A DNA stretch of 45,414 nt from an uncultured bacterium (GCA_903857255.1 CAIODY010000037.1:1-45414), one strand, 5' to 3'. Numbered from the stretch's first letter, positions 1 through 45,414 are shown. Numbers and translations are program-made. Notes: generated from the letters alone by a model not told the origin.

Positions 1-573
1 GCTTTCAGGAAATGCACTTACCTGAATTTGGGTACAATTGAAACACAAGACCAAGTGAGTGCTGCACGATATTTCAAAAAACAAAATTGGGTAGATAGCA
101 ATAAAATTTCGATGTTCGGTTGGAGTTATGGTGGCTTCATGGCAACGAATTGTGCACTTCGTGGAGGCAATGTTTTCAATGCTTGTGTGGCTGTTGCGCC
201 AGTTACCGATTGGCGTTTTTATGACAACATTTACACCGAGCGTTATATGCGTACGCCAAAAGAAAATAAGTTGGGTTATGATAATTCTGCTTGCACAAAA
301 TATGCTGACAACATGAAAGGACATTTCCTTTTAATGCACGGCGGCGCTGATGATAATGTGCATACGCAAAATACTTTTGAACTCACCAACGCCTTGATTA
401 AAGCCGATAAACAGTATGATGAATTTATTTTCCCCAACAAAGCGCATGGCATCAGTGGTGGTAATACAAGATATTTTTTGTTCAAAAAAATGACGAATTT
501 CATTTTCGAAAAAAATCCGAGTGGGAATATTCAGAAAGAAAAAGAAGAAAAATTGATGTTGAAGAAAGATTAA
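1..573 (+). CDS. S9 family peptidase (DPP-IV type), C-terminal part
   Basis: This gene is cut by the window start: frame 1 is open from base 1, so only the catalytic C-terminus (190 codons) is visible. It is an alpha/beta-hydrolase of the prolyl oligopeptidase family, which removes dipeptides from peptides in the periplasm or at the surface. The nucleophile motif GWSYGGF has its Ser codon at 124-126. The other two triad residues fit the Asp in GGADDNVH and the His in NKAHGI. The TTG at 28 is an internal Leu codon, not a start. The end is lysine/glutamate rich. The TAA at 571-573 overlaps the hemN stop on the opposite strand, leaving no room for a terminator between the two genes. Confidence 0.93.
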   Translation, partial: AFRKCTYLNLGTIETQDQVSAARYFKKQNWVDSNKISMFGWSYGGFMATNCALRGGNVFNACVAVAPVTDWRFYDNIYTERYMRTPKENKLGYDNSACTKYADNMKGHFLLMHGGADDNVHTQNTFELTNALIKADKQYDEFIFPNKAHGISGGNTRYFLFKKMTNFIFEKNPSGNIQKEKEEKLMLKKD

Positions 574-1931
574 ATTGCTTTGCTAAAAGTATTACCAGTT
601 GATTGTTTGCGAAGCAATCGGGCATCAATGGCTGCACTGATAATGCGAACAAATAATTTCCCGTTTTCTTTTACTACAATTTCATTGTTGTTTAATTCAA
701 TTAAATCATCTGCCAACAATTGTTGCAGTTTTGATTTCATTTCAGCAAATAAAGCATTATCAAGCTTTTCGGGCTGTAAGGTGGTTTTATCTTGGCACAT
801 TAATTCCAAAATATTTTTCCGAATCATTTCATCTTCCACATCTAATTTATGTCCTGCAACAATTGGAAAAATGCCTTGTGCTATTTTTTCTTCATAGGCT
901 TCCACTTCTTTTTCATTTTGTATAAATCCATCCCAACAATCGCTGATGCTTGATGCACCCAAACCAATAATCAATTTAGTTTGTGTTGTGGTGTAACCCA
1001 TAAAATTTCGGTGCAAATTCCCATCGGCTGATGCAGCAAACATTTTGTCATCAGGTAATGCGAAATGGTCCATGCCTATTGCATCAAAACCTGCATCCAG
1101 CAATAGTTTTCTTCCTGTGTTATACATTTCCCATTTTTCAGTTGCTTTGGGTAAATCTTCTTCGGTGTAGCGGCGTTGCACTTTACTTTTCCATGGCACA
1201 TGAGCATAAGAATAAAATGCAATTCTATCAGGCATCATTTTTTTGATATTATTAATTGTGTGTTCAACGCTGGCAACCGTTTGTTTAGGTAAGCCATACA
1301 CCAAATCAACATTCACACTGCTGTAATTCAATTCCCTTGCCCATTCCACCACTTCGTTTGTTTTTTCAAATGATTGAATTCGATTGATAACGAATTGTAC
1401 AGCAGGGTCAAAATCTTGCACACCCAAACTGATGCGATTGAAACCCACGTCAGCTAAAGCTTTCAGATGTTCTTTAGTGGTGTAATTAGGATGAACTTCA
1501 ACACTAAATTCATGGTCGGCAGGTACAATGCCAGCTTTTGTAATTCCATTTATTAATTCAGTTAAATGTTCGGGCGAAAAAAAAGTTGGGGTTCCGCCAC
1601 CTAAATGAATTTCATGAATAATTGGTTTAGATGGAAGTAAGGCAACATACATTTGCCATTCCTTCAAAACCGTTGCTATGTAAGGACTTTCAACTTTATG
1701 ATTGGTCGTGATACGTTTGTTGCAAGCACAAAATGTGCATAGGTTTTCGCAAAACGGCAAATGAATATAAATGCTCATTTCGCCATTTTCTTTTTTGAAA
1801 GTATTGACAACACTTTGTTTCCAAATGTCAGTCGTCATGGTTTCATGCACCCAATAAGGTACAGTAGGATAGCTGGTATATCTAGGTGTAGGCACATCAA
1901 ATTTTTGCAACAAGGCTAAAATATTTTCCAT
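570..1931 (-). CDS. hemN: Oxygen-independent coproporphyrinogen III oxidase
   Basis: This radical-SAM enzyme decarboxylates coproporphyrinogen III to protoporphyrinogen IX in anaerobic haem synthesis in the cytoplasm. The 453 residues match the HemN length. The cluster motif CENLCTFCAC has cysteines at 61, 65, 68 and 70, the HemN pattern CxxxCxxCxC, which separates it from the HemW relatives. HLGGGTP follows, as in the SAM-binding glycine region. A TAATTTTGC promoter element lies on the same strand at 1935-1943, only four bases above the ATG, so the transcript probably has almost no leader. The gene is monocistronic and converges on the upstream peptidase gene. Confidence 0.96.
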   Translation of the reverse strand: MENILALLQKFDVPTPRYTSYPTVPYWVHETMTTDIWKQSVVNTFKKENGEMSIYIHLPFCENLCTFCACNKRITTNHKVESPYIATVLKEWQMYVALLPSKPIIHEIHLGGGTPTFFSPEHLTELINGITKAGIVPADHEFSVEVHPNYTTKEHLKALADVGFNRISLGVQDFDPAVQFVINRIQSFEKTNEVVEWARELNYSSVNVDLVYGLPKQTVASVEHTINNIKKMMPDRIAFYSYAHVPWKSKVQRRYTEEDLPKATEKWEMYNTGRKLLLDAGFDAIGMDHFALPDDKMFAASADGNLHRNFMGYTTTQTKLIIGLGASSISDCWDGFIQNEKEVEAYEEKIAQGIFPIVAGHKLDVEDEMIRKNILELMCQDKTTLQPEKLDNALFAEMKSKLQQLLADDLIELNNNEIVVKENGKLFVRIISAAIDARLLRKQSTGNTFSKAI

Positions 1932-1935
1932 GCTG

Positions 1936-1943
1936 CAAAATTA
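1936..1943 (-). promoter_or_regulatory. -7 element of the hemN promoter
   Basis: TAATTTTG on the minus strand fits the Bacteroidota -7 consensus TAnnTTTG. It lies four bases upstream of the hemN ATG. A TTTC occurs 20 bp further up, one base off the TTTG -33 element. Transcription from here would begin at or just before the start codon. Confidence 0.5.
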
Positions 1944-2121
1944 ATGGTTCTAAAATGGAGTTTGAAAAGAAAGTTGCACATGTTTATACTGAAAACATCT
2001 CTCACTTTAAAATATTTTCAATCGGTTGAAACTATTATGAATAGAGGACTTTGAAACAATAAGAAAAAACAACCGACAACCATACCCTTGTACTTCAAGA
2101 ATAAAACTGATTTTAATTACG

Positions 2122-2129
2122 TAAGTTTG
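2122..2129 (+). promoter_or_regulatory. -7 element of the ribBA promoter
   Basis: TAAGTTTG (followed by C) fits TAnnTTTG and lies 52 bp upstream of the ribBA ATG. I see no TTTG at the -33 position. I looked for an FMN riboswitch in the 250-bp gap 1932-2181 and did not recognise one. Confidence 0.45.
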
Positions 2130-2181
2130 CAGCCGCAAATGAACCAATTTTTATAAGGCTTGTTTTTGAAAAAAATAATTT

Positions 2182-3381
2182 ATGCTGAACACCATTGACG
2201 AAGCTATTGAAGATATTAAAAGAGGAAAATTAGTGATTGTAGTGGATGACGAAGACCGTGAAAATGAAGGCGATTTTATTACTGCCGCACGAAATGCAAC
2301 ACCCGAAGTGATTAATTTCATGAGCAGATACGGCAGGGGCTTAATTTGTGCGCCAATCAGCGAAGATATTTGCCACAGATTAGGTTTAGAGATGATGGTA
2401 GTAGATAACACCAGTTTGCATTCCACACCATTCACAGTTTCCATTGATTTATTAGGGCATGGCTGTACCACAGGCATTTCGGCGCAAGACCGCAGCAAAA
2501 CTGTGTTGGCAATGTTAGATGAAAAAATTAAGCCTGAAGAGTTTGGCAAACCTGGACACATTTTCCCTTTGAAAGCTCAAAAAGGTGGCGTATTGCGCCG
2601 CACAGGTCATACTGAAGCAACCATTGATTTAGCCATGTTAGCAGGTTTTGAATCGGCTGGTGTGCTGGTTGAAATCATGAACGAAGATGGTACGATGGCT
2701 CGTTTACCACAATTATTAGAGATTGCTAAGCAACACGATTTGAAAGTAATTTCAATTGAAGATTTAGTGGCTTATCGACTGAATAAAGAGTGTTTGATTC
2801 AAGAAGAAACCCGAGTAAAAATGCCGACCAAATGGGGCGAATTTGAATTGATAGCTTTCAGTCAAATCAATTCGCACGAAACTCATTTGGCATTAAAAAA
2901 AGGTGATTGGAAAACTGATGAACCCATTATGGTGAGAGTGCATAGCAGTTGTGTTACAGGCGATATTTTAGGTTCGTTGCGTTGCGATTGCGGTGAACAA
3001 TTACACAAAGCTATGGAGTTAATTAATAAAGAAGGGAAAGGTTTGGTATTATACATGAATCAAGAAGGCAGAGGCATTGGTTTATTGAATAAATTGAAAG
3101 CCTATAAATTGCAAGAAGAAGGATTAGATACTGTAGAAGCTAATTTAGAATTAGGTTTCAAAAGCGATGAAAGAGACTATGGTGTTGGTGCACAAATATT
3201 GCGACACCTCAATGTGAGCAAAATAAAATTGCTGACTAACAACCCTAAAAAACGTGCTGGCTTAATTGGTTATGGTTTAGAAATAGTTGATAATATTGGT
3301 ATTCCAGTAGTTCCTAATCAACACAATCAACATTATTTGCAAACAAAAAAAGATAAAATGGGGCACCATTTAGATTTGTAA
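2182..3381 (+). CDS. ribBA: Bifunctional DHBP synthase / GTP cyclohydrolase II
   Basis: The 399-aa fusion makes both precursors of riboflavin. The N-terminal half (about 1-200) converts ribulose 5-phosphate to 3,4-dihydroxy-2-butanone 4-phosphate and shows the acidic loop [11 protein letters not shown]. The C-terminal half opens the GTP ring and shows the zinc cysteines in [20 protein letters not shown] (Cys257, 268, 270) and the NQEGRGIGL signature. Length and domain order are normal for a complete RibBA. The start at 2182 gives the usual short N-terminus before the first domain. The gene is followed by a 95-bp gap holding the next promoter, so it is probably transcribed alone. Confidence 0.97.
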
Positions 3382-3430
3382 ATATATTTAGCTCTTAGTA
3401 TGCTATACTTTCACTTACCCTTAATACTTC

Positions 3431-3466
3431 GTTAATCTTTTAGTAACAAAGCACTTCGACCTTTGC
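3431..3466 (+). promoter_or_regulatory. Pho-box-like direct repeat and -7 element
   Basis: Half-sites GTTAATC (3431-3437) and AGTAACA (3442-3448) are separated by TTTT, an 11-bp repeat period. Exactly 9 bp later comes GACCTTTGC (3458-3466), which resembles the Bacteroidota -7 element. There is no TTTG -33 box; the first half-site sits where it would be, as expected for a promoter that needs an activator. The same spacing recurs upstream of 5419 and 8322. The ATG of the next gene is only 11 bp after the -7 element. Confidence 0.55.
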
Positions 3467-3476
3467 AAAAACTAAA

Positions 3477-4298
3477 ATGAATTTTAAAAAAGAACTCGAA
3501 GTAGTTGTAATCAGTGATGTTCACTTGGGTACATATGGCAGCCATGCCAAAGAATTATTGCAATATTTAAAATCAATTCGCCCACATACATTAATCCTTA
3601 ATGGTGATATTATTGACATTTGGAATTTTCGCAAAAGTTATTTTCCAGCCGCTCACATGGATGTTTTGCGGCGCATTATGAAAATGGCAAGCAAAGGTAC
3701 AAAGGTCGTTTACATCACCGGCAACCACGATGATATGCTGCGAAAATATACTGATTTGCAATTGGGCAATTTGCAAATCGTAGATAAATATTTACTGGAA
3801 ATTGAAAACAAAAAAGCTTGGATTTTTCATGGCGATGTTTTTGATAACACCACCAAAGGCTCGGCAAAGCTGCTGGCAAAGCTGGGTGGCAAGGGTTACG
3901 ACTGGTTAATTATTGTAAACAGAATGATTAATTGGTTGCTCGAAAAATTTGGAAAAGACAAAATTTCTTTCTCGAAAAAAGTGAAAGACAGTGTAAAAAA
4001 AGCAGTGTCGTGGATTAATAATTTTGAAACCACAGCAGCCGAATTAGCCATTGAAAAAAAATATGACTTTGTGATTTGCGGACATATTCACAAACCGCAA
4101 AACAGAATTATCACCACCGAAAAAGGAAGTGTGCAATATCTGAATAGTGGCGATTGGGTCGAAAACCTTACTGCGCTTGAGTTTAATGAAGGCGAATGGA
4201 AAGTGTACCAATATGAAGAAGATAAAATCAAAACTTTTTTACCCGAAAAAGAAGATGAAAACGAAGCCGATTTTTTGACTAAAATTTTAGCATCCTAA
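3477..4298 (+). CDS. COG2908 metallophosphoesterase, PlcP/LpxH-like
   Basis: This 273-aa calcineurin-fold phosphoesterase has all metal motifs: SDVH (Asp14, His16), NGDIID (Asp44, Asp47), GNHD (82-85), HGD (118-120) and GHIH (202-205). Databases often label the family UDP-2,3-diacylglucosamine diphosphatase. However, E. coli-type LpxH has GNRD where this protein has GNHD, and the region 135-185 plus the end motif SGDWVENLTALEF recall the PlcP phospholipase C group that strips phospholipid headgroups under phosphate starvation. That comparison is from memory, without an alignment. A glycosyltransferase follows 6 bp later, the arrangement known for PlcP-Agt lipid-remodelling operons. LpxH function in lipid A synthesis remains the alternative. 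No signal peptide is seen; it probably acts at the inner face of the membrane. Confidence 0.85.
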   Translation: MNFKKELEVVVISDVHLGTYGSHAKELLQYLKSIRPHTLILNGDIIDIWNFRKSYFPAAHMDVLRRIMKMASKGTKVVYITGNHDDMLRKYTDLQLGNLQIVDKYLLEIENKKAWIFHGDVFDNTTKGSAKLLAKLGGKGYDWLIIVNRMINWLLEKFGKDKISFSKKVKDSVKKAVSWINNFETTAAELAIEKKYDFVICGHIHKPQNRIITTEKGSVQYLNSGDWVENLTALEFNEGEWKVYQYEEDKIKTFLPEKEDENEADFLTKILAS

Positions 4299-4304
4299 TT
4301 TACT

Positions 4305-5333
4305 ATGAAAATATTTTATGCCGTACAAGCTACAGGCAATGGGCATTTGAGCAGAGCTACTCAATTATATCCACACTTAAAAAAGTTTGGTGAAGTTGAT
4401 TTTTTTGTAAGCGGAAGCAACTCGAATTTAGATTATCCATTTCCAGTAAAATACCGCAGCGATGGATGGAGCCTGCATTACAGCAAATGCGGCGGTTTAA
4501 ATTATTGGGATATTGTGAAAAATACAAAACCTGCCCATCTTTATAAAGATGCAGCAGCATTGCCTTTGAAGCAATATGATGTGGTAATAAATGATTTCGA
4601 TTTTATTACTTCTATTGGATGTAAAATGCAAAAAGTGCCTTCGGTGCAGTTGGGGCATCAGGCAAGTTTTCAATCTGATTTAACGCCACGACCTGCGAAG
4701 AAAAATTATTTGGGCGAAATTATTTTGAAACATTACGCCAAAGCCACACAGCATATAGGTTTGCACTTTCAACCGTACGACAATTTTATTTTTCCACCTG
4801 TGGTAAAACAAGAATTGATGAATCAAGAAGTGTTAGATTTAAACCACGTAACCGTTTACCTGCCTTCATTTCAGCAACATTGCTTGCATGATGCTTTTAG
4901 AAAATTGAAAGACATTCCGTTTCATTGGTTTTTAAATGGTGTTGAAAAACCTTACACCGAAAACAACATTACTTACTACCCTGTGAACCAAAATATGTTT
5001 AACAAAAGTTTACTCACTTGCCACGGATTGATTACTGGTGGCGGATTTGAAACACCTTCCGAAGCTTTGTTTTTAGGAAAGCGATTGATGAGCATTCCTA
5101 TTCGTAATCATTACGAACAACAATGTAATGCAGCAGCATTGCAGCAAATGGGCATTTGTGTGTTGGAAGAGGCAGATGAATATTTTGCAAAAAATATCGA
5201 AACATGGTATTTGGCAAATCCACCGAAAGCCGCTGTGAAAGCTAACAATATTGCTACAACTTTAGAATATTTGTTTGATACTTTTCCCTATCATCAAAAA
5301 GAAGAAGCACACGAAATGGCATTGTTTGTTTAA
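4305..5333 (+). CDS. Glycosyltransferase, GT28/GT1-like fold
   Basis: The 342-aa protein has a GT-B layout. Its N-terminal nucleotide-fold begins IFYAVQATGNGHLSRA, with the glycine/His loop typical of MurG/UGT relatives (the MJ1255-like family). Its C-terminal donor-site region contains HGLITGGGFETPSEALFLG and then PIRNHYEQQCNA. No membrane segment or signal peptide is visible. The donor sugar and acceptor cannot be read from the sequence. It is 6 bp downstream of the PlcP-like phosphoesterase and clearly in its operon. If that gene releases diacylglycerol, this enzyme could add a sugar to make a phosphorus-free glycolipid, as GT28 diglyceride glycosyltransferases do. That pathway is an inference from context. 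Confidence 0.85.
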   Translation: MKIFYAVQATGNGHLSRATQLYPHLKKFGEVDFFVSGSNSNLDYPFPVKYRSDGWSLHYSKCGGLNYWDIVKNTKPAHLYKDAAALPLKQYDVVINDFDFITSIGCKMQKVPSVQLGHQASFQSDLTPRPAKKNYLGEIILKHYAKATQHIGLHFQPYDNFIFPPVVKQELMNQEVLDLNHVTVYLPSFQQHCLHDAFRKLKDIPFHWFLNGVEKPYTENNITYYPVNQNMFNKSLLTCHGLITGGGFETPSEALFLGKRLMSIPIRNHYEQQCNAAALQQMGICVLEEADEYFAKNIETWYLANPPKAAVKANNIATTLEYLFDTFPYHQKEEAHEMALFV

Positions 5334-5364
5334 TGTTTCCAAAATAAACTAACCATAGCTTTTA

Positions 5365-5400
5365 GGTAACATTTCGATAATATTAACTTTCGACTTTTGC
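5365..5400 (+). promoter_or_regulatory. Pho-box-like direct repeat and -7 element
   Basis: Half-sites GGTAACA (5365-5371) and GATAATA (5376-5382) flank a TTTC spacer. After 9 bp comes GACTTTTGC (5392-5400). Spacing is identical to the boxes at 3431 and 8242. It lies 18 bp upstream of the lamin-tail lipoprotein gene and would drive the three-gene operon 5419-7913. Confidence 0.55.
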
Positions 5401-5418
5401 GGCGAAATAATTAAAGTC

Positions 5419-5988
5419 ATGCAAAAAGTTTTTTACGCAGTCATTTTTTCCATTATCATTTTTTCTGGTTGTACAAAAGATAGAACCTTCACATTCCCAA
5501 CAAATGTAGCTGTTGTTTCATACGATACTACAAAACCTTTCATTGTTGCCAACGAGTTTGTTGCCACCGAAGATGCGAATTCGTGGACGAACGAATTTGG
5601 CAAACAAGCCGATTGGATTGAGTTGTATAATCCATCCAACCACATCATGGATTTTAACACCGAAAATATTTACATCACTGATACTATCGGCATCAAAGAC
5701 AAATTTCAGTTGACACATTTTACCATTGCGCCCAAAGCATTTTTAATGGTTTGTTGCGATGATTCGGCAAGAAATACCGCTACACAAATTCACACCAGTT
5801 TTAGTTTATCAAAGAAGGGTGAGTTTGTTGGAGTTTACAGAAAAAATAATGACGGCAGTTTTACAGCCATGACTGAAAAGCCTTTTGCAGCGCAGACTGC
5901 AGGCGTAAGCACAGGCATGTATCCTGATGGAAGTGGCGTATGGTATGGCAATTTAACACCAACACCTGGTGCATCTAATCATCAATAA
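5419..5988 (+). CDS. Lamin-tail-domain lipoprotein
   Basis: The 189-aa precursor has a lipoprotein signal ending FSGC, with Cys18 as the lipidation site and a KD pair after it. The mature part (about 37-150) matches a lamin-tail domain, an Ig-like beta sandwich: FVATEDANSWTNEFGKQADW then IELYNPSNHIMDF, and later a FTIAPKAFLMVCCD strand. Bacterial lamin-tail domains are found in secreted or surface proteins, sometimes next to nucleases or phosphatases. Here the domain stands alone, so it is more likely a binding module than an enzyme. It is the first gene of an operon with the beta-propeller gene 31 bp downstream and a porin. The function is unknown. Confidence 0.82.
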   Translation: MQKVFYAVIFSIIIFSGCTKDRTFTFPTNVAVVSYDTTKPFIVANEFVATEDANSWTNEFGKQADWIELYNPSNHIMDFNTENIYITDTIGIKDKFQLTHFTIAPKAFLMVCCDDSARNTATQIHTSFSLSKKGEFVGVYRKNNDGSFTAMTEKPFAAQTAGVSTGMYPDGSGVWYGNLTPTPGASNHQ

Positions 5989-6019
5989 TTTCTTTCAAAA
6001 ATTTCATCTAATAATTATC

Positions 6020-6736
6020 ATGAAAAAAATATTTTTCGCAGCACCGTTTGTTGTGTTGCTTTCATTTATTCCGATTCAAAAAATAAAATTCAACAAAGCT
6101 GTAACGGTGGATGTGTTGGAACCATCAGACATTTGTTTGGCTGCCGACAACCAAAATTTTTATGTAGCTGGCAACCGTGGAATGATTGCAAAAGTTACTC
6201 CCGAAGGAAAAGTGATTAACTCGTATGACAATGCTGGAGCGGATTACGAAGGTGTTACTTTACTTGGTAATGATTTGTATGTGGTGGATGAAACCTATCG
6301 CCGAGTGGATAAATTTGATGCTACTACTTTGAAAAAAATTAGCTCGGTTTATTTACGCGACAATGGCGGCATGAACAAATCGTTTGAAGGTATTACTTAC
6401 AATCCTGAAAGAAAAATTTTCATCACCATTACTGAAAGTCCTGTTTCCATTCATGAATATAATGAAGAGTGGTTTGAAAAAAATGTGATAGACGAAACTG
6501 CTTTTAAAGAAGCGTCTTCTATCCTTTATCACAAAGGGTTTGTATGGATTTTGAGTGATGAAAAACGCACTGTTTATCAAGTAAATCAAAACGATTATTC
6601 CATCATTAATCAATGGCAAATTCCTGTTTTAAATCCTGAAGGAATTTGTTTTGATGCCAACGAAAACTTGATTATTCAATCAGATGATAGACAAACCATT
6701 TACACCTTTTCACCATTAAATTACCATGCAAAATAA
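6020..6736 (+). CDS. SdiA-regulated family beta-propeller protein
   Basis: The product is 238 aa from the ATG at 6020. Longer frames reach 5969 but add no signal-like sequence and overlap the preceding gene. From 6020 the N-terminus MKKIFFAAPFVVLLSFIP is a good export signal or membrane anchor. Repeating blades contain ADNQNFYVAGNRGMIAKV, YDNAGADYEGVTL and NPEGICFDANENLIIQSD. This pattern fits the SdiA-regulated (YjiK/YncE-like, PF06977) family, which folds as a phytase-like propeller. No catalytic residues can be assigned with confidence. Its last 11 bases overlap the porin gene, so the two are translationally coupled. A role as a periplasmic partner of the porin or as a weak phosphoesterase is possible but unproven. 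Confidence 0.8.
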   Translation: MKKIFFAAPFVVLLSFIPIQKIKFNKAVTVDVLEPSDICLAADNQNFYVAGNRGMIAKVTPEGKVINSYDNAGADYEGVTLLGNDLYVVDETYRRVDKFDATTLKKISSVYLRDNGGMNKSFEGITYNPERKIFITITESPVSIHEYNEEWFEKNVIDETAFKEASSILYHKGFVWILSDEKRTVYQVNQNDYSIINQWQIPVLNPEGICFDANENLIIQSDDRQTIYTFSPLNYHAK

Positions 6737-7913
6737 AAATTTACTTTCGCTTGCAATATTGATTGCTACTGTGTTTGCAGTCAATTCAACCCAAGCACAA
6801 TTTACAGTTGTGGGCAGAAATTCTGTATCAGAAATTTCGGGTTGGTTCACACCAATTTACAATTTCAGATTTTATAATCCTGAATTGCCTAACAACGACC
6901 ATGCAAAAATAAATTCAAAAGATGCACTTGGTGTTGATTATGCTCGATTTACTTTGAATGGAAAAATCAGAGGCAAATTTGAATATTCATTCGAGTATGA
7001 TTTAGCCAGCACATTTGCTGGAAACACTGATGTAACGGCATCTCCAGTAACCGATGCAAATTTAACTTATACAGGTTGTAAATTTTTCAACGTAAAAGTT
7101 GGCTACATGAAAGTGCCATTTTCAATGGGCTCGATGATTACCGAAAAATACTCGGCGTTTGAAGGCAGACCCGAAGTGGTTCGTTCCGGATTTTTTAGTC
7201 GCCGCGATGCAGGCGTGATGTTGTTCAAAGATTTTTTGAATCAACGATTAAATGTGTCGGCTGGCATTTATAGCGGCATGGGCGAATACATTTGGTATGG
7301 CGCAACGGATGCGATTGCACAACCCGAATATATGGCTCGTGTTACATACAGCTATCCTTCAAAAGTTCGTGAACGTGAAGTTGATTTGAACAGTACGCCA
7401 GTGCCGCAATTTCGTATTGGTGTAAATGGTTCTTACAACAAACGCGATACAACAATTGATGGCGGACACAATGTTGGAAGTTCAACTCCACTAACTTATA
7501 TCAAAGGCGAAAAATATGGCTATGGTGCTGATTTTACTTTCTTCTACAACAATTTTTCGTTTCAAGTTGAAGCCGACCAATTCCGTTATCAGCCTGCTGA
7601 TTTAACCATGATTCCAGTAAATTCAAATGGGAATATTTTGACAAAATATTTCAGAGGTGGTGGTTGGTATGGTCAGTTAAATTATTTTTGCCCGAAATTA
7701 AAATCATCATTTTCTGTTCGCTACGACAATATAAATGTGAATGATGCGGTGAAAGGCGACAATGGAAATACAGTAAGTTATTCGTACCAATATTATTTCA
7801 ACTCTTACAAAACGGTGTTCAGAATGCAGTATTGGCAACGCTTACACGATGTTGATACCCATCTGCCTTTAGAAAATGACCAATTAAGAATTGGATTTCA
7901 ATTCTTGTTTTAA
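6726..7913 (+). CDS. Phosphate-selective porin O/P family outer-membrane porin
   Basis: The 395-aa precursor has a signal peptide probably cut after TQAQ (residues 1-24 or 25). The mature chain alternates polar and aromatic residues, as in a beta barrel. It ends in aromatic Phe (QLRIGFQFLF), the outer-membrane insertion signal. Family hallmarks are DYARFTLNGKIRGKFEYSFE near the N-terminus and VKVGYMKVPFSMGSMITEKY in the middle. OprO/OprP proteins take up phosphate or polyphosphate in Pseudomonas, but in Bacteroidota the family is broad and selectivity cannot be read from sequence. It is the last gene of the lamin-tail operon and is followed by a bidirectional terminator at 7944. Confidence 0.88.
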   Translation: MQNKNLLSLAILIATVFAVNSTQAQFTVVGRNSVSEISGWFTPIYNFRFYNPELPNNDHAKINSKDALGVDYARFTLNGKIRGKFEYSFEYDLASTFAGNTDVTASPVTDANLTYTGCKFFNVKVGYMKVPFSMGSMITEKYSAFEGRPEVVRSGFFSRRDAGVMLFKDFLNQRLNVSAGIYSGMGEYIWYGATDAIAQPEYMARVTYSYPSKVREREVDLNSTPVPQFRIGVNGSYNKRDTTIDGGHNVGSSTPLTYIKGEKYGYGADFTFFYNNFSFQVEADQFRYQPADLTMIPVNSNGNILTKYFRGGGWYGQLNYFCPKLKSSFSVRYDNINVNDAVKGDNGNTVSYSYQYYFNSYKTVFRMQYWQRLHDVDTHLPLENDQLRIGFQFLF

Positions 7914-7943
7914 TAAAAATTGAAACAAAATTTTTCATCAAAA

Positions 7944-7972
7944 AAAGCCTTGTGATTTTTTCGCAGGGCTTT
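7944..7972. terminator. Bidirectional rho-independent terminator
   Basis: A 9-bp stem AAAGCCTTG / CAGGGCTTT (one G-U pair) has an 11-nt loop. On the minus strand the stem is followed by a run of seven T; on the plus strand by CATTTT. It ends the porin operon and, read the other way, the 34-aa peptide gene at 8011-8115. Confidence 0.75.
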
Positions 7973-7992
7973 CATTTTGAAAGATGTCAAGA

Positions 7993-8016
7993 AACTAATT
8001 TTGTACTAAATTAGTT
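7993..8016. repeat. Perfect 9-bp inverted repeat
   Basis: AACTAATTT and AAATTAGTT flank a 6-nt loop. The right arm covers the TAA stop of the small minus-strand gene. It is AT-only apart from one pair and has no T tail, so it may stabilise a 3' end or bind a protein. Confidence 0.5.
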
Positions 8017-8115
8017 CACTTCTTTGTTCATCATTTTGGCTGCAAGCATTGCTGCTAAAATGATGGCAGCAATAAAAAAAGTAGCTAACGGAGAAATTAA
8101 TTTGTGTTGCATCAT
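8011..8115 (-). CDS. 34-aa single-pass membrane peptide (putative)
   Basis: This frame is shorter than usual gene-calling limits. It reads MMQHKLISPL, then a hydrophobic stretch ATFFIAAIILAAMLAA, then KMMNKEVN and TAA. The layout is one transmembrane helix with a charged C-terminal tail, like known small regulatory membrane proteins. Support for a real gene: an upstream CAACTTTG element (8134-8141, minus strand) 18 bp from the ATG; a T-rich terminator 40 bp downstream on the same strand at 7944; and no other gene to explain a minus-strand terminator there. It lies between the porin operon and the response-regulator gene. The function is unknown; a partner role for either neighbour is only a guess. 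Confidence 0.5.
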   Translation of the reverse strand: MMQHKLISPLATFFIAAIILAAMLAAKMMNKEVN

Positions 8116-8208
8116 CAGTTTTTTTTGTTGCTACAAAGTTGTAACGCCAACATGAAGCCAATATTAAGCCCAAATTATTTTACCATGAAACCTTGATGAA
8201 TGCTAATT

Positions 8209-8277
8209 CGTAACAATTATTTCAATTTTAATTATTGCGAACGTAACCTTTACGTAACATAGCTAATTGAACTTTGC
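8209..8277 (+). promoter_or_regulatory. Autoregulatory-looking promoter of the response regulator
   Basis: CGTAAC occurs at 8209, 8242 and 8253, i.e. 33 and 11 bp apart, all on one helical face. The proximal pair CGTAACC (8242-8248) and CGTAACA (8253-8259) flank TTTA. Nine bp later comes GAACTTTGC (8269-8277). OmpR/PhoB-family regulators bind 11-bp direct repeats, so this is a likely binding site for the protein encoded just downstream. Confidence 0.6.
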
Positions 8278-8321
8278 TAAAACTTCAATGAAGTGTTTTT
8301 GAAAAATTAATTCTACAAAAA

Positions 8322-9011
8322 ATGTTAGCAAAGAAAAAAATTTTGATTGCCGATGATGAAAAAGATATTGTCGAATTTCTACAATATACTTTTGAAAATG
8401 TAGGTTTTGAAGTGATTGCTTGTAAAGATGGCATTCAAGCTTTGAAGCAAGCTAAAGTGCATCATCCTGATATTATTTTGCTCGACATCATGATGCCAAA
8501 CTTAGAAGGGACAAGCGTTTGCGAACAATTGCGAAAGTTGGATGAATTTAAAAACACACCGATTGTTTTTTTAACAGCACGAAATAATGAAGAGACAGAA
8601 GTGAATGCTTTTGAAATTGGCGCCGATGATTTTATTGCCAAACCCATCAAACCAAAAGCGTTGGTTTCAAGAATTAACAAATTACTTTTAGCAAAAAATG
8701 ACAAACAAGAAATTGTTGTCGATAAAAAAATCACCAAAATAAACAGTGCCGAAATTGACCACGAAACTTATACTTTATATTTCAAGAAAAAGGCTGTAGA
8801 GCTTGCCCGTAAAGAGTTTCAGTTGGTAGATATGTTAGCATCAAAACCAGGAAAAGTGTTTACTCGAAAACAAATTTTCGATAAAATTTGGGGACAAAAT
8901 TTAGCGATGGGCGATAGAACGATTGATGTGCATGTAAGAAAAATCAGAGTAAAAACTTCGGATGATTTTATCAAAACGGTGAAAGGTGTTGGATTTAAAA
9001 TCGAAGCGTAA
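8322..9011 (+). CDS. OmpR/PhoB-family response regulator
   Basis: This 229-aa transcription factor has a receiver domain (1-120) with Asp11/Asp12, phospho-acceptor Asp55 in ILLDIMMP, Thr85 and Lys107. A winged-helix DNA-binding domain follows (about 135-229), with LARKEFQLVDMLASKPGKVF and the recognition-helix region MGDRTIDVHVRKIR. No histidine kinase gene is adjacent, so the partner is elsewhere; the hybrid kinase at 18283 has its own receiver and is not an obvious match. Its promoter carries 11-bp direct repeats shared with the operons at 3477 and 5419, so it may control them and itself. Assignment as the PhoB orthologue is an inference. It is not PorX, which carries a C-terminal PglZ-type domain instead of a winged helix. 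Confidence 0.92.
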   Translation: MLAKKKILIADDEKDIVEFLQYTFENVGFEVIACKDGIQALKQAKVHHPDIILLDIMMPNLEGTSVCEQLRKLDEFKNTPIVFLTARNNEETEVNAFEIGADDFIAKPIKPKALVSRINKLLLAKNDKQEIVVDKKITKINSAEIDHETYTLYFKKKAVELARKEFQLVDMLASKPGKVFTRKQIFDKIWGQNLAMGDRTIDVHVRKIRVKTSDDFIKTVKGVGFKIEA

Positions 9012-9042
9012 ATCAGTTTGCAGTAAATACAAATCGGTGAAT

Positions 9043-9077
9043 AAAAAAGGAAGTTTGAAATTCAAACTTCCTTTTTT
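9043..9077. terminator. Bidirectional terminator between convergent genes
   Basis: A perfect 17-bp inverted repeat, AAAAAAGGAAGTTTGAA and its complement, is separated by one base. It has T runs on both strands and sits between the response regulator (plus) and the FN3 protein (minus). Confidence 0.85.
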
Positions 9078-9100
9078 GTTGTGATAATTTTTACAGAAAA

Positions 9101-11938
9101 TTATTGTTTTACAAATTTTGTAGTGTACTTGAAACCATTGTCATCAGTTGCTTTGATGAAGTAAACACCATTTGATAAAGTAGAAATATCGATAGTTATG
9201 TAGGGCGAATTATGAATGATGGATGCTTCGTTCCTCAGCACGACACTGCCCAACATATTTACCACTTCCACTTTTTCAATTCTTAATTCATCATTCTTAA
9301 TTCTTAATTCAGTGCTTGCTGGATTTGGATAAATTGATAATTGCTCATTGCTATTTGTTAATTGCTCAATGCCTGTTGTACTGTTGGTTGTGAAATTATT
9401 TTGAGCGGAAAAATTACTCAAATTTCCACCACCACAATTGCTTTGAATTTGATAATCATAAATAGTAGATGGTGTTAAACCACTGATGGTGATTGAAGTG
9501 TAGCCTGTTGAAGCAGTTGACCAAGTTGAAGCGGTTGATGGTTTGTATTCCACATTATAGCTCGTTGCATTGCTCACCCCTTGCCAATTTATTTTAGCAG
9601 AAGTGGCTGAAATATTGGTAACATTTATCAAACTATTTGGCGCATCGCAATTGTTGGTGGCTAAAGTTACAAAGGGCAAAGCGGCTGAAAAGCTACTGAT
9701 ATTGCCGCTTCCACAGTTTGATTGCACCATGAATTGATAATTGGTGTTGGGTGTTAAACCAGTTAATGCGTAGAAATTTGTTGCACAAACAATGGTTGTC
9801 CAAGTGCCAGTTCCTGTTTGTTCGTAAGATAAATTGTAGTTTAAAATGCCACCAACAATTGCCCAATTTAACTGCGCCGATGTGCTGGTAATGCTTGATG
9901 CAGAAAGGCTTTGTGGCACACCGCAAGTAATGATGCTTGCCAAAGTGAAGAAAGAAATTGGCGAAGAATAATTGCTCAAATTTCCACCACCACAGTTAGC
10001 TTGCACTTGAAAATCATAACTGGTTGCAGCAGCCAACCCTGTTAATAGATAAGCATTTGAAGCACTTACAACTGTTGTCCAAGTTGAACCTGATGATAAT
10101 TTATATTGCACATTATAACTTGTTGCGCTGGCAACATTGTTCCAATTTAATTGTGCTGTTGAAGCTGTAATACTTGATGCGGAAAGGCTTGTAGGTACAT
10201 TGCAAACTGGTGGTGCAGCAGTTGTAAAAGAATCTTTTGTTGAATAATTACTCGAATTTCCACCACCACAATTGCTCTGAATTTGAAAATAGTATTTTGT
10301 TGAAAACGATAAACCGCTTAATGCGTATGCGTTTGTGGCACTTACAGCAGTAGTCCAACTGCCTGCGTTGTATATTTTATATTGCACATTATAACTCACT
10401 GCGCTTGCAACTGCTGACCAATTCAGCGTTGCAGAATTGTAAGTAATGGATGTTGCATTTAATCCTGTGGGAACATTGCATACAGGAATTAATGTAGTAA
10501 AGGAATCCGCAACTGAATAGTTGCTCAAATTTCCGCTGCCACAATTACACTGAATCTGAAAATAATATTTTGTGTTAGCATTCAAGCCAGTCAATGAATA
10601 TGAGTTAGTTGCACTTACAACAGTAGTCCAACTTCCTGCTGAAAATATTTTGTATTGCACATTATAATTGGTTGCACCGCTCACTGCATTCCAATTTAAT
10701 GTTGCAGAATTTGAAGTGATAGCTGTTGCTGAAAGATTTGTTGGAACACCGCATGGTGTAAGGGTTGTAAACGAATCAATGGTGGAGTAATTACTCAAAT
10801 TTCCACCGCCGCAATTGCTTTGAATTTGGAAATAGTATTTGGTTGATGGTGTTAAACTACTTAATGCTTGCGTATTAGTTGTAGCTACAACAGTAGTCCA
10901 ACTTCCTGCATTGTAAACTTTGTATTGCACATTATAATTCACAGCACTTGCAACGCTACTCCAACTTAAAGTAGCTGATGTTGTTGTAATCGAAGTGGCT
11001 GAAAGTCCGCTGGGGACGCTGCATACAGGGAATGGTGTAGTGAAAGATTGCACAGAAGAATAATTGCTGTTCTGCAAATTGTTGCAGTTCGTTTCAATTT
11101 TCACTTGATAAGTGGCGTTGGAATTTAATCCTGATAAAGTGTAAGAATTGGTTGTGCTTGTTACAGTTGTCCAAGTTCCACTCGATGATAATTTGTATTG
11201 AATGGTGTATCCGCTTGCGTTCGCAATTGCAGTCCAGTTCAAGGTTGCAGCGTTGGATGTGATGTTGCTAATTGTAAAATTCAACACCGTATCGCATGGA
11301 ATAACATGCCCATTTGCAGTAACTTTTATATCATCAAATCGATAAGTGCCATTGCCTGCTGAAACAATGTAAGTGCTCCATTTAAATTGCAAAGCCGCAT
11401 GGTTGCTGGCATTCACGGGCAATCGAATTGGCGAACCATTATTTACTAAACCCCAAACACTGCCGCCTGCGCTTTCGGTGTGTGGCAACATAGCCCACGT
11501 AGAACCATTGTTGATGCTGTAATACAACATGGGCACAGCCGAACCGCTGGTAGTAAAATTGGTCGAAATTCTTGAAGCCCAAATTAAATAAATACCTGTA
11601 TCACCAACGGTTGAAATACTGGGTGAAATTAAATCGTAAGTGCCTGTGGTGTCGGAATTATTTTTGATAACCAAATTGTTCAAACCCGAGGCTGTATCAG
11701 CAGTTGTGGTGTATCCGCTGGATGAATTGCCGCCTGTAGTATCAATGAAATAGCCGATGGAAGAATCTAACGGAAATGGTTTTATCATGGTGAAACCCAT
11801 TGGTTTTTGATTTCCCAAAAAATAAAAATGACGGATGGTGTCGAAATCTTGTTTGTATAAAATGCTTTGTGCTTGCACATTTTTTAAAACCAAAATAGCC
11901 ACCATGCACAAAATGATTTTCAGGAAATTGTATTTCAT
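9101..11938 (-). CDS. Secreted FN3-repeat protein with T9SS type A sorting domain
   Basis: The 945-aa protein has a signal peptide (MKYNFLKIILCMVAILVLKN, cut near VQAQ). Next comes an N-terminal sandwich of about 185 residues resembling choice-of-anchor J/MAM domains (QDFDTI at the start, FDDIKV at the end). Seven fibronectin type III repeats of about 90 aa follow, each with TSATLNW, a YNVQYK-like strand, a TW core and L.P.T.Y.F.IQSNCGGGN. The C-terminus (about 870-945) is a type A sorting domain: IYPNP, VVNMLG, LSNGVYFIKA, KFVKQ. It is probably exported through T9SS and attached to the surface, as an adhesin or matrix protein; no enzyme domain is visible. Two heptamer arrays flank the YPNP codons. 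It is separated from its upstream neighbour by a terminator, so it has its own promoter. Confidence 0.92.
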   Translation of the reverse strand: MKYNFLKIILCMVAILVLKNVQAQSILYKQDFDTIRHFYFLGNQKPMGFTMIKPFPLDSSIGYFIDTTGGNSSSGYTTTADTASGLNNLVIKNNSDTTGTYDLISPSISTVGDTGIYLIWASRISTNFTTSGSAVPMLYYSINNGSTWAMLPHTESAGGSVWGLVNNGSPIRLPVNASNHAALQFKWSTYIVSAGNGTYRFDDIKVTANGHVIPCDTVLNFTISNITSNAATLNWTAIANASGYTIQYKLSSSGTWTTVTSTTNSYTLSGLNSNATYQVKIETNCNNLQNSNYSSVQSFTTPFPVCSVPSGLSATSITTTSATLSWSSVASAVNYNVQYKVYNAGSWTTVVATTNTQALSSLTPSTKYYFQIQSNCGGGNLSNYSTIDSFTTLTPCGVPTNLSATAITSNSATLNWNAVSGATNYNVQYKIFSAGSWTTVVSATNSYSLTGLNANTKYYFQIQCNCGSGNLSNYSVADSFTTLIPVCNVPTGLNATSITYNSATLNWSAVASAVSYNVQYKIYNAGSWTTAVSATNAYALSGLSFSTKYYFQIQSNCGGGNSSNYSTKDSFTTAAPPVCNVPTSLSASSITASTAQLNWNNVASATSYNVQYKLSSGSTWTTVVSASNAYLLTGLAAATSYDFQVQANCGGGNLSNYSSPISFFTLASIITCGVPQSLSASSITSTSAQLNWAIVGGILNYNLSYEQTGTGTWTTIVCATNFYALTGLTPNTNYQFMVQSNCGSGNISSFSAALPFVTLATNNCDAPNSLINVTNISATSAKINWQGVSNATSYNVEYKPSTASTWSTASTGYTSITISGLTPSTIYDYQIQSNCGGGNLSNFSAQNNFTTNSTTGIEQLTNSNEQLSIYPNPASTELRIKNDELRIEKVEVVNMLGSVVLRNEASIIHNSPYITIDISTLSNGVYFIKATDDNGFKYTTKFVKQ
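9277..9311. repeat. Heptamer array, YAATTCT type
   Basis: Five exact 7-nt units: CAATTCT, TAATTCA, TCATTCT, TAATTCT, TAATTCA. They lie inside the FN3 gene just after the YPNP codons and encode a 7-residue peptide repeat (ELRIKND, ELRIEKV). Confidence 0.85.
9332..9373. repeat. Heptamer array, AATTGCT type
   Basis: Six 7-nt units: AATTGAT, AATTGCT, CATTGCT, ATTTGTT, AATTGCT, CAATGCC. They encode the linker GIEQLTNSNEQLS directly before IYPNP in the FN3 gene. Related arrays occupy the same place in the other three type A genes. Confidence 0.85.
9400..11290. repeat. Seven tandem FN3-coding repeats
   Basis: Direct DNA repeats of roughly 270-280 bp encode the FN3 domains. Blocks such as the codons for SNCGGGNLSNYS and YNVQYK recur nearly unchanged, so the copies are probably young or homogenised by recombination. 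Confidence 0.75.
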
Positions 11939-11967
11939 TATTCTTACTTTTTTACAAAATTAAAAAA

Positions 11968-11993
11968 AGCAGATTTAGTTTCCTAAATCTGCT
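11968..11993 (-). terminator. Terminator after the beta-helix/SprB gene
   Basis: A perfect 11-bp stem AGCAGATTTAG / CTAAATCTGCT with a 4-nt loop is followed on the minus strand by seven T. It lies between the stop of the beta-helix gene and the start of the FN3 gene. Confidence 0.85.
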
Positions 11994-12013
11994 GTTAATT
12001 TAATAATAACATT

Positions 12014-15000
12014 TTATTGTTTTACAAATTTGGTTACTTGCTGAACACCGCTGTTGGCGGTGGTTTTGAGAAAGTAAATGCCCGATGGTAAGTGTTCAGT
12101 ATTCAGTTTACAGTTATCAGTTGAATTATCAAATATCAATGGACAAATAACCATTTGCCCAACCATATTTCGCACTTCAATTGCTCTTATTGCTAATCGT
12201 TCTTTGTAAATGGTTAATTCATTCGTGGTTGGGTTGGGGTAAACTTGCAATTGTTCATTGCTATTGGTTAATTGCTCAACGCCCGTTGCCACATGTTTTG
12301 CTGGCACTACGCTAATGCTTACCATTGAATTTTTTGAGCGCATTAAATAAAATGAATCGCAATAGTTATTAGTGCAATTCACTGAATCAATAATGGTTAA
12401 ACAAATAGTATAAAACCCAGCTTGGGCATACAAATGATTAGGATAACGAGCTGTATCGGTGGTGCCATCGCCCCAACTCCATAAATAATGCAAAGGCAAA
12501 ACGCCCGAAGCCATATTGACTGCAATGTAATGATGCAGCAAATTGGTATCGGCATATAATTGAAATTGCGCCGAGCAGGTTTTGGTTAAATCCAATGTAT
12601 CGCACACGGCACAAGTGTTGGCATCGCTTACACAAACACGATAAGTGTTAGGAGCAAGCTGATTGATAGCTGCTGCACTTTGCATCGGGTTGGTGTACCA
12701 AGTATAATGATAGGGCGCAGTTCCGCCAATTGCATTTACCCATGCACTACCATCAGTGCAAGTGTTGCAGGTTGGATTGATTTGATGTGCCGCTACCTGA
12801 AACCCAAAACAAATGGTGGAATCAATTTTTATGGTATCAGTACTTTTGCAACCATGCAAATCGGTAGCAGCCACGATGTAATTGCCGATAGCAATATTTT
12901 TAATTGAATCAGTAGTTTGTGCAGTGCTCCATAAATAAGTGTAAGGCGTTGCGCCGCCTGTGGCTACAGCCCAAGCTGCTCCATTGGTGCAAGTGCCACA
13001 AGTAGTATTTTTGCCGTAAGCATTCACGTGCATATTGCCGCAATTGAAGGAATCAATCAACACGTTTTGACACAATTGACAACCCTGATTATCTTTTACA
13101 CAAACTTGATAAATGCCTTGCTGCTGATTTTTAATCGTGTCAGAAAGATTGATGGGAAAAGTGTTCCAATGATAACTGTAAGGCATTACGCCGCCTTGTG
13201 CATGCACCCAAGCCTTTCCATTGTTGCAAGTATTGCAACTTACCGAATCAGCAAAAGTTTGAATTATAAAGCCTACACAATTTACTGAATCAATATAAAT
13301 AGAATCAGTAGTAGCACAACTATTCGCATCGGTTACATGCAAAGTGTACATGCCGAAATGCTGATTGGTAATGCTATCAATAGTTGTTACAGGTGTGGTA
13401 TTCCAGCTAAATGAATAAGGCGCAGTGCCTGCAATGACCTGTGAAAAAGCCTTTCCATCATTACAAGTTTTACAACTTACGGCAGTAGAAGAAAGTTGCA
13501 CAGCAAAGTTTTTACAACGGGTGGAATCAATAAAAACCGTATCACAGCTTTGGCAATTGTTGTGGTCGGTTACGCAACCGATATGTGTTCCATAACTCAA
13601 AGCCGTTGCTGAATCAGTGTATTGGGCTGGTGAAGTATTCCAAGCAAACAAATAAGGCGCATTGCTCAAGCTATGTGTGATTTTTGCTGAACCATCATTA
13701 CAAGTAGCGCAAGTTGCTGCAATTGTTTTTGTAGTAGTATGAAATGCATTGCAATTGACTGAATCAACAAACACGGTATCGCAAGCCGAGCAACCACGAA
13801 TATCGGTTACACAAAAATGATAATTGCCTGTTTTTACATTGGAAATAGTAGCTGTGGTTTGCAAGGGCGTAGTGTACCAAGTGTAATGATAAGGTGCGCC
13901 GCCACCGCTGGTTTGCACACTTATTTTTCCATTATGACAAGTATCGCAAGTGGCGTTGGTAACAGTGGGTGTAAGCACCAAATGGCAAGATGATAAATAA
14001 CATTGTGCTGTATCAATAGGCAAAAAATTAACCAAGCCCAAAGCAATGTTGGTGTAGCCATCATAAATTTTGGTATGAATAAGTGAATCGTTTCTTGTTC
14101 CCCAATCGTTGGAGCCGATGTGAGCATTCGATGTTGTACTATATTGCACATCATAAAGAGTGTCGTTGAAGATTTTGTTGCAGTAGATGGAATCTAATAG
14201 GGAACTACTTTTTATGCCAATTCCATTTCCTGTTATAGTGTTTTTCTTAACAGAATTACTCCCATTAATACCAACGGAGTTGAATGCAATATTGTTGTTT
14301 GTGATTTTTGAATTGGAGGTAAGTATTCCTGTTCCGTTGAATTTTATTTCGTTTGAAGATATTATTGAAGATGGTGTACTGATTCCAATATTGTTAGAAT
14401 CGATGATGTTGTTTAGTAGGAAATTATGATTAGCGACATTCGTCAATAATATGCCAGTTTGATTATTGTAGAATGCAGATTTGCTAACACTTATTGTATC
14501 TAAAATTTGAGAAGGAGCATGTGAAGTATTAATACCAATTCCATTATTTTTAAAAGCAGAATTAATAGTTGTAAACGACTGAATGTAAGATACACCCCCA
14601 CCCGAATTATGTTGCATGTTTACAGCCGTTGAATTATTATTAAACCAGCAGCTATCAATTTTTCCTGCAATAATAAATCCAATTGCATTGGTAGTATTGT
14701 TGTTGAAAGAACATTTTTTATAAGAATAATAACCAGCAACATCGTTGCCAGAATAATAAGTGCCATTAATATTATTGTTGAAAGTAGAATTACTCACTAT
14801 CATTAAACTATTGTCAGAATTAAATATTTGGCATAATATACCATTATTGCAATTTGAAAATTGACTGCTATCAATCTTGATTATTTCAGAGTATGGGTAA
14901 TTATAAGAGCTATTATAAAACATAAACCCATTGTAAAGATTTTGCCAAGTGCAGTTTTGAAAAGTTGATTGACTGAAATTATTACTTGAAAGCATAACAC

Positions 15001-15043
15001 CTAATGTTGAGTTGGAAAAGTTAGAATGATTGAAAAACAACAT
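12014..15043 (-). CDS. Downstream part of the split beta-helix/SprB gene
   Basis: This is the longest uninterrupted ATG-started frame after the TAG (1009 aa). Its first Met is an internal residue of the beta-helix (residue 139 of the full frame) and has no signal peptide. If translated alone it would stay in the cytoplasm. SprB repeats begin near its residue 353, the PKD domain near 826 and the sorting domain near 930. Confidence 0.6.
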   Translation of the reverse strand: MLFFNHSNFSNSTLGVMLSSNNFSQSTFQNCTWQNLYNGFMFYNSSYNYPYSEIIKIDSSQFSNCNNGILCQIFNSDNSLMIVSNSTFNNNINGTYYSGNDVAGYYSYKKCSFNNNTTNAIGFIIAGKIDSCWFNNNSTAVNMQHNSGGGVSYIQSFTTINSAFKNNGIGINTSHAPSQILDTISVSKSAFYNNQTGILLTNVANHNFLLNNIIDSNNIGISTPSSIISSNEIKFNGTGILTSNSKITNNNIAFNSVGINGSNSVKKNTITGNGIGIKSSSLLDSIYCNKIFNDTLYDVQYSTTSNAHIGSNDWGTRNDSLIHTKIYDGYTNIALGLVNFLPIDTAQCYLSSCHLVLTPTVTNATCDTCHNGKISVQTSGGGAPYHYTWYTTPLQTTATISNVKTGNYHFCVTDIRGCSACDTVFVDSVNCNAFHTTTKTIAATCATCNDGSAKITHSLSNAPYLFAWNTSPAQYTDSATALSYGTHIGCVTDHNNCQSCDTVFIDSTRCKNFAVQLSSTAVSCKTCNDGKAFSQVIAGTAPYSFSWNTTPVTTIDSITNQHFGMYTLHVTDANSCATTDSIYIDSVNCVGFIIQTFADSVSCNTCNNGKAWVHAQGGVMPYSYHWNTFPINLSDTIKNQQQGIYQVCVKDNQGCQLCQNVLIDSFNCGNMHVNAYGKNTTCGTCTNGAAWAVATGGATPYTYLWSTAQTTDSIKNIAIGNYIVAATDLHGCKSTDTIKIDSTICFGFQVAAHQINPTCNTCTDGSAWVNAIGGTAPYHYTWYTNPMQSAAAINQLAPNTYRVCVSDANTCAVCDTLDLTKTCSAQFQLYADTNLLHHYIAVNMASGVLPLHYLWSWGDGTTDTARYPNHLYAQAGFYTICLTIIDSVNCTNNYCDSFYLMRSKNSMVSISVVPAKHVATGVEQLTNSNEQLQVYPNPTTNELTIYKERLAIRAIEVRNMVGQMVICPLIFDNSTDNCKLNTEHLPSGIYFLKTTANSGVQQVTKFVKQ
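12094..12121. repeat. Heptamer array, TTCAGT type
   Basis: Four units: GTTCAGT, ATTCAGT, TTACAGT, TATCAGT. They are inside the sorting-domain coding region of the beta-helix gene and encode the variable loop between NMVGQ and LPSGIYFLK. Confidence 0.75.
12188..12222. repeat. Degenerate heptamer array after the YPNP codons
   Basis: Units TATTGCT, AATCGTT, CTTTGTA, AATGGTT, AATTCAT are in the same position as the array at 9277 in the FN3 gene. Confidence 0.6.
12249..12283. repeat. Heptamer array, AATTGCT type
   Basis: Units AATTGTT, CATTGCT, ATTGGTT, AATTGCT, CAACGCC encode the linker GVEQLTNSNEQLQ before VYPNP in the beta-helix gene. Confidence 0.8.
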
Positions 15044-15187
15044 TGATTTTGTGTTATTAATCGTTATCCCATTTGTTGCATTGCTGAAATTTAGATAATT
15101 AAAGACTAAAGTGTCAGGTTGATTACAAATTATCCCCTGCCAAAACGTTCTCCCAGCATTCGTACTATTCGCTTGAAAAGTAATCGG

Positions 15188-15457
15188 CTACGCCGCAGTA
15201 CCATTGGCAATTAAAGTAGCTTGGCGTATTTCCATGTAAACGGTGCTATCAAACTTCACCACCACACCAGGTTGTATGGTTAATGTATCGCCAGGGAAAA
15301 CAACTACGGTGTCGGTAATAATGTAAGGGCTGTTGGCTAATGTCCAAGTGGTGTTGGCATAAATGCCGCCGTAGAAATAGGTTTGGGCTTGGGTTTGGTG
15401 GTAGGTTGTAAAAAATAAAACAACAAGGGCAGCAATAATTTTCAGGTAATTTTTCAT
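15188..15457 (-). CDS. Signal-peptide fragment of the split beta-helix gene
   Basis: This 89-aa frame has a strong signal peptide (MKNYLKIIAALVVLFFTTYH, cut near QTQAQ). Next are the first beta-helix strands: YFYGGIYANTTWTL, then FPGDTLTIQPGVVVKFD, the usual opening of these proteins. It ends at the in-frame TAG. Alone it would be a short exported peptide with no sorting domain. Confidence 0.7.
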   Translation of the reverse strand: MKNYLKIIAALVVLFFTTYHQTQAQTYFYGGIYANTTWTLANSPYIITDTVVVFPGDTLTIQPGVVVKFDSTVYMEIRQATLIANGTAA

Positions 15458-15901
15458 GCTACAATTATTTTGGTAAAGTAAAAGTAAACAGAAAAATAGG
15501 AATACGAAAAAGTTTTTTAGGATTTAATGCGGTTTGAAAACTTATTGCTTTTATTTAGTTTTTAGGTTAAACCGCTTATTTTAGTTTTCCAAATCAATAA
15601 AATAGGATGCCGATTAATTTTCGATTTTTGGAGTTTTTAAGTCGTTAGATGGCGTTTTGATTCTGTTTCCGAAGGTTATTATTTCGTTTCCCAGAGTTTT
15701 CTTTTCGTGTTTTTGACTTTTCTTTTTGTGTCCGGAAGTTTTTATTTCGTGTTTTGAGATATTATTTCGCTTCCGAGAGTTTTCTTTTCGATTCCAAGAG
15801 TTTTCTTTTCGTGTTTTTGAGTTTTAAGTTCGTGTTTTTGAGTTTTCTTTTTGTGTTTTCATGTTAGTTTGTCATTTTACCTGCCATTTAAGCAATAAAA
15901 G
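15458..15901. other. Non-coding gap with a hairpin and a T/C-rich repeat array
   Basis: No convincing gene lies here. Bases 15529-15575 hold an imperfect inverted repeat (GCGGTTT ... AAACCGC). Bases 15631-15861 hold the degenerate 21-bp array listed separately. Confidence 0.7.
15631..15861. repeat. Degenerate 21-bp tandem repeat, about 11 units
   Basis: The core unit is GAGTTTTCTTTTCGTGTTTT plus a final T, with unit lengths 19-23 (mostly 21). At least two units are identical, and the others keep the GAG, TTTCG and GTTTTT blocks. On the minus strand the unit is A-rich (AACACGAAAAGAAAACTC). It lies between the starts and ends of two large secreted-protein genes. No open frame runs through it. 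Confidence 0.75.
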
Positions 15902-18145
15902 TTATTCTTTCACAAACTTTGCATTGCTCACCATGCCTTTATCATCAGTGGCTTTGAGGAAATAAATGCCGCTGGCTAAATTGCTGATATCTAACCTCAC
16001 CCCAGCCCTCTCCAAAGGAGAGGGAGCGGTGGCGGTGATGTCATGGTAAGCTTGTCGAACCATCAACTGACCGAGTACATCAAAAACCTCAATTGTATTG
16101 ACTAATGACTTTAGACTTACGACTATTGACTCATTGGCTGGGTTAGGATAAATAGTTAATTGCTCTTTGTTCATTGTTAATTGCTGAACGCCATTGGGTA
16201 TGCCAGTACCGCCGTTGGTGTATAATTGTACGCCGCCACGATAAGCTCCGCAAAGTATTTCAACAGAATCATTGCCGAGCAATTGGGCGGCAGTGGGGGC
16301 AGCTCGTTCGCCGCCATTGATGCCCGAAAAATTATTGCTTTGCAACATAAATGTGCCAGTGAGGTTGTTGCTGATGTTTTCGTATTGATATACTTTGCCG
16401 TATTTATTGCCTACTAACAAACTTAATGGTGCAGTAGGCGAAAAATGTACAAAGCAAGGTGCTGAATAGCCCCACAAGTCACCATTTTCAATCACGTTCA
16501 CCCTGCCGAGCGAATCGGTTTGTTTGCTGAAGATGGCATTAGTAGCCGTGCCTGTGTTTTGGAAATAAGCCAGCCTGCCATCTTGCTTTCCGCAAACCAA
16601 ATCGAGCAAGTTATCGCCATTCAAATCAATCAGTTGCGGCATAGATGAATTGATGAGGTTGATGTTTTGGTAATTACTGCTTTGCAACACAAATTGTGGT
16701 GATGCACTCCAACCCATATTTTTATACAACATGATTTTGCCTGAATCATTGCCTAATAACATATCGGGTAAGCCATCGCCATCCACATCGCCAAAGCAGG
16801 GAGCTAACATTCGTTTATGCAGTGAGCTTAATTGCAACCAATCTTTACTCACCAAATGAAATTGTGCATCGTTTTTTGTGCCTGTGTTTTGATAGAGATA
16901 TAATCGGGCAATAAATGTTTTGCTAATGGAATCGTAAGCACCATTGCTGCCCATTATTAAATCGGGCAATGAATCATTATTGTAATCGAACAAAGCAGGG
17001 AAATTGCCTTCGCCTACATCAATCATTTCATCTACCATAAAACTATCGCTCACCCACTGAAAAGGTTGCATGCTGGCTATGCCTGTGTTTTTATAAAGAC
17101 TCACACAGGTTCTGTTTTCTGAAAAATATTGGGCATTGGGCGCAGCAATTAAATCAGGATGTTTATCATTGTTGACATCTACCACAAAAGGCGCAGCAAA
17201 TTGGTCAGTATTAAAAGGATGACTGTTAGATGGAAACAAAGTATCCTGTGCATAAATGCTATCTAAGCCGCTTTGCGGATGATTATACAAAGCACTTAAA
17301 TTGCTCCATGAGATATTGCCTTTGATAATATCTTTTACACCATCGCCATCTATATCATAAGCGGTGATAGTGTTGCCAATATGCTTAGGCGCACCTAATC
17401 GGGGGATGACACAATTGATGCCCAATGAAACACTTCGCCCAATATTATCTTGCAAATGCCCCCAACACCAACTGGTATTTTGAAACCGTATGCTATCCGT
17501 ACATAACATGCCATCTTCGGCTTGCATATTTTTATATTCCCAAATCATGCTGGTTTGGTCAAAGGTGAGTATGTCTAAATCGCCATCACCATCCAAATCT
17601 TCAATGGCACAAATATCAGTTTCAGTTGAAAAAATATTTCCGCTCGTGCCTCCATTAATATAATAGGTTACGAATGGCACATACCCTACTCCACTTTGAT
17701 AAAAATTCTTGAGTTGATAGCTTAAAGTGCCATCCACATTTCGATGAGCCATGTATAAATTCAAATAAGGACCATTGGAGGTGAGTATATCGCCTTCGCC
17801 GTCGCAATTCATATCTCTGATTAATGTCCAGCCGCTTAAGTTTTGCGGAAACCATTTTTCTGCTTCAGGATAATATTGATAAGCTACCGAATCATGAATC
17901 CCTTGATTGATGAAGCACAAAATTTTGTTGCCGCTTCTGTCAAACACAAACAAATCAGGGAAAGTATCTTGGTTTAAATTGATGACTGAAAACTGTGCAT
18001 TGTTCAATCCGCCAGCAAAAGGAAATTTCAAATGATGTGCGCCATTAGATACTTGCAGCGTATCTATTCTTTTATAAAATGGTTGGGCACCAGCATGGCT
18101 GCTCATCATTGCTATTATCAATACCACCAACAATTTGTTTTTCAT
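15902..18145 (-). CDS. Secreted FG-GAP/VCBS repeat protein with T9SS type A domain
   Basis: The product is 747 aa from the ATG at 18143-18145. The frame extends 11 codons further (MCLCVFVFLRS), but that part is encoded by a palindromic repeat and the inner Met starts a clean signal peptide (MKNKLLVVLIIAMMSSHAGA). About eight FG-GAP-like calcium loops of the DxDxDGxxD type are visible: DLNQDTFPD-like, DMNCDGEGD, DLDGDGDLD, DIDGDGVKD, DVNNDKHPD, DYNNDSLPD, DVDGDGLPD, DLNGDNLLD. They suggest a seven- or eight-bladed beta-propeller. The C-terminus is a T9SS type A domain (IYPNP, FDVLGQ, LASGIYFLKA, KFVKE). It contains an inserted SPLERAGVR peptide encoded by a GC-rich palindrome. It is probably surface attached; no enzyme function is visible. 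Confidence 0.9.
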   Translation of the reverse strand: MKNKLLVVLIIAMMSSHAGAQPFYKRIDTLQVSNGAHHLKFPFAGGLNNAQFSVINLNQDTFPDLFVFDRSGNKILCFINQGIHDSVAYQYYPEAEKWFPQNLSGWTLIRDMNCDGEGDILTSNGPYLNLYMAHRNVDGTLSYQLKNFYQSGVGYVPFVTYYINGGTSGNIFSTETDICAIEDLDGDGDLDILTFDQTSMIWEYKNMQAEDGMLCTDSIRFQNTSWCWGHLQDNIGRSVSLGINCVIPRLGAPKHIGNTITAYDIDGDGVKDIIKGNISWSNLSALYNHPQSGLDSIYAQDTLFPSNSHPFNTDQFAAPFVVDVNNDKHPDLIAAPNAQYFSENRTCVSLYKNTGIASMQPFQWVSDSFMVDEMIDVGEGNFPALFDYNNDSLPDLIMGSNGAYDSISKTFIARLYLYQNTGTKNDAQFHLVSKDWLQLSSLHKRMLAPCFGDVDGDGLPDMLLGNDSGKIMLYKNMGWSASPQFVLQSSNYQNINLINSSMPQLIDLNGDNLLDLVCGKQDGRLAYFQNTGTATNAIFSKQTDSLGRVNVIENGDLWGYSAPCFVHFSPTAPLSLLVGNKYGKVYQYENISNNLTGTFMLQSNNFSGINGGERAAPTAAQLLGNDSVEILCGAYRGGVQLYTNGGTGIPNGVQQLTMNKEQLTIYPNPANESIVVSLKSLVNTIEVFDVLGQLMVRQAYHDITATAPSPLERAGVRLDISNLASGIYFLKATDDKGMVSNAKFVKE
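15996..16026. repeat. GC-rich palindromic repeat inside coding sequence
   Basis: CCCTCTCC (16006-16013), loop AAA and GGAGAGGG (16017-16024) form a perfect 8-bp hairpin within CTCACCCCAGCC...GGGAG. It is far more GC-rich than its surroundings. It is read in frame as SPLERAGVR within the sorting domain, as expected for an inserted repetitive element. Confidence 0.8.
16098..16132. repeat. Heptamer array, NNGACTN type
   Basis: Five units: TTGACTA, ATGACTT, TAGACTT, ACGACTA, TTGACTC. They lie after the YPNP codons of the FG-GAP gene, the same place as the array at 9277 but with a different unit sequence. Confidence 0.85.
16151..16192. repeat. Heptamer array, AATTGCT type
   Basis: Six units: AATAGTT, AATTGCT, CTTTGTT, CATTGTT, AATTGCT, GAACGCC. 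They encode GVQQLTMNKEQLT before IYPNP in the FG-GAP gene. Confidence 0.85.
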
Positions 18146-18161
18146 GCTTCGCAAAAATACA

Positions 18162-18321
18162 AAAACACATAGGCACATAGAAAATAAAAAATAATCAGGT
18201 TTTAGTTATACTGCTATGTGGAAAATTTATTTTTCTAAGTTGCCCTTGTATTAAACCAAGGATTTAGTTAGAAAAACAACAGTCAAATGCTTTGCATTTT
18301 TCTACTGTGTCTATGTGTTTT
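18162..18321. repeat. Nested palindromic element (MITE/REP-like)
   Basis: The outer arms are AAAACACATAGGCACATAG (18162-18180) and CTACTGTGTCTATGTGTTTT (18302-18321), complementary apart from one mismatch and one extra base. Inside lie a second inverted repeat, TTTTTCTAA (18231-18239) / TTAGAAAAA (18268-18276), and CCTTG/CAAGG within that. The left arm overlaps possible 5' codons of the FG-GAP gene and the right arm forms the last codons of the histidine kinase. The inner hairpin may also end kinase transcription. Confidence 0.65.
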
Positions 18322-20580
18322 AATTTGATTAATAATAATTAAAACTAAGCATAAAATTTCAGAAACTAAATACCCCACAGTAGTTTTAATCATTTCACGA
18401 AACAATTCATCAGGGTCAAATGGTTTGGTAATATAACTGTTGAAGCCAAATGATTTGGTATTGTTTTTTGTGTCCGATGAAGCATCAGCACTCAAAGCAA
18501 TCACGGGTATTTTATTAATTTTCGAATTGGCATGCGCTCTGATTTGTTTGGTGGCTTCATAACCATCCACCAATGGCATTTGCAAATCCATCAACACAAT
18601 ATCATAATCATCATTAGCATTTAATTTATCCAATGCTTCTTGCCCATTCATGGCAAAATCCATTCTGCCCACATTCCATTTCGATAAAAATTGTTTCACC
18701 ACAAAAGCATTGATGTTGTTGTCTTCGGCAACCAATACATTCATTTTATCTAAGTCTTTTTTATACGTTGATTGTTTGATTTTTAAATCGTCATTTAGGG
18801 TAGCACCAATGCCGAATTTCATACTCACATGAAATGTTGAACCTTCATTTAAAGTGCTATCCACCGAAATATTTCCACCTTGCATTTCAATCAATTTCTG
18901 ACTGATGGCTAAACCCAAACCAGTGCCACCATATTTCCTGTTGATTTCCATATTCGCTTGTGTGAAATGTGTAAAGATGGAATCAATATGGTCTGCTGAA
19001 ATACCTATACCAGTATCTTTCACGGTGAAATGAATAATCATTTCAGTGGGTGTTGATTCGGCAATAGAATATTGAATTGACACAAAACCTCTTTCAGTAA
19101 ATTTGATAGCATTGGAAATCAAATTGGTTATAACTTGACTCAATCTCAAATTATCGCCCACCAAATAATTTTTCAAATTATCATCGTGAATTACTTTTAG
19201 TTCTATCTTTTTTTCTAACGCTCTTAATTGATGCGTTAAATAAATATCTTGCACTAACGAACTTAAATTGAAACTCACTTTTGCGAATTCGATTTTCCCT
19301 GATTCGATTTTTGAAAAATCTAAAATGTCATCCACCAATGATTTCAAGTGTTTGGCTGAAAACTCTAACAATTTCAAATATCGTTCTTGGCTCGCAGTTG
19401 GATGTTCGGCTAATAACAAATGAGCAATGCCAATCACACCATTTATTGGTGTACGGATTTCATGACTCATGGTAGATAAGAAAAGTGATTTAGCTAAATC
19501 AGCTTGTTCAGCTTTATCTTTTTCGTAGTTTGCCACTTTAACATCTTCCAGCGCATTCTTTAAAGCATGCTCCGATTTTTTTCGGGTTTCAACTTCCTGT
19601 TCTAATAATTGCTGATGATGATTCGATTGATTAATCAATCGAGCCACTTCACCGAATTCAGATTTGTTGTCTTGCAAATCTTCAATCGAATCATTATTGC
19701 CTTCGTGCAAGGCAGTTTCAATTTTTGATAAGGGTGTATTTACCCAGCGATTAAATAAATAAAACAGCAACATCATTAATACAATACAACCATTAACGAA
19801 TAGAAAAAGGGAATCGCTAAATAGTTGATTGAACTTAATAAGTATGGAGGAGGTTTTTTTTACTCTAAAAACAGCAGCAACCTTTCCGTTGATATCTTGA
19901 ATTGGTTCGTAATAAATTATGTCACCCGTTTTTGTATTAAGCTGTGCTGCTTGATTTTGAAAATCATTTTTGCCAATTAATTCAATAGTTGTTGAAGTAA
20001 TCATGTTTTGAATTTCAAACAATTTATTGTTATCAATCAATTCACCAACTACCATATAACCACTTGGTTTGTTTTTGTGTTCAGCATCAACAGATGATTG
20101 AATAGGCGAAGTGATTACCCAAATTAATTGATTATTATAGCTGATGAAAAAATTTCTTTGGTGATGATTATCGAATAGCTTTTTGTTATTTTCATTATTG
20201 CAATCGAACCAGTTTTCATTTTTGGCAGTTTTAATATCTTTGAAATAAATAGGATGCATTTCATTATTAAGCACAGTAACATATTTCACACCTTGTTTCA
20301 TAGCAGCTTCATTAAAGCTACCGTTCATCCATGCAGAATCTTTTCGGCTATGAGCAAAATCAGCCATTTCATCCCAACGTGTATCATCATCAATAAATAC
20401 TTTTAAAAAATTCAAATTGTTATCAATCGCCTTTCTAACTTCTTTTCTGTTCTCATTCATTCGTTGCTCTAAAATCACTTTTGATTTATCAGTAACCGTA
20501 TAAATAAAAAAGGCAACGCTCCCAATAAATAAGATTAAATAAGTAGTTATCAGTAATAAAACTTTACTTCTGATTTTCAT
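18283..20580 (-). CDS. Hybrid sensor histidine kinase / response regulator
   Basis: The 765-aa inner-membrane sensor has TM1 (about 8-28), a periplasmic sensor region (30-250) resembling CHASE4 (RWDEMADFAHSRKDSAWMNG), TM2 (about 257-277) and a coiled linker. A HisKA domain follows with His373 in FLSTMSHEIRTP. The ATPase domain has N-box NLISNAIKF, DTGIGIS and GGTGLGLAIS. The C-terminal receiver has phospho-acceptor Asp665 in IVLMDLQMP and Lys719. There is no DNA-binding domain, so it works by phosphorelay to another protein. The domain ends near 735; the last 30 residues are unusual, and the final 14 or so are encoded by the palindromic element at 18302-18321, as if the original stop was lost. 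The stop is TGA. No partner gene is adjacent. Confidence 0.93.
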   Translation of the reverse strand: MKIRSKVLLLITTYLILFIGSVAFFIYTVTDKSKVILEQRMNENRKEVRKAIDNNLNFLKVFIDDDTRWDEMADFAHSRKDSAWMNGSFNEAAMKQGVKYVTVLNNEMHPIYFKDIKTAKNENWFDCNNENNKKLFDNHHQRNFFISYNNQLIWVITSPIQSSVDAEHKNKPSGYMVVGELIDNNKLFEIQNMITSTTIELIGKNDFQNQAAQLNTKTGDIIYYEPIQDINGKVAAVFRVKKTSSILIKFNQLFSDSLFLFVNGCIVLMMLLFYLFNRWVNTPLSKIETALHEGNNDSIEDLQDNKSEFGEVARLINQSNHHQQLLEQEVETRKKSEHALKNALEDVKVANYEKDKAEQADLAKSLFLSTMSHEIRTPINGVIGIAHLLLAEHPTASQERYLKLLEFSAKHLKSLVDDILDFSKIESGKIEFAKVSFNLSSLVQDIYLTHQLRALEKKIELKVIHDDNLKNYLVGDNLRLSQVITNLISNAIKFTERGFVSIQYSIAESTPTEMIIHFTVKDTGIGISADHIDSIFTHFTQANMEINRKYGGTGLGLAISQKLIEMQGGNISVDSTLNEGSTFHVSMKFGIGATLNDDLKIKQSTYKKDLDKMNVLVAEDNNINAFVVKQFLSKWNVGRMDFAMNGQEALDKLNANDDYDIVLMDLQMPLVDGYEATKQIRAHANSKINKIPVIALSADASSDTKNNTKSFGFNSYITKPFDPDELFREMIKTTVGYLVSEILCLVLIIINQIKTHRHSRKMQSI

Positions 20581-20680
20581 TGCTATAAAATTTGTGGTGC
20601 AAATTAAACGATTGTAGATTCAAAAAAATCGAAAATCAGCGCAAGGATTCAACAAGTGAAGTTAAATTGTCTATTACTTT

Positions 20681-22117
20681 TTAATTGACTGATTTCAATT
20701 TTTTCCAAACAAAATAAACTGGAATTCCTAACGCAACAATTGCCAAACCTGGGTAAGAATAATTTGGTTTCATGATTAATAAATCAATGCAAATCAACAA
20801 CGCCATTAAAATATAAATGGCTGGCAACACAGGATAGCCAAAGGTTTTGTAAGGTCTATCAGCATTTGGTTTTTTAATTCGCAAAATAAAAACACCAACG
20901 ATGGTGAGAATATAAAAAATCAAAACGGCGAAAATTACATAGTCTAATAAGTCGCCGTATTTTCCTGAAAGACATAAAATACTGCACCAAACAAATTGAA
21001 TCCACAACGCAAATGCAGGCACATTTTTACTGTTGTTGTTTTTCATTTTTTCAAAAAATAAATTGTCCATCGCCATTTGTTGATACACTCTTGCACCTGC
21101 TAAAATCAAATTATTGTTACAAGCAAATGTAGAAATGATAATCAGCAAAGCCATGATGGACGTGCCGATGGAGCCGAACAACATATTTGCTGCTGATACA
21201 CCAACTCTATCATTTGGTGCAAACATGATTCCCATTTCTTTCAAAGAAGTTGAATTGGGAGAGCCGAAAAAAGGGAGTAATTTTAAATAAGCGATGTTGG
21301 CTAAAATGTAAATAGCGGTTACGATGGAAACACCAATCAACAAACTTCGTGGAATATTTTTTTTAGGATTTTCAATTTCACCAGCGATAAAAGTTACGTT
21401 ATTCCAAGCATCGCTGCTAAATAAACTGCCAACCATACCCACACCCAAAGCCATTATCAATCCTAAGTTTGAGAGCGATGAAGAAATTACTTGATGATTG
21501 TTTTTATCAATGGAAAAAGTTTCGGCATTCCAAAAATGGTGTAAATTGTTTTGCCAGATAGTAGCATCTGTTGCAAAAAATAATCCTAAAAAAATCAAAC
21601 CAAAAAGAGCTATCAATTTTGCCGAAGTGAAAATTCTCAAGATGATTTTTCCATACTGAATACCTTTAGTATTTAAAAACGTCAAGACCGCTAACATAGC
21701 AATACCAAGCATTTGCGCCCCAGTGATTTTTAAAAATCCAAAATCGTGCAACACATTATTTTCGCTTAATGCAGGAAAAAATACGCCAACAAATTTTGAG
21801 AAACCAACCGCAACCGCAGCAATAGTGCCGCATTGAATTACGGTGAATAATGTCCAACCATATAAAAATCCAACAAACGGATTGTAGGCTTCTTTTAAAT
21901 AAGTGTATTGTCCGCCAGCTTTGGGCATCATGCCAGCTAATTCGCCATAACTTAATGCGGCTAATAAAGTCATCACACCAGCTAAAATCCAAAGTAACAA
22001 CAACCAACCTGCACCGCCCACAGTCCTTGCCATATCAGCACTTACAATAAAAATGCCGCTGCCAATCATGCTGCCTGCCACAATTAGTGTAGCATCAAAT
22101 AAGTTGAGTTTTTTCAT
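20681..22117 (-). CDS. APC-family amino acid permease
   Basis: The 478-aa integral membrane protein has about 12 hydrophobic segments. The first has the APC signature GSMIGSGIFIV, and the next contain LAALSYGELAGMMPKAGGQYTY, the conserved TM2-TM3 region of amino-acid/polyamine/organocation transporters. It looks closest to LAT/SteT-like exchangers, which swap one amino acid for another; the substrate cannot be told from sequence. The conserved DAWNNVTFIAGEIENPKKNIP loop is present. It starts 24 bp downstream of another APC permease and is co-transcribed as the last gene of a long minus-strand operon. Confidence 0.92.
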   Translation of the reverse strand: MKKLNLFDATLIVAGSMIGSGIFIVSADMARTVGGAGWLLLLWILAGVMTLLAALSYGELAGMMPKAGGQYTYLKEAYNPFVGFLYGWTLFTVIQCGTIAAVAVGFSKFVGVFFPALSENNVLHDFGFLKITGAQMLGIAMLAVLTFLNTKGIQYGKIILRIFTSAKLIALFGLIFLGLFFATDATIWQNNLHHFWNAETFSIDKNNHQVISSSLSNLGLIMALGVGMVGSLFSSDAWNNVTFIAGEIENPKKNIPRSLLIGVSIVTAIYILANIAYLKLLPFFGSPNSTSLKEMGIMFAPNDRVGVSAANMLFGSIGTSIMALLIIISTFACNNNLILAGARVYQQMAMDNLFFEKMKNNNSKNVPAFALWIQFVWCSILCLSGKYGDLLDYVIFAVLIFYILTIVGVFILRIKKPNADRPYKTFGYPVLPAIYILMALLICIDLLIMKPNYSYPGLAIVALGIPVYFVWKKLKSVN

Positions 22118-22141
22118 AAGCAGAATTTGAAAACGATAAAA

Positions 22142-23749
22142 TTATTTATCATTCAGTCTGCTATTTTTTGCACCGTAAAAAATGTAAATCACCATGCCTA
22201 TTGCCATCCACACAAAGAATCGAACCCATGTCATGGCTGGTAAACTTAGCATTAATGCAAAGCAAAACAGAATGGCTAAAACAGGAACGAATGGAACAAA
22301 TGGCGTTCTAAAAGATGCAATTCTTTCGGGTTGATTTTTACGCAAATAAATGATGCCAGCCGAAACTAAAACGAATGCAAACAAAGTGCCGATGTTTGCC
22401 ATTTCAGCAATTGTATCCAGCGGAACAAAGCCAGCAACAAGGCTTACAACACCACCAGTGATGGCCGTTCCAATCCAAGGTGTTTGAAATTTTGGGTGAA
22501 TTTGAGCAATCCATTCGGGCAATAATTTGTCTTTGCTCATCGAATAAAAAACTCGTGATTGTCCTAAAAGTGTTACCAACAAAACGCTTGTAATGCCGCA
22601 TAATCCGCCTATTTCAACCAAAAACAAGGCAATTTTATTTACCCACGAAGCATCTACTTTTGAAAATGCATAAGCCAATGGCGCACCTTTGAAAGTGCCC
22701 AATTCATCAAACTTTAAAGTGCCATCGCATTTTACAATGCCTGTAAACACAGCACTCATCAATATGTACAAGATGGTGCAAATTAATAAGCTCCAAATAA
22801 TTGCTCGTGGCACATCGCGTTTTGGATTTTTTGCTTCTTCACTTGTGGTGGAAACTGCATCAAAACCAATGTAAGCAAAAAAGATAACTGCTGCGCCCAT
22901 AAAGATGCCACTCCAGCCACCAAAGCCAGTTTGCACCGTGCCACCAAATAAATGAATAAGCCATTGCCACAGCGGAGTGGAGTTAGCATTCACTGTATTT
23001 ACTGTTCCATCTGGAATAAATGCTGGAACAAAAGGATGCCAATTTTCGGGGTTAATAAATATGATACCAACACCGATGAAAAACAATGCCACCGAGGTTT
23101 TGATGATGACAATAATGTTGTTAAATCGAGCTGATTCTTTGATTCCTAAAATCAATAAAAGTGTGATGGCAATGGAAATAAACATGGCTGGCAAATTCAT
23201 AATGCCATGCCCAATTGTGGTGGCATGACCTGCCGCATCTTTCAAAATATTTCCTGCAGCATCTTTTGCAAAAGTGGGCTCGAATGGTGTGAGTGCCCAT
23301 GTTTCGGGCACTTTGAGGCTATGCGCCGAAATTAAATCGATGAAGTTTACAAAATGGCTGCTCCAACCGCTTGCCACTGCTGATGTGGATAAACCATATT
23401 CTAAAATCAAATCCCAACCGATAATCCAAGCCACTAATTCGCCCATAGTGGCGTAGGAATAAGTGTAGGCGCTGCCTGCGATGGGAATGAACGAAGCAAA
23501 CTCGGCATAGCACAAAGCTGCTAAAATACAGGCTACTCCGCAGATAACGAATGAAATCATAATGCCGGGACCAGAATTTTCGATGGCAACTTTTCCTGTT
23601 AAAACAAAAATTCCTGTGCCAATAATGCAACCAATTCCAATCGCAATCAACGACCACAAACCCAATGTGCGCTTGAGCTGATGCGTACCCGATTCGCTTT
23701 CTTGTAAAATTCGTTCAACAGATTTTGTACGAAAAAAATTATTTGCCAT
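22142..23749 (-). CDS. APC-family amino acid permease, cationic (CAT)-like
   Basis: The 535-aa protein has about 12-13 membrane segments. It has the APC motif GIGCIIGTGIFVLTG, CYAEFASFIPIAGSAYTYSY, and GFDAVSTTSEEAKNPKRDVP, typical of the CAT/YfnA group that carries cationic or branched amino acids. A loop near residue 160-175 holds a short internal duplication (KDAAGNIL, KDAAGHAT). The start at 23749 gives the cytoplasmic N-terminus MANNFFRTKSVERIL usual for the group. It lies 49 bp downstream of the HepT gene and 24 bp upstream of a second permease. Confidence 0.92.
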   Translation of the reverse strand: MANNFFRTKSVERILQESESGTHQLKRTLGLWSLIAIGIGCIIGTGIFVLTGKVAIENSGPGIMISFVICGVACILAALCYAEFASFIPIAGSAYTYSYATMGELVAWIIGWDLILEYGLSTSAVASGWSSHFVNFIDLISAHSLKVPETWALTPFEPTFAKDAAGNILKDAAGHATTIGHGIMNLPAMFISIAITLLLILGIKESARFNNIIVIIKTSVALFFIGVGIIFINPENWHPFVPAFIPDGTVNTVNANSTPLWQWLIHLFGGTVQTGFGGWSGIFMGAAVIFFAYIGFDAVSTTSEEAKNPKRDVPRAIIWSLLICTILYILMSAVFTGIVKCDGTLKFDELGTFKGAPLAYAFSKVDASWVNKIALFLVEIGGLCGITSVLLVTLLGQSRVFYSMSKDKLLPEWIAQIHPKFQTPWIGTAITGGVVSLVAGFVPLDTIAEMANIGTLFAFVLVSAGIIYLRKNQPERIASFRTPFVPFVPVLAILFCFALMLSLPAMTWVRFFVWMAIGMVIYIFYGAKNSRLNDK

Positions 23750-23798
23750 GTTGTAGTTTATTGGTTAAATGGGTTGTTGGTTAATTAGTTTTTAGAAA

Positions 23799-24140
23799 TT
23801 ATTTTTTGTCGTTTAAAAGTAAAATGATGTTCTCTTTCAAATTGGGTAAATCAAATTTAATGGTATCCCAAATTGCTATCGAATCCAATCCCCAGTATTC
23901 GTGAATCAGGATGTTTCGCATACCAGTAAGGCTTTTCCAAGGAATTGAATTGTGATTGTTTTTAAAATCATTGCTGATATTTTTAGAAGCTTCGCCAATG
24001 ATTTCAAAATTTCTTACCACACCGTCATAAATTAAAGTATCTTCTAAAAAAGTATCGTAAGAAATATTCATTGTGTATTTCTCAATTTTCAAAAGGCTTT
24101 CTAAAATGTGTTCCAAAAAAAGAAAATCGTTTTTAATCAT
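23799..24140 (-). CDS. hepT: HEPN-domain toxin, HepT-like
   Basis: This 113-aa all-helical protein is of the DUF86/HepT family. It carries the catalytic motif RNILIHEY: Arg75, His80 and Tyr82, an exact RX4HXY. HepT toxins are metal-independent RNases. In the characterised type VII systems the antitoxin MntA silences them by adding AMP to the motif tyrosine, and that Tyr is present here. The gene starts inside the stop codon of mntA (ATGA overlap), the standard coupled order with the antitoxin first. The pair sits inside a housekeeping operon rather than alone on a mobile element. Confidence 0.9.
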   Translation of the reverse strand: MIKNDFLFLEHILESLLKIEKYTMNISYDTFLEDTLIYDGVVRNFEIIGEASKNISNDFKNNHNSIPWKSLTGMRNILIHEYWGLDSIAIWDTIKFDLPNLKENIILLLNDKK

Positions 24141-24418
24141 CCAAAAATGATTTTTAAATCTTTTAAAATATACGTCTTTAATTTGGGATGCATCGAGCGT
24201 TCGGTAACAAGGTCAACATTTCTTTTGATAAGGTCAGATAATTCAACTTGAATTTTACCTAACTCGAAAAATGAAACTTTTTTTTTGAAATCAACCAGCA
24301 CATCGATATCACTTTTATCGGTTTGTTCATTTCGTGCAAACGACCCAAAGATGCCTATTTTATTAGGCTCATAAGGTTTCATGTAGTTGATGATTTGTGT
24401 TTCTAAATGCTTATCCAT
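24137..24418 (-). CDS. mntA: MNT-type nucleotidyltransferase antitoxin
   Basis: This 93-aa minimal nucleotidyltransferase has the complete active-site motif GSX10DXD: Gly25-Ser26, Asp37 and Asp39 (GSFARNEQTDKSDIDVLV). In MntA/HepT systems this enzyme AMPylates the HEPN toxin and so neutralises it. Its TGA stop overlaps the hepT start by 4 bp. It lies 39 bp downstream of the metallo-hydrolase gene, so it is probably read from the operon promoter rather than its own. Confidence 0.9.
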   Translation of the reverse strand: MDKHLETQIINYMKPYEPNKIGIFGSFARNEQTDKSDIDVLVDFKKKVSFFELGKIQVELSDLIKRNVDLVTERSMHPKLKTYILKDLKIIFG

Positions 24419-24457
24419 TTCAAATTTGTTGTTTTCAAAAATAAGATTTAATCAAAA

Positions 24458-25228
24458 TTATTCTAAAGAAATTTTTAAACCATCATACGCCAAAAAAATA
24501 TTCGGTGGCAATTCTTTGCTTACTTCATCATGCAAACCAAGCTGGTGGCTGATGTGTGTAAAGTAAGTTTTTTCTGCGCCAATTTTTTGTGCAATCGCAA
24601 TCGCTTCATCTAAAGTGAAATGAGAAACGTGATGTTCTTTTCGCAAAGCATTTAGCACCAAAATTTTTGAGCCTTTTATTTTCTCCAATTCTTTTTCTTC
24701 AATAAAATTTGCATCGGTGATGTAGGTGAAATCGCCAATGCGGTAGCCCATTACAGGCAATTTGTAATGCAACACCTCAATCGGAATTATTTTCAAACCA
24801 CACACTTCAAACAAATTGTTTTTTGAAATTTCATGCAAATTTATTTCTGGAATTCCGGGATATTTATTACCGCTAAACACGTATTCAAAATCGTGTTTAA
24901 CAGCCGCTAAGCAATGAGCAGAGCCATACACAGGCATCGGCATTTTCATAAAATGATTAAACGCTCTCACATCATCTAAGCAAGCCGTGTGGTCTTTGTG
25001 TTGATGCGTAAACAAAATTGCATTTAGCGTTTTTACATGCTCTCTCAACATTTGCGTTCTGAAATCTGGTCCAGTATCAATCACCAAATTTTGTCCATCG
25101 CATTCAATCATCACCGATGAACGCAATCGTTTATCTTTGGAGTTGGTCGATTGGCAAATTGGGCATGGGCAGGCAATCATAGGGATGCCTTGTGATGTGC
25201 CAGTGCCGAGAAAAGTTATTTGAAGCAT
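24458..25228 (-). CDS. PhnP-like metallo-beta-lactamase-fold hydrolase
   Basis: The 256-aa cytoplasmic enzyme has the zinc motif THQHKDH (His75, His77, Asp79, His80). An N-terminal cysteine cluster CPCPIC (Cys20, 22, 25) corresponds to the structural zinc site known in PhnP. TGTSQGIP and the DTGPDFR strand are also typical. PhnP cleaves 5-phosphoribosyl 1,2-cyclic phosphate in phosphonate breakdown, but no phn genes are nearby. Bacteroidota commonly carry this homologue alone, so a general cyclic-phosphodiesterase role is the safer reading. The gene is in the yigZ-to-permease operon. Confidence 0.88.
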   Translation of the reverse strand: MLQITFLGTGTSQGIPMIACPCPICQSTNSKDKRLRSSVMIECDGQNLVIDTGPDFRTQMLREHVKTLNAILFTHQHKDHTACLDDVRAFNHFMKMPMPVYGSAHCLAAVKHDFEYVFSGNKYPGIPEINLHEISKNNLFEVCGLKIIPIEVLHYKLPVMGYRIGDFTYITDANFIEEKELEKIKGSKILVLNALRKEHHVSHFTLDEAIAIAQKIGAEKTYFTHISHQLGLHDEVSKELPPNIFLAYDGLKISLE

Positions 25229-25265
25229 TGCAACAAAATTAATTTTTCAAAATCAATTTGTCGAT

Positions 25266-25607
25266 TTAATTTTTCATCACCAATTTCTGAGCACCATTCA
25301 AATCGACAATATAATTGCCTTTTGGCAAAAAACTGATGTCGTAAAAAATTTGTTGAAAGCCACTTTTTTGTTTTTCATTACACAGCTCTTGAATGCGATT
25401 ACAATCTTTATCCAGCAATTGAATTTTGATGGTTGGATTGTTATAAACCACATATTTCACATTCAGCAAAGTGTTTTTAGAATTTTGATGAACCTCAACC
25501 ACATAGTTGCTTACAGCACTTTTTGGATATCTTTTAAAAAGATGAAACGCCATTAAATTAGATGTTTGCAATACCAACAAAACGAGAACAAAAATGTATT
25601 TTTTCAT
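25266..25607 (-). CDS. Small exported protein of unknown function
   Basis: The 113-aa precursor has a clear signal peptide (MKKYIFVLVLLVLQTSNLMA). I do not recognise the family. The mature part is basic and beta-rich. It ends YDISFLPKGNYIVDLNG and then KLVMKN, which resembles the last strands of a T9SS type A domain (LxxGxYxVxL ... K.VxK). It may be a degenerate sorting-domain-like fold or a small periplasmic protein. It begins 4 bp after the queA stop and lies in the same operon. Confidence 0.65.
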   Translation of the reverse strand: MKKYIFVLVLLVLQTSNLMAFHLFKRYPKSAVSNYVVEVHQNSKNTLLNVKYVVYNNPTIKIQLLDKDCNRIQELCNEKQKSGFQQIFYDISFLPKGNYIVDLNGAQKLVMKN

Positions 25608-25611
25608 GCGG

Positions 25612-26832
25612 TTAAAATGAAGTTCTTAAAGTTAATAAACTGCTATCACCATAACTTAAAAATCGAAAATTATTTGCTAACGCAAAGTTGTAAATCTGTT
25701 TCCAATCATCACCAACAAACGCTGCAATCAGCAACAGCAGTGTACTTTTGGGTTGATGAAAGTTGGTGATGACACGTTTCACCATTTTAAATTGATAGCT
25801 CGGCAAACACATGATTTGTGTAGCAGCTTCAATTTTCGACAAATTATTTTCTTGCAAATAATTCAAAATTGCTTGCATCGAATCTGCTTTTGAAATTTGT
25901 AAATGTTGATTTTCTAAAGCATAAAATTGCGGCACAAAAAAAGGATTTTTTTCTTTTTGAATCAGCCGAAAACCAATCCAATAAAGGCTTTCCAGTGTTC
26001 TTAAAGATGTAGTTCCAACAGCTACAATTTCATTTTTTGATTTTAATTGTTCAACCAATTTTTGTTCCACCAAAATATTTTCTTTGTGCATTGCATGTTC
26101 TAAAACATTGTCAGATTTCATCGGCAAAAAAGTACCAGCACCAACATGCAGTGTAACATAACCGACTTCAATTTTCTTCTTTCCTAAATCATCAAAAACA
26201 TTTTTAGTGAAGTGCAAACCTGCTGTGGGAGCAGCAACTGCGCCATTTTGCTGGGCATAAATGGTTTGATAACGTTCTTCATCTGCATCATCAGCTTTGT
26301 GTTCGATGTAAGGCGGAAGCGGCAACAAACCAATGGCTTCCAAAATTTTTCCGAAAGAAAAATTACCGCTCCAATTAAATTCAATCAAGAAACTATCTTT
26401 TTCTTTTTCAACTTTTTTTGCTCTTACGATGACTTTCTCGTTCTCAATTTCTAAAGTTTTTTCTAACAAAATATTTTCATTCCAATTTTTTGCATTGCCC
26501 ACAAAGCACCGCCAAATGCAGGATTGCTGCACATTCATTGCCAACTCTTGTTGCGAAAACGGCGCAACAGGTTCTAAGCAAAAAATCTCAATCGGTTTGT
26601 TTTTACCAATGTCAAACAACATTCGAGCATGAATAACTTTGGTGTTGTTAAACACTAAAAATGAATCTTCGGAAAGAAAATTTGCAAGGTTTGAAAATGT
26701 GTTTTCTTCAATTTCCCCATCTTCATAAATTAATAATTTTGAAGCATCACGTTGTACAAGTGGATGTTGTGCAATTCGCTCTGGTGGCAGATTGTAACTG
26801 TATTCGGATAAAGAATTTTTATTGGGCTGCAT
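25612..26832 (-). CDS. queA: S-adenosylmethionine:tRNA ribosyltransferase-isomerase
   Basis: QueA transfers and rearranges the ribosyl part of SAM onto preQ1 at tRNA position 34 to give epoxyqueuosine. The 406-aa product contains DASKLLIYEDG near the start, AAPTAGLHFT, VTLHVGAGTFLPM and ITNFHQPKSTLLLLIAAFVG, all family signatures. I chose the ATG at 26830-26832. It overlaps the stop of the GH38 gene by one base (TAATG), which indicates coupled translation. A TTG three codons upstream is possible but less likely. No other queuosine gene lies in the window. Confidence 0.96.
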   Translation of the reverse strand: MQPNKNSLSEYSYNLPPERIAQHPLVQRDASKLLIYEDGEIEENTFSNLANFLSEDSFLVFNNTKVIHARMLFDIGKNKPIEIFCLEPVAPFSQQELAMNVQQSCIWRCFVGNAKNWNENILLEKTLEIENEKVIVRAKKVEKEKDSFLIEFNWSGNFSFGKILEAIGLLPLPPYIEHKADDADEERYQTIYAQQNGAVAAPTAGLHFTKNVFDDLGKKKIEVGYVTLHVGAGTFLPMKSDNVLEHAMHKENILVEQKLVEQLKSKNEIVAVGTTSLRTLESLYWIGFRLIQKEKNPFFVPQFYALENQHLQISKADSMQAILNYLQENNLSKIEAATQIMCLPSYQFKMVKRVITNFHQPKSTLLLLIAAFVGDDWKQIYNFALANNFRFLSYGDSSLLTLRTSF

Positions 26833-29525
26833 TATTTGCAAATTTCTTCGTCAATAATTTTTCGAACAAATTGTTGAGCTTTTTTCAAATCAAATGCTTG
26901 ATGCTCTTGTACATAAATATCAAATTGCATTCGCCCCGATTGTGATGCTTTGTAGTTGGTATGCCAATAATTATTTAGTGCGTACAAAAAGAAAGTTGAA
27001 GTTTTCGGGCAGTCATTTGTCCATACTTTTCCATAATCCGAACGCATTTCACTTTCAATTTTATCCAATTCGTATAAGTTGGCTTGGGGGCAAAAATACG
27101 TTACACCAGTGGTGTCATTCGACACATCAATCCAAGTTTGTGCTGCAAAATAATCTTTGTTTGCACCATTAATTTGTTGTTTACAAGGGATATAAAAGCT
27201 GCTATCAACGCTGATTCTGTAAGTTGGGTTGGTGATTTCGCTATTGTTCAATTCAATGTGCATCGCCTCCTTATCTAAATTATTTTTTTTGAAAAAATTA
27301 AATCTAAAATGAAAAAGACTTTCTTTTTTATCAAATCTCACTTTTATCTGCAAGCTATCCATAAACTTTCCTGCGTTAGAAGAGTTCACATCAACTACAC
27401 TGTCAGGGTTCATTCCATTAATAAAAAACACTACTTCGTGGTCAATTTCTTTTGATGGAATTTGTCCCAAATTTTCCCATTTGTAGGATGAAGAATTGTT
27501 TGATTGTAGATGAATATTTTTCGACAAAATATCAAAATAATATTGTGCCGAATCCGCAAATCGTTTTTTATAATTCCATTGCTTGATTGTAAAAGTATCA
27601 TTAGGTGCGCTGATGCTACACCATGCGCCCCAAGTGTGTTCGTGCCACATCACGATGCTTCTTTTTGCTCGATATAAAAGTTGTTCATCTAATTTTATTT
27701 GATGTTGGTTGGCATATTTTTCCAACGCTGAAATTTTCAAACTTACTATTCTTGCATCGCCTTCTTCTGTTGACGAACTGTAGGCACCATCTTCCCAATA
27801 GCCAGTAAAATCGCCGCTTTGCACAGGAATTTGCTTGCCATATTTTTTTTCAAAATCTTCAAACACTTCATTGGTAGTGGCAATTTTTATTTTTGGCGAA
27901 GCATACATTTCATTCCATTTTTCAACAAAAGCAGAAAGAGAAGAATCAACTGGACCATTGTCGGAGCCTATGTTGTAGCGCCATTGCACAATTGAATAAG
28001 GATACTTGTTGCGCTGCAATTCATCCATGTAATTGCCAATTTTTTCTTGCCCACGTTCGTTGATGTCACCAGCTTTAAAACCATGAAAAGAAGAATAACC
28101 TTTGCCACAAGTCCAAAACAAAACGCTGTCTTTTCCACTCACCGATTTCCACCAAAACATTTTATCGGCTTGTTCAATCAAAGTGTTTCCAATTCTATCG
28201 CCATGGGCTGGAAATTGCTCCATGTAATTTGGTGCATGGCTCACATATCTTATCCCGTGTTTTGCTAACGCACTCACTATTCCCCAGCTCATGCCTGGAA
28301 TGTCGCTCTGCATTGCACTTTTAATTGGTAGTTGAAAATCGGTTCTCAATTTTGCAGCATAATCAACTGTCCAATTCAATTCATCTTGCGTCATCAAACC
28401 TGTTAATTCATTGGCATAAAACGCAGATAATCCGATTTGATTTTTCTTCACCGCTTCAAAAAAATCTTGGCGTTGTTGAGGCGTTGCAATTTTCAGAAAA
28501 TTCTCTACAGCCCAAGCTGATTCTATATTCCACTTAAATGGCGCTTTGCTTTTTTCAGTTAATTTAATTTGCCGAAGTGCAAGGATGATATTCTGATTTT
28601 GAATTTGCTCCACTTGTTCCTGCAAATGTGAATAACCAATATCATTGTGTGAATGTGGGAGTAAATAAATTTCACGATAAACAACAGGTTCTATTTTTAA
28701 AATCGTGTCTAATAGTTTTCTATCAGAATTATTTACAACGATGTGTAAATGCTTTGTGGAAGATACTTTTGGAATGTTGATGTTAAAATCATTGTAGTTG
28801 GTTGAAAAACTTTTCTCAACACTTCTGTCATTAATTTTGATGGTAATTTTTTTATTATCATCCACATCAAAAATCTTGAAGTTCAAAACCTGTTCATGAT
28901 TATTTTGAAACTCAAAAGGAAATGGTTTTATCCTGATTTGATTTTTGTATTCAAATTGATAAGCCATCATCCAATCTTCGCTTTGTTGATTATTGCCCAC
29001 TAATTTTAGTTTTAATGGTGCATGATTTTTCAGATTTTTTGTTTCAATTTTTAAAATTGCATAGCCATGTAAATCGCCGAAAATATCTTTCTTTTGATAA
29101 TCGTAAAGTAAGGCTGTACTATCGTTTGACGAGTTAAAAACTTGATACGGCGGATATTTTTTTTGCAACGTTTTGATTTTTATTTTGAAATTGTCATTTA
29201 CAAAAAAATCAAAAAAACGAGTGCCGGAATTGGTACCTGTAGAGTGTGCAAAAACCCAGATAACGTAAACGTATTTTTGATTTCCAGAAAAATTTATGGT
29301 GTCGGTTTGCCATTCAATTTTCATTTTTCCATCGTTGCATCGAGTCAACAATGAATGATTGATGATGTCGCTGTGCATAGAAATGTAAGGCAAAATTTCG
29401 CCGCTAATTCTTTCGTGATAACCATTGATTACTTTTTGATTACCCCAATTTGGAATGTTGTAAGATTGAGCGTTGACAATAGTTTCAAGGCTTGTGAATA
29501 AAACAATTAGTAACAGTTTTTTCAT
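26832..29525 (-). CDS. Glycoside hydrolase family 38 (alpha-mannosidase-like)
   Basis: The 897-aa exported protein has a signal peptide (cut near VNAQ, residue 20). An N-terminal beta domain of about 270 residues precedes the GH38 catalytic barrel. Zinc-binding HSHNDIGYSH lies at 291-300 and the nucleophile Asp408 is in SDIPGMSWG. SGDFTGYWEDGAYSS is a later family block. GH38 enzymes release terminal alpha-mannose, so a role in using mannosylated glycans is expected, in the periplasm or outside. The extra N-terminal domain is longer than in simple bacterial GH38 enzymes. No SusC/SusD pair is nearby. Its ATG overlaps the yigZ stop (ATGA). Confidence 0.9.
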   Translation of the reverse strand: MKKLLLIVLFTSLETIVNAQSYNIPNWGNQKVINGYHERISGEILPYISMHSDIINHSLLTRCNDGKMKIEWQTDTINFSGNQKYVYVIWVFAHSTGTNSGTRFFDFFVNDNFKIKIKTLQKKYPPYQVFNSSNDSTALLYDYQKKDIFGDLHGYAILKIETKNLKNHAPLKLKLVGNNQQSEDWMMAYQFEYKNQIRIKPFPFEFQNNHEQVLNFKIFDVDDNKKITIKINDRSVEKSFSTNYNDFNINIPKVSSTKHLHIVVNNSDRKLLDTILKIEPVVYREIYLLPHSHNDIGYSHLQEQVEQIQNQNIILALRQIKLTEKSKAPFKWNIESAWAVENFLKIATPQQRQDFFEAVKKNQIGLSAFYANELTGLMTQDELNWTVDYAAKLRTDFQLPIKSAMQSDIPGMSWGIVSALAKHGIRYVSHAPNYMEQFPAHGDRIGNTLIEQADKMFWWKSVSGKDSVLFWTCGKGYSSFHGFKAGDINERGQEKIGNYMDELQRNKYPYSIVQWRYNIGSDNGPVDSSLSAFVEKWNEMYASPKIKIATTNEVFEDFEKKYGKQIPVQSGDFTGYWEDGAYSSSTEEGDARIVSLKISALEKYANQHQIKLDEQLLYRAKRSIVMWHEHTWGAWCSISAPNDTFTIKQWNYKKRFADSAQYYFDILSKNIHLQSNNSSSYKWENLGQIPSKEIDHEVVFFINGMNPDSVVDVNSSNAGKFMDSLQIKVRFDKKESLFHFRFNFFKKNNLDKEAMHIELNNSEITNPTYRISVDSSFYIPCKQQINGANKDYFAAQTWIDVSNDTTGVTYFCPQANLYELDKIESEMRSDYGKVWTNDCPKTSTFFLYALNNYWHTNYKASQSGRMQFDIYVQEHQAFDLKKAQQFVRKIIDEEICK

Positions 29526-30127
29526 TCGATATTTTTTAGACTTACACTCTTTAGATGTTGCAATTTGTTTAAAATGTTTTCAAAATTCTCAAGCGGAATT
29601 GCGACATTAATTTCGCAAAACAATTCAATTTTTTTGGAAATAATATTCAGCGAATTTGCTTTTACAATGTTCATCACTTCGCCTAATTGCGTATAATCGC
29701 ATTCCACCAAAATCTCTTTTTCAATTGATTTCGTAATAATTTCAGCATTGCTCAAAGCCAATGCTGTTGCCGTTCTGTAAGCATTGATTAAGCCTTGAAC
29801 GCCCAATAAAATTCCACCAAAATATCTTACCACAACAACTAAAATGTTGGTTAGATTTTTAGAATCAATTTGATTTAAAATCGGTTTACCTGCTGTACCA
29901 CTTGGTTCGCCGTCATCGCTGCTGCGAAAATTGTTTTTATCATTTCCTATGCGATATGCAAAGCAATGATGCACTGCTTTTGGATGTTCGGTTTTTAATT
30001 GTTGCAAATATTTTTTGAAATCTTCTGTTGAATTTATTGGAAATGCAAACGCAATGAACCTGCTGCCACGGTCACTAAATTCAGCTATTGTAGCAGTTTT
30101 AATGGTTCTATATTGAAATTCAGCCAA
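29522..30127 (-). CDS. YigZ/IMPACT family protein
   Basis: The 201-aa protein has the IMPACT N-terminal signature: RGSRFIAFAFP, SSDDGEPSGTAGKPIL, VVVVRYFGGILLGVQGL and AYRTATALAL. A short C-terminal ferredoxin-like domain follows. The family is linked to translation and stress control in eukaryotes; its bacterial role is not settled. The start must be TTG at 30125-30127, because an in-frame TAA lies immediately upstream and no ATG occurs early enough to keep the conserved N-terminus. It is the first gene of the long minus-strand operon and overlaps the GH38 gene by 4 bp. Confidence 0.88.
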   Translation of the reverse strand: MAEFQYRTIKTATIAEFSDRGSRFIAFAFPINSTEDFKKYLQQLKTEHPKAVHHCFAYRIGNDKNNFRSSDDGEPSGTAGKPILNQIDSKNLTNILVVVVRYFGGILLGVQGLINAYRTATALALSNAEIITKSIEKEILVECDYTQLGEVMNIVKANSLNIISKKIELFCEINVAIPLENFENILNKLQHLKSVSLKNIE

Positions 30128-30186
30128 TTATTTTTTTTTGCGAAATTGCTAATAATGTTTTACTTTGTTTTCAAATTTTTTCAAGC

Positions 30187-31152
30187 ATGAGAAAATCTGT
30201 TTTGGTTATAATTATTTTTTTAATGGTAGTTGTCATTACGTTTTCTTGCAAAAAAGAAACTGTTGAAGGAACAACAACTACATTGCCTGACAATCCTTAT
30301 TCACACATTTCTTATCCGTCAAATATTACTTCGCCAAAAATTGATAGTTTTAGTTTTGTTGGGTTGCATCAATATATTTTTCAAGCTCGTTGTGCCATGC
30401 CAGGCTGCCACGATGGCTCATTTGAGCCAGATTTCAGGACTGTTCAAAGTGCTTACAATACAATGGTTTTGCAGCCTGTTGCAAAAAATAACTCATCCCA
30501 TACTTTTGTTTACAGAGTGAAACCTTTTGATGCTACGATGAGTTGGTTACATTATCGAATCACTACTAAAGACACAGTTTTAGGGCGAATGCCATTATAT
30601 GATAGTATGCTTTCAGCTCGTCAGATTTTGCAAATTACCAACTGGATAAATAGCGGTGCTCCTGATATGTTTAGCAATGTAGCAAATCAACCAAATGCAA
30701 ATCCGCAAACCTTCGGAATAGTTGCTACCATTGTTGTTTCGGGAAATCCGTATCGTGTTGATACGATTAGAAAAGGTAATCCTTTTATGCCATTTTTAGT
30801 GCCAAATAATACACAATTAACCATTTGGTTTGGTGTATATGATGATGTGCAAACGCCATTACAACTCATCAATAATCAAATAAAATTCAGTGCCAATCCT
30901 ATTGGTTTTGGGAGTGTTGTTGCTAATAATTTAAGTAATGTTACTTCGCCAATTTGGATGGATAATTTATTCAAAACTCATCAACCATATTATTATTATT
31001 TTACGGTAAACACTGCTTCATTGCCCAACGGACAGCCAGTTTATTTTAGATTTTATACACAGGACAATCAACACAATACGCCTGTTGAATTGCCTAATGA
31101 TGGTTGGGATTTTTATCAACAAAGTTATTTTTCTTTAATCGTTGCTCCTTGA
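30187..31152 (+). CDS. Lipoprotein with a c-type-cytochrome-like motif
   Basis: The 321-aa lipoprotein has a lipid-attachment Cys21 in ITFSCKKE. Residues 66-80 hold QARCAMPGCHDG, a CX4CH motif (Cys69, Cys74, His75). DFRTVQ and GRMPLYDSMLSARQILQITNW follow, where the Met could be the distal haem ligand. This arrangement occurs in many Bacteroidota surface proteins with a cytochrome-c-like domain. The remaining half (about 175-321) is a beta-rich domain I cannot name. Haem binding is inferred, as CX4CH is a less common variant of CXXCH. It has its own promoter region, divergent from yigZ, and a weak hairpin after it (31167-31192). Confidence 0.75.
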   Translation: MRKSVLVIIIFLMVVVITFSCKKETVEGTTTTLPDNPYSHISYPSNITSPKIDSFSFVGLHQYIFQARCAMPGCHDGSFEPDFRTVQSAYNTMVLQPVAKNNSSHTFVYRVKPFDATMSWLHYRITTKDTVLGRMPLYDSMLSARQILQITNWINSGAPDMFSNVANQPNANPQTFGIVATIVVSGNPYRVDTIRKGNPFMPFLVPNNTQLTIWFGVYDDVQTPLQLINNQIKFSANPIGFGSVVANNLSNVTSPIWMDNLFKTHQPYYYYFTVNTASLPNGQPVYFRFYTQDNQHNTPVELPNDGWDFYQQSYFSLIVAP

Positions 31153-31227
31153 TTTAAAATGCAGTATTTTTTTGATTGTTCAGTCAAAAAAAATGTGTAA
31201 ATTGCATTCATCCATTACACCCTAAAC

Positions 31228-34200
31228 ATGAGAAGAACCTTACTTTTCATTTTTGTATTTTCACTAACTGCTTTTTTCGGTTTTTCACAACCGCCTAAAG
31301 TGGCTATTGCTCCGCATATTGAGCGAACTCAATTACAATTTATCGAAAATAAAAAACAATGGTGGGATGGAATTTTGTTTAAAACCAACTTGCCTTTTGG
31401 TTCGGCCTTTTTTGAAAAAAACAAAATCACTTATCAATTTATTAAAGAAGAAGATGCTCATAAATTTGAGCATCCGCATCATTCAGTAAAGGTTGGTGAC
31501 ATTATTCATCTGCATGCGTTTAGCATGGAATTTTTAAATGAGAATGCTGATGTGAAAATAAAAGGGCAAGATACTTTTAAGGAATACCACAATTATTTTA
31601 CCGGCAACCAGCCTGAACATTGGGCATCGCATGTGCATTTGTATAAAAATGTGGTGTATGAAAATTTGTATCAAGGCATTAATTTGAAATACAGCAGTAT
31701 TGGGAATAGTTTGAAATACGAATTAGAGGTACAACCCTTTGCTGATGCTGCTTTGGTGAAAATAAAATATAATAATGCAGGTGAAATAAAATTGAAGAAT
31801 GGATTGCTACACATCAAAACATCGGTGAATGAATTGATTGAACAAGCACCTTATACTTATCAAATTATTGATGGACAAAAGAAAATTATTCCATCCGAAT
31901 TTATTTTAAAACACAATGAAATCAGTTTCAAATTAAGTGATTATGACCATTCACAAAAATTAATCATTGACCCTACACTTATTTTTTGCACTTACACGGG
32001 TAGCACAACTGATAACTGGGGTTCATCAGCTACTTATGATAATGCTGGAAATCTTTATGCAGCAGGTATTGCAACTAATTTAGTTGGATTTGGAAGTGGT
32101 TATTTAGGTTATTCATGGGGAAACAGTGGTTATCCGACTACCTTAGGTGCGTTTCAAACGCAATATGGTGGCGGTGATTCCATCTATGCGAATTGGAATC
32201 CATATTTCGGCGATATGAGTATTGCTAAATTTAATAGTACTGGAACAGCCATGATTTATTCCACTTTTTTAGGTGGTTCGGATAATGATTATGCCAATAG
32301 TTTAATCGTAACACCAAACAACGAATTGATAGTTTTTGGAAGAAGTTATTCCACCAATTATCCTGTCACTTCAGGTTGCTATCAAAATACCAATCATGGT
32401 AGTGCTGATATTGTGATTACAAAATTTAATGCTGCTGGAAGTGCCTTAATTGGCTCTACTTATATTGGTGGAAGTAATGCAGATGGCATAAATTATAGTC
32501 CGTTAGAATTGAATTTAGGTTCTTTAAAAAGAAATTACGGCGATGATGCACGAGGCGAAGTAAACTTGGATGCCAGCGGAAATATTTATTTAGCAGCCTG
32601 CACCATGTCATCCAATTTCCCAGTTACCACAGGCTGCTACCAACATACATTTGGCGGTGGTTTACAAGATGGTGTAGTGATGAAATTCAACGCTAATTTA
32701 ACATCGCTTTCATGGGCAACTTATATGGGTGGCACTTTGAATGATGCTTGTTATTCGTTGGATGTTGATAATACGAATAACACTGTTTTTGTAACAGGTG
32801 GCACCGAAAGCCTTAATTTTCCTACTACTTCGGGCGCATACAATACAACTTATCAAGGTGGAACAGCCGATGGTTTTTTATTTCATTTGAATGCAACAGG
32901 CACTTCATTATTGGCATCCACATTTGTTGGTACCAATCAATATGACCAAAGTTATTTTGTGAAATTAGACCGCTATAATAATCCGTATATTTTTGGGCAA
33001 ACATCGGGCGCATATCCAGTAGTAGGCAGTGTTTACAGCAATGCAGGTAGTGGTCAATTTGTTACAGAATTTAATCCAACGCTCTCAAACATAGTAGTAT
33101 CGACAGTTGTGGGCAATGGAAGTGGTTCACCAAATATTTCACCTGTTGCATTTACGGTTGACCATTGCGCCAGTGGCGATGTGTATTTGGCAGGTTGGGG
33201 CGGCTATTTTTTCACCTACTACAATTCAAATAATGTATTACAAAATTTTGGTCCTGGGCAAATGCCCAACATGCCGCTAACTGCCAATGCCATCCAAACT
33301 ACTACAGATGAGGCAACAGCTTCTGATTTTTATATTATGGTGTTGGGAATGAATTTACATTCTTTAGTTTTTGGCAGCTATTACGGTGGCAACGGAAGTA
33401 TTGAACATGTGGATGGTGGCACCAATCGCTTTGATAAGAATGGCTATATCTATGGTGCAATATGCTCGGGTTGTGGCGGCAATTCTTTGTTGCAAGCTAC
33501 TCCAAATGCGTATTCATCTACCAACAACAGCTTCAATTGCAATTTGGCTGCGTTCCGAATGTTTGTTACATCGCCTACAACTATTGCGGCTTCGCCTGAT
33601 TCATTCAATTGCAAACCATTTTTTGTTCAATTTAATTGCACTTCATTAGTACCTTATTACAAATGGAATTTTGGCGATGGAAGCCCCATTGATACTACCC
33701 GAAACCCAACTCACACTTTTGTAAATTCAGGAACTTATCATGTACAATTAATTGCCACCGATTCAAGCACTTGCAATATTCACGACACCGTTTATCTAAA
33801 CATCGTTTGTCGAAATGATTCGGTGCATGCCAAAATAATTTTACCACCCGATACTTTGTGTAAAAATTCACCCATTCATTTTTCATCAAGCAATAATTTT
33901 TCTACTACAAATTATTATTGGACTTTTGGTGATGGCGGTTCATCAACAGCTCAAAACCCTTTTCATAGCTATGTTTCGGCAGGTTCGTATGTGGTAAAAT
34001 TAGTGGTAAATGATACTTCCATTTGTTACAGACACGATTCGATGAGTGTGGTTGTTCATGTTGGATTATTCAATGTTGCTGATTCGTTTCATGTCAACAG
34101 AACGCATACTTGCTCATTGCCTGCGCCATTTATTTTTAATGGATTTACAAATAACGCTTCTGGTTATTATTGGGATTTCGGCGATGGAACTCCTCACAAT

Positions 34201-35598
34201 AATTCTTCCTTGAACATCACACACACTTATATTCACAGCGGAACTTTCATCGCAAAATTGATTGCATGGAATTATAACGCCTGCGATTCAACGGATACAT
34301 TCAGTGTAACCATTTTTGTAGATAGTTTTTTTACCAAAGCAAAAGCCTCACCACTCAACACTTTTGGGTGCTTGCCTTTAAACATTCAGTTTCACGATTC
34401 AAGTTTCAACGCATTAAATTATCAATGGAATTTTGGTGATGGAACTACTTCTATAGCAGCATCACCAAATCATATTTACAATCAGTTGGGTGTTTTTTTA
34501 GTAACCTTAATTACTAATGATAGCAACACTTGCAACAAGTCGGATACTTTTAAAATGCACGTCAGAACTGATACCAGTTATGTGCATTCCATTGCTTCAG
34601 CATCACCAACTACAGGCTGTTCGCCGCTTTCGGTGCAATTTACAGCATTGAATAATAATGCCACTTCAGTGATTTGGTATTTAGGAAATGGAAATACATC
34701 AACCCAATCTAATTTTAATTTCATTTATAACGATACGTTGCATTACACCGTGATTTTAATTGCAACTGATACCAACAAATGCAACAAACACGATACTTCT
34801 ACGGTTTTCATCGACCCTTATTTTACACAGCCTTTTGCGAAATTTTCTTTGAGCGATACGGCTGCATGTGGCAATTTGCCAAATGTTTTGTTTACTAATT
34901 TAAGTTTAGGGCAAACTACCAATGCTTGGAATTTTGGCGATAACACTTCTTCCATTTTGCAAAATCCACCTTCAAAAAATTATTCAGTTGTGGGTGATTA
35001 TAAAATTAAATTGGTGGTTACCAATCCAAATGATTGTGTGGTGGCTGATTCAACTTCGCAATGGGTGCATGTTTGGCAAGTTGCGATAGATTCATTTTTC
35101 ATTCAACCAAAAACAATTTTAAAATCTGATTCGCTTTTTTCTTTCATCAACGCTAGCCAAGATGCCGATAGTTATGAATGGTTTGTAGATGGTGTATTAA
35201 TTTCAAATGCACAAGATTTTTATCAGTCGTGGCATCCGTTGGGTTTTCATAAAATTTGTTTGGTGGCAAAAACAAAAAATAATTGCAACGACACGATGTG
35301 CAGATTAGTGCAAGTAGAAGAAGTGCCTTATATCGGTGTGCCTAATGCATTTTCGCCAAATGGTGATGGCGAAAATGATGAGTTTAGGATTTACGGAATC
35401 GGAATTGAAGAAGTAGATTTCAAAGTATATAATCGTTGGGGCGAATTAGTTTTTCATACCACCGACCGCAATCAAGGCTGGGACGGCACTTACAAAGGCA
35501 AGCCACAAGAAATGGAAGCTTATGCTTGGACTTTGAATGCCACATTAATCACTGGCGAAAAGAAAGTGATGAAAGGAAATGTAACTTTAGTAAGATGA
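31228..35598 (+). CDS. Giant secreted protein, SBBP and PKD repeats, T9SS type B domain
   Basis: The 1456-aa precursor has a signal peptide (cut near GFSQ). An N-terminal DUF7948-like region follows (about 30-250: QFIENKKQWWDGILFKTNL then YENLYQGINLKYSS). Next are SBBP beta-propeller repeats (to about 790, repeating TFLGGSDNDYANSL-like blades). Six PKD-like domains follow (WNFGDG, WTFGDG, WDFGDG, WNFGDG, WYLGNG, WNFGDN). The C-terminal 85 residues form the gliding-motility-associated type B sorting domain (PNAFSPNGDGENDEFRI, YNRWGELVF, WDGTYKG, GNVTLVR). Type B proteins are exported by T9SS and need a PorP/SprF partner, encoded 10 bp downstream. It is probably a filament or surface adhesin. 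Confidence 0.94.
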   Translation: MRRTLLFIFVFSLTAFFGFSQPPKVAIAPHIERTQLQFIENKKQWWDGILFKTNLPFGSAFFEKNKITYQFIKEEDAHKFEHPHHSVKVGDIIHLHAFSMEFLNENADVKIKGQDTFKEYHNYFTGNQPEHWASHVHLYKNVVYENLYQGINLKYSSIGNSLKYELEVQPFADAALVKIKYNNAGEIKLKNGLLHIKTSVNELIEQAPYTYQIIDGQKKIIPSEFILKHNEISFKLSDYDHSQKLIIDPTLIFCTYTGSTTDNWGSSATYDNAGNLYAAGIATNLVGFGSGYLGYSWGNSGYPTTLGAFQTQYGGGDSIYANWNPYFGDMSIAKFNSTGTAMIYSTFLGGSDNDYANSLIVTPNNELIVFGRSYSTNYPVTSGCYQNTNHGSADIVITKFNAAGSALIGSTYIGGSNADGINYSPLELNLGSLKRNYGDDARGEVNLDASGNIYLAACTMSSNFPVTTGCYQHTFGGGLQDGVVMKFNANLTSLSWATYMGGTLNDACYSLDVDNTNNTVFVTGGTESLNFPTTSGAYNTTYQGGTADGFLFHLNATGTSLLASTFVGTNQYDQSYFVKLDRYNNPYIFGQTSGAYPVVGSVYSNAGSGQFVTEFNPTLSNIVVSTVVGNGSGSPNISPVAFTVDHCASGDVYLAGWGGYFFTYYNSNNVLQNFGPGQMPNMPLTANAIQTTTDEATASDFYIMVLGMNLHSLVFGSYYGGNGSIEHVDGGTNRFDKNGYIYGAICSGCGGNSLLQATPNAYSSTNNSFNCNLAAFRMFVTSPTTIAASPDSFNCKPFFVQFNCTSLVPYYKWNFGDGSPIDTTRNPTHTFVNSGTYHVQLIATDSSTCNIHDTVYLNIVCRNDSVHAKIILPPDTLCKNSPIHFSSSNNFSTTNYYWTFGDGGSSTAQNPFHSYVSAGSYVVKLVVNDTSICYRHDSMSVVVHVGLFNVADSFHVNRTHTCSLPAPFIFNGFTNNASGYYWDFGDGTPHNNSSLNITHTYIHSGTFIAKLIAWNYNACDSTDTFSVTIFVDSFFTKAKASPLNTFGCLPLNIQFHDSSFNALNYQWNFGDGTTSIAASPNHIYNQLGVFLVTLITNDSNTCNKSDTFKMHVRTDTSYVHSIASASPTTGCSPLSVQFTALNNNATSVIWYLGNGNTSTQSNFNFIYNDTLHYTVILIATDTNKCNKHDTSTVFIDPYFTQPFAKFSLSDTAACGNLPNVLFTNLSLGQTTNAWNFGDNTSSILQNPPSKNYSVVGDYKIKLVVTNPNDCVVADSTSQWVHVWQVAIDSFFIQPKTILKSDSLFSFINASQDADSYEWFVDGVLISNAQDFYQSWHPLGFHKICLVAKTKNNCNDTMCRLVQVEEVPYIGVPNAFSPNGDGENDEFRIYGIGIEEVDFKVYNRWGELVFHTTDRNQGWDGTYKGKPQEMEAYAWTLNATLITGEKKVMKGNVTLVR

Positions 35599-35608
35599 TT
35601 TTTTTTGA

Positions 35609-36625
35609 TTGAAAAAAATTGCTGTCATATCGTTTCTTATTTTTTTTGTCGGTAAAAATTTATCAGCACAAGACATTCATTATTCACAATTTTTCACTTC
35701 GCCTATTTCGCTCAATCCTGCTAAAACTGGCTTGTTTAATGGTGATTGGCGCATTGGTGCAAATTATAAAAATCAATGGAACAGCATTCCGGTGCCTTAT
35801 AATACAGGCTCTGTTTTTTGCGATATGAGCAAAGGTGCAAAACGAAATAACCTGATTAAAAAAGTCGGATTTGGTTTGTTTGTAGCACAAGATGCTGCTG
35901 GCGATGGTAATTTATCAACCACTAAAATTCAGTTGAGTGCCGCTTACCATCAGGTGTTAGACTATTATGATAAATATTTTTTGTCGGGCGGAATTTCATT
36001 GGGCTATGTGCAAAAGCATTTAGATTTTACAAAATTATATTGGGGTAGTCAATGGGATGGAACGCAGTTTAACACAGTGCTTACGTCGAAAGAAAATTAC
36101 AAAGCAACTGTGTTAGGTTATCCTGAAGTGAATGCTGGTGTTGAGTTTTCTGCTATTTTAGAAAACGATAGATTTTTTCATGCAGGCGTTGCCGTGTATC
36201 AAATCAACAAACCAAATGAAACATTTTATGTCAATGATAATAATTTAGGAATGAAACCAGTGTTCAATATGGGTGAAAGTTTCGTGTTCAATTATGATTA
36301 TGAATTGTTTTCTGAATTTTATTTTGCTTATCAGAAAAAGGCTATGGAAGCCGATTTGAGTGTGGTTGGCGGAAAAAATGTAAGTAGTTCGAAATTTATT
36401 CGAGCGTATGTATATGCTGGTGTGATGTATCGTTTCAAAGATGCGCTGATGCCGATTGTTGGTTATTCAAAAAACAATATGAGGGTGTATTTGAATTATG
36501 ATATTAATCTTTCGGGCTTAACTACTTATACTACTGGCAGAGGTGGAATTGAATTGTCATTTCAATACACTTATCAAAAACGCAAACGCTATTCGTATCT
36601 CAAATTGCCCTGCAGTGTGTTTTAA
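35609..36625 (+). CDS. PorP/SprF family T9SS membrane protein
   Basis: The 338-aa outer-membrane beta-barrel has signal peptide MKKIAVISFLIFFVGKNLSA followed by QDIHYSQFFTSPISLNPAKTG, the family hallmark. The chain ends in a beta strand rich in Tyr/Phe before a basic tail. SprF-like proteins help secretion and surface attachment of the type B protein encoded next to them; the gap here is 10 bp. The start is TTG at 35609: the nearest ATG is out of frame and the TTG begins a perfect signal peptide. Its stop lies one base from the stop of the convergent gene at 36627, with no terminator between. Confidence 0.92.
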   Translation: MKKIAVISFLIFFVGKNLSAQDIHYSQFFTSPISLNPAKTGLFNGDWRIGANYKNQWNSIPVPYNTGSVFCDMSKGAKRNNLIKKVGFGLFVAQDAAGDGNLSTTKIQLSAAYHQVLDYYDKYFLSGGISLGYVQKHLDFTKLYWGSQWDGTQFNTVLTSKENYKATVLGYPEVNAGVEFSAILENDRFFHAGVAVYQINKPNETFYVNDNNLGMKPVFNMGESFVFNYDYELFSEFYFAYQKKAMEADLSVVGGKNVSSSKFIRAYVYAGVMYRFKDALMPIVGYSKNNMRVYLNYDINLSGLTTYTTGRGGIELSFQYTYQKRKRYSYLKLPCSVF

Positions 36626-36626
36626 T

Positions 36627-39389
36627 TTATTCTTTCACAAATTTTGCGTTGCTCACATTGCCTTTTTCGTCTGTTGTTTTGATGAAATAGATACCACTTG
36701 TTAAAGTTGAAACATCAACAATGGTGGTTGGTGCATGAATATTGGTGCTTAGTAAAATACAAGTTTGTCCGAGTACATTTTCAATTTCAATAGATTTAAT
36801 TGGCTCATTTTCTAATTGACTAATTGTCAAATTGGTGTTTGTTGGATTTGGATAAATTTTTAATTGCCCATTCTTATTTATTACTGATTCAATGCCTGTT
36901 ACATAAATAAATCGGCACGAAGAAGTATCTACACAATTATCAGGAATAGTAGCAATGATGACTGCATAATAACCTGCTTGCGATGGCATCAATGTATCAT
37001 GTATTGCGCCTGCAATAATAGTTTGTGCAGCGCAATCTAACCATTGATAATGACAATTAGTTGCATGAGCAACCAATTGGTCAGTTTGCTGTAACACAGC
37101 CGTATCAACACTTGTGAGGTTGTTGATGGTGATGGTAAATATTGAATCGCAGGTGGTGTTGCTGAAAATTGTATCCGCAAAAGTGCCTGCTGATGTATAA
37201 TTTTTTCCATGAAAACTAAATGCGCTGCCCACACATAAGTTTTGCGACAGACTGAAATTTTGATTCTGCAATACATTCAAATACAGTGTGATGATAGAAT
37301 CGCAGCCGTTGGCATTTTGCAAAGTGTCTTTATAAGTGCCTGCTTGAGTTAAATTTCTACCATTGAAATGGTAAGTTTCATTTTTGCAAATGACTTGTGT
37401 GGTTGATGCGATAATTGGCGGAAGCACCGATAAATGAAGCGTAACAAACGAATCGCAGCCTGCATAGTTTTGTAAAGTATCTTTATAAATTCCTGCTTGC
37501 GATAAATTTTTTCCGTTGAAATTAAAATGATTGCCGCTACAAATAGTTTGTAAAATTGTTTTTGTTGAAATTTGATTGACCTGCAAATGCAGGGTGATAA
37601 AGGAATCACAGCCCAAATAGTTTGTTAGTGTATCGAAATAAGTGCCCGATGAATTTAATGAATGACCATTAAAAAAATAATTTTGATTGCTGCAAATAGT
37701 TTGATTAAGTGTATAAGTTGAAATTGGATTGACCGTTAAATGCAGTGTTATCAATGAATCGCAGCCGACAGAGTTTTGAAGTGTATCAAAATAAGTACCT
37801 GATGAATTCAAATTATGTCCGTTGAAATGATAAGATTGATTATTGCAAATGGTCTTATTAATCATGTATGAACTTGGATAATGAACACTTAAATTCAAAG
37901 TAATTATCGAATCGCAGCCTGCATAGTTGCTGATAGTATCCTTATAATTTCCTGCTGTTGAAAAATTGCTGCCATGAAATGAATAGATTTTTCCATTACA
38001 AATAAAATCGTTAATGGTAGAGGCTGTAGCATTGCCCACTAAAATATGTAGCGTTACAATTGAATCACACCCAACATGATTAATCAAAGTGTCATAAAAA
38101 GTTCCAGCTGTGGTAAATGTTTTGCCATGAAAAACAAAATTGTTGCCATTGCAAATACCAGCACTTAAAGATGATGTGGTTGGTTGTTTTACAAAAACAG
38201 TTTGCGTATCGTGTGCTATGCAACCACCAGCATTAGTTTGCACAATATATTGTGTAGTAACAGTTGGAGTTGCAATAGGGTTTGAATCAACAGCATTACT
38301 TAATGATGAATTTGGTGTCCATGAAAAAGTAGCAAAAGCAACACTATTATAAACTGTGTCTGGAGAATATGAGCCATTCCACCAATTATATTGTACGCTC
38401 GGCATTTTTTTAGACCCTAATTTTACAGGCTGTCCTCTGCAAATAGTTATGTCGGTAATTGCCGGTATAGGATGTGGAATAGGATGAACAACAGCAAGAG
38501 AAGCATTATGTTGATTATTTTGCATTACGACACTGCCACACATATAAGCATATGAAGCAGAGCCAGCTACCTCACCTGAGGATGTTGAAATATTTGTATT
38601 CCACCCTCCACCACTTGTAGTAAAATATGTTCCAGCACCTGAAAAAAAATAATCAGCCCAAACAGCACCATTGTAGTTATACCCACCAACACACGTAACA
38701 CCGCCCCCAATTACATCGCCTTGGCAATAATCAGTTTGATAGAAAGTAAAATAACAATGAGGGTCAAAATAATTACAGTCAGTAGCACCACCCCCAAAAG
38801 TTCCAGCAGAAGTACCAGTGCAATTAGGGACACAACTTCCACCTCCGCCGCCACCTCCGCTAATTGCTGCGGAATCGCAAACAGTAGCATAATGAAATGT
38901 AATTGGAAATACTGTTGATGAATTTGGCGACCATTTAAAAGTCCAATGATTTGAACCACTTGTAGAATTATAATGACTCATATAACTAACACCGCCACCT
39001 ACTGTAATAATAGTATTGGTTGAATTGACAATGAAAAAATTGCCTGCATTATTTCCATTATTATCTAATACATAAAATTGAAATCCAGCAATGGGTGTTT
39101 GGGGTAATTTTAGTGTAATGGTCAAAGTATCAATAACATTATTTGTTGGGTCATAAAGCATTTGTATGTTGCTGGTTGGTGCGCCAACATTTCTGAACTG
39201 CAACCCCATATATTTACTCACAATAGTCATCGAATCGGTGCAACTACCAAAGCTACCGCTACCATTGTGGCAGCCGCTGGCGTTGCAAGCCATGCCTGCT
39301 GGCGGCGTTAAAGAATGAGATTGAATAAAACTAGCTGAATAAATTATTCCAAGTAGGATGGCAACAAGAGTGAGTAAGATTTTTTTCAT
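36627..39389 (-). CDS. T9SS type A protein with N-terminal CX4CH domain and seven 64-aa repeats
   Basis: The 920-aa precursor has a signal peptide (MKKILLTLVAILLGIIYSAS). A domain resembling choice-of-anchor V/Reeler follows, with GMACNASGCHNG (Cys35, Cys40, His41). The middle has a Gly-rich tract (GGGGGGG near 175). Seven repeats of about 64 aa follow, consensus ICxxxxYxFNGxxLxxAGTY then DTLQNxxGCDSxITLHLxV. The end is a type A sorting domain (IYPNP, ENVLGQ, LTSGIYFIKT, KFVKE). No enzyme domain is visible; the repeats look like small beta modules with one Cys pair each. The gene is convergent with PorP/SprF and divergent from the lipoprotein at 39460. Confidence 0.88.
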   Translation of the reverse strand: MKKILLTLVAILLGIIYSASFIQSHSLTPPAGMACNASGCHNGSGSFGSCTDSMTIVSKYMGLQFRNVGAPTSNIQMLYDPTNNVIDTLTITLKLPQTPIAGFQFYVLDNNGNNAGNFFIVNSTNTIITVGGGVSYMSHYNSTSGSNHWTFKWSPNSSTVFPITFHYATVCDSAAISGGGGGGGSCVPNCTGTSAGTFGGGATDCNYFDPHCYFTFYQTDYCQGDVIGGGVTCVGGYNYNGAVWADYFFSGAGTYFTTSGGGWNTNISTSSGEVAGSASYAYMCGSVVMQNNQHNASLAVVHPIPHPIPAITDITICRGQPVKLGSKKMPSVQYNWWNGSYSPDTVYNSVAFATFSWTPNSSLSNAVDSNPIATPTVTTQYIVQTNAGGCIAHDTQTVFVKQPTTSSLSAGICNGNNFVFHGKTFTTAGTFYDTLINHVGCDSIVTLHILVGNATASTINDFICNGKIYSFHGSNFSTAGNYKDTISNYAGCDSIITLNLSVHYPSSYMINKTICNNQSYHFNGHNLNSSGTYFDTLQNSVGCDSLITLHLTVNPISTYTLNQTICSNQNYFFNGHSLNSSGTYFDTLTNYLGCDSFITLHLQVNQISTKTILQTICSGNHFNFNGKNLSQAGIYKDTLQNYAGCDSFVTLHLSVLPPIIASTTQVICKNETYHFNGRNLTQAGTYKDTLQNANGCDSIITLYLNVLQNQNFSLSQNLCVGSAFSFHGKNYTSAGTFADTIFSNTTCDSIFTITINNLTSVDTAVLQQTDQLVAHATNCHYQWLDCAAQTIIAGAIHDTLMPSQAGYYAVIIATIPDNCVDTSSCRFIYVTGIESVINKNGQLKIYPNPTNTNLTISQLENEPIKSIEIENVLGQTCILLSTNIHAPTTIVDVSTLTSGIYFIKTTDEKGNVSNAKFVKE
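36855..36896. repeat. Decayed heptamer array, AATTGCT type
   Basis: Units AATTTTT, AATTGCC, CATTCTT, ATTTATT, ACTGATT, CAATGCC have the same length and place (just before the IYPNP codons) as the arrays at 9332, 12249 and 16151, but are more mutated. Confidence 0.65.
37080..38210. repeat. Tandem repeats encoding the GCDS modules
   Basis: Seven direct repeats of roughly 190 bp show similar blocks for AGTYKDTLQNYAGCDS and ITLHL. Divergence is uneven: the middle copies are more alike than the outer ones. Confidence 0.7.
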
Positions 39390-39459
39390 CTACACATTTT
39401 TTTAGGTAATGTAAAAATATGCTTTTATCTTTAGACAATGAAACTATTAAATGCGTTGT

Positions 39460-40302
39460 ATGAAACCCATCTTTTACACCAATTTATTTTTTTCTACGCT
39501 CCTATTTTGTAGTGTATTTTCTGATTGCAAAAAAGATGATTTTACTTCCACCGAATTAACCGAAGTGAGCGATGTAATTACAGCCAATGGCATTGCAGCC
39601 GATTTAAAAAATTTAGAAGAGCAAGCCAAAACACTGAATAACACTAATGTTGGCAACAATTGCAACATCACATTGGATACATCGCATACGATTAGTAGCC
39701 ATGATAGATTGACCATTGATTTTGGTTCATCAGCTTCATCTTGCCACGATAACAGATTTCGCAGCGGAAAAATAATTGTAGATTATTCGCCCAATTTTAA
39801 AGCGGCAAATGCTGATGTTCAGTTTTCGTTTTCAAATTATAATGTGGGTTTTACAGCCACTACTATGTATGCCATTGAAAACTCAAGTAGTACCACTGTA
39901 ACGCATCAAACCTTTAACAGCAAAGGCTTTTTGAGTTGGACCAACACTTGCAATTTAATCATTGATAAACCAAACAGCGGCGGCACAATTACTTATAATG
40001 AAAACATTACTCGAACACAAACCGCAGGTAATGCTTTGCAAATGGATTTTAGCAATAAGTTTTCCATTGCTGGTTCGTCAAGCGGTATATGCAGCGATGG
40101 TAATTCATTTGCTGCTTCTATCTTCTCAAGTAATTTATTGTTGAAAGATTTAAGTTGCGCCAAATATTTTACTAAAGGCGAATTGGATATCACACCTAAA
40201 AACATTGCAACCATCGGTGCTGATTTTGGAGATGGTTCGTGCAGCAACAACACAGTTACGCTGTCAAGAAATTACACTAGCAAAATAGTTGATTTGCAGT
40301 AA
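39460..40302 (+). CDS. Putative lipoprotein of unknown function
   Basis: The product is 280 aa from the ATG at 39460 (an in-frame ATG three codons earlier is possible). The signal segment IFYTNLFFSTLLFCSVFS is followed by DCKKDD. The Cys before KKDD looks like a lipid-attachment site, although Asp at -1 is unusual. The rest is rich in Ser, Thr and Asn and beta-prone, with several Cys (NNCNITL, SSCHDNRF, SNTCNLII-like, GICSDGN, DLSCAKYF, GSCSNN). I do not recognise the family; similar lipoproteins with repeated single Cys are common in Bacteroidota. It is followed by a strong terminator-like hairpin at 40349. Confidence 0.7.
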   Translation: MKPIFYTNLFFSTLLFCSVFSDCKKDDFTSTELTEVSDVITANGIAADLKNLEEQAKTLNNTNVGNNCNITLDTSHTISSHDRLTIDFGSSASSCHDNRFRSGKIIVDYSPNFKAANADVQFSFSNYNVGFTATTMYAIENSSSTTVTHQTFNSKGFLSWTNTCNLIIDKPNSGGTITYNENITRTQTAGNALQMDFSNKFSIAGSSSGICSDGNSFAASIFSSNLLLKDLSCAKYFTKGELDITPKNIATIGADFGDGSCSNNTVTLSRNYTSKIVDLQ

Positions 40303-40348
40303 GCACTTGCAAAAAAAATCAGTAAAAATTACATTTTTCTAAAAAAGA

Positions 40349-40382
40349 AAACCGCCGAAGAACTCCCATACTTCGGCGGTTT
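40349..40382. terminator. Strong 12-bp hairpin terminator
   Basis: The stem AAACCGCCGAAG / CTTCGGCGGTTT is perfect with a 10-nt loop. A T-rich tail (TCTTTTTT) follows on the minus strand, while the plus side has only TATATT. It can end the lipoprotein transcript, but it is built better for a transcript coming from the right. Confidence 0.85.
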
Positions 40383-40491
40383 ATATTAACTCCATGAAAA
40401 AAATCTTAACACAAAGATATAGGCAGTTGAACACTTGCAACATCAGTAATTGCTTGCATTTTGTTAAGTAGTTTCTCGTAGTCTATATTTT

Positions 40492-40523
40492 TTTGTTCAA
40501 TTAACTGTTTTGATGTACGTTTG
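40492..40523 (+). promoter_or_regulatory. kup promoter (consensus -33 and -7)
   Basis: TTTG (40492-40495), a 20-bp spacer and TACGTTTG (40516-40523) match the Bacteroidota vegetative promoter TTTG-N20-TAnnTTTG. It overlaps a possible TTG start for kup and so supports the ATG at 40548. Confidence 0.75.
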
Positions 40524-40547
40524 CACCGCTTTTTAAAAGCAACATTT

Positions 40548-42509
40548 ATGAGTGAGGGCAGCAATCATCACCACCATCTTCAAAAGCTTACTACTGGCGG
40601 TTTATTAGTTACGTTAGGAATTATTTATGGCGATATTGGTACATCGCCATTATATGTTTTAAAAGCCATTGTTGGCTCAAAACCAATCACCGAACAATTG
40701 GTACTCGGTGCTTTGAGTTGTGTGTTTTGGACACTCACTATTTTAACAACACTGAAATATGTCATCATCACCCTTCGTGCTGATAACAAAGGCGAAGGTG
40801 GAATTTTCTCGTTATACACTTTAGTTCGCCGAACAAAAGGGTGGCTCATTTTTCCTGCCATCATTGGCGGCAGCACTTTGTTAGCTGACGGATTAATTAC
40901 TCCACCCATTTCAGTTTCATCAGCCGTAGAAGGTTTAAGATTAATCAAACCCGATATTCCAACCATTCCCATTGTAATTGCTATTTTAACTATTCTATTC
41001 ATCATTCAACAATACGGTACAAAAATAGTAGGTGCTACTTTCGGACCAATGATGACCATTTGGTTCAGTATGCTGGCAGTGCTTGGTGTGATGGGCATTT
41101 GGGGACATTGGTATGTTTTAAAAGCCATCAATCCTTATTATGCTTTTCAATTGTTAGTGAATTATCCTGGCGGATTTTGGTTGCTCGGCGGTGTGTTTTT
41201 ATGTACCACTGGAGCCGAGGCTTTGTATTCTGATTTAGGTCATTGCGGCAGAGTAAATATCAGAGTGAGTTGGACTTATGTAAAAGCTGCTTTATTGTTA
41301 AATTATTTTGGACAAGGCGCACGATTATTGGCATTGCCAAATGGAAATTTGGGCTTGCAAAAAGTTGACCCATTTTTTCAAATGATGCCACAATGGTTTT
41401 TACCAACGGGCATTTTCATTGCTACCATTGCCGCAATCATTGCTTCGCAAGCCTTGATAACAGGCTCTTACACGTTGGTTGCCGAAGCTATGCGATTGAA
41501 TTTGTGGCCCAAATTAAAAATTGTTTACCCAACTAATGTGAAAGGGCAAATGTATATTCCATCCATCAATTGGTTGCTGTGGGCAGGCTGTGTGGCGGTA
41601 ACCTTATATTTTCAAGAATCATCTAGGATGGAAGGTGCTTATGGTGTGAGTATTATTATGACGATGTTGATGACTACTTTATTGCTGGTGCATTATTTCG
41701 TTTTAAAGCGAATCAACCCAACATTAATTTGGGGCTACATGCTATTTTATTTTTTTATCGAAGGCATGTTTTTGGTATCGAATGCTAATAAATTTTTGAA
41801 TGGCGGTTGGGTAACAGTAGTAATTGCGGCACTTTTAATTTTCATTATGTGGGTATGGCACGAAGCCACGGCATTGAAAAAATCATTCACCGATTTTAGC
41901 CGCATTGATAAATATTTACCACAATTAAATGATTTAAGCAACGACACTTCTATCCCGAAATATGCTACGCACTTAGTTTATTTAAGCACTGCCGAATCGG
42001 AAAATTTTATTGAGAAAAAAGTTACTTACAGCATTTTTAAAAAATTCCCCAAACGTGCCGATACCTATTGGTTCTTGCATGTAGAAACTACCGATGAACC
42101 TTATGGAATGGATTATGAAGTATTTACGCATGTGCCACAAAAAGTTTTCAGAATCGTGTTCCGATTAGGTTTTAGAATGGAGCAACGCTTATTGCCCATG
42201 TTTAAAAAAGCGGTGGAAGATATGGTTGCCAATGGCGAAGTGGATACCATGAGCCGTTATCCATCGTTGCAGAAATATAAAATCAAAGGCGATGTACGCT
42301 ATGTGATTATTGATAGATATTTAAGCTACGAAAACACTTTACCAGCCTATCAAAAATTCATTTTAGAAACTTATTACATCATCAAAAATTTCAGTTATCA
42401 CGAAGACCGATTATTTGGCTTAGATAGTAGTTTTGTTGAAGTAGAAAGTGTTCCGATGGTGTTATCAAAAAAGAAATCGGTTGATATTAAACGCATTCGC
42501 CGCTCTTGA
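40548..42509 (+). CDS. kup: Low-affinity potassium transporter Kup
   Basis: The 653-aa protein takes up potassium with protons through the inner membrane. It opens with LLVTLGIIYGDIGTSPLYVLKAI, the KUP family signature, has about 12 hydrophobic segments up to residue 430 and a cytoplasmic C-terminal domain to 653. ALYSDLGHCGRVNIRVSW and ASQALITGSYTLVAEAMRLN are also family blocks. The frame is open nine codons upstream to a TTG, but that TTG is part of the -7 promoter element, so the ATG at 40548 is the start. A His cluster (NHHHHLQ) lies at the N-terminus. The stop is TGA. It is transcribed alone. Confidence 0.96.
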   Translation: MSEGSNHHHHLQKLTTGGLLVTLGIIYGDIGTSPLYVLKAIVGSKPITEQLVLGALSCVFWTLTILTTLKYVIITLRADNKGEGGIFSLYTLVRRTKGWLIFPAIIGGSTLLADGLITPPISVSSAVEGLRLIKPDIPTIPIVIAILTILFIIQQYGTKIVGATFGPMMTIWFSMLAVLGVMGIWGHWYVLKAINPYYAFQLLVNYPGGFWLLGGVFLCTTGAEALYSDLGHCGRVNIRVSWTYVKAALLLNYFGQGARLLALPNGNLGLQKVDPFFQMMPQWFLPTGIFIATIAAIIASQALITGSYTLVAEAMRLNLWPKLKIVYPTNVKGQMYIPSINWLLWAGCVAVTLYFQESSRMEGAYGVSIIMTMLMTTLLLVHYFVLKRINPTLIWGYMLFYFFIEGMFLVSNANKFLNGGWVTVVIAALLIFIMWVWHEATALKKSFTDFSRIDKYLPQLNDLSNDTSIPKYATHLVYLSTAESENFIEKKVTYSIFKKFPKRADTYWFLHVETTDEPYGMDYEVFTHVPQKVFRIVFRLGFRMEQRLLPMFKKAVEDMVANGEVDTMSRYPSLQKYKIKGDVRYVIIDRYLSYENTLPAYQKFILETYYIIKNFSYHEDRLFGLDSSFVEVESVPMVLSKKKSVDIKRIRRS

Positions 42510-42553
42510 ACTATTTAATGTAACATTTGTTTCAAAGTCAGCAAATACATTTT

Positions 42554-42561
42554 TAATTTTG
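42554..42561 (+). promoter_or_regulatory. -7 element of the nfu promoter
   Basis: TAATTTTG lies 17 bp before the ATG. A TTTG at 42526-42529 is 24 bp upstream, longer than the usual 19-21 bp spacer, so the -33 assignment is weak. Confidence 0.45.
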
Positions 42562-42578
42562 TTTTTTTTAATTGAATC

Positions 42579-43160
42579 ATGGAAAATACAACGACCGTTA
42601 TTGACATTTATACCGAAGCAACTCCTAACCCCGAAACATTAAAGTTTGTGGTAAATAAAATGCTGTTTGAAAACAACAGTGCCGATTTTCAAAATATTGA
42701 ATCAGCCAAAAGCTCACCATTGGCAATGGATTTGTTTGGTTTCCCTTTTGTGAAAGGAGTATTCATTATGAACAATTTTGTTACCATTACAAAACATCCA
42801 GAAACAATTTGGGAAGATATTATGCCTTCGCTAAAAGCCTTCATCAAAAAATATGTGCAAGATGATAGACCCATTGCATACAAAGTGGAAGAAGTAAAAA
42901 ACACCGAACCATTAGTGGGTGAAGCAGTGGTTTCAAAAATAAAAGAAGTGTTAGAAAATTATGTGAAACCAGCTGTTGAAATGGATGGCGGCGCAATTCA
43001 ATATAAAGAGTTTGATGAAGAAACTGGTGTGTTGAATGTGATGCTACAAGGCAGCTGCAGCGGTTGCCCAAGCAGCATGATTACACTAAAATCAGGCATT
43101 GAAAATTTGATGAAACGCATGGTGCCCGAAGTGAAAGAAGTAACTGCTGATGCAGGATAA
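42579..43160 (+). CDS. Nfu-type iron-sulfur scaffold protein
   Basis: The 193-aa protein has two domains: Nfu N-terminal (TEATPNPETLKFVVNKML, about 6-90) and a NifU C-terminal domain (about 105-193) with the cluster ligands in GSCSGCPSSM (CxxC). Nfu proteins carry 4Fe-4S clusters to target enzymes in the cytoplasm. MDGGAIQYKEFDEETGVLNV before the ligands is the usual strand pattern. Length and order match the bacterial and mitochondrial Nfu group. There is no neighbouring suf gene, so it is a stand-alone carrier. Confidence 0.93.
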   Translation: MENTTTVIDIYTEATPNPETLKFVVNKMLFENNSADFQNIESAKSSPLAMDLFGFPFVKGVFIMNNFVTITKHPETIWEDIMPSLKAFIKKYVQDDRPIAYKVEEVKNTEPLVGEAVVSKIKEVLENYVKPAVEMDGGAIQYKEFDEETGVLNVMLQGSCSGCPSSMITLKSGIENLMKRMVPEVKEVTADAG

Positions 43161-43247
43161 TTTATTTTTTCGCCAGTATTTAAGAACCACTTTTTTATAT
43201 TTAAATCCCAATTTAAAAATCTCTTTCAATTGGAGTTATCTATTGTT

Positions 43248-43679
43248 TTACGGTTTCGGGTAATCGTAATTTATCATCCATTTTATACCAAATTTATCTT
43301 CCCACATTCCGAAGTAAGCACCCCAAAATGTATCTTCGATGGGCATTTCAACTTTTCCATCAACTGATAAACCATTGAAAATTTTATCGGCTTCTTCTTT
43401 CGATTCAGCATTTAATGACAACGAAATTTGATTGCCAATATTTAATTGATGACCAACTGATGCCAACATATCCGTTGCCATCAAAGTAATGCTATCATTG
43501 ATTTTTAAAGCGACATGCATCATTTTATTCTTTTCGTTGTCGGGTAAATTATCAGCAGTACCCGGCACATCGCTAAAGCGTTGAAACGTCATAAACTCAC
43601 CACCGAAAACTGATTTGTAAAAATTCATCGCTTCTTCAGTATTGCCCATAAAATTTAAATAAGGAACTAATTGCATCAT
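43248..43679 (-). CDS. VOC-family protein (PhnB/YjdN-like)
   Basis: The 143-aa protein has one beta-alpha-beta-beta-beta pair: VPYLNFMGNTEEAMNFYKSV near the start, MMHVALKINDSITLMATDM in the middle and FWGAYFGMWEDKFGIKWMIN at the end, the pattern of PhnB-like glyoxalase-fold proteins. Metal ligands are not all clear, and the substrate is unknown in this group. It lies 4 bp downstream of the DUF1801 gene and is probably co-transcribed with it and ruvB. Confidence 0.88.
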   Translation of the reverse strand: MMQLVPYLNFMGNTEEAMNFYKSVFGGEFMTFQRFSDVPGTADNLPDNEKNKMMHVALKINDSITLMATDMLASVGHQLNIGNQISLSLNAESKEEADKIFNGLSVDGKVEMPIEDTFWGAYFGMWEDKFGIKWMINYDYPKP

Positions 43680-43683
43680 GATT

Positions 43684-44058
43684 TTATTTTTTCTTTTTTG
43701 ATTTTTCTAAATTTTCTTTCACTCTGATTTTTACAATCTTTTTTATCAAAGTAATAGGCAAAGGTTTGTTGAATTCAAATTGAATAGTGCCTTTTGAAGT
43801 TGTATAAATCTTCAATTCTGTTACCATTTTTGCAATCAAACCAGCATTGGCAGGAAACAAACTGCAATGATTTTTGAAGCCTGCAAAATAAATTAGCACT
43901 CTGCCGCAAAGCTTGAATGCTGGCATATTGTAGCTAATTACTTCTTCAGCATTTGGCGAAATTTCTACAACAATTTCTCTTATTTTTTGCAACATCATTT
44001 TCGCTTCATCAGTTTGCGAAGCGATGTATTCATCAATAGTTTTAAAATTGGTGTTCAT
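43684..44058 (-). CDS. DUF1801 / YdhG-like protein
   Basis: The product is 124 aa from the ATG at 44056-44058, one base after the ruvB stop. A longer frame would run 15 codons into ruvB and lacks support. It reads TIDEYIASQTDEAKMMLQKI then REIVVEISPNAEEVISYNMP, typical of the DUF1801 (YdhG/YjhX-like, frataxin-like fold) family. YPAF-type residues occur as MPAFKL. It ends in a lysine-rich tail. The function is uncertain; some members are proposed iron chaperones. It is coupled to ruvB. Confidence 0.85.
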   Translation of the reverse strand: MNTNFKTIDEYIASQTDEAKMMLQKIREIVVEISPNAEEVISYNMPAFKLCGRVLIYFAGFKNHCSLFPANAGLIAKMVTELKIYTTSKGTIQFEFNKPLPITLIKKIVKIRVKENLEKSKKKK

Positions 44059-44059
44059 T

Positions 44060-45085
44060 TTAAAATAAATTCCCCATTCGTTGTGGTGGAATTTTTCCAA
44101 CATGCTTGAAAGCCAAATCGGTGGCTTCTCTTCCTCGAGGTGTTCGCATCAAATAACCTTCTTGAATTAAATAAGGTTCGTACACTTCCTCTATGGTGCC
44201 AGCTTCTTCGCCAACAGCGGTAGCAATGGTTGTAACACCAACAGGGCCGCCAGCAAACTTTTCAACGATGGCAGATAAAATTCTATTGTCCATTTCATCC
44301 AATCCATTTTCATCTACATTCAAGGCTTGCAAACCATATCGAGCAATTTCTAAATCAATTTTCCCGTTGCCTTTTACCTGTGCAAAATCTCTGATGCGGC
44401 GCAACAACGCATTCGCAATACGTGGTGTACCGCGGCTTCTACGTGCAATTTCAAATGCGCCTTTCGTATCAATTTCTGTTTTTAAAATGGTTGCAGAACG
44501 TTTTACAATACCTGCCAAAACTTCTTTTGTATAATAATCAACTCGTGATGTAATGCCGAAGCGGCTTCGCAAAGGTGAGCTTAATAAACCACTTCGAGTT
44601 GTTGCACCGACCAATGTAAATGGATTCAATGCAATCTGCACCGAACGGGCGTTTGGACCACTTTCAATCATGATGTCAATTTTGAAATCTTCCATTGCAC
44701 TGTACAAATATTCTTCAATGGTGGTGTTCATCCGATGAATTTCATCAATGAACAAAACATCATTCGGCTGTAAATTGGTCAGCAAACCAGCTAAATCACC
44801 AGCTTTTTCAATCACTGGTCCACTCGTCATTTTCATACTTACACCTAATTCATTTGCCACGATATGACTCAAAGTTGTTTTGCCTAACCCTGGCGGACCA
44901 TGCAACAACACATGGTCTAAAGCTTCGCCACGTTGTTTGGCTGCTTGAATAAAAATCATCAAATTTTCTACAATTTTTTCTTGCCCTGCAAATTCATGAA
45001 AGCCTTGCGGACGCAAAACTTTTTCAATCTCTTTATCAGTGGGCGACAAATTTTCTTGTTCGTTATTTAGATTCGGATTTCGCAT
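44060..45085 (-). CDS. ruvB: Holliday junction branch-migration ATPase
   Basis: RuvB is the ring ATPase that drives branch migration of Holliday junctions with RuvA. The 341 aa are a normal length. Motifs are [19 protein letters not shown], Walker [10 protein letters not shown], Walker B LFIDEIHR, sensor [19 protein letters not shown] and the C-terminal winged helix ([28 protein letters not shown]). A TACTTTTG element on the same strand lies 8 bp above the ATG. ruvA is not adjacent, as is common in Bacteroidota. DUF1801 and VOC genes follow closely. Confidence 0.97.
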
Positions 45086-45093
45086 TTGTTTTT

Positions 45094-45101
45094 CAAAAGT
45101 A
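45094..45101 (-). promoter_or_regulatory. -7 element of the ruvB promoter
   Basis: TACTTTTG on the minus strand is 8 bp before the ruvB ATG. No clear TTTG lies at the -33 position. The leader would be a few bases at most. Confidence 0.5.
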
Positions 45102-45198
45102 AATTATTTTTTCAGGTTCTTATATTAATCAAGGATGAATTAGCTGATTACAGTTTCATTTATTCGTTTCGTTACAATTTCTTTCTTTTTCAATAATT

Positions 45199-45273
45199 TT
45201 ATCCACAGCCCTAAAAATTAAAAAGCATTTATTTTATTGGCTTTTTAATTTTTTTGACCTTCTATTATCCACA
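45199..45273 (+). other. Two perfect DnaA boxes
   Basis: TTATCCACA occurs at 45199-45207 and 45265-45273 in the same direction. Both match the consensus exactly and lie in AT-rich DNA. Two copies within 75 bp are unlikely by chance at this base composition. They may mark an origin or a DnaA-controlled site. Confidence 0.55.
45213..45253. repeat. 14-bp inverted repeat between the DnaA boxes
   Basis: AAAAATTAAAAAGC (45213-45226) and GCTTTTTAATTTTT (45240-45253) are perfectly complementary with a 13-nt loop. A T run follows the right arm. It could be a terminator for a plus-strand transcript or part of an unwinding element. Confidence 0.6.
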
Positions 45274-45360
45274 TCTCTCTATTGAATTATTTGCCTTTTT
45301 AATTTTTATTGCTTTGATTTGTATTGCCAAAAAATAATACTTATGAATTTTCTTTCCTTT

Positions 45361-45414
45361 TCAGATTTCAGATTTCAGATTTCAGATTTCAGATTTCAGA
45401 TTTCAGATTTCAGA
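45361..45414. repeat. TCAGATT heptamer tandem repeat, cut by window end
   Basis: At least 7.7 identical copies of TCAGATT run to the last base. The perfect identity of the copies points to recent expansion; the true length is unknown. Confidence 0.95.

Follow-up and report, generated by a model that had tools for sequence, protein, structure and literature searches.

The question raised by this locus is what three similar promoters, grouped around a gene for a PhoB-type response regulator, respond to and which protein reads them. The window analyzed here is contig C37 in full (45,414 bases), one of the 134 contigs of a Bacteroidota genome of 2.97 Mb; the host appears to be a Chitinophagales bacterium, and isolate names suggest a freshwater habitat. 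The initial annotation regarded the three sites as Pho-box-like elements of a small local regulon controlled by the regulator encoded at 8322. The first half of this reading is well supported, both by a match at the pst operon and by conservation in relatives: judged from sequence, the three sites are very probably Pho boxes of a Pho regulon that extends over the genome and would be activated under low phosphate through binding of a PhoB-type regulator. The second half has to be revised, since the boxes are found on several contigs and it is the regulator encoded on C34, not the 8322 protein, that groups with canonical PhoBs.

Architecture of the three promoters

The three boxes, all on the plus strand and identified from the sequence and the genome scan, are GTTAATC-TTTT-AGTAACA (3431-3448) before the operon of a plcP-like gene and a glycosyltransferase gene, GGTAACA-TTTC-GATAATA (5365-5382) before the gene at 5419, and CGTAACC-TTTA-CGTAACA (8242-8259) in the promoter of the regulator gene itself. 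Their positions, letters and 4-bp spacers had been reported correctly, and the 9-bp gap between the second half-site and the -7 element is exact in all three cases, the elements being GACCTTTGC (3458-3466), GACTTTTGC (5392-5400) and GAACTTTGC (8269-8277), also on the plus strand. A recount of the ungapped alignment of 3433-3466 with 8244-8277 reproduced the 25 identities in 34 positions, and the CGTAAC placed 33 bp upstream of the regulator's box is present as CGTAACA (8209-8215, plus strand), that is, three steps of 11 bp before 8242. The missing -33 TTTG was likewise confirmed, with no TTTG lying 17 to 23 bp upstream of the -7 element.

A point absent from the initial annotation is that the arrays run further upstream in 11-bp steps. 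The sequence contains a half-site CTTAATA (3420-3426, plus strand) 11 bp before the first half-site of the 3431 box, which reads CTTAATC or CTTAATG in two sister species, and the full array of this promoter is CTTAATA-CTTC-GTTAATC-TTTT-AGTAACA; that of the pstS promoter elsewhere in the genome is CATAACC-TGCG-CTTAACC-TTTT-GATAACA. Relative to the -7 consensus TAnnTTTG (PMC9723704), the first T is lost in all five perfect sites of the genome, which also all keep the 9-bp gap, and the A is lost in a weaker site on C109. A weakened -7 element together with the lack of TTTG at the -33 spacing is the look that would be expected of an activator-dependent promoter. The sites consist of at least two 7-bp direct repeats with a 4-bp spacer and an 11-bp period, and they stand in place of the -35 element, at a fixed distance of about 10 bp from the -10 (here -7) element downstream.

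Distribution in the genome

A scan of all contigs with TAAYN6RTAAYAN10ANNTTTGC, a pattern derived from the three sites of the window, gave five perfect matches against 0.14 expected under a first-order Markov model of the whole genome, an excess of ~36-fold in which three of the five matches are the window promoters themselves, within 5 kb of one another, and only the two new ones, on C67 and C106, are independent. Such a scan for phosphate genes had been suggested together with the sites, and one of the two new matches bears the link out: it lies at C67:14261, 77 bp before the start of pstS, which is followed by pstC, pstA, pstB and phoU. The other, at C106:26050, is just over 60 bp before the gene of a 426-aa outer-membrane protein (porin), whose 85%-identical homolog in the sister genome G001 is located directly upstream of pstS and has a box of its own there. 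On C56, a second PhoB-like gene has a site with one mismatch upstream, and the sixth site, weaker with two mismatches, is that before a TonB-dependent receptor on C109. Boxes of this kind are present upstream of the phosphate genes pst, phoU and phoB.

Scanning at up to two mismatches otherwise yields noise (68 matches vs 57 in the reversed control), and no further members of the regulon are therefore claimed. The bare pattern GTAACN6GTAACA was discarded as unspecific; at one mismatch its reversed control gives more matches, and most matches are in coding sequence. The near equality of scan and control at up to two mismatches is what a mere chance likeness of AT-rich promoters would predict, but that explanation is refuted by the exact matches, ~36-fold over expectation and located at phosphate genes, and by the tenfold 11-bp peak described below.

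Conservation and periodicity of the arrays

Conservation in relatives was the other check suggested at the outset, and the sites are indeed kept at orthologous promoters. Within the genus, the architecture is found at plcP in G001 and G002 and at the 8322-type gene in G002; it is also kept at pstS and the porin gene in G001 and at pstS in G005, which belongs to a second genus. The half-sites are largely retained at these promoters, while spacers and flanks vary. The three perfect matches of G001 are those of pstS, of the porin upstream of pstS, and a third upstream in the same region that precedes a beta-barrel-porin-like ORF; sites with one mismatch are found at plcP, at phoB-b, and ~40 bp before the start of a TonB receptor. 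At L145 (G001:C57, 1370-2700) we also noticed a beta-barrel-porin-like frame that follows a perfect Pho box and has an in-frame stop in its signal-peptide region, a candidate sequencing error or decayed gene.

In an alignment of 14 sites, which includes orthologous promoters so that its rows are not fully independent, the half-site score is 3.36 of 4 at offset -11 and 3.00 at -22, compared with ~1.6 at most other offsets, and neither offset played a part in finding the sites. The same periodicity was found in 116 distinct regions upstream of plcP, phoB and pstS homologs, nearly all from Bacteroidota (ten plcP loci are gammaproteobacterial): pairs of half-sites on the same strand occur 71 times at 11 bp, a tenfold peak over the 6.9 expected from shuffles, with harmonics at 22 bp (48 pairs) and 33 bp (28 pairs). 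The 243 other promoters at the relatives' loci gave 16 pairs at 11 bp for an off-phase mean of 10.7 and a maximum of 24, with no comparably clear peak. Outside the genus, the distance between the last half-site and TTTG is mostly 19, 30 or 41 nt, in steps of 11 nt or one helical turn. Boxes are hard to find in many relatives, with an 11-bp pair in only 21 of the 69 regions upstream of plcP outside the genus. No such pair was found upstream of the ten gammaproteobacterial homologs of the 3477 gene, which indicates that gene and box are not inherited or transferred as a unit. These homologs (L238-L246 and L248, mainly from Thiomicrorhabdus) are 43-45% identical to the 3477 protein, and a transfer is possible.

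Many ECF sigma factors prefer a -35 element containing AAC, and the GTAAC of the downstream half-site, at its fixed distance from the -7 element, could be taken for such an element instead of a response-regulator site. We rejected this reading as highly improbable on account of the phased arrays: half-sites recur at -11 and -22, in relatives the array can be displaced upstream by one or two helical turns (TTTG at 19, 30 or 41 nt), a sigma factor has no need of a phased repeat, and the downstream element is the TTTG of the main sigma factor.

Boxes across Bacteroidia

The exact pattern KTAACAN5KTAACAN10ANNTTTGC was searched in 149 genomes of the order and 246 of the class, ~390 other Bacteroidia genomes. 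The order scan gave seven sites with none in the reversed control, and the class scan nine with one in the control; since one site is common to both scans, these are 15 distinct sites in total vs one reversed-control match. The genes behind them are six TonB receptors (assigned by sequence likeness, not by Pfam scan), five PhoU_div/DUF47 genes (Pfam confirms two, and three are assigned by sequence likeness), one phoB, and one gene each for a T9SS-sorted surface protein, a DUF2490 protein and a CarboxypepD_reg protein. The TonB-receptor site at L262 adjoins genes for DUF47 and PHO4 phosphate-permease proteins, with a response regulator-kinase pair nearby.

These genes bear on whether the sites could be an ArcA-like or general OmpR-family operator unrelated to phosphate. 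DAP-seq of the PhoP protein of Riemerella anatipestifer, also of the Bacteroidota, gave 583 peaks with TTTAACA as the most conserved letters, which resemble the half-sites found here, and its motif was likened to that of ArcA (PMC9603813). Further points for such an operator are that the genome holds only five Trans_reg_C regulators, two with adjacent kinases of their own, and that other OmpR-family proteins, for example E. coli ArcA, bind similar 11-bp repeats. The R. anatipestifer case differs in its 583 peaks, and the main text of that report does not mention pst (PMC9603813); no description of phased arrays or of the promoter distance was seen there. Since the matches stand upstream of pstSCAB-phoU, of phoB and of DUF47 genes, in families that are unrelated, and the control is almost empty, an operator unlinked to phosphate is improbable, and we retain the Pho box as the preferred reading.

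Two further observations concern the TonB-receptor loci. At L263 (G156:C2), the gene of a TonB receptor with an exact box is followed downstream by a phosphoesterase-like ORF and by a GDPD gene confirmed by Pfam, and the intervening ORFs resemble glycerol kinase and aquaporin; the locus looks like an island for glycerophosphodiester scavenging. Lipoprotein genes directly follow the boxed TonB receptors at L063 (9621-10997), L261 (7457-8872), L262 (7332-8801) and L265 (7525-9063), and their products look like the FI/FII/FIII proteins of the Flavobacterium johnsoniae Pho regulon. No Pfam family was matched by the lipoproteins of L261 and L262 or by the 459-aa lipoprotein of C109.

Which regulator reads the boxes

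Only five Trans_reg_C proteins are encoded genome-wide. Those on C19 and C43 have an adjacent kinase; the other three, encoded on C34, at 8322 on C37 and on C56, do not and are PhoB-like orphans. The 8322 protein has a receiver and a winged helix, an intact phosphorylation site and a PhoB-type recognition helix. The receiver aspartates, threonine and lysine are kept in all three orphans, and all three have the recognition helix DRTIDVH[IV]RKIR, with one conservative I/V and one D/E difference, so that any of them could bind. They are separated in a midpoint-rooted maximum-likelihood tree, which places the C34 regulator together with PhoBs from other families that are encoded beside phoR or in a pst operon. 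The 8322 and C56 proteins form a separate clade instead (support 100/100), with long branches and sampled from this genus only, which sets 8322 apart from orthologs of the pst-linked and phoR-linked PhoBs of relatives. With each of the two PhoB equivalog models the 8322 protein scores below the curated cut-off (193.9 vs 296.2 and 182.5 vs 270 bits), as do the C34 regulator (221.1 and 213.3) and the pst-linked PhoB of G007. No HATPase match was found near 8322 on C37, the nearest being at 18814. An orphan kinase at ~C132:14227-15261 is 59-62% identical to the phoB-adjacent PhoRs of G005 and G007 and is likely PhoR.

That the 8322 protein governs a small local regulon as its dedicated master, the view of the initial annotation, seems unlikely. 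The 8322 gene does lie beside two boxes and has a third in its promoter, the receiver and the recognition helix of the protein appear functional, and in G002 an 8322-type gene is linked to the plcP-glycosyltransferase pair with its site positionally conserved. However, boxes are also located on C67, C106, C109 and C56, no kinase is adjacent to 8322, and the regulator that groups with phoR- or pst-linked PhoBs is that of C34. Moreover, the boxes of pst, of the porin and of plcP are retained in G001, a 99%-complete assembly without an 8322-type gene, which means that within the genus the boxes are not dependent on 8322. For the genome-wide Pho regulon preferred here, the primary regulator is probably the canonical PhoB of C34, and for 8322 the safer description is that of a regulon member whose product may read the boxes as well. 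A tentative and rather less probable extension is that the 8322/C56 clade derives from PhoB, has no adjacent kinases and came to be controlled by Pho boxes, in a two-tier response where the C132-C34 pair, as housekeeping PhoR and PhoB, switches on paralogs reading the same boxes; if this is true, secondary PhoB paralogs would reinforce or prolong scavenging and lipid replacement.

Proposed mechanism and comparison with known systems

We propose that dimers of a PhoB-type regulator would bind tandem 7-bp half-sites, [GT]TAAC[AC], of which each promoter has 2-4 at a period of 11 bp. With the last half-site ending 9 bp before a weakened -7 element (NAnnTTTGC), the bound regulator would substitute for the missing -33 contact and, under phosphate scarcity, recruit the main sigma factor. 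Besides pstSCAB-phoU, the predicted regulon would comprise genes for porins and for a TonB receptor accompanied by a lipoprotein and a phosphoesterase. It would also include the plcP-like/glycosyltransferase pair, with predicted roles in recycling phospholipids and in glycolipid substitution, the cluster of LTD, phytase-like and Porin_O_P genes, and several regulator genes, 8322 among them. A PhoR-like orphan kinase, that of C132, is probably the sensor and C34 PhoB probably the primary regulator, and the 8322 protein would be a Pho-induced paralog that may recognize these boxes too.

Pho regulons are well known in Proteobacteria, Firmicutes and Cyanobacteria. In E. coli the PhoB site replaces the -35 element, and the PhoP box of Bacillus subtilis has TTAACA-type repeats ~11 bp apart, several per promoter. 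The present sites are similar to the latter in repeat type, spacing and multiplicity, but the B. subtilis box stands in a Gram-positive promoter context and the half-sites here often have G at position 2. The E. coli Pho box has two 7-bp direct repeats, a 4-bp AT-rich spacer and an 11-bp period, ~10 bp before the -10 element (PMC4415409, PMC1906773); repeat geometry, promoter placement and gene logic (pst, phoB, porin) are alike, whereas here the half-site is [GT]TAAC[AC], the core is the Bacteroidota -7 TTTG, and several promoters have three or four half-sites. The cyanobacterial SphR box (CTTAACCT), with at least three tandem 8-bp repeats and a 3-bp linker, has the same 11-bp period (PMC1906773) and a half-site close to the CTTAACC of pstS here; it belongs to another phylum and core promoter, and the likeness is one of sequence that does not imply homology of the sites.

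In Flavobacterium johnsoniae, low phosphate induces PhoB, PlcP, a glycosyltransferase, TonB receptors with downstream lipoproteins, and LTD nucleases (PMC8115612), gene kinds that resemble those of the window and of the boxed loci, but no wording on a Pho box or binding site was found in that report. Plant-associated Bacteroidetes are said to lack PstSABC (PMC8115612), in contrast to the genome studied here, where it is present. The Pho regulon is a known kind of system, and a limited literature search found no description of its operator for Bacteroidota. Bacteroidota are one of the main phyla of fresh water, sea, soil and gut, and a motif with near-zero background would make phosphate regulons readable directly from their genomes; one switch would connect phosphate scavenging, TonB receptors and phospholipid replacement.

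Genes of the window

All genes assigned to the boxes are on the plus strand. The first operon contains a calcineurin-type metallophosphoesterase gene (3477-4298; LpxH-like, with a PlcP-like function suggested) and a gene of the MJ1255/VC2487 glycosyltransferase family (4305-5333) with a putative Agt-like role in lipid remodeling. The two genes are adjacent in several Chitinophagales families. Assignment of the 3477 protein as LpxH itself was rejected, as C86:3455 scores better (91 vs 56 bits, both below the curated cut-off). The 3477 protein is a metallophosphoesterase distinct from LpxH with a glycosyltransferase encoded next to it, and by analogy the pair resembles PlcP and Agt, a lipid-remodeling pair (PMC4796936), with enzyme activities to match predicted. 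The cluster at 5419 encodes a lipoprotein with a sub-threshold match to the lamin-tail domain (LTD; 5419-5988), an SdiA-regulated/phytase-like beta-propeller protein (6020-6736) and, as its last gene, a Porin_O_P protein of the phosphate-selective porin family (6726-7913). The third box belongs to the orphan PhoB-type response regulator of the divergent paralog clade (8322-9011).

Convergent to the 8322 gene is that of a 945-aa T9SS-sorted protein (9101-11938) with matches to fibronectin III and to the N-terminal domain of purple acid phosphatases. A large ORF at 18283-20580, not adjacent to the 8322 gene, contains a histidine-kinase ATPase domain (PF02518, 18814-19158).
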